In this document: positions 1 to 64,000 of the stretch, piece by piece
How positions within the stretch are numbered: the stretch's first letter is position 1
Layout of the letters: the number at the start of each line of letters is the position of its first letter
From: Gemmatimonas sp.
Lineage (GTDB): Bacteria; Gemmatimonadota; Gemmatimonadetes; Gemmatimonadales; Gemmatimonadaceae
Direction of reading: 5' to 3'
NCBI GenBank assembly: GCA_011390885.1
Contig: JAABRO010000006.1
Coordinates: 1-64,000 of the forward strand
Length of the DNA: 64,000 nucleotides
Notes under the pieces: generated by a model
Database searches by the model: none
What the model saw: the letters and a program-made list of their open reading frames with translations, nothing else
What the model was told of the DNA's origin: nothing
Translations under genes and position numbers: made by a program

Positions 1-873
1 GAGGCCGGCCCACGCGCGACGCGCATCGGCCCAGCGCTTGGCCAGCGCGGGCGCCCCGCTCGTGCGGTAGAGCACGAGCTCCCACGCGAGGCGCGTGGCG
101 AGCAGGTGCACGATCTGATCGTCGTCGTTGCCGGCCAGTCGCGCCTCCCACCGCTGGAAGGCGCACGCCGATGCCCACCCCGAGACGCTCAGCAGCAGCG
201 ACGTAAAGTAGGCTGGCTGCAACGACGGCGGCACGGCGAGTTCGTCCACGGCGCGCACGATGAGCAGCCGCGGGTCGCGCGGCAGGTCCGACACGGCGTC
301 ACCGAAGCCGCGCAGCCCCATGAGCAGGCGCACGCCGGCGTCCTGCTGCGACATGTCGTACCACAGGCCGTACAGCCCCCCGTCGCGATCGGCCGACCAC
401 GAGGCCTGTCCCTCGCCGAACCAGGCGGCGCAGGCGTGGCTGACATGCTCCAGCACGAAGTCGCGCCACGCCGCGTGACGCACCGTCTCGCGCGTCGCGT
501 CCACCACGTCGGTCACCAGCTGGCACGACGGCCACTCCGGCTCCTCGACCTCGAGCGCGGCGTGCACCTGCGCCAGCGACACGGGCGCCGCGAGCAGCGC
601 CTGCGCGCGCGTCAGATGCGCGTCGGTGAAGGCGCCAGCGGCGTGGCGCGCGCGGAACCACGCACGCGGCATGGTGAGCCGCACCCCGCCGAGCGCGGCG
701 AGTTCTGCCGCGGCCTCGTCGATCGGATGGTCCACGTAGCCCCACCACGGGTTCACCGCGATGAGACGATCGAGCGGCCAGGCGGGTGCGATGCGCGCGC
801 AGGCGATGTCGATGGCGCGCAGGGTGTCTTCAGCAGTGGCGCGCGAGGCGCTGCGGGACATGGTCGCGGGCAT
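1..873 (-). CDS. dabA: DabA-type inorganic carbon transporter subunit (DUF2309/UPF0753), partial
   Basis: The N-terminal 291 residues of a DUF2309 protein, cut by the left window edge. The motif IAVNPWWGYVDHP at about residues 38-50 is typical of the family start. In characterised DabAB systems, DabA is the carbonic-anhydrase-like zinc subunit that works with a NuoL-like membrane subunit to accumulate bicarbonate; its zinc ligands lie further downstream and cannot be checked here. The start ATG overlaps the dabB stop as TGATG, so the two are probably translationally coupled. The identity rests on the N-terminal motif plus the dabB neighbour. Confidence 0.82.
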   Translation of the reverse strand, partial: MPATMSRSASRATAEDTLRAIDIACARIAPAWPLDRLIAVNPWWGYVDHPIDEAAAELAALGGVRLTMPRAWFRARHAAGAFTDAHLTRAQALLAAPVSLAQVHAALEVEEPEWPSCQLVTDVVDATRETVRHAAWRDFVLEHVSHACAAWFGEGQASWSADRDGGLYGLWYDMSQQDAGVRLLMGLRGFGDAVSDLPRDPRLLIVRAVDELAVPPSLQPAYFTSLLLSVSGWASACAFQRWEARLAGNDDDQIVHLLATRLAWELVLYRTSGAPALAKRWADARRAWAGL

Positions 874-2324
874 CAGGCGGCCACCTTCGTGTTGGCGATG
901 GGCGTGACGGCGCGCAGACGCGCGGCCTGCCGGCGCACATGGCGCGGCGGCCACACGAGGAACGTCGCGCGGGTGAAGAGTTCATCGAGATGGAAGCCGG
1001 CGAACGCCCAGGCGTGCAGCGCGCGCGCCGCGCGGGCGTGCGGACGCACCGACACCGTGGCCTGCACCACATAGAGCGCGGCGAAGGCACCGAGCGCGAT
1101 CACCACGGACACGGTGCTCGGCACGAAGGCGAGCGGTGCCGGCAGCAGCGCCGCGAACACCGTGTGCCACACCGCGTAGAGCGCGGCCACGAAGAGGGCG
1201 GCGCCCAGCAGCGTGCCGGTGGCACGCCACGAGGTCGCCATGGGGAGGCGCACGAAGAAGGGTGCCAGCGCGAGGGCAAGGATGCCGACGGCCACCCACG
1301 CGCGCGTGTCGGTCGTCACGTCGGGCCACGCGAGCAGGGCGGCGACCGCCGCGATCGACGCGCCACCCACGGCGCCAGCGATCCAGCGCAGGGCCGTGGG
1401 ACGCGGTGCGGTGAGCGCCACCGCGCGCCGCGCCTGCAGCGCCACCACGCCACCCGAGCCGAGGAACGCGTGCGCCTTGTAGCAGGAGTGCGCCACGAGG
1501 TGCAGCAGCGCCAGCTCCCACGCACCGAGGCCGCATTCGAGCAGCATGAAGCCCATCTGCGCGGCCGTGGACCAGGCGAGCGCGACCTTCACGGTGACGC
1601 GCGTCATCATGACGAGCGCCGCGAGCACCGCCGTCGTCGCGCCGATCACCACCAGCGCCGTCATCGCGCCAGGCAGCAGCCCCATGAGCACCGCGAGGCG
1701 GATGAGCACGTAGCCGCCGATGTTCACCACGCCGGCATGCAGCAGCGCCGACACGGGCGTGGGCGCCTCCATCACCTGGATGAGCCAGCCGTGGAACGGG
1801 AGCTGCGCCGAGCGCAGCGCCACGCCCGCCACGAGCAGGTAGCCGGCCGCGTGCACGCTCGTGGGGAGCGTGTCCATGGCCGTGGCCGCCGCGCCGAGCG
1901 CGGCGATGTCGTAGGTGCCGAAGGCGCGGCCGAGCAGGAACACCGCCGCGTAGATGGCCACGTCGGCGAGGCGGCTGAGCAGGAACTTCTTGTGGGCCGC
2001 GACCTGCGCCTGCGGGCGGTCGGCGAAGAAGGTGAGCAGCTGGTGCAGCGACAGGCTCGAGGCGGTCCAGGCGAGCGCCAGGAGGCGCAGGTCGCCGGCC
2101 GTGACGAGCAACGACGCCGCCGCGATGGTGGCCACGAACCAGCGCCGATAGTGGGCTGCCGACGGCTGCCCGTCGAGGTAGCGACGGGCGTAGCGATGAA
2201 TGACGACCGCCACGAAGGTGACGAGGGCCAGCATGACACCGCTCAGCGCATCGAACCGCGGGGCAGCGGCGAGCGCGAGCAGGGGAATCAGGAACAGCGC
2301 GGCCGAGCCGAGCGCAGGGGACAT
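873..2324 (-). CDS. dabB: DabB / NuoL-like proton-conducting membrane subunit
   Basis: A 483-residue polytopic membrane protein of the NADH-quinone oxidoreductase subunit 5 (NuoL/MrpA) superfamily. The segment LPFHGWLIQVMEAPTPVSA followed by LLHAGVVNIGGYVL is the diagnostic proton-antiporter-like signature, and hydrophobic segments run along the whole length. The direct coupling to a DUF2309 gene marks it as the DabB partner that energises bicarbonate uptake with a cation gradient, not as a complex I subunit. I chose the ATG at 2324 because GGAG lies six bases upstream; an alternative start at 2384 would run through the inverted repeat and add an unlikely polar extension. A divergent LysR gene is the likely regulator. 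Confidence 0.85.
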   Translation of the reverse strand: MSPALGSAALFLIPLLALAAAPRFDALSGVMLALVTFVAVVIHRYARRYLDGQPSAAHYRRWFVATIAAASLLVTAGDLRLLALAWTASSLSLHQLLTFFADRPQAQVAAHKKFLLSRLADVAIYAAVFLLGRAFGTYDIAALGAAATAMDTLPTSVHAAGYLLVAGVALRSAQLPFHGWLIQVMEAPTPVSALLHAGVVNIGGYVLIRLAVLMGLLPGAMTALVVIGATTAVLAALVMMTRVTVKVALAWSTAAQMGFMLLECGLGAWELALLHLVAHSCYKAHAFLGSGGVVALQARRAVALTAPRPTALRWIAGAVGGASIAAVAALLAWPDVTTDTRAWVAVGILALALAPFFVRLPMATSWRATGTLLGAALFVAALYAVWHTVFAALLPAPLAFVPSTVSVVIALGAFAALYVVQATVSVRPHARAARALHAWAFAGFHLDELFTRATFLVWPPRHVRRQAARLRAVTPIANTKVAA

Positions 2325-2328
2325 GAAG

Positions 2329-2369
2329 ACTCCGGTAAGGGACACCCGAATAGTGTCCACTTCCGGAGT
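2329..2369 (-). promoter_or_regulatory. Long inverted repeat covering the dabB Shine-Dalgarno site
   Basis: Arms ACTCCGGTAAGGGACAC (2329-2345) and GTGTCCACTTCCGGAGT (2353-2369) pair at 14 of 17 positions around a 7-base loop. In the dabB mRNA the 3' arm contains the GGAG that serves the 2324 start, so the folded form would hide the ribosome binding site. It could instead be a DNA operator. The pairing is read from the sequence; the function is inference. Confidence 0.55.
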
Positions 2370-2375
2370 TTCATC

Positions 2376-2404
2376 AAAATACATATTTTACGGAGAACCG
2401 TTCT
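2376..2404 (+). promoter_or_regulatory. Two palindromes in the dabB/LysR divergent promoter region
   Basis: AAAATACATATTTT (2376-2389; two 6-base arms around CA) and AGAACCGTTCT (2394-2404; two 5-base arms around C) sit in an island that is AT-rich for this genome, 14 bases ahead of the LysR start. Sites like these are candidates for LysR binding and autoregulation, and the AT-rich part may hold a -10 element. No LysR binding consensus for this group is known to me, so the role is inference. Confidence 0.4.
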
Positions 2405-2417
2405 ACCAAACAGAACA

Positions 2418-3326
2418 ATGTCCGGCGTCGCCGCCCGTCTCAACTATCACCACCTGCACTACTTCTGGGCCGTCGCGCGGGAGGGGAACCTCACGCGTGC
2501 CGCGCAGCGCCTGCACGTGTCCCAGTCGGCGCTCTCCACCCAGATCCGCCAGCTGGAGGCCCAGCTGGGCCAGCCCCTCTTCGAGCGGCGCGGGCGCACG
2601 CTGCAGCTCACCGAGGCCGGCCGCATCGCGCTCGACTACGCCGACTCGATCGTGGCCACCGGCAACGAGCTGGTCGGCACGCTGCGCGACGGGCTCCGCG
2701 CCGAACGGCATGTGCTGCGCGTGGGCGCGGTCGCCACGCTGTCACGCAACTTCCAGCGCGCGTTCCTCGCGCCGATCCTCGACGACCCGTCGCTGTCGCT
2801 GGTGCTGCAATCGGGCTCGCTCGCGGAGCTGCTCTCGCGCCTGCGCGCGCACACGCTCGATGTCGTGCTCTCCAACCGCCGCGTGCCGGAAGACGCCGAG
2901 CACGCCTGGCGCAGCCGGCGCATCGCGCGGCAGCAGGTGAGCCTCGTGGGGCCGCCGCGCAACACGCCCTTCCGCTTCCCCGACGAGCTGGCCGACGTGC
3001 CGCTGCTGCTGCCGTCCCGCGACCACGAGTTCCGCACCGCCTTCGACGTGCTCTGCGACGAGCGCGCCCTGCGCCCCACCGTGATCGCCGAGGCCGACGA
3101 CATGGCCATGCTGCGCGTGCTCGCGCGCGAGCTCGATGCGGTCGCGCTCGTGCCGGCCGTGGTGGTGCGCGACGAGCTGCGCGACGGCCGGCTCGAGGAG
3201 TACTGCCCCGTGCCCGACCTCTTCGAGGAGTTCCACGCCATCAGCGTGACGCGGCAGTACCAGCCGCCGCTGCTGCGTACGCTGCTCGCGCGCCGCGCCA
3301 CCGACGTGCTCGGCGAGGACGAGTAA
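2418..3326 (+). CDS. LysR-family transcriptional regulator, NhaR-like
   Basis: A 302-residue LysR regulator. The N-terminal winged helix-turn-helix covers roughly residues 6-65 (LNYHHLHYFWAVAREGNLT, then HVSQSALSTQIRQLE). The opening LNYHHLHYFW is characteristic of the NhaR branch. The rest fits a periplasmic-binding-like effector domain. NhaR in enterobacteria responds to sodium; NhaR-like regulators are often found beside NuoL-like/DUF2309 pairs, and the divergent arrangement here points to control of dabBA. The effector is unknown. The ATG at 2418 is chosen because the conserved helix-turn-helix starts right after it. It ends 32 bases before a convergent gene. Confidence 0.88.
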   Translation: MSGVAARLNYHHLHYFWAVAREGNLTRAAQRLHVSQSALSTQIRQLEAQLGQPLFERRGRTLQLTEAGRIALDYADSIVATGNELVGTLRDGLRAERHVLRVGAVATLSRNFQRAFLAPILDDPSLSLVLQSGSLAELLSRLRAHTLDVVLSNRRVPEDAEHAWRSRRIARQQVSLVGPPRNTPFRFPDELADVPLLLPSRDHEFRTAFDVLCDERALRPTVIAEADDMAMLRVLARELDAVALVPAVVVRDELRDGRLEEYCPVPDLFEEFHAISVTRQYQPPLLRTLLARRATDVLGEDE

Positions 3327-3358
3327 CCCGTCCCCACCGAGTCACGACCGGCGCGCAC

Positions 3359-6300
3359 TCAGGGCGTGCCGGCCTTCACCTCCGGGCGCATCGGCCGGTT
3401 GGGGACCACCGGTCCAGGGCGCTTCGCCGGATACACCTCATCGAGTGTGTTGCCGTCGTAGAGCCGTCCGTGCTTCATCACGGCGTGGATGCGATTGGTG
3501 TTGCGCAGCGCCGCGAGCGGGTCGGCGTCGAGGATCACGAGGTCGGCAAGCTTGCCCGGCTCGATGGAGCCCAGGTCACGCTGCAACCCGATGGCTTCGG
3601 CGCCCTGGATGGTGGCCACGCGCAGCGCCTCGTGCGGCGTCATGCCGCCGCTCGCCATGGCCCACAGCTCCCAGTGGTAGCCCAGCCCCTGCAGCTGGCC
3701 GTGACTGCCAACGCCCAGCCGGCCACCGGCGCGCAGGATCTTCGTGGCGTCGGCGGCGAGCTGCGGAAACACGTACTCCTCGTCGCGGAACCAGCCGCCC
3801 GCGGTGCTGCCGCCCGGCAGGGTGGCCATGCGGCGTCGCGTCTTCTGGGCGAGCTCCTCATACGCCGTGAAGCGCTGCAGCTTGGGATCGGCCCACGGGT
3901 TCTCCTTCGTGTAGAACCAGTTCTCCGCCCACGGCCCGCCGTAGTTCACGAGCAGCGTGGGCGTGTAGGCGCGCTTCGACCAGGCCATGAACGTGGTCAC
4001 GTCGCCGCCGAGCGGCGTGATGCCCATGGAGTGCTCGAGCCCCGGATAGCCGTCGATGGTCTCGGTGAGGTTGAGCTTCACGTCGAGCGAGCCCTCGGTG
4101 GTGGGCATGAGCTGCTGCTCGCGCGCCGCGCGGATGATCCACTGCCGCACCTGGCGCACGCCGGACACGTACATCTTGATCGTCTTCGTGTCGTAGTAGC
4201 GGCTGTAGCGCGCGAGGATGCTGTTGGCGTGCGCCTGGTCGCGGATGTTGTCGGTGTTGAAGATGCCCGGGCCGGTGGAGTACACGCGCGGGCCGATGAT
4301 CGTGCCCGCCTCCACGAGGTCCTGATAGGTGAGCACGTCGGTGGTCGCGGTCTGCGGATCGCGCGTGGTGGTCACCCCGTAGGCGAGGTTGGCGAGATAC
4401 GCCCACGGCTGCAGCTCGTGAATCGACCCCCGCTCGGCGCGCAGGTGCGCGTGCGTGTCCACGAAGCCGGGCACGATCGTCTTGCCGGTCATGTCGAGCT
4501 CGGTGGCACCGGCGGGCACGGTGAGCGTACCGGCCGCACCCACGGCCGCGATGCGATGATTCGTGACGACGACATCGCCACGCGCGATGACCTCGTCGCC
4601 CTTCATGGTGACGACGCGCGCGTTGCGCAGCACGACGGTGCCCGTGGGCATGTCGCGCGGCGCCTGCACGAGCACCCGCCGTTCGGCGGGCGTGTACGCA
4701 GCGGGGCGCGTGCTGTCGGGGCGCGTGCTGTCGCGTCGCGCCGCGGCGATGGCCTCGTCACGCGTCGCGGCGGAGTCGAGGTCGAACACGACGTGCGCAT
4801 TGCCGATCGACCAGTGCACGCGTCGCCCATTCGCGGACCAGGCGGGAAACTGTCCACCGATGTCCGTGAGCTTGCGCACGGGCACCGCCGACGTGGCCGG
4901 GTCGGCCACGCTCACGGTGGCCTGCGTGCCGCGCGGCGGGATGACGACGGTGTAGAAATCGCTGTTGATCTGCGCGAGCGCGACGTCGCCGGTGGGTGCC
5001 ATGAGCATGAGCTGCGCCGGCGGTCCGGGTGAGTTCGGTTCCTCCGGCGTGCGCATGAGCTCGAGCTCGGCGAGCGTGTGTCCGTCGTGTCCGTGGTCGT
5101 CGTCCACGGCGCCGCCGGCACCGGGCCCGGTCACGCGCAGGTGCCGCTGCTCGTCGGTTCCGTCCCAGCGAATGGAGACGAGCCCGTTGGACGAGGAGAG
5201 GTAGATGCGCGACGTGTCGCGCGCGAAGTGCGGCTTGCTGCGCCCCGCCGCGCGCGCGATCACGGTGTGCGGCGCGCCGTCGGTGCCCGACACACTGGAC
5301 GGGTACCACACGAGTTCGGTCGGTGCCGTGACGCCCGTCTGATCACGGCGCCCCTGCGCGGCAGTGCGCGTGACCACGAGGCGCGCCCCGTTGGGCGACC
5401 ACGCCGGCTGGCGCAGCGTGCCCGCGCCGCGGCTGAGCAGCGTCGGCGCGGTGGCGCGTCCCGGGGTGATCGTGCTGCGATACAGCCGCCCGCCATCGTC
5501 GCCCCACGTGACCCACGCCAGGGCGCGGCCATCGGGCGACCACGCCGGCTCGGCCTCGATCACGTCCATGCTCGTCACACGGCGCGGCGTGCCGTTCGGC
5601 CAGTCCATCACATACAGGCGGTCGAGCGCCACGAAGGCGAGCTGTCGCCCGTCGGGCGACGGCACCGCGTCGCGGATCTGCCGTACGGTGAACGTGCTGC
5701 TGTCGCTGATCGGGTACGTGAACGCCAGTTCGGCCGCGACATCGACGGCGGCCTGCACGCGGAACGGAATCTCCGCCTGCCCGCTGCCGTCCACCGCCAC
5801 GCGCCAGAGCTTGTTGCCATAGCTCGCCACGAGCTCCTTCGAATCGGGCGTGAAGCTCATGCCGGGGAGCGCATCGAGCGGCGCGCGCGACTCCATCTCG
5901 TCACGCTGCGTGGGATACGCGAGCCAGCGCTCCTCGCCCGAGGCGAGGTCGCGGATGCGCAGTCCCGTCTTGTCCTCGTAGCGCGAGCCTTACACCAGCC
6001 ACTTGCCGTCGGGGCTCAGCGTGGGGCGCACAGCCGATCCGTAGCGGCTCGACTGCTGTTCGCGCTCGCCGGTCTCGCGATTGTACATCCACACCTGGTA
6101 CTGCGGGAACTGCGCGTTGTAGTGCCACGCGCCGGTGCGCTGCGTATACCACACGAAGCGGCCGTCGGCGCTGAATGCGGCGCCCGCCTGCTGCACCGCG
6201 GTGCCGGGCGCCGGATTGGCCGGCGGCGCGTAGAGCGCGATGCCGTTGCCACCCTTCACGTGGTACATCCAGAGGGTGGGCAGCGCGCCGCGGAACGCGC

Positions 6301-6772
6301 CCTTGCTGGCCACGATGTACTGCCCGTCGGGGGAGAACTCGGGCGAGAGGTACACCGACGTCTTGCCGCGGGTCACGGCCGTGACCTCGCGCGTGGCGAG
6401 GTCGAGCAGGTGGATGTTGTCGGCGCCCTCACGATCGGACACGAACACGACCTGCTTGCCATCGGGGCTGAAGCGCGGCTGCGCATCGAACGCCATGCCG
6501 CTCGTGAGGCGCGTGGCATCGCCACCGGCAAACGGAATCAGGTAGAGGTCGCCGAGCATGTCGAACACGATCGACTGACCGTCGGGGCTCACGTCGAGCG
6601 AGAGCCAGGTGCCCTCGCGCGTGTCGAGGCGGAACTGGCGCGCCGCCTCGAGCGGCAGCGGCTTGTCCGCGGGGCGCGCGGCACGCGCCGCGGTCGGCTG
6701 GGCCGAGGGCGCAGCAAGGGGGAGCAGCAGCGCGCAGAGCAGCGCGAGCCGCGACGTGAAGCGGGACGACAC
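3359..6772 (-). pseudogene. TolB-propeller amidohydrolase, interrupted by an in-frame TAA
   Basis: One reading frame of 1138 codons is broken by a single TAA at 5990-5992. The start is GTG at 6772, five bases after GGAGG, followed by a signal peptide (VSSRFTSRLALLCALLLPLAAPSA). Several TolB/PD40 propeller blades follow (SPDGKQVVFVSDREG, SPDGQYIVASKG). After the stop the same frame continues without loss of similarity (GSRYEDKTGLRIRDLASGEE), then more propeller and a C-terminal amidohydrolase domain with FVDTHAHLRAERG and later histidines (GLEHSMGITP). Intact members are exported metal-dependent hydrolases of unknown substrate, common in Gemmatimonadota. As written, only a 260-residue propeller fragment is made unless translation restarts at ATG 5896. 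A sequencing error is possible. Confidence 0.78.
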
Positions 6773-6894
6773 GGAACCTCCGACGGGACGGGAGCGGGCG
6801 GGACGATGCGCGGAAGCTGCCCCGCGCGCCGGAGGTCGGCAAGCAACGCCCCCGCGGTGTCGTCCGCGCGTCCCGTCTTCGCCTGCCGTCCCGC

Positions 6895-8163
6895 CTACCC
6901 GAGCACCTCCACGAGCCGTTCCGTTACCCACGCGAGCTCCTCGGCGGTCACGATGAGCGGCGGGGAGAGGCGAATCACCGTGCCGTGCGTCTCCTTGCAC
7001 AGCACCCCGAGCGTCTTGAGCGCCTCACAGTACGGGCGGGCCGGCTCGCGCAACTCGATGGCGAGCATGAGCCCGCGTCCGCGCACGTCCACGATGGCCG
7101 GGTGATGCAGCCGCGCGCGCAGCTCGGCGAGCCAGGCCGTGCCGAGCGCATCGGCGCGCTCCGGCAGCCGCTCGTCCACCATGACCTGCAGCGCCTCGCG
7201 CGCCACCGCCGTGCCGAGCGGATTGCCGCCGAAGGTGCTGCCGTGCGAGCCCGGGCCGAGCAGCCCGAGCACCTCGCGGCGCGAGACCACGGCCGAGACG
7301 GGATACATGCCGCCCGAGAGCGCCTTGCCGAGCACGTACAGGTCGGGGACGACACCCTCGTGATCGCAGGCGAAGCGTCGCCCGGTGCGTCCGAGTCCCG
7401 TCTGGATCTCGTCGGCGATGAGGAGCACGTGGCGCGCGCGACATTCGTCGGCGAGCGCGCGCAGGAAGCCATCGGGCGGCATGATCACGCCGGCCTCGCA
7501 CTGGATCGGCTCCACGAGCACGGCGCAGGTGTCGTCGGTGATGGCGGCGCGCACGGCGTCGATGTCGCCGAAGGGCACCAGCGAGAAGCCGGGAGTGAAC
7601 GGCCCGAAGTCGGCGCGATATTCGGGCTCCGACGAGAAGCCCACGATGGTGGTGGTGCGGCCATGAAAGTTGTTGGTGAACGCGACGATCTGCGCGCGGC
7701 CAGCGGGAATGCCCTTCACGCGATAGCCCCAGCGGCGCGCCGCCTTGATGGCCGTCTCCACCGCTTCGGCGCCCGTGTTCATGGGCAGCACCATCTCCAT
7801 GCCGCACAGCGCAGCCAGCGTTTCGCAGAATGCGGGCAGCTCCGTGTTGCGGAACGCGCGCGAGGTGAGCGTCACGCGCGAGGCCTGCTGCACGAGCGCG
7901 CGCACGAGGCGCGGATGGCAGTGTCCCTGGTTCACGGCCGAGTAGGCCGAGAGGCAGTCGACGTAGCGGTTGCCCTCCACGTCGGTCACCCACACCCCCT
8001 CGGCGTGGTCGATCACGAGGTCGAGCGGGTGGTAGTTGTGCGCGCCGAAGGCCTCTTCGCGCGCGATGTAGGCGTCGGTGGCGGAGCCGGCGAACGCGTG
8101 AACGACGGTCGGGGTGTCGGGCGTGTTTGGTGCGCCTGGCGACAGCGTGCGTGATGCGGACAT
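6895..8163 (-). CDS. rocD: Ornithine aminotransferase
   Basis: A 422-residue class III PLP aminotransferase that moves the delta-amino group of ornithine to 2-oxoglutarate, giving glutamate semialdehyde. The motifs are in order: EEAFGAHNYHPLDLV near the start, NTGAEAVETAIKAARRWGY for cofactor binding, FHGRTTTIVGFS, LIADEIQTGLGRTG, and VLGKALSGGMYPVSAV with the PLP lysine. The EEAFGAHNY opening separates ornithine from acetylornithine aminotransferases. It lies 12 bases downstream of arginase on the same strand, so the pair takes arginine to glutamate semialdehyde. The divergent Lrp/AsnC gene is the likely regulator. Confidence 0.93.
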   Translation of the reverse strand: MSASRTLSPGAPNTPDTPTVVHAFAGSATDAYIAREEAFGAHNYHPLDLVIDHAEGVWVTDVEGNRYVDCLSAYSAVNQGHCHPRLVRALVQQASRVTLTSRAFRNTELPAFCETLAALCGMEMVLPMNTGAEAVETAIKAARRWGYRVKGIPAGRAQIVAFTNNFHGRTTTIVGFSSEPEYRADFGPFTPGFSLVPFGDIDAVRAAITDDTCAVLVEPIQCEAGVIMPPDGFLRALADECRARHVLLIADEIQTGLGRTGRRFACDHEGVVPDLYVLGKALSGGMYPVSAVVSRREVLGLLGPGSHGSTFGGNPLGTAVAREALQVMVDERLPERADALGTAWLAELRARLHHPAIVDVRGRGLMLAIELREPARPYCEALKTLGVLCKETHGTVIRLSPPLIVTAEELAWVTERLVEVLG

Positions 8164-8175
8164 GGTCGGTTCCGG

Positions 8176-9120
8176 TCAGAGAATGCGGCGCCCGAAGGCG
8201 CTGGCCAGCAGGTCCACCGCAAGTTCGGCCGTGCGATTGTGGCGGTCGAGGATGGGGTTCACCTCCACGACGTCCATGGACAGCACGCGACCGGCGTCGT
8301 GCAGCAGCTCCATGGCCAGGTGCGCTTCGCGAAGCGTCGCGCCACCGGGAACGGGCGTGCCCACGCCCGGCGCGTCGGAGGGGTCGATCCAGTCGAGGTC
8401 GAAGGAGACGTGCACGCCACCGGTGCCCTGCGTGGCGATCGCGAGGGCGTCGCCCATCACCGCGCGCAGCCCGCGCTCGTCGATGTCGCGCATGGTGAAG
8501 GCGTGCAGCTGCAGTTCGCGCAGCCGATGTTTCTCCGCGTCGTCGAGGTCGCGCAGTCCCACGTACACCACGTGCTCCGGGCGCACCGCGGCGCGCTCGC
8601 CCGCGAGCCGCGCGAGTCGCGCGTCGCCCAGGCCGAGCAGGTGGGCGACGGGCATGCCGTGCACGTTGCCGCTCGGGCTGGTGTCGGGGGTGTTGAGGTC
8701 GGCGTGCGCGTCGAGCCAGATGAGGCCGAGCGACTCGCCGCGTTCGGCCAGTGCGGTGGCCACGCCGGCCACGGAGCCGGCCGCGAGCGAGTGGTCGCCG
8801 CCGAGCACGAGCGGGACCACGCCCTCCCGCACGGCGGCGGCGGTGCGGCTGGCGAGGTCGGCGCAGACGGCGGCGATCACCTCGAACGTGGCGTCGGCGT
8901 CGGGCGCGACGGCGTCGCGGTCGGGGGTGAGCAGGTTGCCGATGTCCTCGACGCGGTGCCCGAGCTGCCGCAGCGCCGATTGCAGGTGGGCGAGGCGGAG
9001 CGCCGACGGCCCCATGTCCACGCCGCGGCGTGCGGCGCCGAAGTCGAGCGGCACACCCATGAGGCGGATGGTCCGCGGCGGCGTGTGCGCGGCCGCGGGG
9101 AGTGACTTGGAGGGGAGCAT
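8176..9120 (-). CDS. rocF: Arginase
   Basis: A 314-residue arginase of the ureohydrolase superfamily, hydrolysing arginine to ornithine and urea. The di-manganese site motifs are all present: GGDHS, WLDAHADLNTP, and SFDLDWIDPSDAPG; the substrate loop SGNVHGMP is also seen. The length is usual for bacterial arginases. It is the first gene of a two-gene unit with ornithine aminotransferase and starts 126 bases from the divergent Lrp/AsnC regulator. No urease or nickel genes are nearby, so urea is presumably handled elsewhere or released. Confidence 0.94.
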   Translation of the reverse strand: MLPSKSLPAAAHTPPRTIRLMGVPLDFGAARRGVDMGPSALRLAHLQSALRQLGHRVEDIGNLLTPDRDAVAPDADATFEVIAAVCADLASRTAAAVREGVVPLVLGGDHSLAAGSVAGVATALAERGESLGLIWLDAHADLNTPDTSPSGNVHGMPVAHLLGLGDARLARLAGERAAVRPEHVVYVGLRDLDDAEKHRLRELQLHAFTMRDIDERGLRAVMGDALAIATQGTGGVHVSFDLDWIDPSDAPGVGTPVPGGATLREAHLAMELLHDAGRVLSMDVVEVNPILDRHNRTAELAVDLLASAFGRRIL

Positions 9121-9246
9121 GCCGAAAGCTCGGTCGGATCGACGTCCAGCAACAAGCGCGCCGAGTGACGCGTTCTGTGCACTTCTTGCTACATTTCGTC
9201 ATCCTGTGCTGACGTTCTGCTCGTTCCTGCTGCGCGCGAGGTTCCG

Positions 9247-9672
9247 ATGGACGCCACCGATCAGCGACTGCTCGCCCTGCTGCGCACGAACGCGCGCACC
9301 CCAGTGGCCAAGCTTGCGGCGGCGCTCGGCGTGAGCCGCGGCACGGTGCAGAATCGCATCGACAAGCTGCTGGCCGACCGGGTGCTGCTCGGCTTCACGG
9401 TGCGCACGGCGGCCGAGGCCGACCCACACCGTGTGCGCGCGCTCATGATGATCGCGGTGGAGGGGGACCGGTCGGATGCGATCCTCGACGCGCTGCGCGG
9501 CTACCCCGAGGTGCGTTCGCTGCACACCACGAACGGGCGCTGGGACCTGATCGTGGAGCTCGGCGCCGACTCGCTGGGGGCGTTCGACGACGCGCTGCGG
9601 CGCATCCGCACGATCAAGGGAATCGCGAACAGCGAGACGAGCCTGCTGCTGCGGAGCAGCCGGGTGGAGTGA
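9247..9672 (+). CDS. Lrp/AsnC-family transcriptional regulator
   Basis: A 141-residue Lrp/AsnC protein. The N-terminal helix-turn-helix spans about residues 2-60 (DATDQRLLALLRTNARTPVAKLAAALGVSRGTVQNRIDKLL read in short segments), followed by an RAM/AsnC ligand-binding domain with GRWDLIVELGADSLGAFDDAL. Such proteins sense amino acids as oligomers. Divergent orientation to rocFD makes arginine or ornithine catabolism the likely target, as with other Lrp-type activators of arginase operons. The start codon follows directly on a purine-rich GAGGTTCCG. Confidence 0.88.
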   Translation: MDATDQRLLALLRTNARTPVAKLAAALGVSRGTVQNRIDKLLADRVLLGFTVRTAAEADPHRVRALMMIAVEGDRSDAILDALRGYPEVRSLHTTNGRWDLIVELGADSLGAFDDALRRIRTIKGIANSETSLLLRSSRVE

Positions 9673-9704
9673 GGGGCGGCGTCCGAGCGGACGCGCGGCC
9701 CCTC
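9671..9704. terminator. Hairpin between convergent genes
   Basis: GAGGGGC...GCGTCC pairs with GGACGC...GGCCCCTC around a short GAGC loop, with small bulges. It covers the stop codons of both the Lrp/AsnC gene and the convergent secreted-protein gene and could serve both strands. There is no T-run, as is common in this genome. Confidence 0.5.
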
Positions 9705-10689
9705 AGAACACGAACGGCAGCACGTGCACCTGCCGCGTCACGAGCACGCGGGTGTTCCGCCCGCCGATCACGGCGATCTTGGCGTTCCCCCACCCTACGA
9801 ACGCGCCGAAGCGTGAGGCGCCCTGCCAGGGTGCGCCAAGCGCACCGTCCCGCTCGCCGGCGGCCACCACGCCGAGCGAAATGAAGCCGGGGCGCAGCAC
9901 GCCGCCCTCCGCCCCGCCCCACCCCTCGCGCCAGAGATAGAGTCGCACGCCGGCCTCGGCCACGGTCACCGCCTGCGCGCGCCCGTCGCGCGGCAGCGAG
10001 AGATACGTGGGCACGTACGACGCGATCAGCTCGGCGCGCGACGGCCACCCCTCACCGCTCGGCTGGAACCCCGGCACGAACTGCGCGGCGTAGTTGAGCG
10101 CGACCTCGGCGATGTTGCGCACGGGCGCCTCGGGGCCGTACTTGCGCTCGAAGCGACGCAGCTTCTCGTGACTGTCGGCCATGGAGCGCTCGCGGCGCGC
10201 CGCGTTGAAGGCGTCGAGCGGCGCGAGCACGCGATCGGCGCTGTCGTTGCCCACCGCATCGCTCAGCGGCGCGGCGAGCTCCTCCTCGAGGATCGCGGCG
10301 AGCGTGTCGAGTGACGCGGCTTCGAAGGGGGAGAGCGCCACGAAGCGGCGTCGGGCCACGGTGACGAAGCTCGCGTGCTCGTCGCCGAGCTGCCACAGCG
10401 TGAGCCGCGCGAGTTCGGGGCGCGCGAGACGCGCCGAGAGCTCGCCGAGCTTCGCGTGGACCGGCGGGGCCGCACTGCGCAGCGACGCGAGCGAATCACC
10501 CACGCGCGTTCGCTCGAGCAGCGTACCGAGCGTGTACTGGCGGAACTGCGACGAGTCGAGTGTGGCCTGCGCCGACGCGACCGACGTGACGAGCGCGAGC
10601 TGCGCCGCGAAGACAACCGCGACGCGCAGATACGACGCGCGCCTGCGCAGCGCGCCCACGCGCAGCGCGCCCACGCGCCGCGCACTCAT
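9703..10689 (-). CDS. Secreted protein of unknown function
   Basis: A 328-residue protein with an Arg-rich start and a hydrophobic segment (YLRVAVVFAAQLALVTSVASA) that reads as a signal peptide with cleavage after ASA. The mature part is mixed helical and strand-like, with a C-terminal stretch of alternating hydrophobics (FGAFVGWGNAKIAVIGGRNTRVLV). I recognise no domain. Its ATG overlaps the stop of the upstream hydrolase gene (ATGA), so the two are probably made together. The N-terminus contains a duplicated 15-base repeat encoding RVGAL twice. An alternative start downstream of the repeat is possible. Confidence 0.6.
   Translation of the reverse strand: MSARRVGALRVGALRRRASYLRVAVVFAAQLALVTSVASAQATLDSSQFRQYTLGTLLERTRVGDSLASLRSAAPPVHAKLGELSARLARPELARLTLWQLGDEHASFVTVARRRFVALSPFEAASLDTLAAILEEELAAPLSDAVGNDSADRVLAPLDAFNAARRERSMADSHEKLRRFERKYGPEAPVRNIAEVALNYAAQFVPGFQPSGEGWPSRAELIASYVPTYLSLPRDGRAQAVTVAEAGVRLYLWREGWGGAEGGVLRPGFISLGVVAAGERDGALGAPWQGASRFGAFVGWGNAKIAVIGGRNTRVLVTRQVHVLPFVF
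10645..10674. repeat. Two tandem 15-base copies in a signal peptide region
   Basis: GCGCAGCGCGCCCAC occurs twice in tandem and encodes, on the minus strand, a repeated VGALR at the start of the secreted protein. A 15-base unit keeps the frame, so copy number could change without disrupting the gene. Confidence 0.7.
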
Positions 10690-11651
10690 GCGAGCCACGA
10701 CCGCAGCGCGGTCGCGTGGTTGGCCACGTACGCTTCCCAGCTGTGCGGGTTCGATGGTGTGATCACCGGCGGCTGCCGGTCGCGCAACGACGCGCGCAGC
10801 GTGCTCGCGAGCTGCGCCTTGCTCGTGATGTTGAGCGCGTGCTGCGCATCGACGATGGGCGGCTCCTGACCGTCCACCTGCATGTAGGCCCAGTCGGCGC
10901 GGTGCCGGAAGAAGTAGCCGCCCACCGGGTCCAGCGCGCCGGTGATGGACACCCAGCGCTTCACCGAGCGCACCACGCCGCCCATGGTCTTCGCCTGCGA
11001 CGGGATCGTGAGCGCGTCCCCCTGCGTGGTGTACAGCCACCGCTTGTTGGGCACGAGCGGGCCGAGCGCGTTCGCTACGGTGCGAATGAGCTGCACCGGG
11101 GAGGCCATGAAGATGACGTTCTCGAACACTACCGCGTGCTTCGCGGGCTGCAGCCCGTGCGACTCGTAGAGCGCCGCATGGTGCAGCACCTCGTACGTGT
11201 GGAAGCACCCCAGCGAATGGCAGATGATCGATAGCCGCTGCCGCCGCGCCGGGTAGCCGCTGTTCACGCCGTCCTGCACCATCTGCTTGAGCTGCAGCAG
11301 GTACGCCTCGCGCACGGCGGTGCGCGCGTCGGTCACCAGCACGGGCCACAGGATGTCGCCGAGTACGTCGGCGAGCGTGGGCCCGAGCTCCGGGTCACCG
11401 ATGCGATCGGACACCGCCGACAGCGCCAGCGTGAAGACGTCGCCGAGCTGGTTCTTGGCGGCGAACCAGTCGTTGATCTGGTCGTACCAGAGCTGGTAGA
11501 TCGCGGTGCGGTCGGCGGCCGGCCCGAGCGCGGCCTTCACCGCCGCAACGAGCTCGACGTAGTCGCCCGGTGCGGCATTGCCGATGCCGTGCACCAGCAG
11601 CACGGCGCGCTCGGACTGCCAGTCGGGAATGGTGTGCGGTAGCCAGGGCAC
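10686..11651 (-). CDS. Alpha/beta-hydrolase-fold protein, putative lipase/esterase
   Basis: A 321-residue protein that opens with RAVLLVHGIGNAAPGD, the strand and HG oxyanion region of alpha/beta hydrolases, and carries SIICHSLGCFHTYEVL at about residue 145, where CHSLG replaces the usual GHSLG nucleophile elbow. A later D and H could complete the triad, but I cannot assign them surely. No signal peptide is seen, so it is probably cytoplasmic. The downstream secreted-protein gene overlaps its stop by four bases. Proteins with this HGIG start are usually annotated only as hypothetical; substrate unknown. Confidence 0.68.
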   Translation of the reverse strand: MPWLPHTIPDWQSERAVLLVHGIGNAAPGDYVELVAAVKAALGPAADRTAIYQLWYDQINDWFAAKNQLGDVFTLALSAVSDRIGDPELGPTLADVLGDILWPVLVTDARTAVREAYLLQLKQMVQDGVNSGYPARRQRLSIICHSLGCFHTYEVLHHAALYESHGLQPAKHAVVFENVIFMASPVQLIRTVANALGPLVPNKRWLYTTQGDALTIPSQAKTMGGVVRSVKRWVSITGALDPVGGYFFRHRADWAYMQVDGQEPPIVDAQHALNITSKAQLASTLRASLRDRQPPVITPSNPHSWEAYVANHATALRSWLA

Positions 11652-11755
11652 GCGGGCACCTCGCGGAGGAAGGGGTGCCGCGAATATGGTGCACGAGGAC
11701 GCGAGAACGCGAGCACCTCAGCCGCGTGGTGCACGCGTGGTGCATGCGTGAACGA

Positions 11756-11790
11756 ACGTGGCGCAAGCGGCCTCAGCCGTTGCGCCACGT
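11756..11790 (-). terminator. Strong hairpin terminator after the LmbE-type gene
   Basis: An 11-base perfect stem (ACGTGGCGCAA with TTGCGCCACGT) continues inwards as CGGC/GCCG with one bulged base around a CTCA loop. It lies ten bases past the stop of the LmbE-type gene and is followed on that strand by TTCGTT. Confidence 0.7.
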
Positions 11791-11799
11791 CCCTGCGCG

Positions 11800-14625
11800 T
11801 CAGCGCGCGGTCGTGACGTCGCCCCCGCGCGCGCTCACCAGGTTCACGAGCAGGCGTGCGCCGCCCGGCACGCCGTACGGTAGCTGCCTGAACAGCGCGA
11901 GCGTGGTGTACACGTACAGTCCGCGCCCCAGCGGTGCCGCCAGGATCGCCGCCTCGTTCATCGGCTCGTCCGGGTCCTGCATGGCGAGGAAGCGGCGATA
12001 GCGCGCGTCGAACGTGCTCGGCATGTACACCGCGCGTTCCTGCACCCACCCCTCCCAGTCGCTCGCACCGATCCGGTTGGGCAGGCGCATGAGCGATGCG
12101 TTCGGGTCGAGCACCGTGACCGGCGCCGTCTCGCGCGTCACGCGCGCCGCCGGCCGCGTGAACTGCACCGGGTACGGCATGAGCCCCGGCTCCGCCATCT
12201 CGAACTGGCCGTACTGCACCACCAGCGTGCCGCCACCCTGCGCCCACGCGAACAGTCGCGGGTTGGCCGCGCGCAGCGCCTCGCTCACCTGGTACGCGCG
12301 CGGCCCGATCACGATGGCGCTGTAGCGCGACAGGTCCGTGCTCGCGATGCGATCCGCGGGCAGCTCCTCCACCGGGATGTCGAGCGCGCGCAAGGCGGCG
12401 ATGCCGTCGTCGCTCACCCCCGCGATGTAGCCTACGCGCACGCCGTCGCGCAGCGTGACCGGCACGGCCGACAGGTACATGGTGCTGGCGCCGTACGTGC
12501 GCTGCGGCGTGATGTGGTCGTAGGCGATGGTGTAGTACCCGGACTGCGCAGCCCGTCCCATGTGCACGGCGCGCGCCGAGAGCTCGTGCAGCCCCTCGGG
12601 CAGCGTGCCGCGCACCATGAAGCTGATCGTGAGCGCGACGTCGGGCTCGAGCGTGCGCTCGCGCGCGGCGGAGTCGGCCACGAGCCCTTCCGGCAGCTGC
12701 AGCTGCACCGACACCGGCTGTGGCGAGGGGTACGACGAAAGCACCGTCACACGCACGCGCCGTTCGATGGACACGCCGGCGCGCGCGTACTCCACCACGC
12801 GTTCGAGCCCCACGGTGATGCCCGGCACCACGGCCACCGGAATCTGCTGGTCACCCTTCACCGGATCGGCAAAGCGGTTCACCACGGGAACGCGCACGTC
12901 CACCGGCACACCCGCGATCACCACGCGCGTTATCGCGGCCAGTTCGACCTGGCGCTGGCGTTCGGCGTCGTCGCGCGCGTCGATGGGGGCGCGGAAGTAC
13001 GCGCCTTCGCGGCCGCTGCTGCGCCACCACGGCATGGTGATGAGCGGCGTGCGCGCAAAACGCGACACGGTGAGCGCACTGTCCGGCGCGAGCAGCACAC
13101 TGCGACTCGACGTGTCGCCCGCGCCGATGCCGATGCCGCCCACGAGCAGCGCCTGCCGTCCGCGATTGTATACGGTCACGCTCACCGCCATCGTGTCGGG
13201 CGCGCTGTCCTTGCGCGCCTCGTAGGCCGGCAGCAGCCGTCGCGGCGCGGTGGCCTCCACCGCCACGCCGGCAGCGAGTACGAGAGCGCGCGCGAGGCGC
13301 TCCTCGGTGAGCACGAGCGCATCCCACAGCGCCGGGTCGGCGTAATCGCCGAGCGGAAGGAACACGGGCACTTCCTCGCCGGGCTGTGCACCGCCGCGGC
13401 GGCCGGAGAGCTCGCGGCCTTCGGCGTTCACGAGGCGCGCGGTGAACCCCGGCAGCGCCGCGCGCAGGACCGGCGGACGCGCGCCGCTCGCATCGCGCAC
13501 GCGGCGCACGAGCGTGAGCGCCTGCGCCAGCGGCGCGACGGCGGCGTCCGGTGCATTGGCGCGATACTGCGCCTTGGCATCGCGCACGTGCTCCTGCACC
13601 TGCGCGAGCTGGGCCGCGAGCGCTGGCGTGGGGGCGCGCTGCGCGAGCCCCGTCCATGTGGTGTCGAGGCCATCGAAGAGGCTGCCTTCGGTGGTCGCGT
13701 CGACCGGGGCCGGCGCGCGCGTCGCTTCACGCTTGAGATAATCCCAGAGCGCACCACGCCGCTGCAGCGCGCCGAAGCCCTGCGACTTGTGCTGGCTGCG
13801 GCTCTCGGCGGCGATCTCGGCGTAGCTGCGACCGAAGAGGGGCGAGTACTCGCCCACGTTCACGCGCGCCGTCATCTCCTGCGGCGTGAAGCGCGAGGCG
13901 CGATAGAACTTGGCCGTCTCCCACGGCAGGCCGTGCGTGTACACGGGAAACGCCACCGTGTCGCCGGCTCGATCGTACGCTTCGCGCGCCAGCAGCCCGG
14001 CCACCTGGTGATGGCCGTGCCCGTCGCGCGGGGTGCCGCTGAACACCGACACGATCACGTGCGGGCGGAACGCGCGCACCACGCGCACCACGTCGCCCAG
14101 CACCGTGTCGCGTGGCCACGCCTCGAAGCTCTCGTCGGCGTTCTTGGAGAAGCCGAAGTCGAAGACACGCGTGAAGTACTGCCGGCCGCCATCGAGACGA
14201 CGCGCGGCGTGCAACTCCTCGGTGCGGATCACGCCGAGGTTGTCACCCAGTTCGTTGCCGATGAGGTTCTGCCCGCCGTCGCCGCGCGTGAGCGACAGGT
14301 AGGCCGTCTCCACGTGCCGTCCACGCGCCAGCCAGGCGATGAGGTTCGTGTCCTCGTCGTCGGGGTGCGCACCGATCATAAGCACGCGCGTGGTGGTGCC
14401 GATCGCCTCCAGCGCCGCGCCGAGCGTGGCGCTGCCGAGGTCGCGCGGCGGCACCATGGCGTCCACCGGCTCGCCGGCCGGCGGCGCCGTGAAGGGCGGC
14501 ACCGTGAGCGACGGCCGCGGTACCTGCGCCTCGAGGCCCGCCGGCACGCAAGCGACGAGCGCCGCGGCACAAGCCGCGGCGCTCCGTACTGCCCGACCGA
14601 CGGCGCCCGGCACGCGCCTCGTCAC
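11800..14625 (-). CDS. LmbE/PIG-L-type deacetylase, large secreted form
   Basis: A 941-residue protein starting at GTG 14625, which overlaps the sucA stop as GTGA. A signal peptide (about residues 1-32) is followed by a PIG-L/LmbE zinc deacetylase domain with MIGAHPDDEDTNLIAWLARG and the later DGHGHHQVAGLLAREAY. Known relatives deacetylate N-acetylglucosamine-containing glycolipids or mycothiol precursors; the substrate here is unknown. The remaining 600 or so residues hold beta-rich domains and a C-terminal region resembling the glutamine-amidotransferase-like module seen in large LmbE proteins (YSAIVIGPRAYQVSEAL). This size is typical of the exported versions in Gemmatimonadota. Functional linkage to sucA is not obvious. 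Confidence 0.82.
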   Translation of the reverse strand: MTRRVPGAVGRAVRSAAACAAALVACVPAGLEAQVPRPSLTVPPFTAPPAGEPVDAMVPPRDLGSATLGAALEAIGTTTRVLMIGAHPDDEDTNLIAWLARGRHVETAYLSLTRGDGGQNLIGNELGDNLGVIRTEELHAARRLDGGRQYFTRVFDFGFSKNADESFEAWPRDTVLGDVVRVVRAFRPHVIVSVFSGTPRDGHGHHQVAGLLAREAYDRAGDTVAFPVYTHGLPWETAKFYRASRFTPQEMTARVNVGEYSPLFGRSYAEIAAESRSQHKSQGFGALQRRGALWDYLKREATRAPAPVDATTEGSLFDGLDTTWTGLAQRAPTPALAAQLAQVQEHVRDAKAQYRANAPDAAVAPLAQALTLVRRVRDASGARPPVLRAALPGFTARLVNAEGRELSGRRGGAQPGEEVPVFLPLGDYADPALWDALVLTEERLARALVLAAGVAVEATAPRRLLPAYEARKDSAPDTMAVSVTVYNRGRQALLVGGIGIGAGDTSSRSVLLAPDSALTVSRFARTPLITMPWWRSSGREGAYFRAPIDARDDAERQRQVELAAITRVVIAGVPVDVRVPVVNRFADPVKGDQQIPVAVVPGITVGLERVVEYARAGVSIERRVRVTVLSSYPSPQPVSVQLQLPEGLVADSAARERTLEPDVALTISFMVRGTLPEGLHELSARAVHMGRAAQSGYYTIAYDHITPQRTYGASTMYLSAVPVTLRDGVRVGYIAGVSDDGIAALRALDIPVEELPADRIASTDLSRYSAIVIGPRAYQVSEALRAANPRLFAWAQGGGTLVVQYGQFEMAEPGLMPYPVQFTRPAARVTRETAPVTVLDPNASLMRLPNRIGASDWEGWVQERAVYMPSTFDARYRRFLAMQDPDEPMNEAAILAAPLGRGLYVYTTLALFRQLPYGVPGGARLLVNLVSARGGDVTTAR

Positions 14626-17438
14626 TGACCGGCCCGCGCTTCCGCGCGAGGCTCGCTGGCCACATCGCTCACGGTCAGGGCTGCGGCCACGATGCGCGCC
14701 TGCTCCACCGTGTGCGCTGCCGTATACCCCTCGGCCGGACTGGCCCGCTCCTGGCGGCCGATGTAGCGCACACCGAGCGCCGCGCCGGCCGAGACGCGCA
14801 GCCGCGGCTGCACGTACGTCCAGGCCCCCATGTTCTTGGGCTCTTCCTGCACCCACACGACCTCCTCGATCGCGGGATACAGGTCGACGATGCGCTGGAT
14901 CTCCTCGTGCGGCCAGGGATACAGCTCCTCCACGCGCACGAGCGCCACGTTGCCGTTGCGCTTCGCGTCGAGCGCGAGATCGTAGTACACCTTGCCCGTG
15001 CAGAAGACGAGGCGCCGCACGTCGTCGCGCCGCTGCGACGCGACCGGATCGTCGAGCACCGGGTGGAACTCGCCCGAGGCGAGATCGACGAGGTGCGACG
15101 CCGCCTGCGGCAGACGCAGCATGGACTTGGGCTGCATGAGCACGAGCGGACGCCGCGGACGGCGCAGCGCCTGGCGCCGCAGCATGTGGAAGTACTGCGC
15201 AGGCGTGGTGAGGTAGCCGACGGACATGTTGCCCTCGGCCGCCGACTGCAGGAAGCGCTCCAGACGCGCGCTCGAGTGCTCCGGCCCCTGCCCTTCGTAG
15301 CCGTGCGGCAGCAGCAGCACGAGCCCCGAGTCCTGCCCCCACTTCGCGCGATCGGCGATGAGGAACTGGTCGATGATCGGCTGCGCCACGTTCACGAAGT
15401 CGCCGAACTGCGCTTCCCACAGCACGAGCGTGTCAGGGGCGGCAGTGGAGTAGCCGTACTCGAAGCCCATGACGGCGAGTTCGGACAGCGCCGAGTTGTA
15501 CACCTCGAACGAGGCCGACGCACCCGGCAGGTGGGCGAGCGGCGCGTACTTGCGGCCGGTCTCCACATCGTTGAGCACGGAGTGCCGGTGCGAGAACGTG
15601 CCGCGCTCCGCGTCCTGTCCGGTGAGCCGCACCGACACGCCTTCGCTGATGAGCGAGCCGAAGGCGAGCGCCTCGGCGTGCCCCCAGTCGATGCCACCTT
15701 CGGGGCCGACGGCCTCGCGGCGGCGCTCCAGCTGCTTGGCCAGACGCGGATGGGCGTTGAAGTCGGCGGGCCAGCGCAGCAGCGCGTCGTTGATGGCGAG
15801 CAGGCGTTCCGCCTGCACGGCCGTGTCGACGGGTCGCGGTGCGGGGGTGTCCTCTTCGGGCCACGGCTGGTGCAGCTCGCTGCCGGCGATCGATGCCTTG
15901 AACGCCGAATGTCGCGCCGCGTACGCGTCCATCACTTCCTGCTCCACGGCGGCGGCTTCGTCGGCCGTGAAGACATTCTCGGTCACGAGCCGCTGCGCCC
16001 ACGCCTGCGGCACCGTGGGGTGCGCCTTGATGCGCTGATACAGCGCCGGCTGCGTGTACGTGGGCTCGTCGCCCTCGTTGTGTCCGTGGCGACGGTAGCC
16101 GACGAGGTCGATCAGCACGTCCTTGCGGAAGCGCGTGCGATACGCGCAGGCGAGGCGCACGGCCTTCATGCAGGCCTCCGCGTCGTCGCCGTTCACGTGG
16201 AAGATCGGGACTTCGAAGCCCTTCGCGAGGTCGGAGGCGTAGTACGTGCTGCGCCCGTCGCTCGGATCGGTGGTGAAGCCCACCTGGTTGTTCACGATCA
16301 CGTGAATCGTGCCGCCGGTGCGGAAGGCGTTGAGCGCCGAGATGTTGAACGTCTCGGCCACCACACCCTCGCCCGGGAACGCCGCGTCGCCGTGAATGCA
16401 CACCGGCACCACCGACAGCTCATCGCGCGAGCCGGGGCCGTCCCCCTTCACGCGCTGATACGCGCGGGCCACGCCTTCGAGCACGGGGTTGACCACTTCG
16501 AGGTGCGACGGATTGGGCACCAGCCGCAGCGTGATGTCGCGCCCGAGCAGGCGCCGCTGGTTCTCGAAGCCGAGGTGGTACTTCACGTCGCCGGTACCGG
16601 CCTCGCCGCCCGTCTTGTGGCGTCCCTCGAACTCGCCGAAGAGCGCCTCATACGGCTTGCCCATCACGTTGGTGAGCACGTTGAGTCGTCCGCGATGCGC
16701 CATGCCCACCACGACCTCGCGCGCGCCGGCGTTGGCCGACTCCGCGATGATCTCGTCGAGGATCGGGACGAGCGCGTCCGTGCCCTCGATGGAGAAGCGC
16801 TTGTAACCCGTGTAGGCGCGTCCGAGGAACCGCTCGAGGCCGTCCACTTCGCAGAGGCGACGGTGGATGGCCTTCTTCTCCTCGACCGAGAGCGGGCGCA
16901 CGAGATGCCCCGAGCGGAACTGCGCGCGGAACCAGTTGCGCTCGTCGTCGTTCTCGATGTGCCAGACTTCGAGCCCGAGGCTCTGGCAGTACACGGCCCG
17001 CTTGCGCTCCACCACGTCGAGCGCGGTCATGCCGGCGAATCGCTCATCGTCGATCGCGGTGCCGGGAATGGCGCGCAGGTCGTCTTCGGTGATGCCGTGG
17101 AACTCGGGCGTCAGCTCGACGGCGCCGCTGGGCGGCGAGCCGAGCGGGTCGATCTGCACGGCGAGGTGGCCGTAGTTGCGGATCGCCTGCACGAGTTGCG
17201 CAGCGGCCGCGACGCGGCGCAGGTACGCCACGTCGTTGCGGTCGAAGCTCGCGGCCGGCGCGGTCGCCGATGGCGTCGAGGCGGCCGGCGTGCCGAAGAG
17301 CGACTCGGCCGAGCGGAAATACTGGCGCCAGCTCTCGTCGACGCTGGCCGGATCCTGACGGTAGCGTTCGAACTGTTCGACGAGGACGCCGTCGTTGAAC
17401 GCACTGATGGTGGGTTGGGGGCGCATGGTGCCCGTCAA
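14622..17438 (-). CDS. sucA: 2-oxoglutarate dehydrogenase E1 component
   Basis: A 938-residue thiamine-diphosphate E1 subunit that decarboxylates 2-oxoglutarate in the TCA cycle and passes succinyl to the E2 lipoyl protein. The N-terminal FNDGVLVEQFERYRQDPASV segment matches the E2-docking region of SucA. HRGRLNVLTNVMGKP, GDAAFPGEGVVAETFN and VIVNNQVGFTTDPSD are the cofactor motifs. C-terminal FGDFVNVAQPIIDQF and GYEGQGPEHSSARLERFLQ complete the transketolase-like half. The length is normal. No E2 (sucB) or E3 gene lies within the window, which separates this gene from the usual sucAB order; the GTGA-coupled downstream gene is a deacetylase instead. Confidence 0.95.
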   Translation of the reverse strand: MTGTMRPQPTISAFNDGVLVEQFERYRQDPASVDESWRQYFRSAESLFGTPAASTPSATAPAASFDRNDVAYLRRVAAAAQLVQAIRNYGHLAVQIDPLGSPPSGAVELTPEFHGITEDDLRAIPGTAIDDERFAGMTALDVVERKRAVYCQSLGLEVWHIENDDERNWFRAQFRSGHLVRPLSVEEKKAIHRRLCEVDGLERFLGRAYTGYKRFSIEGTDALVPILDEIIAESANAGAREVVVGMAHRGRLNVLTNVMGKPYEALFGEFEGRHKTGGEAGTGDVKYHLGFENQRRLLGRDITLRLVPNPSHLEVVNPVLEGVARAYQRVKGDGPGSRDELSVVPVCIHGDAAFPGEGVVAETFNISALNAFRTGGTIHVIVNNQVGFTTDPSDGRSTYYASDLAKGFEVPIFHVNGDDAEACMKAVRLACAYRTRFRKDVLIDLVGYRRHGHNEGDEPTYTQPALYQRIKAHPTVPQAWAQRLVTENVFTADEAAAVEQEVMDAYAARHSAFKASIAGSELHQPWPEEDTPAPRPVDTAVQAERLLAINDALLRWPADFNAHPRLAKQLERRREAVGPEGGIDWGHAEALAFGSLISEGVSVRLTGQDAERGTFSHRHSVLNDVETGRKYAPLAHLPGASASFEVYNSALSELAVMGFEYGYSTAAPDTLVLWEAQFGDFVNVAQPIIDQFLIADRAKWGQDSGLVLLLPHGYEGQGPEHSSARLERFLQSAAEGNMSVGYLTTPAQYFHMLRRQALRRPRRPLVLMQPKSMLRLPQAASHLVDLASGEFHPVLDDPVASQRRDDVRRLVFCTGKVYYDLALDAKRNGNVALVRVEELYPWPHEEIQRIVDLYPAIEEVVWVQEEPKNMGAWTYVQPRLRVSAGAALGVRYIGRQERASPAEGYTAAHTVEQARIVAAALTVSDVASEPRAEARAGQ

Positions 17439-17485
17439 TCTAACGGGCGCACACGGAAGTGGCGCCGTTCCCCCGACCGCCGCCC

Positions 17486-18901
17486 CTAGGCGCCCACCGG
17501 CAGGACCAGCGTGAACGTGGACCCCAGCCCGTGCGCCGTCTCCACCTCGATGCGTCCGCCGAGCAGCTCGGCGAGCCGGCGCGAGATGTACAGCCCGAGG
17601 CCGGTGCCGGCGTGCCGGCGGTCGGGGCCGTCGTCGAGCTGCGAGAAGGGGCGGAAGAGCCGGCCAAGGTCGGCCTCGGCGATGCCCACGCCAGTGTCGC
17701 GCACGATGCAGCGCACGGTGGGCTCCTCGCCCGGCGCGTTCGGGGCGCGCCGCACCTCGAGCGACACCTCGCCCCGCTGGGTGAACTTGATCGCGTTGTT
17801 GCCGAGGTTGAGCAGGATCTGCCGGACCCGGTCCTCGTCGGTGCTCACGAGCGGCAGGTCGCCGGCGGCCTCGAAACGCAGGGCGATCCCCTTTTCGCGC
17901 GCGAGCGGCGCGAGGAAGGGGTAGAGCGAGTCGAGCAGCTCCTCGAGGCGCACCGGGGCGAGGCGCGGCACCACACGGTCGGCCTCGAGGGAGGCGAAGG
18001 TGAGGATCTCCTCGATGAGCGCCCCGAGGTGCCGGCTCACCGCCCGCAGGTTGAGCAGCACGTCGCGCTGGGCGGGCGCGAGCGGACCGAGGATCTCGTC
18101 CTCGAGCAGCTCGCCGTACCCCTCGAGTGCGGCCATCGGTGTGCGCAGCTCGTGCGAGAGCGTGGCGAGGAAAGCCGTCTTGGCCGCGTCGGCGGCGCGC
18201 GCCTCGTCGAGCAGGCGCGCCTTCCAGAGGCCGAGCGCGGCGAGGTCGGCGATCGTGGAGAGGCGCATTTCGTCCTGCGCGTCGAACACCGGTGTGTCGA
18301 GGCGGCGCGTGACGATGAGCACGCCGAGGAACGCCCGGTGCGCGATGAGCGGCACGACCAGCGCCGGCCCCACGCCGCGGTGTCCGAGCAGCGACTCGAA
18401 GAAGGGCGAGCTCTCCTGGATCGTCTCCACGGCGATGGCGCGTCGCTCCGCGACCACACGGGCCGTGACCGAGCCGGCGAGCGGGAAGCTGCCGCCGGCG
18501 AGGTCGCTCACGATGCCGCGACAGGCCAGGAAGTGCCCGACCTCGCCCGCCACCTCGGCGACCATCGCACCGCTGGCGCGCCCCTGCTCCATGGCCGCGT
18601 CGCAGAGCACGCGCAGCACCGTGGGCGCGTTGGTGCCGCTGGCCAGGCTGCGCGCGATGCGGCGCAGCGCCTCGATCTCGCTGGTGCTGTCGGCCGGGAT
18701 CGCGCGCGGCCGGTGCCCGTAGCGCGTCTGCCGGTCCCAGAGCCGATCGAGCGCCTGTCCCGACGGTGGGTACGGCAGGTCGGCCGGATAGTCGGCCGGC
18801 ACGTCCGGTTCACCGCCGAAGACATCGGCGGGAAGGGGGAGCAGGAAGTCCCCCGGCAGGTCGTCGGGCGACGGTGCGGGCGCGGGATCGGGAACGAACA
18901 C
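17486..18901 (-). CDS. GAF-domain sensor histidine kinase
   Basis: A 471-residue soluble histidine kinase without membrane segments. A Pro/Asp-rich N-terminus is followed by a GAF-like sensor region (about residues 80-220, ending MRLSTIADLAALGLW), a HisKA dimerisation helix with FLATLSHELRTPMAALEGY carrying the phosphoacceptor His, and an HATPase domain with LGNNAIKFT (N box), DTGVGIAEADLGRLF (G1) and GTGLGLYISRRLAELLGG (G2). No receiver is fused and no response regulator is adjacent, so its partner is unknown. It lies 47 bases upstream of sucA on the same strand. Confidence 0.87.
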   Translation of the reverse strand: MFVPDPAPAPSPDDLPGDFLLPLPADVFGGEPDVPADYPADLPYPPSGQALDRLWDRQTRYGHRPRAIPADSTSEIEALRRIARSLASGTNAPTVLRVLCDAAMEQGRASGAMVAEVAGEVGHFLACRGIVSDLAGGSFPLAGSVTARVVAERRAIAVETIQESSPFFESLLGHRGVGPALVVPLIAHRAFLGVLIVTRRLDTPVFDAQDEMRLSTIADLAALGLWKARLLDEARAADAAKTAFLATLSHELRTPMAALEGYGELLEDEILGPLAPAQRDVLLNLRAVSRHLGALIEEILTFASLEADRVVPRLAPVRLEELLDSLYPFLAPLAREKGIALRFEAAGDLPLVSTDEDRVRQILLNLGNNAIKFTQRGEVSLEVRRAPNAPGEEPTVRCIVRDTGVGIAEADLGRLFRPFSQLDDGPDRRHAGTGLGLYISRRLAELLGGRIEVETAHGLGSTFTLVLPVGA

Positions 18902-19042
18902 CTCTGGACAGTGCGCGTCCCGTGGCCGGAAGGGAATCCCCGCGGCGCACGGCGGCCAGCGGCGTGATGGTGCGGCCGGTCACGGAACGGCGGCTGGGCG
19001 GAGGCACGGGAACCGCCGCGCCGCGCCGCGCGTCGGAGTGCC

Positions 19043-19219
19043 ATGGCACGGCGATCGGGGAATGCAACGGGCGGACGGGCCACCCCCCCGTCGCAGCGCG
19101 ACAGCAAGGTGTGCGCGCGCTGCGGACGCCCATTCACGTGGCGCAAGAAGTGGGAGCGCGACTGGGCGCAGGTGCGCTATTGCAGCGACAAGTGCCGCAT
19201 GGGGAAGGGCGCGGCGTAG
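19043..19219 (+). CDS. DUF2256 family protein (short zinc-ribbon-like)
   Basis: A 58-residue basic protein with the DUF2256 core at residues 21-52: [20 protein letters not shown], then a second cysteine pair in YCSDKCR. The two CxxC pairs suggest a bound metal. GGAG lies five bases ahead of the ATG. The gene sits alone between a divergent sensor kinase and a convergent peptidase gene. DUF2256 proteins are widespread and uncharacterised; they are often encoded beside cryptochrome/photolyase-type genes, which are not seen here. The family match is strong for so short a protein. Confidence 0.85.
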
Positions 19220-19268
19220 CGCGCGTCGCCACGCTCGCCCGTGTTCGCCGTCGCAACTGGGCTCGCGG

Positions 19269-20892
19269 TCAGGGCACGACCGTCGAGCGCTCCCACGCCG
19301 GCGCCAGCTCCGTCACCATCGCGGCCACGAGCGCGATGCCGTCCCACAGGTTGCCCACCCGCAGGTTCTCGTTGGGCGCGTGCTGACTGTTGTCGGCGTT
19401 CACCGTGGGTACCGTGACGAGCGGCACGCCGGGAAATACGTCCGCGAAGTGGAAGAGCGGCAGCGAGCCGCCAAGCGTGGGCGCCACGAACGGCGCGCGG
19501 CCGTACACCCCCGCCACCACCTGCTGCGTGGCGGCGATCACGGGCGCCTCGAAGGGCGTGCGCACGCTGCGATAGCCATCGTCCCACTGCACGAGCGCCA
19601 CGCGCTCGCGATCCGCGCGTGACGCCGCGGCGGCCGGATCGGTGACCAGGTCGTACCCCTGCGCGCGAATGTGCGCGTTCACCACGTCGCGCAGGCGCGC
19701 CGGTGCCTGGTCGGGCACGAGCCGGAAGTCGATCGACACGCTGGCCGACGTGGGTACCGCGTTCGCCGCCTGCGGGCCCACCCCGCCGGCGCGCAGGCCG
19801 CGGATGTTGAGCGCCGGCTGCATGATGCGCTCGCCGAGCGCCGCGCCATTGGCCTCGGTGCGCGTGAGGCCGAGCGAGCGGCGCACGGAGTCGTCGGTGG
19901 CCGAGAGCGCGCGGCCGGCCGTGATCTCGTCGAGCGTGGGGGCGCGCACGTCGTCGTGGAAGCCGGCAATCGTGATGCGCCCATCGCGGTCGCGCATGGA
20001 CGCCACGAGATGCGACACGGCCACAGCGGGGTTGGGTGCCCAGTTGCCGTAGTGCCCCGAGTGCAGCGGACGGCTCGCGCCGTAGAGCGTGACGTCCACC
20101 CCCACCACGCCGCGCACGCCGAGTACCACCTGCGGCGCGCCGCTCACGTGCACCGGACCGTCGAAGAAGAACCACGCATCGGCCTGCAGCCGTTCGGCGT
20201 GCGCGCGCAGCATGTCGCCCAGATGCTGCGAGCCCGCCTCCTCCTCGCCCTCGAGAAACACCTTCACGTTCACCGTGGGCGCATGGTCGGTGGCGGCCAG
20301 CGCGTCGAACGCCGAGAGCATGGCCACGATCGGTCCCTTGTCGTCACTCGCCGAGCGCGCGAAGATGCGCAGTTCCGGATCGGTGGTGGCACCGGCCATG
20401 GGGAGCGGCACCGCCTCGCCGCCCACGCCATTCGTGAAGCGACGCAGCGCCGGCGTGAACGGATCGCCGTCCCACGGCGCACCGGCCACCGGCTGGCCGT
20501 CGTAGTGCGCGTAGAGCACGATCGTGCGCGTGGCACCCGGCACGAGTCGCTCGGCGAACACCGCCGGCGGTCCGCCCGTGGGCGATTCGAGCAGCGCGGT
20601 CGTGAAGCCGCGCGCGCCGAACTGCGCGAGGAGATGCGAGGCCACGCGACGGATGCCGACCGAATCGCTGGCGAGGTTGGGCATCGCGAAGAACGCGAAG
20701 GCCTCGTCGAGGATGCGGCGCTCGTTGGCGCGGCGCCACGCATCGACGGCCGGACGCACGGCCGATGCCGGAGGCGACGTGGGACGCTGCGCGTGAGCGC
20801 GCATGGAGCGGCGCGACGACCGGGCACAGCACCGCACCGGCCACGACGGCCGTCGCGAGCGCGCGAATACGAGTGGACAGTGACGGCTTCAT
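19269..20892 (-). CDS. M20 family metallopeptidase with an apparent frameshift behind the signal peptide
   Basis: The catalytic frame (read from GTG 20837 or ATG 20804 to 19269) is a dinuclear-zinc M20 peptidase: VLYAHYDGQP (H and D ligands), SASDDKGPIVAML, FLEGEEEAGSQHL, a dimerisation insert with SGHYGNWAPNP, and a C-terminal FHFADVFPGVPLVT. None of its own starts has a ribosome site. The ATG at 20892 overlaps the upstream stop as ATGA and opens a good signal peptide (MKPSLSTRIRALATAVVAGA, cleavage after PLHA) in a frame one base off. One extra base between about 20805 and 20835 would explain this; a sequencing error or a real lesion are both possible. Confidence 0.8.
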
Positions 20893-22166
20893 GACACGGA
20901 CCCTGACGAGACGCGAGGAGAACGGGAGCGCACGAACGTGATCGCGCGCCCGCCGGTGGTCGTGGACAGCACACGATCGAGCGGCAGGCGCAGCTCGCGC
21001 GCGAGCGCGGGATCGGGCACCACGGCGGCGAGCGCCCACGCGGGACCCGCGGCGCGCACCACGGCGCCAAGTCGCCCCCAGAGCGCCGCGAGCGTGGCCG
21101 GATCGCCGGTGCGAATGCCGTACGGCGGATTGGTGACCACCCATCCGCGCGCGCCGAGTGACCCGAGGTCGGTGTGCGAGAGCGAGCGGTGCACGATGGT
21201 GAGGTCGCCGAGCACGCCGGCGCGCTCGGCGTTGGTGGTGGTGGCCACGATGGCCCCCGCATCGCGATCGGCGGCCACGATCGGTGCCGACAAGGACGGA
21301 CGCACGAGGGCGCGCGCGCGTTCGCGCTCCGCGTGGGCGATGGCGCGGTCGGCACCGGGCCACGCTTCGCAGGCGAAGTCGCGCGCGAGGCCCGGCGCGA
21401 TGTTGCGCGCGAGCAGCGCCGCCTCGATCGCGATCGTGCCGGCGCCGCACATGGGGTCCACCAGCGGCACGTCGGCCGGCCATCCGCTAGCCACGAGCAG
21501 CGCGGCCGCGAGCGTCTCGCGCAGCGGTGCCTTGCCGGTGTCGAGCCGCCAGCCGCGGCGGTGCAGCAGCGCGCCCGAGGCGTCGGCCGACACGGTGCAG
21601 CGATCGCGATCGAAGCGCACGAGGATGCGCTGCGTGCGCGCCGTGCCTCGCGCGTGCAGGTCGTCCGGCACGTCGTCCTCGGCCTCGTCGGCGCTCGCCA
21701 CCTCGGCGCGCGCGCCGGCCACGCTGCGCTCGATGCCGCGCGCCACGCGTTCCGCGACGGCGTCACTGTGGTAGAGCCGCGACTTGCGACACGTGACCGA
21801 GAGCGCCGCCGTCTCGCCAGGGGCGAGCACGAGCGGCCACGGCACACGGCGCGCCTGCTTCTCGAGCGTGGCGAAGTCGCGGGCCTCGAACTCGGCGAGG
21901 CGGAGCACCACGCGGCTGGCCAGGCGCGAACCGCAGTTCACGCGGAAGATCGCCTCGGGGGTGCCGGCGAACGCCACACCGGCCGGCTCGACGCGCAGCG
22001 GGGTCACGCCGAGCGCGTCGAGCTCGCGCGCGATCAGCGGCGCGAGTCCGGGGGCCGCAATCGCGAACGCCTCGCGCACGGTCTCACGCGGTGCCTCACG
22101 CGCGACGTCGCGCGGTGTGTCGCGCGGTGCGCGCCGCGACGCGTCAGCTCGCGAGCGCGACGCCAT
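20889..22166 (-). CDS. THUMP/UPF0020-type RNA N2-guanine methyltransferase
   Basis: A protein of about 425 residues related to RlmL/YpsC and Trm14 RNA methylases. The N-terminal part (after a repetitive Arg-rich leader, APRDTPRDVAREAPRETV) matches the ferredoxin-like/THUMP region (FAIAAPGLAPLIARELDALG). The C-terminal Rossmann domain has VDPMCGAGTIAIEAALLARN for SAM binding and WVVTNPPYGIRTGD, the NPPY catalytic motif of N2-guanine methylation. The target RNA (23S rRNA or tRNA) is not certain. The start at 22166 lies 23 bases inside the upstream gene; GTG 22193 is an alternative. Its stop overlaps the next ATG. Confidence 0.82.
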   Translation of the reverse strand: MASRSRADASRRAPRDTPRDVAREAPRETVREAFAIAAPGLAPLIARELDALGVTPLRVEPAGVAFAGTPEAIFRVNCGSRLASRVVLRLAEFEARDFATLEKQARRVPWPLVLAPGETAALSVTCRKSRLYHSDAVAERVARGIERSVAGARAEVASADEAEDDVPDDLHARGTARTQRILVRFDRDRCTVSADASGALLHRRGWRLDTGKAPLRETLAAALLVASGWPADVPLVDPMCGAGTIAIEAALLARNIAPGLARDFACEAWPGADRAIAHAERERARALVRPSLSAPIVAADRDAGAIVATTTNAERAGVLGDLTIVHRSLSHTDLGSLGARGWVVTNPPYGIRTGDPATLAALWGRLGAVVRAAGPAWALAAVVPDPALARELRLPLDRVLSTTTGGRAITFVRSRSPRVSSGSVS

Positions 22167-24978
22167 GCCGACGACGCAGCGTCTCGCGCACACGCGTTCC
22201 GCGCAGGCGCATCAGCACACTGAGGTCGTCCGGGCTGAGGGGCGGCGCGAACAGGAAGCCCTGTCCGAAGCCGCACCCGAGCTCCATGAGCATGCCACGC
22301 TGGGCTTCCGTCTCGATGCCTTCGGCCACGGTGTCGAGACGCAGCGTCTCGCCGAGCGCCACGATCGCGCTGGCGAGCACGGCGCCGTCACCGCCCTGGT
22401 CGATGGTGTCCACGAAGGCCTTGTCGATCTTGAGGATGTCGATCGGATAGCGCTGCAGGTAGCTCAGCGAGGAGTAGCCCGTGCCGAAGTCGTCGATCGC
22501 CAGCGAGACGCCCAGCTCCTTGAGTTGCGTCAGCCGGTCGAGCGAGACGTCGACGTGCTGCATGAGGATACTCTCGGTGATCTCGAGGACCAAGTCGGCG
22601 GGGGTGAACCCTGACGAGGCCAGCGCCTCGCGCACATCGTCCACGATGCCGGCGTCCTGCAACTGGCGACCGGAGAGGTTCACCGTCACGCGCACCGGCG
22701 CGCCGCGCTCCTGCTCCCAGCGGTGCCCCTGCCGGCACGCTTCGCGCAGCACCCAGCGGCCGATCTCCACGATGAGCCCCGTGTCCTCGGCCACCGGAAT
22801 GAACACCGACGGCGGCACCGTGCCACGTCCCTGACGGCGCCAGCGCACGAGCGCCTCGGTGCCGCACACCTCACCGCCGTCGAGCGCGATGATCGGCTGG
22901 TACTCGAGGAAGAACTCGCCGCGATCGGTGGCGCGACGCAGGTCGGCCTCGAGGTCGAGGCGTTCGAGCGCGGCCGAGTGCATGTCGGGCTCGAAGAGCA
23001 CGAAGCACCCCTTGCCGCGCGTCTTGGCGATGTACATGGCCACGTCGGCGTTGCGCACGAGCTCGTCGGAGGTCTCGCCGTGTCCCGTGCCCGCGATGCC
23101 CACCGACGCGCTCACGAACACCTCCTTGCCGCCGAGCGCGAACGGGCGGCCGAGCGCGTCCACGATGCGCTGCGCCATGACGAGCGCCTCGTCGACATCA
23201 TCGGGACGCTCGATGAGCACGGCGAACTCGTCGCCACCGAGGCGCGCGATGAGGTCGCTGTCGCGCACGCACGCCGACAGGCGACGCGCCGCTTCCACGA
23301 GCAGGCGATCGCCCGCGGCGTGGCCGAGCGAGTCGTTGACGTTCTTGAAGTTGTCGAGGTCGAGGAAGAGCACCATCACCGGCTCGTTCTGCCGCACGCC
23401 GCGCGCGAGCGCGTGCCCCACCTGGTACAGGAAGAGCGAGCGGTTGGCGAGATCGGTGAGCGGGTCGTGGAAGGCCTGGTGCATGTACTGCTCTTCCATC
23501 ACGCGCCGCTCGGTGACGTCGCGCGTGTTGAGCACGAGACCGGACACCGTGGGTTCGGTGAGCAGGTTCGTGCCCACGTTGTCCACGGTGAGCCAGTGTC
23601 CCTCGGCGTGCGCGAAGCGCCACTCACGGGTGAGCGCGCCGCGACTGCCGCGCGTGGACGCCGTGGCCAGTTCGGTGAGGAACTGCTCGGCGCTGGGCGC
23701 GTCGTCGGGGTGCAGCAGGTCGAGCAGGCGCCGCCCCTCGAGCCGCTTCGGGTCGTGGCCGAGCACCGATTTCGCGGAGGGGGAGAGGAAGCGGATGGTG
23801 CTGTCGGCGTCGAGGATGCTGATCACGTCGCTCGAGTTCTGCACGAGCGAGCGGAAGCGGGCCTCGCTGTCGCGCATGGTCGCCTCGGCGAGCAGGCGCA
23901 TGGTCTCGCGCGCGGAGGCGATCTGCCGCGCGAAGGTGATGGCGGTGAGCACCACCGCACCCACCACGAGGCCGGCCAGCGGCTGCACACCGCTTTCGGC
24001 GGAGGCCTTGAGCAGCAGCCCGAAGCCGGGGAGCACCGCGAGGAATGGGATGGCGCTCGTGGTGCCGGAGGCACCGCGGGCGTGCGAGGCGCGTCGCTCG
24101 GGGGACGCGGCGCTCACGCGCTGCAGCCAGGCGGCGCCGGCCAGCAGACAGGCGGCCACAGGGGCGGCCGCCACGAGCCAGACCGGGCGCTCGCCGGTGC
24201 GGTGCAGCTCCACGATCGCGGCGATGTCGGCCAGGAAGTGCAGCAGCAGCGCGAGGGCCAGCACCACGATCACGTTCGCGCGGCTCTTGAGGCGCGTGCG
24301 GCGCCAGATCACCGAGGCGGTGAGCAGCAGCACCAGGTCGCCGATGGCGGCGGCGTGCGCTGCCACGAGGTCGCCGGGGAGCAGGGCCACGCCGTCGATG
24401 AGTGGACGGCGCAGGTCGTACCAGATCACAAGCAGCCCGCCGCCGAGGATGGTGGCGACGTCGAGGCCGTGCTTGACCCGGTCGAGCCCCGAACGGGGCG
24501 CCTCCGGCAGATGCAGCAGGGCCAGCAGCAGGATCGGCTGCGCGACGATGGTGCCGAAGGTGAGCAGCCGGGCGGCGAGGCGCGCATCGGCGGCACGCCA
24601 GGCGAGGAAGGCGCCGATCGTGGCGGCCATGAGCACGCCCACGCTGATCGCCACGAGACGCCAGCATTGACGCGTGGCCGCGTCGATGCTGGACGCGGTG
24701 GCCACCCGAAGGGCCATGGCGAGGGCGGCCACCAGCACCAGCAGCGGGGCCAGGCCAACCACGGCGCGCGCCGGATCGAGGTGGCCGGCGTTGACCGCGA
24801 GCCACGTGGCGATGAGCGCCGAGAAGCCCACCATGACCGCCAGCACACCCGTCTCGAATGCGGTGGGGGCGACGTCTTCCACCACGACCGGCACCCCCTG
24901 GGACGGCGTGCGTCCAGGGGGCGGCGGGTACGATCCGGAGTGGCGGGGCGTGAGGCGCCCCACGGCGGGAACGGTCAT
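22144..24978 (-). CDS. Membrane PAS-GGDEF-EAL cyclic-di-GMP protein
   Basis: A 944-residue protein. About nine hydrophobic segments fill residues 40-370 (a MASE-like sensor), followed by a PAS domain (SLVQNSSDVISILDADSTI), a GGDEF domain with LFLDLDNFKNVNDSLGHAAGD and the intact active site RLGGDEFAVL, and an EAL domain with GTEALVRWRRQ, VNLSGRQL, LEITESILMQH, AIDDFGTGYSSLSYL and LKIDKAFV. Both synthase and phosphodiesterase signatures are complete, so it may make or degrade c-di-GMP. With a flagellar cluster 14 kb away it may affect the motile/sessile switch, which is inference. The RNA methylase gene begins inside its 3' end. Confidence 0.9.
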   Translation of the reverse strand: MTVPAVGRLTPRHSGSYPPPPGRTPSQGVPVVVEDVAPTAFETGVLAVMVGFSALIATWLAVNAGHLDPARAVVGLAPLLVLVAALAMALRVATASSIDAATRQCWRLVAISVGVLMAATIGAFLAWRAADARLAARLLTFGTIVAQPILLLALLHLPEAPRSGLDRVKHGLDVATILGGGLLVIWYDLRRPLIDGVALLPGDLVAAHAAAIGDLVLLLTASVIWRRTRLKSRANVIVVLALALLLHFLADIAAIVELHRTGERPVWLVAAAPVAACLLAGAAWLQRVSAASPERRASHARGASGTTSAIPFLAVLPGFGLLLKASAESGVQPLAGLVVGAVVLTAITFARQIASARETMRLLAEATMRDSEARFRSLVQNSSDVISILDADSTIRFLSPSAKSVLGHDPKRLEGRRLLDLLHPDDAPSAEQFLTELATASTRGSRGALTREWRFAHAEGHWLTVDNVGTNLLTEPTVSGLVLNTRDVTERRVMEEQYMHQAFHDPLTDLANRSLFLYQVGHALARGVRQNEPVMVLFLDLDNFKNVNDSLGHAAGDRLLVEAARRLSACVRDSDLIARLGGDEFAVLIERPDDVDEALVMAQRIVDALGRPFALGGKEVFVSASVGIAGTGHGETSDELVRNADVAMYIAKTRGKGCFVLFEPDMHSAALERLDLEADLRRATDRGEFFLEYQPIIALDGGEVCGTEALVRWRRQGRGTVPPSVFIPVAEDTGLIVEIGRWVLREACRQGHRWEQERGAPVRVTVNLSGRQLQDAGIVDDVREALASSGFTPADLVLEITESILMQHVDVSLDRLTQLKELGVSLAIDDFGTGYSSLSYLQRYPIDILKIDKAFVDTIDQGGDGAVLASAIVALGETLRLDTVAEGIETEAQRGMLMELGCGFGQGFLFAPPLSPDDLSVLMRLRGTRVRETLRRRHGVALAS

Positions 24979-25086
24979 GCGGGCGGGAGTGTCCGGACGA
25001 GCGCGCGGCGACGCCGGCCAGGGGCGGGTGCCGAACGACAGGCGCCGGCGTCGGGCGCGGCGAGGTGCGCGCCCGATGAGACCGGC

Positions 25087-25734
25087 TTACGTCCCGAACG
25101 ACGCGTCGGCGCGGCGGGCCGTCACACCCGAGCGCGCGCGACGCCGCATCACCACCCGGAACCCGAGCAGGAGGGCGACCACGAGGAAGTAGAGCACCGG
25201 CAGGGTGACGTCCTTCTTGACTGCCCAGAGGTAGTGCGCCACCGCGGCGATCATGGCCGGGTAGACCAGCCGGTGCAGGCGATTCCAGCGCGCCCCGCCC
25301 AGCCGCCTGATCCACCCCTGCGTGGAGGTCACGGCCAGCGGCGTGAGCAGCGCGATGGCCAGCATCCCCACCGTGATGTAGCGGCGCTTGACCAGGTCCT
25401 CGAGGAACTGCGAGAGGTCGAGCACGAGGTCGAGTCCCACGTACACGAGCAGGTGCGTGACCGCCCAGGCGAAGGCGGCGAGCCCCAGCGTGCGGCGATG
25501 CGCGACCAGCCAGCCCCAGCCGGTGAGTGCCCGCAGCGGGGTGATGGTGAGCGAGGCGGCCAGCAGCCGCAGTGCGTAGTGCCCGGTGCGGTGCTGCAGC
25601 GATTCGATGGGGTTGGCGCCGAGGCCGCCCGACACCGCCAGCCATACGAGCCACGGCAGCGGCCCCACGGCGGCCACCCAGACGAGCAGCGCCCCGACGC
25701 GACGCACCGCCGGTGCGCGCCCGAACGACGACAT
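25087..25734 (-). CDS. msrQ: MsrQ heme-binding membrane subunit
   Basis: A 215-residue YedZ/MsrQ protein with six hydrophobic segments. HRTGHYALRLLAASLTITPLR near residue 50, HRRTLGLAAFAWAVTHLLVY and the later NRLHRLVYPAMIAAVAHYLW give the histidines that bind b-type hemes. MsrQ passes quinol electrons to the periplasmic methionine sulfoxide reductase MsrP. msrP lies immediately upstream (16-base gap), the usual order for this two-gene operon. Confidence 0.93.
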   Translation of the reverse strand: MSSFGRAPAVRRVGALLVWVAAVGPLPWLVWLAVSGGLGANPIESLQHRTGHYALRLLAASLTITPLRALTGWGWLVAHRRTLGLAAFAWAVTHLLVYVGLDLVLDLSQFLEDLVKRRYITVGMLAIALLTPLAVTSTQGWIRRLGGARWNRLHRLVYPAMIAAVAHYLWAVKKDVTLPVLYFLVVALLLGFRVVMRRRARSGVTARRADASFGT

Positions 25735-25750
25735 CGGCGGCGCCGCGCGC

Positions 25751-26689
25751 TCAGTAATAGCGGCGCAGGTCCATGCCCGCGTACAGCGAGGCGACCTGCT
25801 CGGCGTAGCCGTTGAACATCAGCGTGTTGCGGCGCAGGAACTCGCCAATGCGGCGCTCCTTGGCCTGCGTCCACCGCGGGTGGTCCACGGTGGGGTTCAC
25901 GTTGGCGTAGAAGCCGTACTCGCTCGGAATCGCGTCGTTCCAGGTGGTGTTGGGCTGTCGGTCCGTGAGCCGGATGCGCACGATGGACTTGATCCCCTTG
26001 AAGCCGTACTTCCACGGCACCACGAGGCGCAGCGGCGCCCCGTTCTGGTTGGGGATCGTCTTGCCGTACATGCCGGTGGCCAGCAGCGACAGCGGGTGCA
26101 TGGCCTCGTCGAGGCGCAGTGCCTCCTTGTACGGCCAGCGCAGCACGCCGGTGCGCTGCCCCGGCATCTGCTGCGGATCGAGCAGCGTGGTGAACTCCAC
26201 GAACTTCGCGCTCGGCAGCGGCTCCACGCGCGCGAGCACGTCGCGCAGCTTCACCCCCTGCCACGGAATCACCATCGACCACGCTTCCACGCAGCGGTGC
26301 CGATAGATCTTGTCCTCCTTGGCGAGGCCGCGCAGCAGCTCGTCGAGGTCCCACCGCTTCGGCGACTTCACCAGTCCGTCCACCTGCACCGACCAGGGGC
26401 GCGGCCGCAGGCTGCCCGCGTTGCGCTTGGGGTCGTCCTTGCCGGTCCCGAACTCGTAGAAGTTGTTGTAGCTGGTGGCGTCCTCCTCGGGCGTCAGCTT
26501 GTCGTCCTGCGCCTGTCCGACGGCATCACCATGCTCAGCCGGCCCGCGGGAGGCCCCGAGCACGGCCGGCACGGCCAGTCCGGCGAGCGCCAGCGATCCG
26601 GCCGCCCCCATGAACTGGCGGCGGTTCAGGTACGCGGACTCCGGCGTGATCTCGGACGACGGGATATCGGCAGGACGGCGAATCAGCAT
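25751..26689 (-). CDS. msrP: MsrP molybdopterin methionine sulfoxide reductase
   Basis: A 312-residue YedY/MsrP subunit that repairs oxidised methionine in cell-envelope proteins. A Tat signal is present ([18 protein letters not shown] at about residue 22). The molybdenum-ligand cysteine lies in [17 protein letters not shown], and [16 protein letters not shown] and [15 protein letters not shown] are family signatures. The ATG at 26689 gives the Tat motif at the usual distance; longer starts would add over 30 residues ahead of it. Operon with msrQ; divergent from sufE. Confidence 0.94.
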
Positions 26690-26845
26690 GGCAGGCACGG
26701 TGAGGGAACGGTCTTCGAAACCTACTCCCCGAACAGGGCGAGGGTTCCCGTGACGGCACCACGTGCCACTTCCGCGCCCCATCCGTTTGCCGGCACGCGC
26801 GCCCCTGCCGTTGACCGAGCGCCCGGAAGCCGTTTCCCTTCAGGG

Positions 26846-27328
26846 ATGTCCTCCGCCGCGCTGCCGCCCACCATCGCCCGCACCCTCGAGCGCTTCCGCG
26901 CCATGGACCGCGAGACGCGCATGCAGGCGCTGCTCAGCCAGGCGAAGAAGCTCGAGCCGCTCCCCGAGCGCCTCGCCGCGCTCGACCGCGAGGCGTTCAC
27001 CGTGCCCGAGTGCCAGACGCGCGTGGACCTGTTCCCCGAGATGCAGCCCGACGGCACACTGCACGTGTGGGCCGACGTGAACGTGCGCCAGTCGCCCACG
27101 GTGGCGGCCGTGCTCTCGATCACCTTCGCGGCCGTGAACGACCAGCCCCCGGAGGTCGCGCTCGCGCTTCCCGAGGACTTCGTGCGGCAACTCATGGACA
27201 GCATCGGCCTCGGCACGCGCGAGGCCGGACTCACGGCGATGGTCCGCCGCATCCAGCGTCACGCGGCGCACGCCATTGCCCAACGCGACGCCACCGACGG
27301 CGTCACCCCCCCCACCACTTCCGCATGA
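26846..27328 (+). CDS. sufE: SufE-family cysteine desulfurase activator
   Basis: A 160-residue SufE-like protein that accepts sulfur from a SufS-type cysteine desulfurase for Fe-S assembly. The acceptor cysteine lies in FTVPECQTRVDLF at about residue 58, and ADVNVRQSPTVAAVLSI continues the fold. It starts the forward unit sufE-CDGSH-plsC; its TGA overlaps the next ATG (ATGA), which links a sulfur carrier with an Fe-S protein. Other suf or isc genes are not in the window. GGG lies just before the ATG. Confidence 0.86.
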   Translation: MSSAALPPTIARTLERFRAMDRETRMQALLSQAKKLEPLPERLAALDREAFTVPECQTRVDLFPEMQPDGTLHVWADVNVRQSPTVAAVLSITFAAVNDQPPEVALALPEDFVRQLMDSIGLGTREAGLTAMVRRIQRHAAHAIAQRDATDGVTPPTTSA

Positions 27329-27594
27329 CCATCACCATCACCGTTCGCAAGAACGGCTCGCTCGGCATCACCGCCGAAGACGCCGCGCACGTGCGCCTCG
27401 TGGACCACGACGGCACGCCGCTCCAGATGCCCGAGGGCAAGGCCATCTCGATCTGCCGCTGCGGCAAGTCGCAGCGCATGCCCTTCTGCGACAGCAGCCA
27501 CAAGCAGTCCGGCTGGGTGAGCGCCGACATCGGCTGCCGTGTCGAGCCACTCGTGACCCCAGACGCCGACGCTACCGGCGCCCCGCAGGGCTGA
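27325..27594 (+). CDS. CDGSH-type iron-sulfur protein
   Basis: An 89-residue protein with the 2Fe-2S motif CRCGKSQRMPFCDSSH at about residues 45-60; the three Cys and one His ligands are in place, and the Gly of CDGSH is replaced by Ser, as in many bacterial members. The N-terminal strands (TITVRKNGSLGITAED) resemble the short bacterial form. Function is probably redox or cluster transfer. Its start overlaps the sufE stop by four bases, so SufE and this protein are likely co-translated. Confidence 0.88.
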   Translation: MTITITVRKNGSLGITAEDAAHVRLVDHDGTPLQMPEGKAISICRCGKSQRMPFCDSSHKQSGWVSADIGCRVEPLVTPDADATGAPQG

Positions 27595-27611
27595 CCTCCC
27601 CCACTGCGCAC

Positions 27612-28448
27612 ATGATCGCCACGCTCGGCAACTGGTGGATCTGGGTGATGACGGTGACCGTCGTCATCCTCGGCACGCCCGTCGTGGCGCTCGTGTACGC
27701 GGTCACACGGCCGTTCGACACCGGTCGCTACGCGGCCGGCCGCGCCTTCCGGCTCGTGGCCGTGACCACGCTCAAGCTCAATCCGTTCTGGCGCTTCCGC
27801 GTGCGCGGCACGGCCCCGGCCGACCCGCGGCGTCCGTACGTCGTGGTCGCCAACCACGAGTCGTACGCCGACGTGTTCCTGATCAGCAAGTTTCCGTGGG
27901 AAATGAAGTGGCTGAGCAAGGACACGATGTTCAAGATCCCGTGCATGGGCTGGATGATGCAGATGGCCGGCGACATCAAGCTCACGCGCGGCAACCGTGA
28001 GAGCGCCGTGCAGGCGCTCGTGCAGTGCCGCGACCGGCTCGAGAAGAAGGTGTCGGTCATGATCTTCCCCGAGGGCACACGCTCGCGCGACGGCAACATG
28101 CTGCCGTTCAAGGACGGCGCGTTCCGCCTCGCGATCAAGGAGAAGGTGCCCATCCTCCCGATCGCCGTGGCCGGCACGCGCCACGCCATGGCCAAGGGCA
28201 CCTTCCAGTTCCGCCGCGCGCGCGCGATCGCCGAAGTGCTCGAGCCGGTAGACACGTCGGGGTACACGCTCAAGGACACGGCGCTGCTGCGCGAGGAGGT
28301 GCGCCGTCGCATCGACGCCGGCCGCCGCGTGCTCGCGCGCGAACTCGGCCTCCCCGACCCGCCGCCGCTCAGCGATGGCACCATCACGCGCGCCGAGACG
28401 CCGGCGCCCGGCACGCCGACTCCGGACGCCGAGGCGGCCAGTGCGTGA
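27612..28448 (+). CDS. plsC: 1-acyl-sn-glycerol-3-phosphate acyltransferase
   Basis: A 278-residue membrane-associated acyltransferase of phospholipid synthesis that acylates lysophosphatidate. One N-terminal hydrophobic helix (WWIWVMTVTVVILGTPVVAL) is followed by the catalytic NHESYADVF (HX4D), IKLTRGNRES, and MIFPEGTRSRDGNMLPFKDG (block III), then VPILPIAVAGT (block IV). A low-complexity Pro/Thr/Ala tail ends the protein. Its last eight bases overlap the GTG start of the next gene. Confidence 0.9.
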   Translation: MIATLGNWWIWVMTVTVVILGTPVVALVYAVTRPFDTGRYAAGRAFRLVAVTTLKLNPFWRFRVRGTAPADPRRPYVVVANHESYADVFLISKFPWEMKWLSKDTMFKIPCMGWMMQMAGDIKLTRGNRESAVQALVQCRDRLEKKVSVMIFPEGTRSRDGNMLPFKDGAFRLAIKEKVPILPIAVAGTRHAMAKGTFQFRRARAIAEVLEPVDTSGYTLKDTALLREEVRRRIDAGRRVLARELGLPDPPPLSDGTITRAETPAPGTPTPDAEAASA

Positions 28449-29505
28449 CGAGCGCGCGCCGCGCGACGAGGCCGAGCTCGAGGAACGGCTCGCCCGTCCC
28501 ACGGCGGCGGTGATCGCCACGCTCGCCGCGCTCGACGGCGACGTGCTCGTGCTCGGCGCCGGCGGCAAGATGGGCCCCTCGCTCGCCCGCATGGCCCGAC
28601 GTGCGCTCGATGCCGCCGGTGTGCCGCGCGAAGGCGCCGGCGCGCGCCAGGTGTTCGCCGCCGCGCGCTTCAGCGACGACGCGCTTGCCAGCCAGCTCGA
28701 CGCCGACGGCATCGTGCCCGTGCGCGCGGACGCCACCGATCGCGACGCGCTCGCGCGGCTCCCCGACGCGCCGAACGTGCTCTATCTCGTGGGGCAGAAG
28801 TTCGGCACGCAGCACGACCCGGTGGGCACATGGACGCAGAACGTGATCGCGCCAGTGCTCGCCGCAGAGCGCTTCGCGGACTCGCGCATCGTGGCGTTCT
28901 CCACCGGCAACGTGTATCCGCGCACGCCGGTCGCGCTCGGCGGCGCACGCGAATCGCACGCGCTCGTGCCGGACGGCGAGTACGCCGCCAGCTGCATCGG
29001 GCGCGAGCGGGTGTTCGAGCACGCGGCCGCGCGCCGCGGCACGCGTGTGCTGCGCTATCGCCTCTGCTACGCCTGCGACCTGCGCTACGGCGTGGCCACC
29101 GACCTCGCCGTGCGCCTCGCGAGCGGCGAGCCGGTGCCACTCGCCACGGGCCATGCCAACGTGATCTGGCAGCGCGATGCGAATGTCCTCGCGCTGCGCG
29201 CGCTCGCGATCGCCCGCGCCGATGCGCCGGCGCTCAACGTGTCCGGGCCGATCGTGTCGGTGCGCCGCATGGCCGAACGCCTGGCCGCGCGACTCGGCGT
29301 GCCCGCCACCTTCACGGGCGCCGAGGCCGACGACGCGCTCGTCGTGCACACCGGCGCGCTCGACGCCGCGCTGCCGCCGGAAACGGGCACCGATGCGCCG
29401 CTGCCGCTCGACACGCTGCTCGACTGGACCGCCGAGTGGGTGCAGCACGGCGGCCGGGTGCTCGGCAAGCCCACGAAGTTCGACGTGCGCAGCGGCGCGT
29501 ACTGA
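28441..29505 (+). CDS. NAD-dependent epimerase/dehydratase-like protein with atypical active site
   Basis: A 354-residue extended-SDR-like protein. LVLGAGGKMGPSLARMARRAL at about residue 35 is the nucleotide-binding Gly motif. The usual Tyr-x-x-x-Lys is not present: the region reads EYAASCIGRERVFEH, with Cys where Lys should be. The C-terminal ADWV-like segment (EWVQHGGRVLGKPTKFDVRSG) is shared by a family that I know beside DHDPS-like genes in planctomycetes and acidobacteria. The GTG start lies inside the end of plsC and the stop overlaps the next ATG as TGATG, so it is coupled on both sides. Substrate unknown; a sugar-acid pathway is a guess. Confidence 0.75.
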   Translation: MRDERAPRDEAELEERLARPTAAVIATLAALDGDVLVLGAGGKMGPSLARMARRALDAAGVPREGAGARQVFAAARFSDDALASQLDADGIVPVRADATDRDALARLPDAPNVLYLVGQKFGTQHDPVGTWTQNVIAPVLAAERFADSRIVAFSTGNVYPRTPVALGGARESHALVPDGEYAASCIGRERVFEHAAARRGTRVLRYRLCYACDLRYGVATDLAVRLASGEPVPLATGHANVIWQRDANVLALRALAIARADAPALNVSGPIVSVRRMAERLAARLGVPATFTGAEADDALVVHTGALDAALPPETGTDAPLPLDTLLDWTAEWVQHGGRVLGKPTKFDVRSGAY

Positions 29506-30578
29506 TGTCCGCGTCGCTGAACACACGCGCGCACCTGCGCGCCGGACAGGTGATTCCCGCGCACCCGCTCGCGCTCACGCCGCATCGCACGCTCGACGAA
29601 CCGCACCAGCGCGCGCTCACGCGGTACTACGTGGAGTCGGGAGCGGGTGGCATGGCGGTGGGCGTGCACACCACCGGCTTCCGCATCCACGACGCCGACG
29701 TGGGGCTCTACCGTCCCGTGCTCGAACTCGCGGCCACGACCGCCGACGCGTGGCTCGCGCGCAGCGGTGCGACGTCGCGTCCGTTCGTGAAGGTGGCGGG
29801 ACTCGTGGGGCGCACCGACCAGGCGCTGCGCGAAGCGGCGATCGCGCGCGAACTCGGGTACCACTGCGGCCTGCTCTCCCTCGGCGCGTGGCGCGACGCC
29901 TCCGACGCCGACATCCTCGCGCACTGCCGCCGCGTGGCCGAGGCGATGCCGCTCTTCGGCTTCTACCTGCAGCCGGCCGTGGGCGGGCGCGTGCTCCCGC
30001 ACCGCTTCTGGCGCGAGTTCGCCGAGATCCCGGGCGTGGTCGCGATCAAGGTGGCGCCGTTCGATCGCTACGCCACACTCGACGTGGTGCGCGCGATCGC
30101 CGACAGCGGGCGCGACGACATCGCGCTCTACACCGGCAACGACGACGCCATCGTGGCCGACCTGGTCACCGAGGTGCCGGTGGTCGTGGGCGGCGCGCAC
30201 ACCACTCGGCGTTTCGTGGGCGGGCTGCTGGGGCAGTGGGCCGTGTGGACGCACGCCGCCGTCGCGCTGCTCGACGAGGTCAAGGCCGTGCATGCGGCCG
30301 GTCAGGGCGTGCCGTCGTCGCTGCTCAGCGCAGGGGCCGCGCTCACGCAGGCGAATGCGGCGATCTTCGACGCCGCGCACGGATTCGCGGGGTGCCTGCC
30401 CGGCATCCTCGAGGTACTGCGTCGTCAGGGGCTGGTGCGTGGCACCTGGACGCTGGAGCCGCACGAGCGGTTGAGCCCCGGCCAGGCCGATGCGATCACG
30501 CGCGTGATGGCCGCGTTCCCCGCGCTCGCCGACGATGCGTGGGTGGCGCTCAAGCGGGAGACGTGGCTGCAGCCGTAG
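29505..30578 (+). CDS. Dihydrodipicolinate-synthase-family aldolase/dehydratase
   Basis: A 357-residue TIM-barrel protein of the DapA/N-acetylneuraminate lyase superfamily. GVHTTGFRIHDADVGLYRPVL replaces the DapA TT-loop region, FYLQPAVGGRVLP supplies the region of the catalytic Tyr, and GVVAIKVAPFDRYATLDVVRA carries the Schiff-base Lys. The protein is longer than DapA (about 290) and lacks its usual GTTGE signature, so lysine synthesis is unlikely. Coupling (TGATG) to the epimerase-like gene suggests a shared catabolic or modification pathway for a sugar-derived 2-keto acid. It converges on the hybrid kinase gene and overlaps its 3' end by 29 bases. Confidence 0.78.
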   Translation: MSASLNTRAHLRAGQVIPAHPLALTPHRTLDEPHQRALTRYYVESGAGGMAVGVHTTGFRIHDADVGLYRPVLELAATTADAWLARSGATSRPFVKVAGLVGRTDQALREAAIARELGYHCGLLSLGAWRDASDADILAHCRRVAEAMPLFGFYLQPAVGGRVLPHRFWREFAEIPGVVAIKVAPFDRYATLDVVRAIADSGRDDIALYTGNDDAIVADLVTEVPVVVGGAHTTRRFVGGLLGQWAVWTHAAVALLDEVKAVHAAGQGVPSSLLSAGAALTQANAAIFDAAHGFAGCLPGILEVLRRQGLVRGTWTLEPHERLSPGQADAITRVMAAFPALADDAWVALKRETWLQP

Positions 30579-32703
30579 GATGCGCGCTGACCGCGGCCAG
30601 CACGTCGAGCAGCGCGGAGAGGGCGAACGGCTTCTCGAGCACCGGGCAGCGCACGTCCTGCAGGAAGGCCGCGACATCGGCCGAGGCGACATCGCCGGTG
30701 GCGAGCACGAGCCGGTCGAGAAACTCCGGACGCTCGCGTTCGAGCAGCTGATAGAGCGCGATGCCGCTCATGCCCGGCATCTTGAGATCACACAGCACCG
30801 CATCGATGCGCGACGCGGCCCCGTCGGCGAGCAGCAGCGCGCTTGCCTCCACGCCGGAGGTGCACAGCGTGACCGTCCAGCCGCGGCGCGTGAGGAATCG
30901 TTCGAGCGCCATGCGAATGGCCGGCTCGTCGTCCACGAGCAGCAGGTGTGGCGCGCGGGTGTGCACGGCCACGATCGGAGGCGCGTGCTGCACCGGCTGC
31001 TCGTGCATCGCACGCGCGGGCAGCGATGGCACGGTCGCGGAGTCGACGGCGAGCGTCTCCGGCAGGCGCACCAGGAATCGCGCCCCCACCCCACTGCCGG
31101 GTGCACCGTTCTCCACCGCGATCGTGCCTCCGTGCCGCTCCACGATGCCCAGTGACACGGCCAGTCCGAGGCCGGTGCCTTCGCCTGGGGCACGCGTGGT
31201 GTAGAACGGCTCGAAGAGGTGATCCAGCACCTCCGCCGGCACGCCGGCACCGTCGTCGCTGACGGCCAGCGTCCATCCGCCTGCCGCAGTGAACTGCACG
31301 TCCACAACGACGCGGCCCGGCGTGGACGCCGCCAGCACGGCGTTGCGCAGCAGGTTGTCCAGCACCTGCGCCATCCCGGTCGGGTCGACGAGCGCCGGTG
31401 GGCCGGCCGCACCGACGTGGGCTTCCAGCGCGACGCATCGCTCGCGCGCGGCCGGCTCCATCGCCCGCACGCACGACAGCACCAGCACGCCGAGGTCCGT
31501 GGGCGTGGGGCTGCGGTCGCCGCGATCGCGCACCACCTGCAGCAGGTCCCGCACGATGGCCCGCGCCCGCTCGGCCTGCTGCTGCATCACGCCGAGCACC
31601 TCGCGCGTGTGCGCGTCCGGCGCATCGGCGAGCAACTGCTCGGTGAACGACATCACCGCCGCGAGCGGATTGTTCAGTTCGTGCGCCACGCCGGAGACGA
31701 GGCGCCCCACGAGGCGCATGCGGTGCGACTCGTCGAGTTCGCGCTGCAGCCGCGCGCGCTCGGCGTCGGCGCGACGTTCGTCGGTGCGATCGCGCCCGAT
31801 CGCCATGACCGTCTGCTCGCCCGACGGCTCCACAAGCGGCGAATAGGTCACGCTCACCCAGTGCACGGTGCCCGTGCCGTCGAGCAGGCCGTGCTCGAGG
31901 TGCGTGACCTCGCCGCGCAGCGTGCGGTCGAACGCCTCCGCGGTGCGCGCGCGATCCTCGGCGGGCACGAACCGCATCATGCCGCGGCCGATCACGTCGG
32001 CGCGATCCACGCCGAGCAGGCGCAACGAGGCCGGGTTCGCCGCGAGCACGCGCGCGTCGCGTCCGAGGGTGAGCACGGCGTAGGGCGACGCTTCCACCAT
32101 GCGCGCGTTCGACTCGGAGGCGCGCCGCACGCGCGCGGTGTGCGACCGCAGCAGGCGCCACATGGCGAACAGCGCCAGCATGCCGAGGCCGTACAGCGAC
32201 ACGAGCAACGGACGGTTCCCCGACACGCTCGGCAGCCCGAACCACGGCTCCGCATCGAAGAGCGCGAACATCGGGCCGAGAATGAGCACGCTCCACGCCA
32301 GCATCGCCGACACGAGCACCACGCGTCCCTCGCGCGTGGGCAGCGTGGTGGCGGCGATCGCCACGATGAGGCTCTGGAACATCGCGCCCTGCCACCAGCC
32401 GCCTCCGGTCGCGTACACGAGCACCGTGATGAACAGCAGGTCGACGAGCAGCGCGAAGGTGCTGAAGCGCACGAGCGGGCGCTTGGTCACGAGTCGCCGG
32501 CCGATCTGGTCGAGCAGGGCGACCGTGATCATCCACGCGGTGTAGCCGGCGAGGATCGTGGACGACGTCTGCCCCAGTCCGGTGAACAGGAACACACCGT
32601 TGAGGAGCAGGCCGGCGCCGATGAGCAGCAGGCGACGCGCGTTCAGCTCCCGCAGCTGCTGGGCCCAGAAGAACGCGCGCGACTCGCCATTGGAACGAGC
32701 CAC
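30550..32703 (-). CDS. Hybrid sensor histidine kinase with PAS and C-terminal receiver
   Basis: A 717-residue protein read from GTG 32703, which follows GGAGGAGG by five bases; upstream frames would overlap the neighbour. Six hydrophobic segments (residues 20-190) are followed by a PAS domain (MVEASPYAVLTLGRDARVLA), a HisKA domain with LVSGVAHELNNPLAAVMSF, an HATPase (NLLRNAVLAA, DDGAGVPAEVLDHLFEPF, GTGLGLAVSLGIVERHGG), and a receiver (LLLVDDEPAIRMALERFL, CDLKMPGMSG, EKPF). The NNPL kinase type resembles NtrB-like and DctB-like kinases. The signal and output are not evident. Confidence 0.88.
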   Translation of the reverse strand: MARSNGESRAFFWAQQLRELNARRLLLIGAGLLLNGVFLFTGLGQTSSTILAGYTAWMITVALLDQIGRRLVTKRPLVRFSTFALLVDLLFITVLVYATGGGWWQGAMFQSLIVAIAATTLPTREGRVVLVSAMLAWSVLILGPMFALFDAEPWFGLPSVSGNRPLLVSLYGLGMLALFAMWRLLRSHTARVRRASESNARMVEASPYAVLTLGRDARVLAANPASLRLLGVDRADVIGRGMMRFVPAEDRARTAEAFDRTLRGEVTHLEHGLLDGTGTVHWVSVTYSPLVEPSGEQTVMAIGRDRTDERRADAERARLQRELDESHRMRLVGRLVSGVAHELNNPLAAVMSFTEQLLADAPDAHTREVLGVMQQQAERARAIVRDLLQVVRDRGDRSPTPTDLGVLVLSCVRAMEPAARERCVALEAHVGAAGPPALVDPTGMAQVLDNLLRNAVLAASTPGRVVVDVQFTAAGGWTLAVSDDGAGVPAEVLDHLFEPFYTTRAPGEGTGLGLAVSLGIVERHGGTIAVENGAPGSGVGARFLVRLPETLAVDSATVPSLPARAMHEQPVQHAPPIVAVHTRAPHLLLVDDEPAIRMALERFLTRRGWTVTLCTSGVEASALLLADGAASRIDAVLCDLKMPGMSGIALYQLLERERPEFLDRLVLATGDVASADVAAFLQDVRCPVLEKPFALSALLDVLAAVSAHPTAAATSPA

Positions 32704-32779
32704 GACGTCCTCCTCCGGTCGCGGAGCGATGGGCCCGTCGATCACGTGCAACGTTTCCGGGTACGCGGCGCGGCGCCAG

Positions 32780-33283
32780 TCAGCGCGCGTCGACGCGCAG
32801 CCAGCGCGCGTGCCACGAGGCCGCGGCGCTCCGCTCGAACTCATGGCGCCAGGCGCCCAGCGATTCCACGGTCGGGTCGAACACGGGCGTGTCGGCGCGG
32901 ATCAGCCCCTGCGCCGCGTGCGCCGCGAACTGCGGACGCGTCGCCTGTCGCACGACACCGTCGTCATCGCGCCAGAACACCAGGCCACTGGGCAGCAGTG
33001 ACGTGCCGAGCACCGGTTCGAGTTCGCGCAGCGAGCGGAAAAGGCCATCGATGGAGCAGCCGGAGGCGCCGGCCGCGCGCTGGTCCACGGCCACGCACAG
33101 GAAGCGTCCGTCGCGCCAGTCGCGCGCGCAGGTGAGCGGTGCGCCATGCGCGCGCCACTGCGCGAGGAACGTGTCGACGGCGCCGAGCAGGAGTGCCTCC
33201 CGCTCAGCGGACAGCGTCACGGGCGCGGCGAAGGTCCAGGCGCGCGCGTCATCGGGCAGGTCGGACAGAGGAACGATGGGCAT
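32780..33283 (-). CDS. Conserved protein of unknown function
   Basis: A 167-residue soluble protein: ARAWTFAAPVTLSAEREALL, then FLAQWRAHGAPLTCARDWRDGRF, then GASGCSIDGLFRSLRELE. The pattern of a W-x-F start, FxxxWxxHG and SGCSID is that of a small family usually (and wrongly) labelled ABC transporter ATPase in Bacteroidota genomes; it has no Walker motifs. The Cys in SGCSID is the likely key residue. ATG 33283 is chosen over an upstream start because similarity begins at PIVPLSDLP. It lies 76 bases upstream of the hybrid kinase. Confidence 0.65.
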   Translation of the reverse strand: MPIVPLSDLPDDARAWTFAAPVTLSAEREALLLGAVDTFLAQWRAHGAPLTCARDWRDGRFLCVAVDQRAAGASGCSIDGLFRSLRELEPVLGTSLLPSGLVFWRDDDGVVRQATRPQFAAHAAQGLIRADTPVFDPTVESLGAWRHEFERSAAASWHARWLRVDAR

Positions 33284-33329
33284 GGGCGTCGGACGGGCGC
33301 GCGGAAAACCAGTGGGTGGCGGGTGCCCC

Positions 33330-34811
33330 TCAGTCAGTTTCGGCACGCCCGAAAAGGAGTTGAACCGTGGCCCCGTCGTCGGGGTGCGCGATCAGGTAGA
33401 CATGGTCACCGACCTCCAGCGTGGTGTCCCCACGCGGGGCGATCAGGTCACGCTCTCGGACAATCAGCATGACGCTCACCGACTGCGGAAGGGGCAGGTC
33501 GGCCAGGCGCACTCCCGCAATCGAGAGCGCCTCGTCCACGTAGAACGAGCGCAGTTCGCTGGTGAACGCTTCGCGCGCCTCCACGTTGAGCACGGCCGCC
33601 GGCGGTGGCGGGTCGTCGGTCTCGAGGTCGAGGCGCCGCGTGAGCCACGGCACACTCGCACCCTGCACCACCGCGTTCACCACGACCACGAAGAACACCA
33701 CGTCGAACACGAGGGCGGCGTTCGGCACGCCCGCGAGAATCGGCGCCGTGGCGAGGATGATCGGCACCGCGCCACGCAGCCCCACCCAGCCGATGTAGCC
33801 GATCTCGCGCGGCGGGTAGCGGAACGGGGCCAGGCAGAGCGCCACGGCGGCCGGTCGTGCGATCAGCGCGAGCAACGCGGCCACCGCCAGGCCGAACGGC
33901 GCGGCGGCGAGCAGCCGGCTCGGGAACACGAGCAGGCCGAGCACCAGGAACATCACGATCTGCGCGAGCCACGCCACGGCGTCGTGCACGCGCACCACGC
34001 TCGTGCGGAACGGCACCGTGCCGTTGCCGAGCATGAGCCCCGCGAGGTACACCGCCAGGAAGCCGCTCGCACCGAGCAGCGTGGGCACCGCGTAAGCCAG
34101 GCACGCGACCGCCAGCGTGAACGCGGGATACAGACCCGCCGCGCGCAGCCGCAGGCGTGGCAGCGCGAGGCTGGCGAGCATGCCGATCCCCGCGCCCAGC
34201 CCGCCACCGATGGCCGCCTGCGCGATCACGTCGACCACGAGGTCCATGGCCGACACGGTGGTGCCCCGCACCGCCCAGTCCGCCACGGCGAGGGTGAGAA
34301 TGATCGCCAGCGGGTCGTTGAGCCCCGACTCGAGCTCGAGCGTGAGCCCCACGCGGCGGCGCAGGTTGATGCCCGCGCCGCGCAGCACGGCGAACACGGC
34401 CGCCGCATCGGTGGACGACACCACCGCGCCCACCAGCAGCGCGATCGGCAGCGGCAGGCCGAGCAGCCAACCGCCGGTGGCCAGCAGCGCCGCCGTGAGC
34501 AGCACACCCACCGTGGCCAGCACGCCCGCCGGCCCCAGCACCTGGCGCACCGACGCCATCGGCGTGTTCAGGCCGCCGTCGAACAGAATCAGCACCAGCG
34601 CGAGCGTGCCGAGGCGATAGGCAAGCGAGTAGTCCTCGAACGCGATCAGGTCGAGCCCCTCCGACCCGGCCAGCATGCCCACACCCAGAAACAGCAGCGA
34701 CAGCGGCAGCCCGGTGCGCTCGGCCGCGCGGCTCGACACCACGCTCAGCAGCAGCAGCGTGCCGAAGAGCGCGAGCGCCAGCGCGTGGGAGGTGGTGATC
34801 GCGTCGAGCAT
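33330..34811 (-). CDS. CPA1-family K+(Na+)/H+ antiporter with TrkA-C domain
   Basis: A 493-residue protein with about 12 membrane segments and the CPA1 ion-site motifs VVSSTDAAAVFAVLRG and LELESGLNDPLAIILT, then GWVGLRGAVPIILATAP. A cytoplasmic TrkA-C (RCK-C) domain at the C-terminus (DLIAPRGDTTLEVGDHVYLIAHPDD) makes it resemble NhaP2/CvrA, which exports K+ or Na+ in exchange for protons and is gated by nucleotides. It lies 8 bases downstream of the TIGR01777 gene. Which cation it prefers cannot be read here. Confidence 0.88.
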   Translation of the reverse strand: MLDAITTSHALALALFGTLLLLSVVSSRAAERTGLPLSLLFLGVGMLAGSEGLDLIAFEDYSLAYRLGTLALVLILFDGGLNTPMASVRQVLGPAGVLATVGVLLTAALLATGGWLLGLPLPIALLVGAVVSSTDAAAVFAVLRGAGINLRRRVGLTLELESGLNDPLAIILTLAVADWAVRGTTVSAMDLVVDVIAQAAIGGGLGAGIGMLASLALPRLRLRAAGLYPAFTLAVACLAYAVPTLLGASGFLAVYLAGLMLGNGTVPFRTSVVRVHDAVAWLAQIVMFLVLGLLVFPSRLLAAAPFGLAVAALLALIARPAAVALCLAPFRYPPREIGYIGWVGLRGAVPIILATAPILAGVPNAALVFDVVFFVVVVNAVVQGASVPWLTRRLDLETDDPPPPAAVLNVEAREAFTSELRSFYVDEALSIAGVRLADLPLPQSVSVMLIVRERDLIAPRGDTTLEVGDHVYLIAHPDDGATVQLLFGRAETD

Positions 34812-34819
34812 GGCGCAAT

Positions 34820-36220
34820 CTACCGCGCCACGTAGTCCTCGCGTCCCGTTTCGAAGGCCACCATCTGCTGCACCGTGGGCCACGCCCAGCGGAATCCGTG
34901 CGCCTCGAGCACCGACGGCTTCACGCGCTGGCTCGCCATGGCGGTCGCCTGCACCATCTCGCGCCCGAACAGCAGCTCCGCCGCGAACGCCGGCGCGGGC
35001 AGCACGGCCGGTCGGCCGATCGCCGCGCCCACCTGCCGCGCGAACTCCGCGTTCGTGACCGCCGTGGGCGCGACGAGATTCACCGGGCCGCGTAGCGCCT
35101 CGTGCATGAGGCAGAAATGAATCGCGCCGATCTCGTCGTCGAGCGCGATCGGACTCATGTACTGCGCGCCACCGCCGAGCGGGCCACCGAGCCCCGCCTG
35201 GAAGAGCGGCCACTGCTTGGCGAGCGCACCGCCGCCCACGCCCACCACGATCCCGGTGCGCAGGTGCACGACACGAATGCCCGCCTCCTCGGCCGCACGC
35301 GTCGCCTCCTCCCATGTGCGCGACGTGTCCGCGAGAAAGTCATCACCTGCCGGGCTCGACTCGTCGAGCAGTTCATCACCGCGCTGTGCCCCGTAGAAGC
35401 CGATCGCGCTCCCCGACAGCAGCACGCTCGGCTTGCGCGCGAGTCCCGCGATCGTGCGCGCGATGAGTGACGTGCCCTGCACACGGCTCTCCACGATCGC
35501 GCGACGATGCTCCGGCGTCCATCGCTCGGCGATCGGCGCGCCGGCAAGATGGATGACCGCATCCACGCCCTCGAGCGCCTGCGCATCGAGTTCACCGCGC
35601 GCCGGGTCCCACGACACATCCACCACGCCGGGGCGCACGCGACCGCGGCCGATACGCACCACGGTGTGTCCACCGGTCGTGAGGAACGCACACAACTGCT
35701 GCCCGATGTACCCCGTCGCCCCGGTCACCGCGATGCGCAGGCGCGGACGATTGGCGTACGCCGCATGCCGCGCGAGGTCGTGCGCGAGCAGGGCGTGCCG
35801 ATAGCGGAAGGTGCGCTCGAGCGTGCCGCGCACGAAGCCGCCGGCCACGAGGTCACCGAGGCCATCGAGTGGCAACGCGTACTCGATGCTGTCGTCGAGG
35901 CGCGAGGCCTGCTCGCCCTCCGCCGCGAACGCATGCGTGTGCACCCAGCGCGCGAATGGCCCGCCCTTCATCTCGTCCACGAAGCGCGCGCCGTGCATGT
36001 AGTCGCGGTGCGTCACGTGCCAGCGCGTGGGCACGCCGAGGGCGCGCACCTCGAGCGACACGGTGGCGCCGTCGCGAATGCCTCCCTGCCGCTCGAGCAC
36101 GCGCACCTCCTGCCATGGCGGCGCGAGGCGCTCGAACGCGCCATCACGCGCGTGCCAGTCGAAGAGGGTGTCCACCGGAACGGGGACGCGCAGGGATCGG
36201 GAGAACTGTTGGCTGCTCAC
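34820..36220 (-). CDS. SRPBCC-TIGR01777 epimerase fusion protein
   Basis: A 466-residue fusion. The N-terminal 150 residues are a START/SRPBCC ligand-binding domain (SLRVPVPVDTLFDWHARDGAFERLAPPW), the rest is a TIGR01777 atypical SDR with AVTGATGYIGQQLCAFL, VIHLAGAPIAERWT, SGSAIGFYG and a DUF1731 tail (PAVLPAPAFAAELLFGREM). The fusion is common in bacteria; the substrate is unknown and a cell-division link has been proposed for YfcH relatives only by annotation. The start is GTG 36220; the ribosome site is weak. Confidence 0.85.
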   Translation of the reverse strand: MSSQQFSRSLRVPVPVDTLFDWHARDGAFERLAPPWQEVRVLERQGGIRDGATVSLEVRALGVPTRWHVTHRDYMHGARFVDEMKGGPFARWVHTHAFAAEGEQASRLDDSIEYALPLDGLGDLVAGGFVRGTLERTFRYRHALLAHDLARHAAYANRPRLRIAVTGATGYIGQQLCAFLTTGGHTVVRIGRGRVRPGVVDVSWDPARGELDAQALEGVDAVIHLAGAPIAERWTPEHRRAIVESRVQGTSLIARTIAGLARKPSVLLSGSAIGFYGAQRGDELLDESSPAGDDFLADTSRTWEEATRAAEEAGIRVVHLRTGIVVGVGGGALAKQWPLFQAGLGGPLGGGAQYMSPIALDDEIGAIHFCLMHEALRGPVNLVAPTAVTNAEFARQVGAAIGRPAVLPAPAFAAELLFGREMVQATAMASQRVKPSVLEAHGFRWAWPTVQQMVAFETGREDYVAR

Positions 36221-36258
36221 AGGAGACCAACCCGCCGGTGCACGGGGGCGTTCCGCGT

Positions 36259-36888
36259 TCAGAGCTCGAGCGCGCGCCAGCAGTACCAGCTGGCGACACT
36301 GCGCCATGGCCGCCACGGCTCCGCCAGCCGTTCGAGGCGCGCCGCGTCGGGAAGCGCGCGCAGCCGGTGCATGCGCTGGGCGCCCTTGCGCACGCCGAGG
36401 TCGAGCACCGGCAGCACGTCCGGCCGGCCCAGACGAAACATGAGGAACATCTGCGCCGTCCACGGCCCGATGCCGCGCACCTGCACGAGCGCGTCGATCA
36501 CGGCGTCATCGTCGATCGCATCGACCGATTCGAGCTGGAGCCGGCCGTCGAGCACCCGCTCGGCGAGGTCGCGCAGGGCGCGCGTCTTGGCGGTGGAGAG
36601 GCCGGCCGCGCGCAGCGTTTCATCGGATACGCCCGCGACCGCGTGCGGCTCCACGGCGCCGCCGAGCTGCGCCGCCACGCGCCCGTGGATCGTGGCCGCG
36701 GCGCTGCCGGAGAGCTGCTGGTACACGATCGCGCGCGCGAGGTGCGCGAAGTGCGATCCCTCGCGCGCGGGGAGCATGGTGCACGGCCCGACCGCGTCGA
36801 TCACCCGCGCCAGCTTCGGATCGGCGTTGCGCAGGTAGGCGGCCGCCTCCTCGAGCCGGCGGCGACTGAGGCGTGGCGGCCGTGGCAC
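36259..36888 (-). CDS. DNA-3-methyladenine glycosylase (AlkA-like HhH-GPD)
   Basis: A 209-residue base-excision-repair glycosylase. A helical N-terminus (HFAHLARAIVYQQLSGSAAA) is followed by the helix-hairpin-helix VRGIGPWTAQMFLMF and the catalytic Asp in DVLPVLDLGVRKG. It lacks the Fe-S cysteines of Nth/MutY and the N-terminal domain of E. coli AlkA, as in the short yeast MAG-like class. It is 38 bases upstream of the TIGR01777 gene on the same strand. Confidence 0.9.
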   Translation of the reverse strand: MPRPPRLSRRRLEEAAAYLRNADPKLARVIDAVGPCTMLPAREGSHFAHLARAIVYQQLSGSAAATIHGRVAAQLGGAVEPHAVAGVSDETLRAAGLSTAKTRALRDLAERVLDGRLQLESVDAIDDDAVIDALVQVRGIGPWTAQMFLMFRLGRPDVLPVLDLGVRKGAQRMHRLRALPDAARLERLAEPWRPWRSVASWYCWRALEL

Positions 36889-36894
36889 GCCGAC

Positions 36895-37536
36895 TTACAT
36901 GCTCGGCGTGAACATGATGTGCGCCTTGGGCGTGCCCGGGAACATGAGCCACGGCGTGCCCACCGCCGCCACCGTGCTCAGGCCGGTGGACGCGGTCGTC
37001 GCACCAGGCACATAGATCACGAAGAGCGGCTTGGACTGCGGCGCGGCCTTCTTCACCGCATCGTAGTCGCCCTTGGGGCCGGTAAGCTGGTAGAGCGCCG
37101 CCGTCTTCGGCATGACGATCTTCCCGGATACGACCTCGGCGTAGCGCACCGTGTCCACCTGCGCGCCCACCACGCCGTTGGCGCGCAGCTCGCGGCCGCG
37201 TGCCATGAACGGCTCGATCGAGTCGTGGTAGCAGGCCACGTGGAAGCGTTCGTCGGTCGGGTCGTCGGCCAGGCAGCGCATGCCGTTGCTCCCTTGGCGC
37301 AGCGTCTCGAGCTTGCCGGCGGTGCGGTAGCCCAGCACCGTGGCACCGGCCCGCATGGCCTCCGGGAGCGGCAGCACCGCCGCATCAACCTGCTGGGCGG
37401 CGGGCGGCACCGCGACGCGGGCCTGCGCCTCGGCCGACTCGGGCGCCAGCAGGGCGGAGAGGATGCCGACCCCCGCGAGGCGCAGCGGCAGCGAACGGAA
37501 CGAACGGGCGAACGCGGCGGCGGACGGCAGCGACAT
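36895..37536 (-). CDS. Exported protein of unknown function
   Basis: A 213-residue protein with a signal peptide (FRSLPLRLAGVGILSALLAPE, likely cleavage after AEA or AQA). The mature part is soluble: LPEAMRAGATVLGYRTAGKLETLRQG, with two cysteines in MRCLADDPTDERFHVACYHDS that could form a disulfide, and a C-terminal PKAHIMFTPSM. I recognise no domain; the text CLADDP...ACYH recurs in unnamed exported proteins of Gemmatimonadota as far as I recall. It lies 6 bases upstream of the glycosylase gene. Confidence 0.6.
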   Translation of the reverse strand: MSLPSAAAFARSFRSLPLRLAGVGILSALLAPESAEAQARVAVPPAAQQVDAAVLPLPEAMRAGATVLGYRTAGKLETLRQGSNGMRCLADDPTDERFHVACYHDSIEPFMARGRELRANGVVGAQVDTVRYAEVVSGKIVMPKTAALYQLTGPKGDYDAVKKAAPQSKPLFVIYVPGATTASTGLSTVAAVGTPWLMFPGTPKAHIMFTPSM

Positions 37537-37666
37537 GCGGGCTCCAGGACGGGGGCGGGCGGAACGGCCGGCAACGGGTGAGTATTCGTGCAATATGCTA
37601 CGGCCGGGCCACCCGCGCCGCTGTGCCCGAGCACCCACCGCGATCCGCTCCCTCCGCCCCACGTTC

Positions 37667-38425
37667 ATGACCGCCGATCCCGCCGAGCTGCAGCGCGCCG
37701 AGCAGGCCCTCGCCGAAGCCCGCCGACGCACCGACGCCCTCGCGTTCTTCGCGCGCCGCATGACGCACGACCTGAGCAACTTCCTCACGGTCATCCGCAC
37801 GTACAGCGAACTGGTGCTGGCGGACACGCCGCCCGACTCGCCGATCCGCCCCGACCTCGAGGAGATCGGTCAGGCGGCCGACGCCACCGTGACGTATATG
37901 CAGCGGGCGTCGGCGTTCGGTCGCGCCCTGTATCCGCCCGTCACGCCGAGCGCCCCGATGCCGCTCGACGGGTTCGTGATCGCGGTCGTCGCGCAGGCGA
38001 ACGCTGGCGGGCTTGGTCCGATCGACGTGGAGGCCACGTCCGAGGCGCACGTCTCCGCGCCGGCGCCGGCGCTGGCCGAGGCGCTGCAGGAGTTGCTGCG
38101 AAACGCGCGCACGGCCTCGCCGGACGGCGCCATCGTGTCCGTGCGCACGCGCCGCGTGCAGCTCGATGCGCCCGTGGTGGACGGCGCCGTGCCCGTGGCC
38201 GCGGGCACGTGGGCCGTGCTCGAGATCGTGGACCGCGGCGCGGGCATCCCGCCCGAGCTGGCCGAGTCGGCGTGCGACCCGTTCGTGACCTCGCAGACCG
38301 GGGTGCGCGGGGCCGGACTCGGACTCGCGATCGCGCGGGCGACCGCATGGGCGGCGAACGGGCAGCTCGCGCTCGTGCGCGAGGGGAGCGAAACGATCGC
38401 GCGCGTCTACCTGCCCGTGAGCTGA
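37667..38425 (+). CDS. Small soluble histidine kinase
   Basis: A 252-residue kinase with no sensor or membrane domain. Residues 1-30 are a short helix, then FFARRMTHDLSNFLTVIRTYS gives a degenerate H box (THDLSN), and the HATPase region has ALQELLRNARTASPDG, LEIVDRGAGIPPELAES and GVRGAGLGLAIARATAWAANG. The structure resembles the catalytic part of NtrB-like kinases. It converges on cheB, and could feed the chemotaxis or the NtrC-type regulator, but nothing in the sequence proves this. A start further upstream (37597) is possible. Confidence 0.72.
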   Translation: MTADPAELQRAEQALAEARRRTDALAFFARRMTHDLSNFLTVIRTYSELVLADTPPDSPIRPDLEEIGQAADATVTYMQRASAFGRALYPPVTPSAPMPLDGFVIAVVAQANAGGLGPIDVEATSEAHVSAPAPALAEALQELLRNARTASPDGAIVSVRTRRVQLDAPVVDGAVPVAAGTWAVLEIVDRGAGIPPELAESACDPFVTSQTGVRGAGLGLAIARATAWAANGQLALVREGSETIARVYLPVS

Positions 38426-38430
38426 GCGGT

Positions 38431-38451
38431 CGGCGCCACCGGCCGGCGCCG
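38431..38451. terminator. Hairpin between convergent kinase and cheB genes
   Basis: CGGCGCC and GGCGCCG form a perfect 7-base stem around ACCGGCC, five bases after the kinase stop and 21 bases past the cheB stop. A second GGCCGGCC palindrome follows. It may end transcription on both strands. Confidence 0.45.
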
Positions 38452-38471
38452 TGACGGCCGGCCGATTTCCG

Positions 38472-39554
38472 CTACGCCGGCACCGCCTCGCGGCCGATCG
38501 CGGCGAGCAGGCCGTCGGCCACGTCGCCGATGGGAAGCACGTCGCAGGCCGCGTCGAGCTTGACCGCCTCGCCCGGCATCCCCCACACCACCGACGTCTG
38601 CTCGTCCTGCGCAATGGTGTGCGCGCCCGCCTCGCGCAGCGCCTGCAGGCCGCGCGCACCGTCGGCGCCCATGCCGGTGAGCAGCGCGGCCGCCACGTTG
38701 CGGCCGGCGCACCGCGCCAGGCTCTGGAAGGTGACGTCGACCGCGGGGCGCTGATGATGCACCTTGGGCCCGTCCTTCACACGCGCCACCCATCGCGCGC
38801 CGCTGGCCTGGATCACCAGGTGCCGGCCACCGGGGGCGACCAGCGCGAGGCCCGGGGCGAGCACGTCACCGTCGCGCGCCTCGCGCACCGTCATCGCCGA
38901 GACGCCGTCGAGACGCTTCGCGAACGAGGCCGTGAAATGCTCGGGCATGTGCTGCACGATCACGGTGGCGGGCGCGTCCACCGGGAAGCGGCGCAGCACC
39001 GCCTCGATCGCCTGCGTGCCACCGGTGCTCGCGCCGATCGCGATGAGCTTGTGCGTCGCGTCGATCGACGCGATCGCCGGTCGCGCCGCGACCTCGCGCT
39101 CCGGCGTGGTCACCAACCGCTCCACCCGCGCGCGCGCCGCCACGCGCACCGCGCGCACGAGCTCGTCGGTCACCTCGGCCGTGGCGTGCATCGCGCCAGG
39201 CTTGGCGATCACGTCCACGGCACCGAGCGCGAGCGCGCGCATCGCGGCCTCGGAGTGCTGCGGCGTGACCGAGCTGACCACGATCACGGGAATCGGGAAG
39301 TGGCGCATGAGCTTGGCCAGGAACGACAGCCCGTCCATGCGCGGCATTTCCACGTCGAGCGTGACCACGTCGGGCCGCAGCGCGACGATGCGTTCGCGCG
39401 CCACGTACGGGTCGGTGGCCGTGCCCACGACCTCGATGTCCCGGTGCCGGTCGAGCGCCTCGGAGAGGATGCGCCGCACGAGCGCGGAGTCATCGACCAC
39501 CAGCACGCGAATGGGCGCGCCGGGCGGACGGTCGCGGCCGGCCACGATGGTCAC
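38472..39554 (-). CDS. cheB: CheB chemoreceptor methylesterase
   Basis: A 360-residue protein with an N-terminal receiver (RVLVVDDSALVRRILSEAL, phospho-Asp in VTLDVEMPRMDG) and a C-terminal methylesterase whose catalytic residues lie in IGASTGGTQAIE (Ser), VIVQHMPEHFT (His) and LLTGMGADGARG (Asp). It removes methyl groups added by CheR and deamidates receptors. The GTG start overlaps the cheX stop (GTGA). Last gene of the cheW-cheR-cheD-cheY-cheX-cheB unit. No chemoreceptor gene is in the window. Confidence 0.95.
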   Translation of the reverse strand: MTIVAGRDRPPGAPIRVLVVDDSALVRRILSEALDRHRDIEVVGTATDPYVARERIVALRPDVVTLDVEMPRMDGLSFLAKLMRHFPIPVIVVSSVTPQHSEAAMRALALGAVDVIAKPGAMHATAEVTDELVRAVRVAARARVERLVTTPEREVAARPAIASIDATHKLIAIGASTGGTQAIEAVLRRFPVDAPATVIVQHMPEHFTASFAKRLDGVSAMTVREARDGDVLAPGLALVAPGGRHLVIQASGARWVARVKDGPKVHHQRPAVDVTFQSLARCAGRNVAAALLTGMGADGARGLQALREAGAHTIAQDEQTSVVWGMPGEAVKLDAACDVLPIGDVADGLLAAIGREAVPA

Positions 39555-40057
39555 GACACGGCGCCCGCAGCGAGCGCCGACGAATCCGTGAGCGCGTGCG
39601 ACCGCTCGCCACCGAACACGAACAGGCGCACGTCCACGCGGCCCTGCTCGGCGCCGCAGGTGAGCGTCGCGTCCGGTTCGTCGCCGGGACGCGACACCGT
39701 TGCCTCCGTGAGCCACTCGGGCGCCGACAGCCGGAACACCGCCTCCGCGCCGGCCACGAGCGGCAGCAGGTTGCCGCACACCACGTTCGCCACTTCGCCG
39801 AGCGCGTCGCGCTGCAGCGGCACATGACGCGCCTGCTCCTCGCCGAGCATGTTCGCGGCGATCAGCGGCAGCAGCGACGACGACACGGACAACACGAGGC
39901 GGCCGCGCACCGGGCCGTGGAACTCGACGGCCACGGCCGCATCGAGCGGGGCCTGCGCCTGTTCCTCGGTGCACTCGTCGTCGAGCACGAGGAACGCGAG
40001 ATCCTCAAAAGTCGAGCTGGTCGCTCGACGCAGCAACTGAGCCGTAGTACTCGACAT
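39551..40057 (-). CDS. cheX: CheX/CheC-type CheY-phosphate phosphatase
   Basis: A 168-residue protein with a CheX-like fold: AVEFHGPVRGRLVLSVSSSLL, then LGEVANVVCGNLLPLVAG with the E-x2-N catalytic pair of CheC/CheX phosphatases. It would remove phosphate from CheY. The start ATG lies 53 bases inside the preceding cheY, and its stop overlaps the cheB start. The cell also has cheZ, so two phosphatase types occur in one cluster. Confidence 0.72.
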   Translation of the reverse strand: MSSTTAQLLRRATSSTFEDLAFLVLDDECTEEQAQAPLDAAVAVEFHGPVRGRLVLSVSSSLLPLIAANMLGEEQARHVPLQRDALGEVANVVCGNLLPLVAGAEAVFRLSAPEWLTEATVSRPGDEPDATLTCGAEQGRVDVRLFVFGGERSHALTDSSALAAGAVS

Positions 40058-40433
40058 CGGTGACTCCGGTGACGCGCAGGATGGTCTCGCGCAGGGTCTC
40101 GGGGGGGAAGGGCTTGTGCACGATCGCGGCACCCATGGCCTGCAGGTTGGCCAGGCGCGTCTCGCTGCCCTCGGTGGACACGATGATCACGGCGAGGTCG
40201 CGCGTGCGCTCGTCGGCGCGGATGCGCGTGAGCATTTCCTCGCCGTTCATCACGGGCATGTTCACGTCGAGCAGGAGCAGGTCGATCCACTCCTCCTGCA
40301 CGACGCGCAGCCCCTCCTCGCCATGCGCGGCCTCGTGGATCGAGGCGATGGGCACGCCGCTCATCTTCAGCGTGCGCACGATCATGGTGCGCATCACGGC
40401 GCTGTCGTCGACAACCAGGATGTTGAATGCCAT
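40005..40433 (-). CDS. CheY-like response regulator (second copy)
   Basis: A 142-residue single-domain receiver: ILVVDDSAVMRTMIVRTLKMSG, phospho-Asp in LLLLDVNMPVMNGEEML, VSTEGSET (Thr/Ser), and HKPFPPETL (Lys). The roughly 20-residue tail beyond the receiver overlaps the cheX start. It differs clearly from the flgM-linked cheY at 45562-45933. Being next to cheX and cheD, it may be a phosphate sink or an adaptation regulator; the motor-binding CheY is more likely the other copy. Confidence 0.88.
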   Translation of the reverse strand: MAFNILVVDDSAVMRTMIVRTLKMSGVPIASIHEAAHGEEGLRVVQEEWIDLLLLDVNMPVMNGEEMLTRIRADERTRDLAVIIVSTEGSETRLANLQAMGAAIVHKPFPPETLRETILRVTGVTDVEYYGSVAASSDQLDF

Positions 40434-40444
40434 GGGGCGTATGG

Positions 40445-40987
40445 TCAGAGCGGGGACTCGACGCCGTTCACCTTGAGCGTCACCGCCCCGGTGGCGAGGT
40501 CGAGCCACATGGTTCGCGACGTCTGCACGCCGCCCGTGTCCTGCGCGTGGATCATCACGCCGTTCTTCCAGAGCAGCTTGCGCAGCGCCAGCACGTTGCG
40601 CTTGCCGATCTGGAAGCGGTCGTCCTCCTCGCGCGCGCCGGCGTGCGCGCCACCGGCCACCTTCACGATCATGCGCTCCTTCGTGGCCCCCAGGCGGTAG
40701 CACTCCTTGAACAGCAGTGGCACGCCTGAATCCACGAACATGGCCGGCTTGGCCTGCATCTTCGCCGGATCGATCGACCCGGTGGGGAGCATGACGTGCA
40801 GCAGCCCGCCCACGCGCGCGACGGGATCGTGCACGGCAATGCCGAGGCAGCTGCCGAGCGCGTACGTGATGAGGCGCTCGCCCGTGTCGTTCGACACGCG
40901 CACGTCGGCCACGCCCACCACGCGATCGGACGCGCGACCGCGCGCCTGCGCGAGTGCGTCCACGATGGACAGCGCGCTAGCGGACAT
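40445..40987 (-). CDS. cheD: CheD receptor deamidase
   Basis: A 180-residue CheD: ITYALGSCLGIAVHDPVARVGG carries the catalytic Cys, GLLHVMLPTG the His, and KVAGGAHAG and FQIGKRN are conserved. CheD deamidates receptor glutamines and in Bacillus is regulated by CheC and phosphorylated CheY; cheY and cheX follow directly here. The start lies 11 bases inside the cheR end. Confidence 0.93.
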   Translation of the reverse strand: MSASALSIVDALAQARGRASDRVVGVADVRVSNDTGERLITYALGSCLGIAVHDPVARVGGLLHVMLPTGSIDPAKMQAKPAMFVDSGVPLLFKECYRLGATKERMIVKVAGGAHAGAREEDDRFQIGKRNVLALRKLLWKNGVMIHAQDTGGVQTSRTMWLDLATGAVTLKVNGVESPL

Positions 40988-41828
40988 ACACGGCCGGCTG
41001 CACGTAGGTGAAGCGGTGCGTCAGCCCCGTGAGGCTCTCGGAGTGCCCCACGAACAGGTAGCCGCCCGGCCGCAGCAGCGCCCAGTAGCGGTTCACGAGC
41101 TCCTGCTGGGTCGCCTTGTCGAAGTAGATCATGACGTTGCGGCAGAAGATGGCGTCGAAGGGACCGCGCATGGGCCACGGCTCCATCAGGTTGAGCCGGC
41201 CGAACTGGATGAGCCCGCGCAGCGCCTGGGTGGCCTCGACGCGCGGCGGCTCCCCCGGCCGGCCCTCGCCGGCGGCGACGGGCCGCCAGTACTTCGGCAC
41301 CCACCCCGCGGGCGCCTCCGCCAGCGACTCCGCCGGATACCGGCCGGCTTTCGCCGTGGCCAGCACGCGGTGGCTGATGTCGGTGGCGAGGATGCGCGCC
41401 GATCGCACGGCCTGTGCATCGCACGCCTCGTGGAGGAGCATGGCAAGCGTGTACGGCTCTTCGCCGCTCGAGCACCCCGCGCTCCACAGGCGGATCGGCC
41501 CCGGGCACGCGGGCAGCACCACGTCCTGCAGGAAGTCGAAGTGCGCCTGCTCGCGGAAGAAGCTCGTCTTGTTCGTGGTGAGCACGTCCACCATCTCGGT
41601 GAACTCGCGCCGCGACGGCTCCCGCTCCACCAGCGACAGGTAGGCGTCGAAGTCGGTGAGCCCGAGCGCGCGCAGCCGCTTCGCGAGGCGCGCGCGCACG
41701 AGCCCTTCCTTGCCGGCGCGCATGCGGATGCCCGCATGGTCGTGCAGCAGCTCGGCGATGCGCTCGAAGTGGTGCGGCGCGAGCGTCGCCTCACCGAGCA
41801 TGCCGTGCACGGGCAGCAGCGTGGTCAT
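40977..41828 (-). CDS. cheR: CheR chemoreceptor methyltransferase
   Basis: A 283-residue SAM-dependent methyltransferase that methylates receptor glutamates. An N-terminal helical domain (RIAELLHDHAGIRMRAGKEGL) is followed by TTNKTSFFREQAHFDFLQ, IRLWSAGCSSGEEPYTLAM (SAM site), ILATDISHRVLATAKAGRY and FDAIFCRNVMIYFDKATQ. ATG 41828 leaves 22 bases after cheW; an upstream ATG (41864) would overlap cheW. Confidence 0.95.
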   Translation of the reverse strand: MTTLLPVHGMLGEATLAPHHFERIAELLHDHAGIRMRAGKEGLVRARLAKRLRALGLTDFDAYLSLVEREPSRREFTEMVDVLTTNKTSFFREQAHFDFLQDVVLPACPGPIRLWSAGCSSGEEPYTLAMLLHEACDAQAVRSARILATDISHRVLATAKAGRYPAESLAEAPAGWVPKYWRPVAAGEGRPGEPPRVEATQALRGLIQFGRLNLMEPWPMRGPFDAIFCRNVMIYFDKATQQELVNRYWALLRPGGYLFVGHSESLTGLTHRFTYVQPAVYVR

Positions 41829-41850
41829 GGGCGCAGCGTGGTGATGGCCG

Positions 41851-42342
41851 TCAGGACGCGGCAACGAGCGCGGACTCGATCGCGAGCACGTCGCTCGCCT
41901 CGAGCACCTTGTCGATGTCCACGAGCAGCTTCACGCGGCCACCGGTCTTGCCGATGCCGAGCAGGAACTCGGTGCGGATCCCCGCACCGAAGGCGGGCGC
42001 ATCCTCCACCTCGCTCGCGGCGATCGCCACGACCTCGCTCACGCGATCGACGACCAGCCCCGTCTGCACGCCGCGCATCTGCACCACGATGATGACTTCG
42101 TCGCGGCCGGCCACGACCGGCATGTCGAACTTGAGGCGCAGGTCGGTGATCGGAATGACCTTGCCGCGCAGGTTGATGACGCCGCGCACGAACTCGGGCA
42201 CGCGCGGCACGCGCGTGATCGGCTGCATGCCGATGATCTCGCTCACCTTGAGGATCTCGAGGCCGTACTCCTCGTCGCCGAGGAAGAAGGTGAGATACTT
42301 GCCGGCGCGGGCGTCGGCGATGGGGGGCGTGGCAGTGCTCAT
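41851..42342 (-). CDS. cheW: CheW coupling protein
   Basis: A 163-residue CheW that links receptors to CheA. YLTFFLGDEEYGLEILKVSEI, TRVPRVPEFVRGVINLRGKVIP and DLRLKFDMP are standard CheW signatures. It heads the six-gene run cheW-cheR-cheD-cheY-cheX-cheB, behind a σ28-like promoter at 42401-42428. Confidence 0.95.
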   Translation of the reverse strand: MSTATPPIADARAGKYLTFFLGDEEYGLEILKVSEIIGMQPITRVPRVPEFVRGVINLRGKVIPITDLRLKFDMPVVAGRDEVIIVVQMRGVQTGLVVDRVSEVVAIAASEVEDAPAFGAGIRTEFLLGIGKTGGRVKLLVDIDKVLEASDVLAIESALVAAS

Positions 42343-42400
42343 GACCAGGGCTCGGGTGAAGGCAGTGGGAGGCGCGCAGCATCCGCGCCCCGTCGGCTAG

Positions 42401-42428
42401 GGTATCGGCGCGCTCGGGCGCAGAGTTG
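42401..42428 (-). promoter_or_regulatory. σ28 (FliA)-type promoter for cheW
   Basis: On the minus strand TCAACTCT, 12 bases, GCCGATAC. The -10 matches GCCGATAA at seven of eight positions; the spacer is one base longer than the classic 11. The predicted start is about 50 bases before cheW. Confidence 0.62.
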
Positions 42429-42454
42429 AGGGCGGTGTGTCCGGCGACGGTCGA

Positions 42455-44695
42455 TCAGGCCGCGTGTGTGACGCGCGCGCGCTCGGCGTGACGGCCGTGC
42501 GCCGCCGCGCCGCCGCCCTGCGCCAGCGCCACCGTCTCGCCCACGTCGAGGATGAGCCCCACGCGGCCGTCGCCAAGGATGGCGCCGCCGGAGATGCCCG
42601 GCACCTTGCCAAGCGACTCGCCGAGCGTCTTGGCCACGACCTGCTGCTGGCCGAGCAGCTCGTCCACGAGCAGCGCCGTGCGTCGCTCCGCGTCGCCCAC
42701 GATCATGAGCAGCCCGTCCACCGGGCTGCGCACCGCGTCGGGCACGCCGAAGAGCGCGTGCAGCCGCACGATCGGCATCAGTTCGCCGCGCAGCAGCACC
42801 ACCTCGCCCTTGCCCACCACGGTGGAGAGCATGCCGGGCTCGGGGCGGAAGCTCATGTGGATGTTCGTGGTGGGCACCACGAAGCGCTCCTGGCCCACGC
42901 GCACGAGCATGCCGTCGGTCACGGCCAGCGTGAGCGGCAGGCGGATGGCGAACGTGGTGCCCTGTCCGGGCGACGACGTGATGTCGATGCGGCCGCGGAT
43001 CGCCTCGAGGTTGCGACGCACCACGTCCATGCCCACGCCACGCCCGGAGATGTCGGTGACCTTCTCGGCGGTGGAGAAGCCGGGGGCGAAGATGAGGTTG
43101 AACACCTCGCTGTCGCTCATCCCCTTGTCGGACTCGATGAGTCCCTTCTCGATCGCCTTGGCCACGATCTTCTCGCGGTGCAGCCCGCGACCGTCGTCGA
43201 CGAGCTCCACGACCACGTTGCCGGAGGCGTGATAGGCCTGCAGGCGCACGCTGCCGGTGCGCGCCTTGCCCGACGCGACGCGCTCGTCGGGACGCTCCAC
43301 GCCATGGTCCACGGCGTTGCGCACCATGTGCACGAGCGGATCGCCGAGCAGGTCGGCGAGCTGACGATCGATTTCCACGTCGTCGCCGGTCACGGTGAAG
43401 GTGACCTCCTTGCCCGCCTTCACCGCCGTGTCGCGCACCACGCGCGCCAGCTTCTGGAAGGTGGGGCGCAGCTCCACCATGCGCATGGACATGGACAGGT
43501 CCTGCAGCTCGCGCACGATCTTGCCGGCGTGCGTGATCTTGCGCGTGAGCTCGTGCTGCACGCGCTGGTCGAGCTCGGAGTCGCCTGCGATCATGGACTG
43601 CGCGATCACCAGCTCGCCCACCATGTCGATGAGGCGGTCGAGGCGGTCGGTGCGCACACGGATCGTGGCGTCCCCACCGGGCGCCGGTGTTGCGGCGCGC
43701 GCCGGTTCCGTGGCGTTGGGCGCGGACGCGGGCATGGCCGCGGGCGCAGACGCAGACGCAGACGCAGGCGCAGCCGAAGCCACCGGCGACGCGGGCGCGG
43801 GCGCAGCCACCGGTGCCGCGGGCGAAGCAGCGCTCGCCGGCGCGGCGGAGAGCACGAGGGTGAGCTCTGCGGTCGGATCGTACGTCGCGAGCGCGTCGAG
43901 CAGCGCGTGATAGCCCTGCGGCACGCGCAGGGGCCGCGCGCCGGCGCCGGTATGCGCCGCCGCTTCCCGCACCGCATCGAGCAGCGCCATGAGCATGTCC
44001 CGCGACGCCAGCGACAGCTCCGCGCAGGCGCGCGTGTAGGCGATCTCCTGGTCGCGCACGCGGCTGAGCAGCGATTCAGCTTCATGCGCGAAGGCCGCGA
44101 TGCGCCCGAGCCCGAGGAACGCCGACGTGCCCTTCACCGTGTGAAAGGCGCGGAAGACGGTGTTGATCGCCTCCTCGTGCGACGGGTCGGCCTCGAGCTC
44201 GAGCAGCGCGGACTCGGCCGCCGTGAGCGACTCGATGCTCTCGGTGAGGAAGTCGCCGAGCAGGTCGAGGTCGGTGTCGTCAGGGAGCACGTCGAGCGAC
44301 GGATCGTCGGACGGGGCCGATGCGACCACCGGACCCGGCAGCGGCACGACCTCCACCGGCGCCGCGCGCACGACATCGTTCGGTGCCTTCACGGCGGCGA
44401 CCTTCGGCGGTGTGCTGAGCGACGCCGCCGACTCGATCGCATCGGCCGCACTCATGGCCGCCTCCACGGCGCGGCTCACGTCGGTGAGCACCGCGGCCGG
44501 CGCGTCGGCGCTGCCGTCGGTGATCGTGCCGAGCAGCCGTGCCGCGCGCGCGACGTGCGGCTGCGCGGTGATCGGCACGCGGTTCTCGAAGACGAGGGTG
44601 GTGAGCGCTTCGCGCAGGCGCGCGAGGTCGTCCAGGTCGCCGGCCTCGAGCTGCAGCAGCAGCGTGGCGGCGTCGTCCAGGGTGAGGTGATGCAC
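42455..44695 (-). CDS. cheA: CheA chemotaxis histidine kinase
   Basis: A 746-residue CheA. The N-terminal region is followed by an HPt domain with AFHTVKGTSAFLGL (phospho-His, near residue 185), an Ala/Pro/Ser-rich linker, a dimerisation helix (LDRLIDMVGELVIAQSMI), the HATPase domain (LVHMVRNAVDHGVE, VELVDDGRGLHREKI, VTDISGRGVGMDVVRRNLEAIRG) and a C-terminal CheW-like domain. It phosphorylates CheY and CheB. It is a single gene between cheW and cheZ with its own upstream terminator and promoter candidate. Confidence 0.95.
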   Translation of the reverse strand: MHHLTLDDAATLLLQLEAGDLDDLARLREALTTLVFENRVPITAQPHVARAARLLGTITDGSADAPAAVLTDVSRAVEAAMSAADAIESAASLSTPPKVAAVKAPNDVVRAAPVEVVPLPGPVVASAPSDDPSLDVLPDDTDLDLLGDFLTESIESLTAAESALLELEADPSHEEAINTVFRAFHTVKGTSAFLGLGRIAAFAHEAESLLSRVRDQEIAYTRACAELSLASRDMLMALLDAVREAAAHTGAGARPLRVPQGYHALLDALATYDPTAELTLVLSAAPASAASPAAPVAAPAPASPVASAAPASASASAPAAMPASAPNATEPARAATPAPGGDATIRVRTDRLDRLIDMVGELVIAQSMIAGDSELDQRVQHELTRKITHAGKIVRELQDLSMSMRMVELRPTFQKLARVVRDTAVKAGKEVTFTVTGDDVEIDRQLADLLGDPLVHMVRNAVDHGVERPDERVASGKARTGSVRLQAYHASGNVVVELVDDGRGLHREKIVAKAIEKGLIESDKGMSDSEVFNLIFAPGFSTAEKVTDISGRGVGMDVVRRNLEAIRGRIDITSSPGQGTTFAIRLPLTLAVTDGMLVRVGQERFVVPTTNIHMSFRPEPGMLSTVVGKGEVVLLRGELMPIVRLHALFGVPDAVRSPVDGLLMIVGDAERRTALLVDELLGQQQVVAKTLGESLGKVPGISGGAILGDGRVGLILDVGETVALAQGGGAAAHGRHAERARVTHAA
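43746..43775. repeat. Hexanucleotide repeats in the CheA linker
   Basis: Three exact GCAGAC units followed by GCAGGC and GCAGCC, in a long Ala/Pro/Ser-coding stretch. A six-base unit keeps the frame, so slippage would alter linker length only. Confidence 0.7.
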
Positions 44696-44752
44696 GGAGC
44701 GGCTGTGCGAGGGAGAAGTCGGGCGCGCTGCGTGGCGCGCGGTCGCTCTGCA

Positions 44753-44780
44753 GTGTCGGCGCGTCCGCGGCGAAGGTTGA
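44753..44780 (-). promoter_or_regulatory. Possible σ28-type promoter for cheA
   Basis: Minus strand TCAACCTT, 12 bases, GCCGACAC. The -10 keeps the GCCGA core; the -35 is weaker than those of fliC and flgL. The predicted start is about 50 bases before cheA. Confidence 0.45.
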
Positions 44781-44801
44781 GCGGGACCGCCGGGAACGCG
44801 A

Positions 44802-44832
44802 ACGGGGCACCCTCGCGTGGAGGGTGCCCCGT
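44802..44832 (-). terminator. Hairpin terminator after cheZ
   Basis: A 13-base perfect stem (ACGGGGCACCCTC with GAGGGTGCCCCGT) around GCGTG, 30 bases past the cheZ stop and upstream of the cheA promoter candidate. It separates flgM-cheY-cheZ from cheA. Confidence 0.8.
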
Positions 44833-44861
44833 GTCGTCGATCGCGTGCGCGCCGCGCTGTA

Positions 44862-45548
44862 TCAGGCTGCGTTCGAGCGCGCCGCGGTGAAGATCTCGTC
44901 GGCCAGCGCCTGTCGCGACTCGGAATCGCGCGTGGTCGCGTTCGGGTCGTACGTCTTCTCGTCCGGCGCGGCCGACGCCACCTGCGAGACGAAGGACGAC
45001 ACGTCCACCTTGGTGTCGAAGAGGCGCGCGATGTCGATCAGGCGCGCTTCCATGTCCACCAGCACCGCCGAGGCGTGCGCGAGCTGCTGCGAGGTGATGT
45101 CCTGGAACTGCAGCGCACCCATCATCATGAACAGCTCGTCGCGCAGCGTGCCGCGCACTTCGCCGGCGCGTTCACGGTTCGGCGCCGGCTCGGCGTCGAT
45201 CGCGTCGAGTTCGTCCACCATCTGCGTGGCGCGATCGCACGCGTCCATGATGTTGATGGCCGCGTCCTCGGTGGCCGAGGTGACTTCCTTGATCTTCTCG
45301 TGCGTGGACGCGAGCTTCTCGAGCGCCGTGGTCTCGATCGCGGCGCGGCTCTCGCGCAGTCGCGCGAGCACGCCGAGGATCTGCGCGTTGGCGCGCTCGA
45401 GGATCGCGGGCAGTTCGGAGAGGCCGCCTTCGAAGAAGGCCGGCGGGGCGTCGGGGCGCTCGTCTCGCAGCCCATCGAGGCCGCGATCGACCAGGCGCAG
45501 GGCGGCCTCGGTCTCGTAGAGCACCTGGGCGGTGCGGTGTGAGCTCAT
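44862..45548 (-). CDS. cheZ: CheZ CheY-phosphate phosphatase
   Basis: A 228-residue, mostly helical protein with the CheZ signature MMGALQFQDITSQQLAHAS; the Gln of FQDIT in this motif is the catalytic residue of CheZ. The C-terminal DEIFTAARSNAA has a weak resemblance to the CheY-binding tail. It lies 13 bases behind cheY and ends the flgM-cheY-cheZ unit. Confidence 0.9.
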   Translation of the reverse strand: MSSHRTAQVLYETEAALRLVDRGLDGLRDERPDAPPAFFEGGLSELPAILERANAQILGVLARLRESRAAIETTALEKLASTHEKIKEVTSATEDAAINIMDACDRATQMVDELDAIDAEPAPNRERAGEVRGTLRDELFMMMGALQFQDITSQQLAHASAVLVDMEARLIDIARLFDTKVDVSSFVSQVASAAPDEKTYDPNATTRDSESRQALADEIFTAARSNAA

Positions 45549-45561
45549 GGCTGGGGCTCCG

Positions 45562-45933
45562 TCAGGCAGCGGCCGCGGGCAGGAGCGCGTCGATCTTCTC
45601 CTTGAGCACCTGCGGCGTGAACGGCTTGACGATGTAGTTGTTCACACCCGCTTCCATCGCCGTGAGAATGTCTTCCTTCACGCTGCGCGCCGTCACCATC
45701 AGCACCGGCACGTTCACGCCGTCCGGGCGGCTGCGCAGCGCGCGCGTGAAGTCGGTCCCGCTCATGTTCGGCATGTTCCAGTCCGTGATCACGAACGAGA
45801 TCGAGCCGTCGAAGCGCGCGAGCGCCTCCTGGCCATCGGCCGCTTCCACCGTGTCGGTGAAGCCGATGCGCTGCAGCGAGTTGACCACGATGCGCCGCAT
45901 GGTCGCGGAGTCGTCGACGACGAGAAACTTCAT
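45562..45933 (-). CDS. cheY: CheY chemotaxis response regulator
   Basis: A 123-residue receiver close to E. coli CheY in layout: FLVVDDSATMRRIVVNSLQRIG, phospho-Asp in FVITDWNMPNMSG (the DWNMP motif is typical of motor-binding CheY), VTARSVKED (Thr/Ala), NNYIVKPF (Lys). It stands between flgM and cheZ and is the most likely switch-binding CheY. Confidence 0.95.
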   Translation of the reverse strand: MKFLVVDDSATMRRIVVNSLQRIGFTDTVEAADGQEALARFDGSISFVITDWNMPNMSGTDFTRALRSRPDGVNVPVLMVTARSVKEDILTAMEAGVNNYIVKPFTPQVLKEKIDALLPAAAA

Positions 45934-45977
45934 GACGCGGGGTCTCCAGGTGACGGTCTGGGGAAGCGGCGGCGGAC

Positions 45978-46277
45978 CTAGAGGTCGCCGCGCTGCAGGA
46001 TGCGACGCGCGACCTGGTCGACGACGTCGAGCGTGTTGTAGGCGCCCTCGAGCACCTTGCGACGCAGCGCCGCGGTGCGCTCGGGGTCGAGCGTGTCGCG
46101 GTACTCGCCGTCGAGCTTGCGGGCCATCGACTTGCCCGACTCGGAGAGCTGCACCGAGTCGGCCTTGGACACGGGCGCAACCGGCGTGGGTGCCGCCTGC
46201 CCCTGGGTGTTCGTCGGCGCCACCGGGCTCACCGGGCGGTCGGGACGAATCGGATCGTAGCTGCCGAAGATCTTCAT
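45978..46277 (-). CDS. flgM: FlgM anti-σ28 factor
   Basis: A 99-residue FlgM that holds σ28 until the hook is complete. An unstructured Pro-rich N-terminus (IRPDRPVSPVAPTNTQG) precedes DSVQLSESGKSMARKL and the σ-binding C-terminal helices (ERTAALRRKVLEGAYNTLDV). GGAGGAGG lies about nine bases before the ATG. It is itself behind a σ28-like promoter, which gives the usual feedback, and is followed by cheY and cheZ. Confidence 0.85.
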   Translation of the reverse strand: MKIFGSYDPIRPDRPVSPVAPTNTQGQAAPTPVAPVSKADSVQLSESGKSMARKLDGEYRDTLDPERTAALRRKVLEGAYNTLDVVDQVARRILQRGDL

Positions 46278-46302
46278 GGTTGGGTTCCTCCTCCGCCTGT
46301 GA

Positions 46303-46330
46303 CTATCGGCAGGAAGAGCGTGTAACTTGA
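46303..46330 (-). promoter_or_regulatory. σ28-type promoter for flgM-cheY-cheZ
   Basis: Minus strand TCAAGTTA, 12 bases, GCCGATAG. Both boxes are close to TAAAGTTT and GCCGATAA. The predicted start lies about 20 bases before flgM. Confidence 0.68.
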
Positions 46331-46374
46331 ATCGGTCAGGGTGACCGGCCGGGAAGGCCCCCGGCGGGGCCCGG

Positions 46375-46668
46375 TCAGGACCGGACGTCGAGGCGGGGCG
46401 GGTGCGACGGCACCACGGCGTTGGCCGCGGGCGTCAGGTAGGCATGGTGGAACGGTCGGACCGACGGCGCGCCGCCGTCGAGCCGGAGTGCCGACAGCGC
46501 GTGATCGCGCAGCCGGTCCACGGCATCGGGGGCCGCCTCCGGCGCGTCCTCGTGCACCGCCATTTCGTGCAGCGTGTCGGCGAGCAGCATCTCGAAGGTG
46601 AGATGCGGTTCGCCCTCGGGGCGCGCCGGCGGAACGGCCGGACGGACCGTGTCCTCAGCGGCGGGCAT
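46375..46668 (-). CDS. Small protein of unknown function in the flagellar cluster
   Basis: A 97-residue protein: EGEPHLTFEMLLADTLHEMAVHED is likely helical, then a Pro/His-rich tail. Its start lies 14 bases inside the end of the FliT-like gene, so it is the last gene of fliS-fliT-like. A GC-rich inverted repeat (GACCGG at 46343, CCGGTC at 46371) overlaps its stop and may be the terminator. I recognise no family; a flagellar or secretion accessory role is inferred only from position. Confidence 0.55.
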   Translation of the reverse strand: MPAAEDTVRPAVPPARPEGEPHLTFEMLLADTLHEMAVHEDAPEAAPDAVDRLRDHALSALRLDGGAPSVRPFHHAYLTPAANAVVPSHPPRLDVRS

Positions 46669-47029
46669 CGACCTGCGGGTACGAGCCGGAAGACACCTGA
46701 TAGGCCTGCGTGGCGCGCGCGCCGCGGTCCAGCTCGCGGAGCGCCTTACGCAGCGCATCGGTGCGCTCGGCCACCTGCGTGATGAGCATGGCCGTGTTCG
46801 TGCCCGACCGGGTGAGCGCCTCGGTCACCGGAGCCGGCACCGGCTTCGACGGGGCCTGCGCCGGATCGGCCAGCGCGGCCGACAGCTGCGCGAGCAGCGC
46901 GTCGCGCTCCTCGAGCAGCTGCCCGACCTGCGCCATGTTCACGTCGAGCGCCTCTTCGGTCGCCCGTCCGAGTTCATCGAAGCGGTGCACCATGGCGAGC
47001 CATTCCTCGGTTCGGGTGTCGGGCATCAT
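46655..47029 (-). CDS. FliT/FlgN-like flagellar chaperone candidate
   Basis: A 124-residue, strongly helical protein (EEWLAMVHRFDELGRATEEAL, then AQVGQLLEERDALLAQLSAALA, then LRKALRELDRGARATQAYQ). The ERDALLAQL heptad and the size fit FlgN/FliT-type export chaperones, whose sequences are poorly conserved. It starts 4 bases after fliS, exactly where fliT sits in many flagellar operons. The assignment rests mostly on position. Confidence 0.6.
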   Translation of the reverse strand: MMPDTRTEEWLAMVHRFDELGRATEEALDVNMAQVGQLLEERDALLAQLSAALADPAQAPSKPVPAPVTEALTRSGTNTAMLITQVAERTDALRKALRELDRGARATQAYQVSSGSYPQVDARR

Positions 47030-47033
47030 CGGG

Positions 47034-47429
47034 TCACGCCGAGAGCTTCACGGCGGTCAGCTGCTCCGCGGCGCCGGCGAAGCCGTCGCGCAGGGTCGCC
47101 ACGATGCCGGCGAGCCGGCGGAGTCTGGCCACATCGGGGCGCTTGCCGAGGTCGAGCAACTGCACGAGCAGGAACTGGTAGAGGTCGCCCAGCTCCGTGG
47201 CGATCGCCCCACCCTGTTCGAAGTCCAGCGTGGCGAGCAGCTCGCCCAGGATGGCGCGCACCTTCGTGAGCGCCACCACCTGCATCTCGACGTTGTTGCG
47301 CTCCACGCCCAACCGGGCCCGCTCGAACTGCACGAGCATCTGGTCGAAGAGCATGAGCAGGAGTCGCTCGGGGGGCGCGCCGAGCACTTCGAGATCGCGG
47401 TAGTTGGCGGCCTGTGTCGCGTAGGACAT
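47034..47429 (-). CDS. fliS: FliS flagellin chaperone
   Basis: A 131-residue FliS: the start MSYATQAANYRDLEVLGAPPE, LLLMLFDQMLVQFERARLGVE and LDFEQGGAIATELGDLYQFLL are family signatures. FliS binds the C-terminal helix of flagellin in the cytosol and guides it to export. It is followed by the FliT-like gene and preceded by fliD. Confidence 0.92.
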   Translation of the reverse strand: MSYATQAANYRDLEVLGAPPERLLLMLFDQMLVQFERARLGVERNNVEMQVVALTKVRAILGELLATLDFEQGGAIATELGDLYQFLLVQLLDLGKRPDVARLRRLAGIVATLRDGFAGAAEQLTAVKLSA

Positions 47430-47481
47430 GACGGAGCAGGAAGGGAGCAGTGGTGGCGGGACGAACAGCAGTCACTCGTGA

Positions 47482-47508
47482 GTATCGGGCGTCACCGCTG
47501 ATTGTTGA
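47482..47508 (-). promoter_or_regulatory. Weak σ28-type promoter candidate for fliS
   Basis: Minus strand TCAACAAT, 11 bases, CCCGATAC, overlapping the fliD stop codon. The -10 lacks the first G. It is only a candidate; read-through from fliD would also serve. Confidence 0.35.
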
Positions 47509-49561
47509 GCAGCGAGGCGGTGAGCCCCGCGACCGCGTTCCCCTGCGAGCTGAGCCGGCTCAGGGCCGCCTCCATCTGCGTGAACTGCCGCACCAGCGCC
47601 TCCCGCCGCTCCTCGATGCGCCGGCGAGCGTCCGCCTCACGCAGCCGCAGCCGCTCGGCCGATGAATCGAGCGAGCGCACCTGGGTGCTGATCGCTCCCG
47701 TGCTGAACGCGGTGGCCCGGTCCGTGGCCCCCACGAAGGCGCCACCGATGCCCGAGAAGCCGAGCAGCGCCTCCACCTCGGTCGGGGCGGCCGCCAGCGC
47801 CTGCCGGAAGGTGTCGGCGTTGAAGGTGAGTGCGCCGTTCCGGTCGAGCGTCACGCCCATGAGCGTGGCCCGCGAGTACGTTGCGTTCGTGGCCGTCTCC
47901 GTGCGCAGCGCCGCCGTGAAGCTGCTGACCACACTCCGCAGCAGCGAGTTGGCGTAGAGCGGCGCGTCGGACGCGCGCTGTTCATTGAAGAACGTCTGAA
48001 TCGCGTTGTAGCTGTCCACGAGCTTCTTCACGGCATCGGACGCGCCCTGTTCGTTGCGCGCGATGTCGAGGTCGATTGCGGTCCCGACCTCCGCCTCGGT
48101 GAGCGACAGCGTCACGTTCGGAATCGCGTCGGTGATCGAGTTGGTGCTGCGCACGAACTCGGTGCCGTCCACGCGAATGATCGCGTCGCGACCGGCCTGC
48201 AGCTCCCGCTGCCGCCCGGCGGTCTCGATGCTCGACGAGCCGAGCGAGCCCGTGGAGCCATCGGCGCGCACGATGTCGAGCGAAAACGACAGGCGCGACG
48301 CGCCGCCCGCACTGTCGGCGAGGCGAATGCGCCCGTCGGGGCCGAGCGATGCCGTCGCCGGCCGGTCCCCGGCACCGAAGCCGCTGGTGGCGTCGTTGAG
48401 CTTGTCGAGCAGGTCCTGCAGCGTCTCGCCGGGATCGATGGCGATGCCGATGGTGACTTCGGTTCCGTCGCCGCGCACCCCGCGCACGTTGATGGCGTCG
48501 CCGTTGGCGAGCGCGACATCGGTGCCATCGAGCCGGAGCCCGGCCAGCGGCGTGGCCGCAGTGGCCACGACATCACTCGTGTCGGTGAGCGCGCCGCCGC
48601 GCACCACCTGGCGCACGGCACCCGTGGTGCCGGCGCCGAAGCCCAGCGCATCGAGCACCGCCTGGCTGTTCGCGTCGCCGTCCACCGCCTGCACGTTGCC
48701 ATCGGTCACGAGCTGGTAGCGCGTCTCGTCGCCGAACGTCACCGCCTCGGCTGCCGCCTGCCCGCCCGCGGCGTTGATGCGCGCCACGATCGTGGCCAGG
48801 GAGTCGGTCGCGAGGTCGAAGGTGATGAGCTGATCGCCCACGCGCACGCTGGCCGGTGGCGGGCTCACGGCAATGCCGAGCGACGCCGCGATGGCATCCG
48901 TCATGGAGGAGACCATCCGCGTGCGCGAATCGAGGAAGCCGAACTCGCGCGCCATGCCGCCGGTGCCGTCGGTGAGCGTGATGCCGTCGGCCCCAGGCGT
49001 GGTGCGCGTGAGCACCAGCCGTCCGCCCGTGCCGCCATCGGAGACGATGCTGGCCGACACACCCGTCGCGGTGGCACCGGTGTTCGCCGCGTTGATGCGA
49101 TCGCGCACCTGCGTGAGACTGTCCGTGGCCTCGATGGCGATGGACTGCCCGTTGATCGCGAAATCACCCGTCAGACCGAGCGCATCCGTGCGGCTGGCGT
49201 ACGCTCGGCCACCCAGCCGCGCCGTCTCGGCGAGCTGCAGCACTTCCACACGATACCGACCGGCCGTGGCGAGGCTCGACGCCTGCGCAGTGAAGAGCGC
49301 GCGACCACTTGTGGCGCTCACGGGCGCGGTGGCGGTGAAGCCACCGAACCCTGGCGCACGCACCGCGCGCGCCGACTCGTTGAGCGTATCGACGAGCGTG
49401 CGGAAGCGCGTCCACGCCTCGCGCTGCGCCGTGCCACGCTCGAGCTGCGCGGTGATCGGGTTGACGAGGCGGGCCTCGTCGGCCGCCACGATGGACGCCA
49501 CGATGTCGTTCCATTGGACACCGCTGGACAATCCGCTGAAGTTGGCAATCGGTGCCGTCAT
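47492..49561 (-). CDS. fliD: FliD filament cap protein
   Basis: A 689-residue FliD, longer than the 470 residues of enteric forms owing to a larger central D2-D3 region with several Ig-like repeats. The N-terminus (FSGLSSGVQWNDIVASIVAADEAR) and the C-terminal coiled coil (LDSSAERLRLREADARRRIEERREALVRQFTQME read in parts) match FliD. The cap forms at the filament tip and folds exported flagellin. GGAGGG lies before the ATG. It follows fliC, separated by a terminator. Confidence 0.92.
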   Translation of the reverse strand: MTAPIANFSGLSSGVQWNDIVASIVAADEARLVNPITAQLERGTAQREAWTRFRTLVDTLNESARAVRAPGFGGFTATAPVSATSGRALFTAQASSLATAGRYRVEVLQLAETARLGGRAYASRTDALGLTGDFAINGQSIAIEATDSLTQVRDRINAANTGATATGVSASIVSDGGTGGRLVLTRTTPGADGITLTDGTGGMAREFGFLDSRTRMVSSMTDAIAASLGIAVSPPPASVRVGDQLITFDLATDSLATIVARINAAGGQAAAEAVTFGDETRYQLVTDGNVQAVDGDANSQAVLDALGFGAGTTGAVRQVVRGGALTDTSDVVATAATPLAGLRLDGTDVALANGDAINVRGVRGDGTEVTIGIAIDPGETLQDLLDKLNDATSGFGAGDRPATASLGPDGRIRLADSAGGASRLSFSLDIVRADGSTGSLGSSSIETAGRQRELQAGRDAIIRVDGTEFVRSTNSITDAIPNVTLSLTEAEVGTAIDLDIARNEQGASDAVKKLVDSYNAIQTFFNEQRASDAPLYANSLLRSVVSSFTAALRTETATNATYSRATLMGVTLDRNGALTFNADTFRQALAAAPTEVEALLGFSGIGGAFVGATDRATAFSTGAISTQVRSLDSSAERLRLREADARRRIEERREALVRQFTQMEAALSRLSSQGNAVAGLTASLLNNQR

Positions 49562-49587
49562 GACATGTCCCTCCGCTTAGGCCGCAA

Positions 49588-49618
49588 CCCCGGGACCGGC
49601 GAAGTGCCGGCCCCGGGG
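49588..49618 (-). terminator. Hairpin terminator after fliC
   Basis: CCCCGGGACCGGC pairs with GCCGGCCCCGGGG with one mismatch around GAAGT, 30 bases past the fliC stop and just upstream of fliD. Confidence 0.75.
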
Positions 49619-49647
49619 CGTTCGTACGTTCACGATCGCGTCGTGGC

Positions 49648-50427
49648 TTACCGCAGGAGCTGCAGCACGCCCTGCGTCGACTGGTTGGCCTGCGCCAGCA
49701 TGGCCTGCGCCGCCTGCGTCAGCACGTTGCTGCGCGTGAACTGCGCCATCTCCTCGGCCATGTCCACGTCGCGGATGGTCGACTCCGCCGCGCGGAGGTT
49801 CACCACCGCCGTCTTGAGGTTCTCGGTCGTGTAGTCGAGGGCGTTCTGGCCGGCACCGATGGAGGCCAGCACGTCGTTGATGTCATCGAGGGCACCGTCC
49901 ACGCTGACAAGCGTGGCAGCAGCACCGGTCGCGATGACGGTCGGAGCGGCCAGCGTCACGGAGATGGTGTCGCCGGCACCGCCGTCGTAGCCGTCGTTCA
50001 CCTGGAACTCGAGCGTCTCGCCGAAGATCGCCGAGCCCTGGTAGTTCGTCGAGTCGACGATGCGCTGCGCCTCGGTGCCGAGCGCCGTGATCTCGGCGTC
50101 GAGGGTGGTCGCCACGGACGCATTGTTGTCGGACTCGCGCTGCATCACCAGCTCCTTCTGGCGCTCGAGGATGCGCTGCAGCGTCTGCGCCGAGCCTTCG
50201 GCGATCTGCAGCATGGCGTTGCCCTGCTGGGCGTTGTTCCCCGCCTGCACGAGCGAGCGGCTCTGCGCGCGCAGCTTGTTCGCGATCGACAGGCCGGCCG
50301 CGTCGTCACCGGCGCGGCTGATGCGCAGACCCGAGCTCAGCTTCCGCATGCTGCTCTCGGTGGCCATGTTGTTCACGAACATGTTGCGCGAGGACTGGAG
50401 CGCGCCGACGTTGGTGTTGATACGCAT
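49648..50427 (-). CDS. fliC: Flagellin
   Basis: A 259-residue short flagellin. The N-terminal D0/D1 helices (MRINTNVGALQSSRNMFVNN, then MRKLSSGLRISRAGDDAAGL) and the C-terminal helices (ESTIRDVDMAEEMAQFTRSN, then MLAQANQSTQGVLQLLR) are fully conserved; only about 60 residues separate them, so domains D2 and D3 are missing. It is expressed from a σ28 promoter through a 73-base leader with CsrA-type motifs. It is the only flagellin in the window. Confidence 0.97.
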   Translation of the reverse strand: MRINTNVGALQSSRNMFVNNMATESSMRKLSSGLRISRAGDDAAGLSIANKLRAQSRSLVQAGNNAQQGNAMLQIAEGSAQTLQRILERQKELVMQRESDNNASVATTLDAEITALGTEAQRIVDSTNYQGSAIFGETLEFQVNDGYDGGAGDTISVTLAAPTVIATGAAATLVSVDGALDDINDVLASIGAGQNALDYTTENLKTAVVNLRAAESTIRDVDMAEEMAQFTRSNVLTQAAQAMLAQANQSTQGVLQLLR

Positions 50428-50432
50428 GATGG

Positions 50433-50470
50433 TCCTTCCTCCATGATGGTTGATGAGGCATCCGTGCCTC
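50433..50470 (-). promoter_or_regulatory. fliC leader hairpin and Shine-Dalgarno region with CsrA-type sites
   Basis: In the fliC mRNA, GAGGCA-CGGA-TGCCTC (50470-50455) is a 6-base stem with GGA in its loop, preceded by A-C, so the loop contains ANGGA in the form ACGGAUG. The Shine-Dalgarno region GGAGGAAGGA (50442-50433) contains two more ANGGA motifs (AUGGA, AAGGA). This is the two-site arrangement by which CsrA represses flagellin in Bacillus. The motifs are seen; CsrA binding is inferred, and csrA is not in the window. Confidence 0.6.
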
Positions 50471-50506
50471 TCCAGGGTCCGCGATGTGGATCCCGGTCAC
50501 GTTCTT

Positions 50507-50533
50507 CTTTCGGCACCTCGGCGGAGAACTTGA
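50507..50533 (-). promoter_or_regulatory. σ28 (FliA)-type promoter for fliC
   Basis: Minus strand TCAAGTTC, 11 bases, GCCGAAAG, against the consensus TAAAGTTT, 11 bases, GCCGATAA: six of eight matches in each box with the classic spacer. The predicted start is about 73 bases before fliC. Confidence 0.8.
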
Positions 50534-50647
50534 GCGTGACGTGGGCACTTTTTTCGGGACCCGTTCGCCCTCGGCATGGAGCGTCACGTGGCCGGCCGAA
50601 CGGCCGCGTCCCTGCGTGCTCCGCGCGCGCCTGACGGAAGCGCGGGC

Positions 50648-51733
50648 ATGACGACTCTGTCGCTCCCGCGCCGCGCCGTGGTGACCGGCGGCGCCGGATT
50701 CGTGGGTGGCGCCCTCGTGCGTCACCTGCTCGACGCCGGTTTCGAGCGTGTCGTGAGCTACGATGCGCTCACCTACGCCGCCAACCCGCTCGCGACCCAC
50801 GGCACCTGGCCGGCAGATCCCCGCCACACCCTCGTGGTGGGTGATGTCCGCGACAGCGACCGGCTGCTCGAGACGTTGCACGCCGTGCAGCCCACCGTGG
50901 TGTTTCATCTGGCGGCCGAATCGCACGTGGACCGATCGATCGATGCCCCGCGCCGGTTCGTGGAAACCAATGTGCTTGGCACCGAGGGCATGCTCACCGC
51001 CTGCCGCAGCTACTGGAGCGACGCGCCGACGATGCTGCGCGAGGGATTTCGCGTCGTGCACTGCTCCACCGACGAGGTCTTCGGCGCTGCCGGGCCCGGC
51101 GAGTGGTTCACCGAGCGGTCACCCTACGCGCCCAACTCACCCTACTCGGCCAGCAAGGCCGCGGCCGATCATCTCGCGCGCGCGTGGCACCATACCTATG
51201 GACTGCCCGTGGTGGTCTCGAACTGCGGCAACAACTACGGCCCGTTCCAGTTCCCCGAGAAGCTCATTCCCCACATGCTCGTGCGGGCGCTGCGTGGCGA
51301 CACGCTCCCCGTCTACGGCGACGGCGCCCAGGAACGGGACTGGATTCACGTCACCGATCACGCGGCCGCGCTGCTTCGACTCGCCGAGTCGGGCACGCCC
51401 GGCAGCACCTACCTGGTGGGCGCGCGCGCGGTGCGCCGAAATCTCGAGGTCGTCACCGCCCTCTGCGACACGCTCGACCGCCTGGCCCCACGGCCGGACG
51501 GCGTCCCGCACGCCACGGCGATCCGGTTCGTGACCGACCGGCCGGGCCACGACACACGCTACGCACTCGACCCCACGCGCTTCGAGCGTGAGCTCGGCTG
51601 GCGACCGCGGGTATCCTTTGCCGACGGGCTCGCCGACACGGTGGCCTGGTACCTCGAACACCGCGCGTGGTGGCAGTCGATCCTCGACGGCGCCTATCGC
51701 GCCGAGCGACTCGGGCTGGGCGCGGTCTCCTGA
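50648..51733 (+). CDS. rmlB: dTDP-glucose 4,6-dehydratase
   Basis: A 361-residue extended SDR with VTGGAGFVGGALVRHLLDAGF (NAD site), HLAAESHVDRSIDAP, HCSTDEVFGAAGPGEWF (T-D-E catalytic motif), YSASKAAADHLARAW (Y-x3-K) and CGNNYGPFQFPEKLIP. It makes dTDP-4-keto-6-deoxyglucose. The other rml genes are absent. It lies alone between fliC (divergent) and fliW (convergent), so a role in flagellin or surface glycosylation is plausible but unproven. Confidence 0.9.
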   Translation: MTTLSLPRRAVVTGGAGFVGGALVRHLLDAGFERVVSYDALTYAANPLATHGTWPADPRHTLVVGDVRDSDRLLETLHAVQPTVVFHLAAESHVDRSIDAPRRFVETNVLGTEGMLTACRSYWSDAPTMLREGFRVVHCSTDEVFGAAGPGEWFTERSPYAPNSPYSASKAAADHLARAWHHTYGLPVVVSNCGNNYGPFQFPEKLIPHMLVRALRGDTLPVYGDGAQERDWIHVTDHAAALLRLAESGTPGSTYLVGARAVRRNLEVVTALCDTLDRLAPRPDGVPHATAIRFVTDRPGHDTRYALDPTRFERELGWRPRVSFADGLADTVAWYLEHRAWWQSILDGAYRAERLGLGAVS

Positions 51734-51760
51734 AGAGAGACCGGCGCGCCCACTCGCCGT

Positions 51761-52300
51761 TCAGAGCGTCACCGCCACCTGCAGGCCATAGCGCTCATCC
51801 GCCCGCACGATCTGCCGGGCGCGACGGCGCGCGAGGTTGAACACGATCGGGCCGCGCAGGTTCGTGGTGGCGGTGCCGGTCGCGGACGCCGGCAGGGTCA
51901 CGACGGTGAGCACGAGCGCGTCATCCGGCGTCGTGATCTGGAGAAAGGCCTCGTCGCCCGGCCCGAGGTCCACCTCGTAGCCCTCCTGCGCGCGGAACGG
52001 GTCCATGAGCAGGAACGTGAGCCCCTGTTCGGCGGTGGACTGCAGCCACCAGAAGCCGTCACGTGCGGCCGCAACCAGCGCGAACTCGCGCTCCGCCGGG
52101 AAGCCGTGCAGCCCCTCGGGAAACGTGATGAGCTGGTCGTGGGCCAGGGTGAGTTCCCCGAGCAGCGCCGAGGCGACGGTGCGGCCTTCGGCGGCCTGGG
52201 TGGTGAGGGGTTCGGAAGCGGACAGGCTGGAGGCGCGAGGCGCGACAACGGACATGGACTGCTCGGGCGGGACGGGACCGGTCGATCCGTCGACGGTCAC
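51761..52300 (-). CDS. fliW: FliW flagellar assembly factor
   Basis: A 179-residue FliW: GELTLAHDQLITFPEGLHGFPAEREFALV, ARDGFWWLQSTAEQGLTFLLMDP and TTNLRGPIVFNLARRRARQIV are family signatures. FliW binds free flagellin and, when released, binds CsrA and lifts its repression of flagellin translation. The GTG start lies 2 bases behind flgL. The partner csrA, often adjacent to fliW, is absent from the window. Confidence 0.93.
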   Translation of the reverse strand: MTVDGSTGPVPPEQSMSVVAPRASSLSASEPLTTQAAEGRTVASALLGELTLAHDQLITFPEGLHGFPAEREFALVAAARDGFWWLQSTAEQGLTFLLMDPFRAQEGYEVDLGPGDEAFLQITTPDDALVLTVVTLPASATGTATTNLRGPIVFNLARRRARQIVRADERYGLQVAVTL

Positions 52301-52302
52301 GC

Positions 52303-53214
52303 TCAGAGATAGTTGGCGAGGCTCAATCCAAGCACTCGCGAGGTGGCCGACATCGCGGCCTGGTACAGCGTCTGCTTGCCCACCAGCTCGACCATCGTCT
52401 TGTCCACTTCGGTATCGCGAAGCTCGGAGCGGAAGGTCTTGAGGGTGAGCTCGAGGTCGCCGAGGGAGAGCTCGGCGGCATCGAGGTCATTCGCGCGCGC
52501 GCCGACGCGTCCCACGAGCGACTGCACGCTCGAAATCGAGTCGCGCAGCGCGTCGATGGAGGTCCCGATCGCCGGCACGTCGTCGGCGCCGAGCGCCTCG
52601 GAGAAGTCGCGCAGCGCCTGGAGGGCGTTCGTGTCGAGGAAGACCTCGGTGCCGTTGTGGTTCGGTGTGAGGAAGCGGCCGTCGCCGATCTCGATGGCGA
52701 TGTTGCCGCTCGGGTTCACCGGGTCGCCGAGCGCGTCGGTGAGGTTGGTGAACTCGCCGCCCAGGGTGAGCGGGTTGCGGAAGGGCTGTTCGCCGCCCCG
52801 TGTGCCGCCGAAGAGGAACTCGTCGCCGAAGCGCACGTTGCCCAGGCCGACGGCGAAGTCGATGAGCGCATCCACCTCGGCCTTGACCGCGAGGCGCGTT
52901 TCGGCCGTGGCGGTGCTGGACGCCTGCCCGATGGCCAGTTCGAGGCCACGGGTGAGCACGTTGGTGAGGCTGTCGAGGGTGCGTTCCTCGGTCTCCACGC
53001 GGCCCACGCCGATCCGGATGTTGCGCCGGAACTGCTCGATGGCGCGCATGGAGCTGCCGGCGCGCACGACCTGGTCGGCGGCGGTCGGGTCCTGCGACAT
53101 CTTCCGCAGGCGAAGGCCCGTGGCGAGGTCCGTGCGCGCCCGCTCCATGCCCTGCAGGTTGGTCTGCAGGGCGTTGACGGAGTTGCGGAGCACGATCTGG
53201 TTGGTGACGCGCAT
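52303..53214 (-). CDS. flgL: FlgL hook-filament junction protein
   Basis: A 303-residue FlgL/HAP3 with flagellin-like ends (MRVTNQIVLRNSVNALQTNLQG at the start; LVGKQTLYQAAMSATSRVLGLSLANYL at the end). FlgL joins FlgK to the filament. The gene flgK usually precedes it but is not in the window. It heads flgL-fliW behind a σ28 promoter. Confidence 0.93.
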   Translation of the reverse strand: MRVTNQIVLRNSVNALQTNLQGMERARTDLATGLRLRKMSQDPTAADQVVRAGSSMRAIEQFRRNIRIGVGRVETEERTLDSLTNVLTRGLELAIGQASSTATAETRLAVKAEVDALIDFAVGLGNVRFGDEFLFGGTRGGEQPFRNPLTLGGEFTNLTDALGDPVNPSGNIAIEIGDGRFLTPNHNGTEVFLDTNALQALRDFSEALGADDVPAIGTSIDALRDSISSVQSLVGRVGARANDLDAAELSLGDLELTLKTFRSELRDTEVDKTMVELVGKQTLYQAAMSATSRVLGLSLANYL

Positions 53215-53290
53215 GGACGTCCGGGTTCGTGAGCAGGATCACCGGCCGGCATGTCTTGCACGTCACAGCCGGCGCACGTCTATTTCACGA

Positions 53291-53317
53291 ATGTCGGCTC
53301 GGCGCGCGGAAACTTGA
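53291..53317 (-). promoter_or_regulatory. σ28 (FliA)-type promoter for flgL-fliW
   Basis: Minus strand TCAAGTTT, 11 bases, GCCGACAT. The -35 matches TAAAGTTT at seven of eight positions. The predicted start is about 70 bases before flgL; the region is shared with the divergent regulator gene. Confidence 0.8.
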
Positions 53318-53361
53318 GCGCCGGTTCGCCCGGCAATCCTGTCCGCCCCCGTCCCGTCCGC

Positions 53362-54837
53362 ATGGCCACCATCCTATATGTCGATGACGAACCGAGCGTC
53401 GGCCTGATCCTTCAGGACACGCTGGAGCGGGCCGGCCACGCGGCCGTGGGGGCGCGCAACGTGCCCGAGGCGCTGCAGATTCTGCCGCGCGGCGATATCG
53501 ACCTCATCATCTCCGACTATCGCATGCCGGGGCTGACGGGGCTCGAGTTCCTGGAGATGCTGGGGCGGGAGGGGTACGACATTCCGCTCATCATGCTCAC
53601 CGGGTACGCGAGCATCGAGCACGCGGTGGCGGCCATCAAGGCCGGCGCCATCGACTACATCACCAAGCCGGTGCGTCCACAGCAGCTCGAGCTGGCGGTG
53701 GACCAGGCGCTGGAGTACGTGCGGCTGCGCCGCGAGAACGAGGCGCTGCGGCGCGAGGTGCTGCAGTACCGGAACGAGCGCGCCATCATCGGCGACTCTG
53801 CGCCCATTCGCCGCATTTTGCAGACGGTGAGCATGGCCGCGCCCACGCGCGCCACGGTGCTGCTGCAGGGGGAGAGCGGCACCGGCAAGGAGCTGTTCGC
53901 GCGCGCGCTGCACGACCAGAGCGACCGGCGCGAGAAGCCGTTCATCCAGCTCAACTGTGCGGCGCTCCCCGAGGGGCTCATCGAGAGCTCGCTGTTCGGC
54001 CACGAGAAGGGCGCGTTCACCGGCGCGATCAAGCGGGTGGAGGGCGCCTTCGAGCGCGCGCACCGCGGCACGCTGCTGCTCGACGAAATCAGCGAGATGC
54101 GGCTCGACCTGCAGGCCAAGCTGCTGCGCGTGCTGCAGGAGCAGGAGTTCGAGCGGGTGGGCGGCACGAGTCCCATCAAGGTGGACGTGCGCATCATCGC
54201 CACCACGAACCGCGACCTCGCCAGCGAGGTGGAGGGCGGCACGTTCCGGCAGGACCTGTACTACCGGCTGAGCACGATCCCCATCCAGATCCCGCCGCTG
54301 CGCGACCGCCTGGACGACGTGCCCGTGCTCGCGCTGCGATTCGCGATGCGCGTGGCGAACGACCTGGGCAAGAAGATCGAAGGGTTCAGCCCCGACGCGC
54401 TGCGCGCGCTGCAGGAGTACCAGTGGCCCGGCAACGTGCGCGAGCTGCAGCACGTGATCGAGCGCGCGGTGATCCTCACGCCGGATCCCATCATTCAGCC
54501 GCACTGCCTGGAGGGCACGCGCTTCGGGCTGGCGCATTCGCTCAGCGCACCGGGGCCGCGCGGGCCGAAGGCGGCGGCGATGGGGGCGAACGGTGGCGGT
54601 GGGTTCACGCCGGCGGGTGGGGTGATGACGCAGCCCGTTGCAGTGGCGAAGCCGGGGACCGTGGTGCTCGAGAGTCTCGATGTCGCGGCGGCGGAGCGGG
54701 TGCTGATTGAGCATGCGCTCGAGGCGAGCGGCGGGAACCGGACGAAGGCGGCGGAGTTGCTCGGCATTTCCGTGCGCACGTTGCGCAACAAGCTGAATGG
54801 GCCTGGAGCGAAGGGGGAGGAGGAGGACGGCGCGTAG
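53362..54837 (+). CDS. NtrC-family σ54-dependent response regulator (FlrC/AtoC-like)
   Basis: A 491-residue activator: a receiver (ILYVDDEPSVGLILQDTLERA, phospho-Asp in LIISDYRMPGLTG, TKPV), an AAA+ domain with LLQGESGTGKELFARALHD (Walker A), GHEKGAFTGAIKR (the σ54-contacting GAFTGA loop), GTLLLDEISEM (Walker B) and PGNVRELQHVIERAV, a Gly/Ala-rich linker, and a Fis-type helix-turn-helix (ASGGNRTKAAELLGISVRTLRNKL). Its position beside flgL suggests a flagellar class II/III activator. No cognate kinase is fused; the small kinase at 37667 is one candidate. Confidence 0.9.
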   Translation: MATILYVDDEPSVGLILQDTLERAGHAAVGARNVPEALQILPRGDIDLIISDYRMPGLTGLEFLEMLGREGYDIPLIMLTGYASIEHAVAAIKAGAIDYITKPVRPQQLELAVDQALEYVRLRRENEALRREVLQYRNERAIIGDSAPIRRILQTVSMAAPTRATVLLQGESGTGKELFARALHDQSDRREKPFIQLNCAALPEGLIESSLFGHEKGAFTGAIKRVEGAFERAHRGTLLLDEISEMRLDLQAKLLRVLQEQEFERVGGTSPIKVDVRIIATTNRDLASEVEGGTFRQDLYYRLSTIPIQIPPLRDRLDDVPVLALRFAMRVANDLGKKIEGFSPDALRALQEYQWPGNVRELQHVIERAVILTPDPIIQPHCLEGTRFGLAHSLSAPGPRGPKAAAMGANGGGGFTPAGGVMTQPVAVAKPGTVVLESLDVAAAERVLIEHALEASGGNRTKAAELLGISVRTLRNKLNGPGAKGEEEDGA

Positions 54838-54912
54838 TTGGTTTGCGCGTTGACGTGCGTGCTCGCGCGAATGGTCGAGTCTGGTGTGCCACAGTAGAGC
54901 TTGCTTGCAGAG

Positions 54913-54952
54913 CCGCCCACCCACGTGCAACGTGGGTGGGCGGTGGTGTTTT
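54913..54952 (+). terminator. Rho-independent terminator after the NtrC-type gene
   Basis: A 14-base perfect stem (CCGCCCACCCACGT with ACGTGGGTGGGCGG) around GCA, followed by TGGTGTTTT. It is the clearest intrinsic terminator in the window. Confidence 0.88.
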
Positions 54953-55108
54953 GCGGTGGTGCGGTCCGGGATTAGGTGGACTGAGCTATCAGGTGGATCG
55001 CCACGCAGTGAAGCAGCATAAGTCTTGACCTTCAGCATCCTTGCACCTGCGGGCGACCAGGCTCGGCCCGTCTCACAGCGCGTGGTTATGCTGCAGATGC
55101 TCAAGTTC
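54953..55108. other. Non-coding stretch, more AT-rich than the surroundings
   Basis: No convincing gene. The composition drops in GC after the terminator and stays lower through the next genes, so this may be the left edge of an acquired segment. Confidence 0.5.
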
Positions 55109-55138
55109 GATAGCTCCAGATAGCTCGCGTTAGCTTGA
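55109..55138 (+). repeat. Three phased 10-base direct repeats upstream of the lipoprotein gene
   Basis: GATAGCTCCA, GATAGCTCGC and GTTAGCTTGA follow each other with a 10-base period and an invariant TAGCT, ending 21 bases before the start codon. One-turn spacing is what a cooperative regulator would use. No known motif is recognised. Confidence 0.6.
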
Positions 55139-55159
55139 CTGCCCTACTTGGAGGACACG

Positions 55160-55678
55160 ATGACATCACGGAAAGCCGTGCCACTTCTCCTCGTCGCGCT
55201 GCTCAGCGTGCAGGCTTGTGCCGGACAAGTTCGCGTGTCGCGCCTGCAGCCTGATGCGCTCGATCGCGTTGACGGAGTGAAGGGTGTCGTGTTCTATCAG
55301 CCAATGCTCGTGAAGTTCACCCATCGGTTTACCACGCTCGTTGACGATAAGGGGAAGGTTATCGGCAGTGCGCCTGGCACTTGCGAGCTCACAATCCAGA
55401 AGGAAGAGACATCGGTTTTGCCTGACCTTTCACAACCGATGGTCGTTCGAAACGCCTCGGGATGGTTTAGTTCCGCGAAGTTCAGCGTCTCGCTGACCAA
55501 CGGATTGCTGACAGCCGTCAATGCAGAGCCGACCCAGAAGGCATCCGAGCTTCTCACGGCTCTCGGCACTGCCGCGACGGCATTTGGAACACTCGGCGTT
55601 CCTTCCGGCACGAAGCCGGCATGCAACGCGAGCCCGGTGCTCTCCGATCCTGTGCGAATTCGGCTTCCCACACCTTAG
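55160..55678 (+). CDS. Putative lipoprotein of unknown function
   Basis: A 172-residue exported protein. The signal AVPLLLVALLSVQACAG has a lipobox-like VQAC. The mature part is beta-rich: GVVFYQPMLVKFTHRFTTLVDDKGKV, a Cys in GTCELTIQKEE and a second in KPACNASPV that may pair. GGAGG lies five bases before ATG 55160, which fixes the start over an in-frame ATG 12 bases earlier. No family is recognised. Codon use is less GC-biased than in the flanking chromosomal genes. It ends one base before the transposase remnant on the other strand. Confidence 0.7.
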   Translation: MTSRKAVPLLLVALLSVQACAGQVRVSRLQPDALDRVDGVKGVVFYQPMLVKFTHRFTTLVDDKGKVIGSAPGTCELTIQKEETSVLPDLSQPMVVRNASGWFSSAKFSVSLTNGLLTAVNAEPTQKASELLTALGTAATAFGTLGVPSGTKPACNASPVLSDPVRIRLPTP

Positions 55679-56341
55679 TTAGTCAGCGTTCGTGGTGCGC
55701 AAGCTAACGACGATTGCTGCGACGAGCGCAGGTACGGAAGCGGTTGTGGAGCCTCGGCTCCATGTTTTCGCAAGGTTCGCCGAGGCCAGCGCGTTCAAGA
55801 CCAGCTCACGATGGATCGTTGGGCCAGCGGCCCACCCGACCACCTTGCGAGAGAACAAGTCGATGACGACCGCGAGATAGAGCCACCCTTGCCACGTCCG
55901 GATGTACGTGATGTCCGTCGTCCAGGCTGCGTTGCGCTTTGTTGGTGAGAACTGGCGCTGGAGCAGGTTCGGCGTCAGCACCGCCGGCTTGCCGACCTCC
56001 CAGCGGCGCGTCCGATAGCCATGCAGCGCACGGAGCCCGTTCTCTCGCATCAAGCGGGCGACCCGGTGCTTGCTGCACGTTTCGCCCGCCTCCCGCAGAT
56101 CGAGGAACACCCGCGGTGCCCCGTAAATCCCCTTGCTTGCGGTGAACGAGGCGCGGATCAACCGCAACAGTCGCGCATCCTCCACCGCCCGGGCTGACTG
56201 CGGGCACTTCAACCACTGGTAGTCCCCACTGGGCGCGACACCCAGCTCTCGGCACATCACCTCGGTCGGAAACTGCGTGCGATGCGCCTTGATGAACTCG
56301 TACTTCCGGCGGACGCGATCTGCCTTGGGCCTCGCAGGCAT
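55679..56341 (-). pseudogene. IS3-family transposase OrfB, C-terminally truncated
   Basis: Residues 1-190 match IS3-family OrfB: KYEFIKAHRTQFPTEVMCRELGV, GIYGAPRVFLDLREAG, RVARLMRENGLRALHGYRTR, WTTDITYIRTWQGWLYLAVV and VIDLFSRKVVGWA. The first catalytic Asp (TTDIT) is present. The HSDRGxQY Asp and the C-terminal Glu are missing; after NALASANL the frame runs into unrelated sequence and stops. No OrfA is found upstream. It is therefore a dead fragment. Terminal inverted repeats and a target duplication are not visible to me. Confidence 0.85.
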
Positions 56342-56817
56342 GGGCTCTCCCTCTCGTTGACGACGTTGACTTTTGCACCCGCCGCGAAAGTCTGGGAACT
56401 CCACTCCGAAGCGCACCTGCATCAAGCGCCACACCCGCGTCGTCACCCGGCATACACGCCGCACCATGGCACGCTTCGCTACGCGTGCTTAAACGGGCCT
56501 CTCGTCTCACACGCCTCGCCGCATCGGCACTACTCGCTGCGCAGCAGCGTGTGGATTCACCGAAGGCTCGTGCCGTACGATCTGCTCTGACAGTGTCGGT
56601 ACACTGGTCACATGCGTGTAGCGACGCGGAAGAAGTGATGGTTCGTTCAGTCACCGGTAGTGAGGGAGCGAAGGGCTTGCAGGAGTCCGCGGCGCGCAAT
56701 ACGATCGGCCGGGCTCGATGCAATGACGGGTCAACGCATCTGCAGTCCCGGTTGTGACGGGCTCCCTGCTTCCTTCTCCCAGCGGCCAGTGATGTTTCGC
56801 TCTTGTGGTGCTCTTTC
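56342..56817. other. Intergenic stretch between transposase remnant and BIG2 lipoprotein
   Basis: No gene or OrfA remnant is recognisable on either strand. Composition is lower in GC than the chromosomal average. It may hold debris of the insertion. Confidence 0.45.
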
Positions 56818-59172
56818 GTGAGGCGCTCTGCCGTCCCGTTTCTCGCCGCGCTCCTCGCCGCGTGCGGATCGGCCGCTGACGTCATCACCGTGACGTCGCC
56901 TGTCGCGCCAGCCGCGCCCCCCGCACCCGTGACGGTCGCGATCTCGCCTTCCACCTTTACCTTGCGGGTCGGACAGGTGCGGTCGATCGCGGCGACGGTT
57001 CAGGGGACGACCAATCGCGCCGTCCGCTGGTCGACTTCGGACGACTCCGTCGCCTCGGTGGATGGGGAGGGCGTCGTACGCGCCAAGGGGCTGGGAACCG
57101 CCGCGATCATCGCAACCTCGCTTTCCGATACCACGAGGAGTGCGACGAGTGTGGTGACAACCCTCCCGCCGGTCGTCCTCCGCCTCGCCGACACGGCTGT
57201 CTTCCTGCGCCGCGGGGGCACGCGCCTCCTCGAGGCCACCGTTACCGGCACGGACTCTGCCGGAATCCGGTGGTCGACCTCCGACTCTGCAGTGGCCATG
57301 ATCGGTGTTGACGGTACTCTCCGTGCCGTCGGAATCGGCACGGCACAGATCACGGCCGTCGCCGAGGCTGACAGCAGCAAACGGGAGACTGTTGACGTGC
57401 GCGTGGCCGCGGCGGCGTTCCGCGACTCGACCATTGCCACGTTCGTTCCGGACGTAGGCGGTGCGGCACTCGCCGTGCACCTGAGCGGCCACCGGCTCCT
57501 CGTGCGGCAGGCGAGCGCGATCCAACCCGGCGAAGCCGCCCGCGTTGCCACCTGGCGCGCCCCCGCGGGGGAGTCGCTGACTGTATGGGGCGACGCCGAG
57601 GGTCGGCCGACGCGCGCAGTGCTCGGCACGGTTACCCTTCTCTTCGCCAACTACCGCGGCGATTCGGTCGACGTAGCGGTAGTCACAGCGGACGGCGTGC
57701 GGATCGAGCGTGCCGTCCGCATTCCACCGCACGTCCAGCGGCCCTTCGAGCGCCCTCGCAGCAGCTGGCTGCACGCGTTCGGTGCAGGCCCCCGTTCGAT
57801 GTCAGCCGCGGCGAGCGACTGGACGCTGGACGACGCGCTCGCGTGGGGGGGGAGGGCCGTCGGTGTGGCCGCGTGCGTGGCGTCAGGCGTCGCTGTCATC
57901 GCCGCCCCGCCCACCGCCCCGATCTTTTGGATCTCCGCTGCGGGGTGCGCGTCCACCGCCGTCGGGATCTGGAACGCGCTGGCCGGGGAGGACAACGGAG
58001 CACTGACGGAGAGCGTTGGCGCGGTGGACCTGGTCACGTCCTTGCCCGGCTGCCTCCCGGTACCGACTGGCGCCGGTTGTCTGTTGTCGATCGCCCAGAC
58101 ACTCACCGTGGATACCGATCGCGCACTGGCGTGGGTCCTGCAGCAAAATCCAACGCTGGGCATCACACTCATGTTGCTGCAGCCCCGGCCTGCGGGAGAG
58201 CCCGGAGTATCGGGTGGAAACGTCGAACTCGACGTGTTCCTCGGCTGCGATTGCCCGTGCGGGTGCAGCACGCGAGAACTCGATGTCGGTCAAGCCCGCA
58301 CCTACCTTGCCAGAGTGCTCGGGACGCCCGACCCCTCCGTGACCTGGACGTCGAGCGACACGAATGCCGTTCGGGTGACCCCACTCCCCCGCGCCACCGG
58401 CCGCGACCCCGTTTCGCTGACGGCGGTTGGTGAAGCGGGGCTCGCGGCGAGTCGTGCCGACCCATCGATCGAAGCCGCCGAGCGGGCTCGCGACGGCCAG
58501 CCGGCGCTCGTGGTCGTCGTGGGTGAGGGAACGGCAACGATCACGGCGCGCTCCGTCGCCGATCCCCGACAGACCAAGACGTTCACGATCGTTGGCAAGC
58601 CGGCGACCAGCGACTGGCTGGGGGTCACGTCTGTGGACAACCGGATCTACCCGGGCGGACAGCTTCAACTCCATGGCTACGGCGTCGGAAGTGAGCGGGC
58701 GGGCGTGGCCGGCTACTCCTCATCGTCCCCCGGCATCGCGAGCGTCTCGGCCGATGGCGTGGTCACCGGGATCTCCGAAGGCTCGACCTCCATCATCGCG
58801 TCGGCGGCGTCCGGGTCGGGGAGAACCGCTTGGTACACGGTGTACGTACACCGACGCCCGACACTCGCGATCACTGCTTCCGGTGCGGCATGCCAAATGG
58901 AGGTCGCGGCCTACGGCCGCCAAATGGTTCTGTCGAGCACCATGCCGCAGGTTCGCCTGCAGCTTCCCAGTTCGGGCGTGGTGGCGCTGCGTCAACTTCC
59001 CGGCAGTTCCGGGTCGTGTCAGTATCGGGCGGATCTCGACAGCGCAATTGGTGATGGCCGATTCTTTCTTCGGGATACCGCCGGCTGGGCTCGAAGCAAC
59101 GTCAGTGCAACACTGAGCCCCGGCGCCCTGGCCGTGGTGCTGGTCGACGATAGGGGTGTGGTCAGGTTCTGA
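56818..59172 (+). CDS. BIG2-repeat lipoprotein of unknown function
   Basis: A 784-residue exported lipoprotein (GTG start at 56818; TTG 56803 is possible). The lipobox LLAAC is clear (FLAALLAACGS). Two BIG2 Ig-like repeats follow (ISPSTFTLRVGQVRSIAATV ... WSTSDDSVASVDGEGVV; and WSTSDSAVAMIGVDGTLRAVG), with two more near the C-terminus (VTWTSSDTNAVRVTP; SSSSPGIASVSADGVVTGIS). Between them lie a hydrophobic segment (VGVAACVASGVAVIAAPPTAP) and a four-cysteine cluster in FLGCDCPCGCSTREL. BIG2 domains occur in adhesins and surface proteins; Gemmatimonadota have many. The Cys cluster is unusual for an exported protein. Confidence 0.8.
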   Translation: MRRSAVPFLAALLAACGSAADVITVTSPVAPAAPPAPVTVAISPSTFTLRVGQVRSIAATVQGTTNRAVRWSTSDDSVASVDGEGVVRAKGLGTAAIIATSLSDTTRSATSVVTTLPPVVLRLADTAVFLRRGGTRLLEATVTGTDSAGIRWSTSDSAVAMIGVDGTLRAVGIGTAQITAVAEADSSKRETVDVRVAAAAFRDSTIATFVPDVGGAALAVHLSGHRLLVRQASAIQPGEAARVATWRAPAGESLTVWGDAEGRPTRAVLGTVTLLFANYRGDSVDVAVVTADGVRIERAVRIPPHVQRPFERPRSSWLHAFGAGPRSMSAAASDWTLDDALAWGGRAVGVAACVASGVAVIAAPPTAPIFWISAAGCASTAVGIWNALAGEDNGALTESVGAVDLVTSLPGCLPVPTGAGCLLSIAQTLTVDTDRALAWVLQQNPTLGITLMLLQPRPAGEPGVSGGNVELDVFLGCDCPCGCSTRELDVGQARTYLARVLGTPDPSVTWTSSDTNAVRVTPLPRATGRDPVSLTAVGEAGLAASRADPSIEAAERARDGQPALVVVVGEGTATITARSVADPRQTKTFTIVGKPATSDWLGVTSVDNRIYPGGQLQLHGYGVGSERAGVAGYSSSSPGIASVSADGVVTGISEGSTSIIASAASGSGRTAWYTVYVHRRPTLAITASGAACQMEVAAYGRQMVLSSTMPQVRLQLPSSGVVALRQLPGSSGSCQYRADLDSAIGDGRFFLRDTAGWARSNVSATLSPGALAVVLVDDRGVVRF

Positions 59173-60020
59173 ATGGCGGTCAGTCAGTGTCGCGGATCGC
59201 TCAGTGAGCTACCGCGACGCAACGCCCGAGGCCTTGGAACGCACATACGCCGCGCGAATGACGACGGCCTGATTTCAACTCACGCACTCCAAGGCTCGGG
59301 TGCCACCGCTGCCCACTCGCCCGCGACGCTGGGTGCCGCTCTTCCCATCGTGTCACGCTCCAGCCAGAGCGGCCGAGTCCCACGACGCAGCCGATGGAGC
59401 GCCTCAGTAGGGACAGCGGGGATCCTGGCCTTGAACAGCGATAGATGCTTCACAGAATCAGGGCATGCGTACGTTCGCGTGCGCTCTTGGACGCATGGGT
59501 GACGTCCGGCAGTTTACCGCCGCCATCCGATTCGCTGCGCGCCCTCACAATGTTGGTATCGTGCTCGGATTCTGAGCCCGACGACCTCAGCCAGTTCTGG
59601 AGGCCAAGCAGGTTGTTCGCGCGGGATTGCGGAAGCAGGCTGCGGTTGTCGAGGCCATCACTCACAACGGCAAGATCGCCAGTGGGCGCGCCCAGCGGTG
59701 GACAAGCACGCGCATTGCGCCCACTACGACATTCCGCGCTCGACCTCACGGCCGAGCTACGGCGCCTGAGACTGGGCCGATTGCCGTCGGCCACGCCGCC
59801 GGAGCCGATCCGGCGCTACGAGCAGGCCGTGCTTGGGGATCACTCCAGTCACTCCACGCGCCTGACGAACTTCGCGCGATCATTGACACTACGCGAACCG
59901 CTGACGACGCCTCCGAAATCGGCTGGGAACCATCCCCCGACTGCGCGTGTCAATTCGCGGGCTCACCGCGCACGCGCGTCGCCTCCCGCCACCCTCCCGC
60001 CCCCTCCCGCCCCCTGCCGC
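59173..60020. other. 848-base stretch without a recognisable gene
   Basis: Open frames are present on both strands but none has a ribosome site, a known domain or the codon bias of the neighbours. The left part is AT-richer; the right part ends in a pyrimidine-rich repeat. It may contain decayed coding sequence. Confidence 0.5.
59980..60020 (-). repeat. 10-base C-rich tandem repeat with G-quadruplex potential
   Basis: About four imperfect copies of CCCTCCCGCC abut the start codon of the next gene. The other strand has at least four runs of three or more Gs with one- or two-base loops, a classical G-quadruplex pattern. Confidence 0.6.
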
Positions 60021-61379
60021 ATGCTCCGTCACGCTCGCGCGCTCGCCGCGGCTTTGCTGCTCGCCGCCCCGACTCTCCTGCTGACGCGCACGGTCGCCGC
60101 GCAGCCCGCCGGCGCGCCGCTCCCCAGCGCTCCCGTCGCCGCCGATTCCTCGGCGCAGGGCGACGCGGTGAAGGTGTTTCTCGACTGTCAGTCCCGATTC
60201 TGCGATCGGGACTTTTTTGTGGTCGAAATTCCCTTCGTGAACTGGATGCGCGACCGTATCGACGCCGACGTGCTGCTGCTCGTGACCACGCTGCGCACCG
60301 GATCCGGCGGGCAGGAGCTCACGGTCACCTTCCTGGGGCAGCGCCGCTTCGACGGTGAGCGGGACACGCTCGTGACCACCACGCTCCCCAACGACGCCGA
60401 CGATGTGGGCCAGCGTGAACTCGTGCGCCTGCTCCGCATTGGGCTCGCGCGCTACGTGGCCCGCACGCCGCTCGGTCGCTCGATCGACGTGGCCTTTCGC
60501 GCGCCCACCGGTCGCGACGTGGGCGCGGTGGCCAACCCCGCCAATACGCGCGACCCGTGGGACTTCTGGGTGTTCCGCGTGGGTGGCAACGCCTCGCTCA
60601 ACGGCGAGCAGCAGCAGAGCTTCGGCTTCTACGGACTCAACGCCTCGGCCCGTCGTACCACGGCCGACCTGAACGTGGTGATCACCGGCGGCCTCGACCA
60701 GCAGAGTCAGCGCTTCACGCTCTCCAGCGGCGAGTTCGTGAACAACCTGCGCAGCCGGTTCATGAACGGGCTCGTTGTCCGCAGCGCCGGCGAACACTGG
60801 TCGTGGGGCGGCAAGGTGCTCGCCTCGCAGTCCGACTTCGGCAACGAAGCGATGCAGCTCTTCGCCGGACCGGCCGTGGAGTACAACGTCTTCCCGTACG
60901 CGCGGGCCACGCGCGAACGGCTCACGTTCCTGTACACCATCGGCCCCGTCGCCTACCGCTTCAACGAAACCACCATCTTCGGCAAGGACCAGGAGACCCG
61001 CGCCCGGCACCAGCTTTTCGCGGGGTGGGTGGCACGCAAGCCGTGGGGATCGGTGAATCTGTCGGCGTCCGGCTCGCAGTTCCTGCCGCAGTCGCACCAG
61101 TGGAACGCCCGCTTCTCTGGCGGTGTCGACCTGCGCCTCACGAAGGGACTCCAGATCGGCATCAATGGCTTCTACGCCCGGGTGCGGGACCAGATCGGCC
61201 TGCCGCGTGGCCAGCTCACCGACGAACAGATCCTCGTGCGTCAGCGCGTGCTGCAGACCAACTACTTCTACGGCGCGTTCGTGAACGTGAGCTACACCTT
61301 CGGCTCGATCTTCAACACCGTGGTGAACCCGCGCTTTCCGTCCCAGACCGCAGGCGGCGGCACGTTCTACTTCTTCTAG
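60021..61379 (+). CDS. Outer-membrane beta-barrel protein of a conserved unknown family
   Basis: A 452-residue protein with a signal peptide (ALAAALLLAAPTLLLTRTVAA). The first domain carries VFLDCQSRFCDRDFF, IPFVNWMRDRIDADVLLLVTT and TGSGGQELTVTFLG, the signature of a family I know from Bacteroidota and Gemmatimonadota as hypothetical. The rest is about 12 alternating strands ending in aromatic GTFYFF, as in outer-membrane barrels. C and D in DCQxxxCD may form a disulfide. The start at 60021 follows the C-rich repeat; no ribosome site is seen. Confidence 0.75.
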   Translation: MLRHARALAAALLLAAPTLLLTRTVAAQPAGAPLPSAPVAADSSAQGDAVKVFLDCQSRFCDRDFFVVEIPFVNWMRDRIDADVLLLVTTLRTGSGGQELTVTFLGQRRFDGERDTLVTTTLPNDADDVGQRELVRLLRIGLARYVARTPLGRSIDVAFRAPTGRDVGAVANPANTRDPWDFWVFRVGGNASLNGEQQQSFGFYGLNASARRTTADLNVVITGGLDQQSQRFTLSSGEFVNNLRSRFMNGLVVRSAGEHWSWGGKVLASQSDFGNEAMQLFAGPAVEYNVFPYARATRERLTFLYTIGPVAYRFNETTIFGKDQETRARHQLFAGWVARKPWGSVNLSASGSQFLPQSHQWNARFSGGVDLRLTKGLQIGINGFYARVRDQIGLPRGQLTDEQILVRQRVLQTNYFYGAFVNVSYTFGSIFNTVVNPRFPSQTAGGGTFYFF

Positions 61380-61479
61380 CAGGGCGGGAGCGACCGCTCG
61401 ATGACGACACGCGCTACGTTGCGCGAGCGCGTGAGCTGACGCCTCGTCTTCCGCGATTCTCTGCAGCCCAACTCATGTT

Positions 61480-61509
61480 ATACAGATCAAGACTTGCTCT
61501 GAGCTGTAT
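61480..61509 (+). promoter_or_regulatory. Candidate vapBC operator
   Basis: ATACAG (61480-61485) and CTGTAT (61504-61509) form an inverted repeat 18 bases apart in an AT-rich stretch, and AGGGTACCCT (61526-61535) is a palindrome 14 bases before vapB. VapBC complexes usually bind such repeats to repress their own operon; which one is used is not known. Confidence 0.4.
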
Positions 61510-61548
61510 CGGGTTCTACCTTCCAAGGGTACCCTCCGGGAGGCAGCG

Positions 61549-61761
61549 ATGGCCAGGACGCGCCGCGTGATCCGCCGCAAGAACATGCTCATCGATCAGG
61601 GCAAGCTGGATGCCGCCAAGGCGGCGCTCGGCGTCGAGACCGAGACGGCCGCCGTGGACGCGGCGCTGGATCTCGTCGTGTTTCGCGCAGAGGTCTTCCG
61701 CGGGCTTGACGCCTTGGTGGCGGCCGGTGGGCTCGACGTCCCGACCCGCCGCGCCGAGTGA
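61549..61761 (+). CDS. vapB: VapB-type antitoxin
   Basis: A 70-residue basic protein: RRKNMLIDQGKLDAAKAALG then TETAAVDAALDLVVFRAEV. The pattern of LIDQGKLDAAKAALGVETET resembles ribbon-helix-helix VapB/DUF2191 antitoxins, whose N-terminus binds DNA and C-terminus blocks the toxin. GGGAGG lies about nine bases before the ATG. The toxin gene overlaps its stop by four bases. Confidence 0.8.
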   Translation: MARTRRVIRRKNMLIDQGKLDAAKAALGVETETAAVDAALDLVVFRAEVFRGLDALVAAGGLDVPTRRAE

Positions 61762-62174
61762 TCTACACCCTCGACACCAACATTCTCGTAGACGCACTGC
61801 GGCAGTCAGCGGAGCTCGACCGGCTCAAGGCGTTCCTCAGTTGGGCGTTGCCGTCCACCGTCCTCTCGAGCGTCGTGGTCGCGGAACTCACAGCCGGGGC
61901 GCGTACGCCGAAGGCACGCGAAGCACTCGACCAGCAGTTTCTTGCGCCATTTGACCGGCGGGGGCGCATCCTCGCGCCGAGCGCCGCGGCGTGGCGACGC
62001 GCATCGGTGGTCGTGGGAGCTGCGCCTTCGGCCAGTCGGCTCAGCGACGTGCTGCTCGCATGTCAAGCGCGGGAGTTTGGCTGGACGATCGTCACAAGAG
62101 ACGCGGACTTCACCGCACTCCGGAAATCCATCTCCGGCTTGAAGGTCGCGGCGCCCTTCCCAGCTCGTCCGTAA
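61758..62174 (+). CDS. vapC: VapC-type PIN-domain ribonuclease toxin
   Basis: A 138-residue PIN-domain nuclease. The acidic residues are in place: YTLDTNILVDAL (Asp), VVVAELTAGA (Glu), SRLSDVLLACQA (Asp) and TIVTRDADFTAL (Asp). VapC toxins cleave tRNA or rRNA. The GTG start overlaps vapB as GTGA, giving tight coupling. The gene pair lies between an outer-membrane protein gene and a decayed gene, in an accessory region. Confidence 0.9.
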   Translation: MIYTLDTNILVDALRQSAELDRLKAFLSWALPSTVLSSVVVAELTAGARTPKAREALDQQFLAPFDRRGRILAPSAAAWRRASVVVGAAPSASRLSDVLLACQAREFGWTIVTRDADFTALRKSISGLKVAAPFPARP

Positions 62175-62246
62175 GGGGAGCGCGGCCGACGACAAGCGCA
62201 TCGATACCAGCGCAGATGGAACGCGTGCTCCTGGACGGCGACCCGC

Positions 62247-62860
62247 TCAGGGCGGCCCGTCCCGCTGCAGGTTCCATGCGGACACAGTGCCGGTGGACAG
62301 CTCCACCGACACCACGTGCACGTCGCGGCGCACGATCTCGCCGTCGAGCGTGGCGAGCTCGCCCGCGAGGAGCAGCCGACCGGGCAGTGGCCAGATGCTC
62401 GTGCGCATGTACCCGTCGGACGGTGCGTCGCTGAGGGGCAGCTCGGCGGTCCATACGCGGCGCAGCGTGGTGTCGAGATTTGTGAGCGCGAACCGTCCTG
62501 CCCGGTCGATGCGCGTGTTGTGTGCGATGAGCAGCCCCGCCGAATCGGGCGGCCAGAGCGGCTCGTCGCGGCCGGGCTTGCGCACGAACCGGCCGTGCAG
62601 GAACACGGGGGATTGCTCGACGGCCGCGAAGCTGGTGATGTGCGCAACGCGTTCGTCGAAGCGCTGCATCGTGTCCACGGTCGCCACCACAGGGTGCGTC
62701 GCGCGAGCGGGCCCTCGTCGATCACCGTGTACGGAAACTGCAGATGCCGACCGAACGGATCGGTGGCCGCATCGTCCGTCTCGCGTGCGGTGTAGAGGCC
62801 CAGCCATTTGCCGCCGAGCGGCAACAGTCGCAGCGGCACGCCGCCAGCCGGAGCACAGCG
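62247..62860 (-). pseudogene. Frameshifted C-terminal fragment of a PA2928-family protein
   Basis: Two frames together give one protein: GGKWLGLYTARETDDAATDP and HLQFPYTVIDEGPLARRTLW in the first, VATVDTMQRFDERVAHITSF and later VSVELSTGTVSAWNLQRDG in the second. The break falls in CTG-TGG-TGG-CGA near 62693, where one G is missing from an expected GGG. The N-terminal half of the family is absent, so the gene is both truncated and frameshifted. Family name from memory; moderate confidence. Confidence 0.65.
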
Positions 62861-63039
62861 CGGCGAAACGCCGCGGTCGAGTATCCCGTATGGTGCACCG
62901 GATGCGGCGCGCCAGCAGCCATCACGTCGAGGCGCAACCGCTGCGTGATGGTCCTCCTCGCTCGCGCACGCAAACCCTGCGTGGCCGGAATGCGTCCAAC
63001 GCCAAGCGCTGCCTGCCTCACTCCCCGCTCCCCCGCCGC

Positions 63040-64000
63040 ATGTCCGGCCCATCGCCCTCGTTCCGCCGCCCTCGTCTCCGCCACTGGTGGGCGGCGGTGT
63101 GTCTCCTCGCCGCCTTTGCCCCTGCTCGCCTCGCCGCCCAGGCCGCCGAGGTCGTGCGCGGCCGCGTGGTCGACGACTCGGCACGCGCCGTGATCGGCGC
63201 GTCGGTCATCATCACGCGCGGCCCGGATCGGCTCGTGCAGAACACCGTGACCGATTCCGCGGGCCGCTACAGCCTGCGCTTCGATCCCGGCACGGGCGAC
63301 TATCTCGTCTACGTGGCCTCTCCAGGGTTCCGCTCGGCGCGCCGCCGCGTGGAGCGGCTCGGCGGCGCGCGTGAGATCGTGGCCGACTTCACCCTGGCCC
63401 CCGACCTGGCGCTGCTCGCCGAGGTGCGCGTGAGTGCGAATCGACCGGTGCGCGCGCAGGCGCAGCTCGCGACCCCGTATCAGCGCGAGGTCGGCGCGGC
63501 GGAGCAGTACGACCAGGGCGTGCAGGCGCGCGTGAGTCCTAACGCGGCCGGCAACCTCGCCACCATCGCCGGCACCATCCCCGGCGTGACGATGACGCCG
63601 AGCGGCCCGAGCATCCTTGGCGCAGCCGCCAGCTCCAACCTCACGACGCTCAACGGCATGGCGCTCCCTGCGGGCGGCCTGCCGCGCGCCGCGCGCGCCG
63701 AGGTGCGCGTCACCGGCGCCACCTTCGATGCCACGCGGGGCGGCTTCGCCGGCGCCAACATCGACGTGCGCCTCGGTCCGGGTGATCGCAACTACCAGAA
63801 TCGCAACGTCTTCGCCACGCTCAACGCGCCGCAGCTGCAGCGCACCGATGCGGTCGGCCGCGCGCTCGGCGTCACGAACGGCGGGTTTCGTGTAAGCGTC
63901 GGCGCCGACGGCGAGGCCATCCGCCGCGCCCTCACGTACAACGTCGCCCTCGACGTGGGCCGCACCGTGAGCGACCCGGCGTCGCTCGTGGGCGGCAGCG
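63040..64000 (+). CDS. TonB-dependent-receptor-like protein with carboxypeptidase-regulatory domain, partial
   Basis: The first 320 residues of an outer-membrane protein, open at the right edge. A signal peptide (RHWWAAVCLLAAFAPARLAAQ) is followed by a CarboxypepD_reg-like domain (VRGRVVDDSARAVIGASVII, TDSAGRYSLRFDPGTGDYLVYV) and a plug-like region (NLATIAGTIPGVTMTPSG, RVTGATFDATRGGFAGANID). This order is that of SusC/oligosaccharide-type or generic TonB receptors of Gemmatimonadota. The substrate cannot be told. Confidence 0.83.
   Translation, partial: MSGPSPSFRRPRLRHWWAAVCLLAAFAPARLAAQAAEVVRGRVVDDSARAVIGASVIITRGPDRLVQNTVTDSAGRYSLRFDPGTGDYLVYVASPGFRSARRRVERLGGAREIVADFTLAPDLALLAEVRVSANRPVRAQAQLATPYQREVGAAEQYDQGVQARVSPNAAGNLATIAGTIPGVTMTPSGPSILGAAASSNLTTLNGMALPAGGLPRAARAEVRVTGATFDATRGGFAGANIDVRLGPGDRNYQNRNVFATLNAPQLQRTDAVGRALGVTNGGFRVSVGADGEAIRRALTYNVALDVGRTVSDPASLVGGS

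Follow-up and report, generated by a model that had tools for sequence, protein, structure and literature searches.

The window, by which we mean the whole 64-kb stretch of Gemmatimonas DNA analysed here, carries a flagellin gene, fliC, whose short leader contains two predicted CsrA sites, with fliW and flgL nearby. The features referred to below are as follows:

45978..46277, minus strand: flgM-like anti-sigma28 gene (Pfam FlgM, E 2.4e-4, 21.7 bits, slightly below the curated 25)
49648..50427, minus strand: fliC, flagellin of 259 aa (Pfam Flagellin_N 9.4e-27, Flagellin_C 9.7e-23; ATG at 50427)
50428..50500, minus strand: 5' leader of fliC, ~73 nt, its start placed from the -10 element by promoter geometry
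50431..50444, minus strand: predicted CsrA site 2, AUGGAGGAAGGACC, over the Shine-Dalgarno site, with two ANGGA motifs
50455..50470, minus strand: predicted CsrA site 1, the hairpin GAGGC[ACGGAU]GCCUC
50502..50533, minus strand: sigma28-type promoter of fliC, TCAAGTTC (-35) - N11 - GCCGAAAG (-10), an exact consensus match at 50533-50510
51761..52300, minus strand: fliW (Pfam FliW 1.6e-31, 109.9 bits, cut-off 25)
52303..53214, minus strand: flgL (Flagellin_N and Flagellin_C), adjoining fliW on its upstream side with a 2-nt gap to the fliW frame
53294..53317, minus strand: sigma28-type promoter of flgL-fliW, TCAAGTTT-N11-GCCGA, an exact match

The fliW gene, the sole copy in the genome, lies 1.87 kb from fliC (start to start) and probably forms one operon with flgL. 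The GTG start listed for it probably lies further upstream than the true one: the FliW domain begins only at residue 58, and an ATG at 52255 is one alternative. Between fliC and fliW, and divergent from them, is a gene on the plus strand (50576-51733) encoding an NAD-dependent epimerase/dehydratase-like protein (RmlB-like by eye), perhaps a filament sugar gene. Also found in the window are fliS and genes for FliT-like and FlgM-like proteins.

Exact matches to TCAAGTTY-N11-GCCGA occur only twice in the 64 kb, upstream of fliC and upstream of flgL (53317-53294), and when up to two mismatches are allowed, nine matches are observed in the window against 1.6 expected. Among 101 related flagellin leaders, 36 have T[ACT]AAG followed at a fixed 20-nt offset by [CGT]CGA[AT], with none at that offset in shuffled sequences. 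The sigma28 promoter that the initial annotation had placed before the flagellin gene, with fliW about 1.9 kb away, is thus where it was said to be. A profile search of the window's draft genome for fliA returned nothing above the family cut-off, whilst fliA was found in seven of the seven relatives searched. In two genomes of the same genus (G217 and G243) fliA is located upstream of csrA at a distance of ~7.7 kb; since csrA in the window's genome is 5.2 kb from the end of its contig (C34), a fliA gene at that distance would fall off the contig. Most likely, then, fliA of this genome falls in an assembly gap.

The initial annotation had also described a stem-loop with GGA in its loop and two ANGGA motifs over the Shine-Dalgarno site, and closer inspection bears this out. 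The hairpin (50470-50455) has five outer pairs, each with a computed pairing probability of at least 0.99, and an inner A-U pair with a probability of 0.69, so that the loop is either a hexaloop or a CGGA tetraloop. Site 2 comprises AUGGA (50444-50440) and AAGGA (50437-50433), both overlying the Shine-Dalgarno site (AUGGAGGAAGGA), and no stem of at least 3 bp encloses it in this leader. The Shine-Dalgarno GGA is 15 nt before the start codon and the loop GGA 36 nt before it, a separation of 21 nt. Flanking the Shine-Dalgarno stretch, CCATCATG is directly repeated (50447-50425, minus strand), the upstream ATG being out of frame. The folding energy of the leader as a whole is not unusual (z -0.59), and one sequence alone could therefore not settle the question; nor did Rfam provide a credible match for the leader, only a chance one. 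What exceeds chance is the retention of the hairpin across relatives.

To examine this, 105 flagellin leaders were collected from Gemmatimonadota genomes, of which 101 were distinct and long enough to be used. A leader was scored as having the hairpin if, 28-48 nt ahead of the start codon, GGA occupied places 3-5 of a hexaloop (ANGGAN) on a stem of four or more Watson-Crick pairs. By this strict test the hairpin is present in 88 of the 101 leaders, compared with a mean of 0.3 and a maximum of 2 in dinucleotide shuffles, and when all 64 trinucleotides were tried at the loop position, only GGA exceeded 1. The 13 leaders that fail mostly have a short or bulged stem; when no stem is required, ANGGA is found at -30 to -47 in 99 of 101. 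Almost all of these (96/99) also have ANGGA over the Shine-Dalgarno site, with 20-28 nt (median 23) between the loop GGA and the Shine-Dalgarno GGA. Since GGA is part of every strong Shine-Dalgarno site, site 2 by itself is weak evidence. The Shine-Dalgarno part of alignment A1 was misaligned by MAFFT, and spacing and site 2 were for this reason counted on position-anchored sequences. One contig (C283, from G302; locus L252) carries two tandem flagellin genes: the first has the CsrA-type hairpin, the second (L066) a Shine-Dalgarno motif without site 1.

Covariation was measured in an alignment of 35 diverse leaders, where 96.6% of the alignment cells pair and compensatory changes are seen in all five pairs of the stem. 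Doubly changed cells number 41, a figure reached in none of 500 shuffles, against 9.2 expected, and controls in which the pairing partner was slid gave 2-5. The stem sequence drifts (GAGGC, GGAGC, GGGGA, CGGGGC and others) whilst the loop keeps its A, G, G and A. In 61 of 98 leaders the Shine-Dalgarno motif has at least three closing pairs of its own, the third of which shows covariation.

A covariance model of the leader has fliC as its sole match in the 4-Mb genome to which the window belongs (E 6.5e-5); the next match (E 1.3) is inside a purE/purK-like coding region and was rejected, as were weaker matches, as chance. The fliC leader of E. coli, a species with CsrA and without FliW, has no ANGGA. 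A Gemmatimonadota genome with a flagellin and neither fliW nor csrA (G248) was considered as a natural negative control, and its flagellin leader has no such hairpin, but this is given little weight: the protein looks alphaproteobacterial and contamination is possible.

The window's genome encodes one CsrA of 81 aa (71.5 bits, cut-off 27) on contig C34, its gene starting 14 nt after flgK. With csrA behind flgK and fliW behind flgL, each sits beside a gene for a hook-filament junction protein. Among 15 Gemmatimonadota CsrA proteins sampled, Arg44 is present in all and Asn55 in 13, including the protein from the window's genome, which also has a C-terminal extension. FliW binding is reported to depend on Asn55 in B. 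subtilis, C. jejuni, C. difficile and G. sulfurreducens (PMC13407953). The two exceptions are a genome that yielded neither FliW nor flagellin (G075) and one with FliW present and Thr at position 55 (G202).

Several features of csrA itself were seen along the way. In the most distant family (f11), the csrA start regions of G001 (L233) and G011 (L234) read AUC[AAGGAU/C]GAU over the gene's own Shine-Dalgarno site, by eye an ANGGAN hexaloop with 4-5 closing pairs, which suggests that CsrA may regulate its own synthesis there. Autoregulation is possible in the window's genus too, where the csrA Shine-Dalgarno site (L001, L224) reads GACGGAGC, an ANGGA motif. In family f11 (G001, G003, G005, G007) each genome has two copies of csrA, one of them ~3.5 kb from fliW, and several flagellins.

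That the window belongs to Gemmatimonadota, as the initial annotation had it, is borne out by G080, a genome of the same family whose sequence is identical to that of Gemmatirosa kalamazoonensis along 20 kb of plasmid. Profile searches of 395 Gemmatimonadota genomes found flagellin in 103, FliW in 97 and CsrA in 102. All three occur together in 96 genomes, none of the three in 289 and a subset in ten, some of which are incomplete assemblies or weak matches. CsrA without flagellin is limited to three genomes, so that 99 of the 102 csrA genomes are flagellated. Flagella are known to be produced by G. groenlandica and G. phototrophica (PMC9862903). One genome (G026) was dropped as a flagellated genome for want of a flagellin N-domain, and in three order-level relatives (G030, G044, G295) FliW was matched as two separate pieces, the middle being missing or diverged.

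Taken together, the two sites, the conservation and covariation seen among related leaders, and the finding that all three genes are present and largely share one distribution lead us to propose, with a probability of about 0.9, that the fliC leader is a two-site CsrA operator forming part of a flagellin-FliW-CsrA feedback switch. The binding by CsrA, the repression and the relief by FliW are modelled on Bacillus and Campylobacter. In outline, sigma28 would transcribe fliC, and one face of a CsrA dimer would hold the upstream hairpin by its ANGGAN hexaloop while the other held the Shine-Dalgarno ANGGA, which in the window lies 21 nt further downstream, so that the ribosome is blocked. Export of flagellin into the filament would free FliW, which would bind CsrA via the Asn55 region and lift the block; accumulating flagellin would take FliW away again and translation would stop. 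Such a homeostatic switch was predicted in the initial annotation, which looked to the presence of csrA elsewhere in the genome and to conservation of the loop GGA and Shine-Dalgarno motifs in related leaders; csrA behind flgK and the conserved, covarying hairpin support it well as a prediction.

A stable hairpin ahead of a highly expressed gene can protect the transcript, and the fliC hairpin might accordingly be a 5' stabiliser or a ribosome standby element with no involvement of CsrA. We consider this improbable: a stem that drifts by compensatory change around a fixed A, G, G and A, in a loop where GGA alone of 64 trinucleotides is enriched, speaks against it, and the loop is the known CsrA hexaloop (PMC4894983). 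Equally hard to sustain is the idea that CsrA binds the leader but is relieved by CsrB-like small RNAs or another protein. The Thr55 CsrA of G202, found alongside FliW, would fit an antagonist of this sort, but the near-perfect co-occurrence of FliW and CsrA and the Asn55 in 13 of 15 CsrA proteins do not, and the distribution of BarA-UvrY, the driver of CsrB/C, among bacteria is anti-correlated with that of FliW (PMC4682653). That the pattern arose by chance, GGA being common near start codons and the whole-leader fold unremarkable, is already refuted by the comparative data (88/101 leaders against 0.3 in shuffles, with covariation in every pair).

A FliW-CsrA operator in Gemmatimonadota would extend a control circuit familiar from a small number of model bacteria to an entire phylum that has been little studied, and the sequence evidence is strong enough for decisive mutants to be designed straight away. 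It also defines a conserved RNA element that Rfam lacks. More tentatively, and at somewhat less than even odds, the two-hexaloop leader may be one ancient RNA element common to Gemmatimonadota, Bacillota and Campylobacterota, with CsrA in Gemmatimonadota acting essentially as a dedicated flagellin regulator rather than as a global regulator of carbon metabolism. The latter suggestion is made because csrA is almost confined to flagellated genomes and because the leader model matches fliC only in the one genome tested. The results also support a proposal made for Campylobacter, according to which controlling flagellin may have been the earlier role of CsrA (PMC4894983).

Gemmatimonadota is not among the many phyla named in a survey of where FliW occurs (PMC4682653), and we found no account of FliW or CsrA in this phylum in the open-access literature, in keeping with the initial annotation, which knew of no experimental description. 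The predicted switch is itself a known one, placed here in a further phylum: leaders of this kind are widespread in Bacillota, and the Gemmatimonadota case is an extension of a known system. In B. subtilis the hag leader has two CsrA sites, one of them over the Shine-Dalgarno site, and FliW is the protein antagonist of CsrA (PMC7652899, PMC6529632), a layout like that described here. By our own count, flagellin leaders from Bacillota carry the same two motifs, including ANGGA at -30 to -47, in 75 of 77 cases, with a median spacing of 24 nt. Stem sequences differ between Bacillus and Gemmatimonadota, as does gene order: Bacillus has fliW-csrA, whereas in the window's genome the two genes are on separate contigs, fliW behind flgL and csrA behind flgK. 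CsrA/RsmA translational operators of Gammaproteobacteria likewise place GGA both in the loops of hairpins and at Shine-Dalgarno sites, but the antagonists there are small RNAs of the CsrB/C type, unlike FliW. The flaA leader of C. jejuni carries a pair of ANGGA motifs 21 nt apart in adjacent hexaloops. These are proven CsrA sites there, and their stems are kept by compensatory changes (PMC4894983), as is the stem of site 1 in Gemmatimonadota. The Campylobacter leader is 45 nt long and flaA mRNA is localised to the poles; the predicted fliC leader of the window is ~73 nt.
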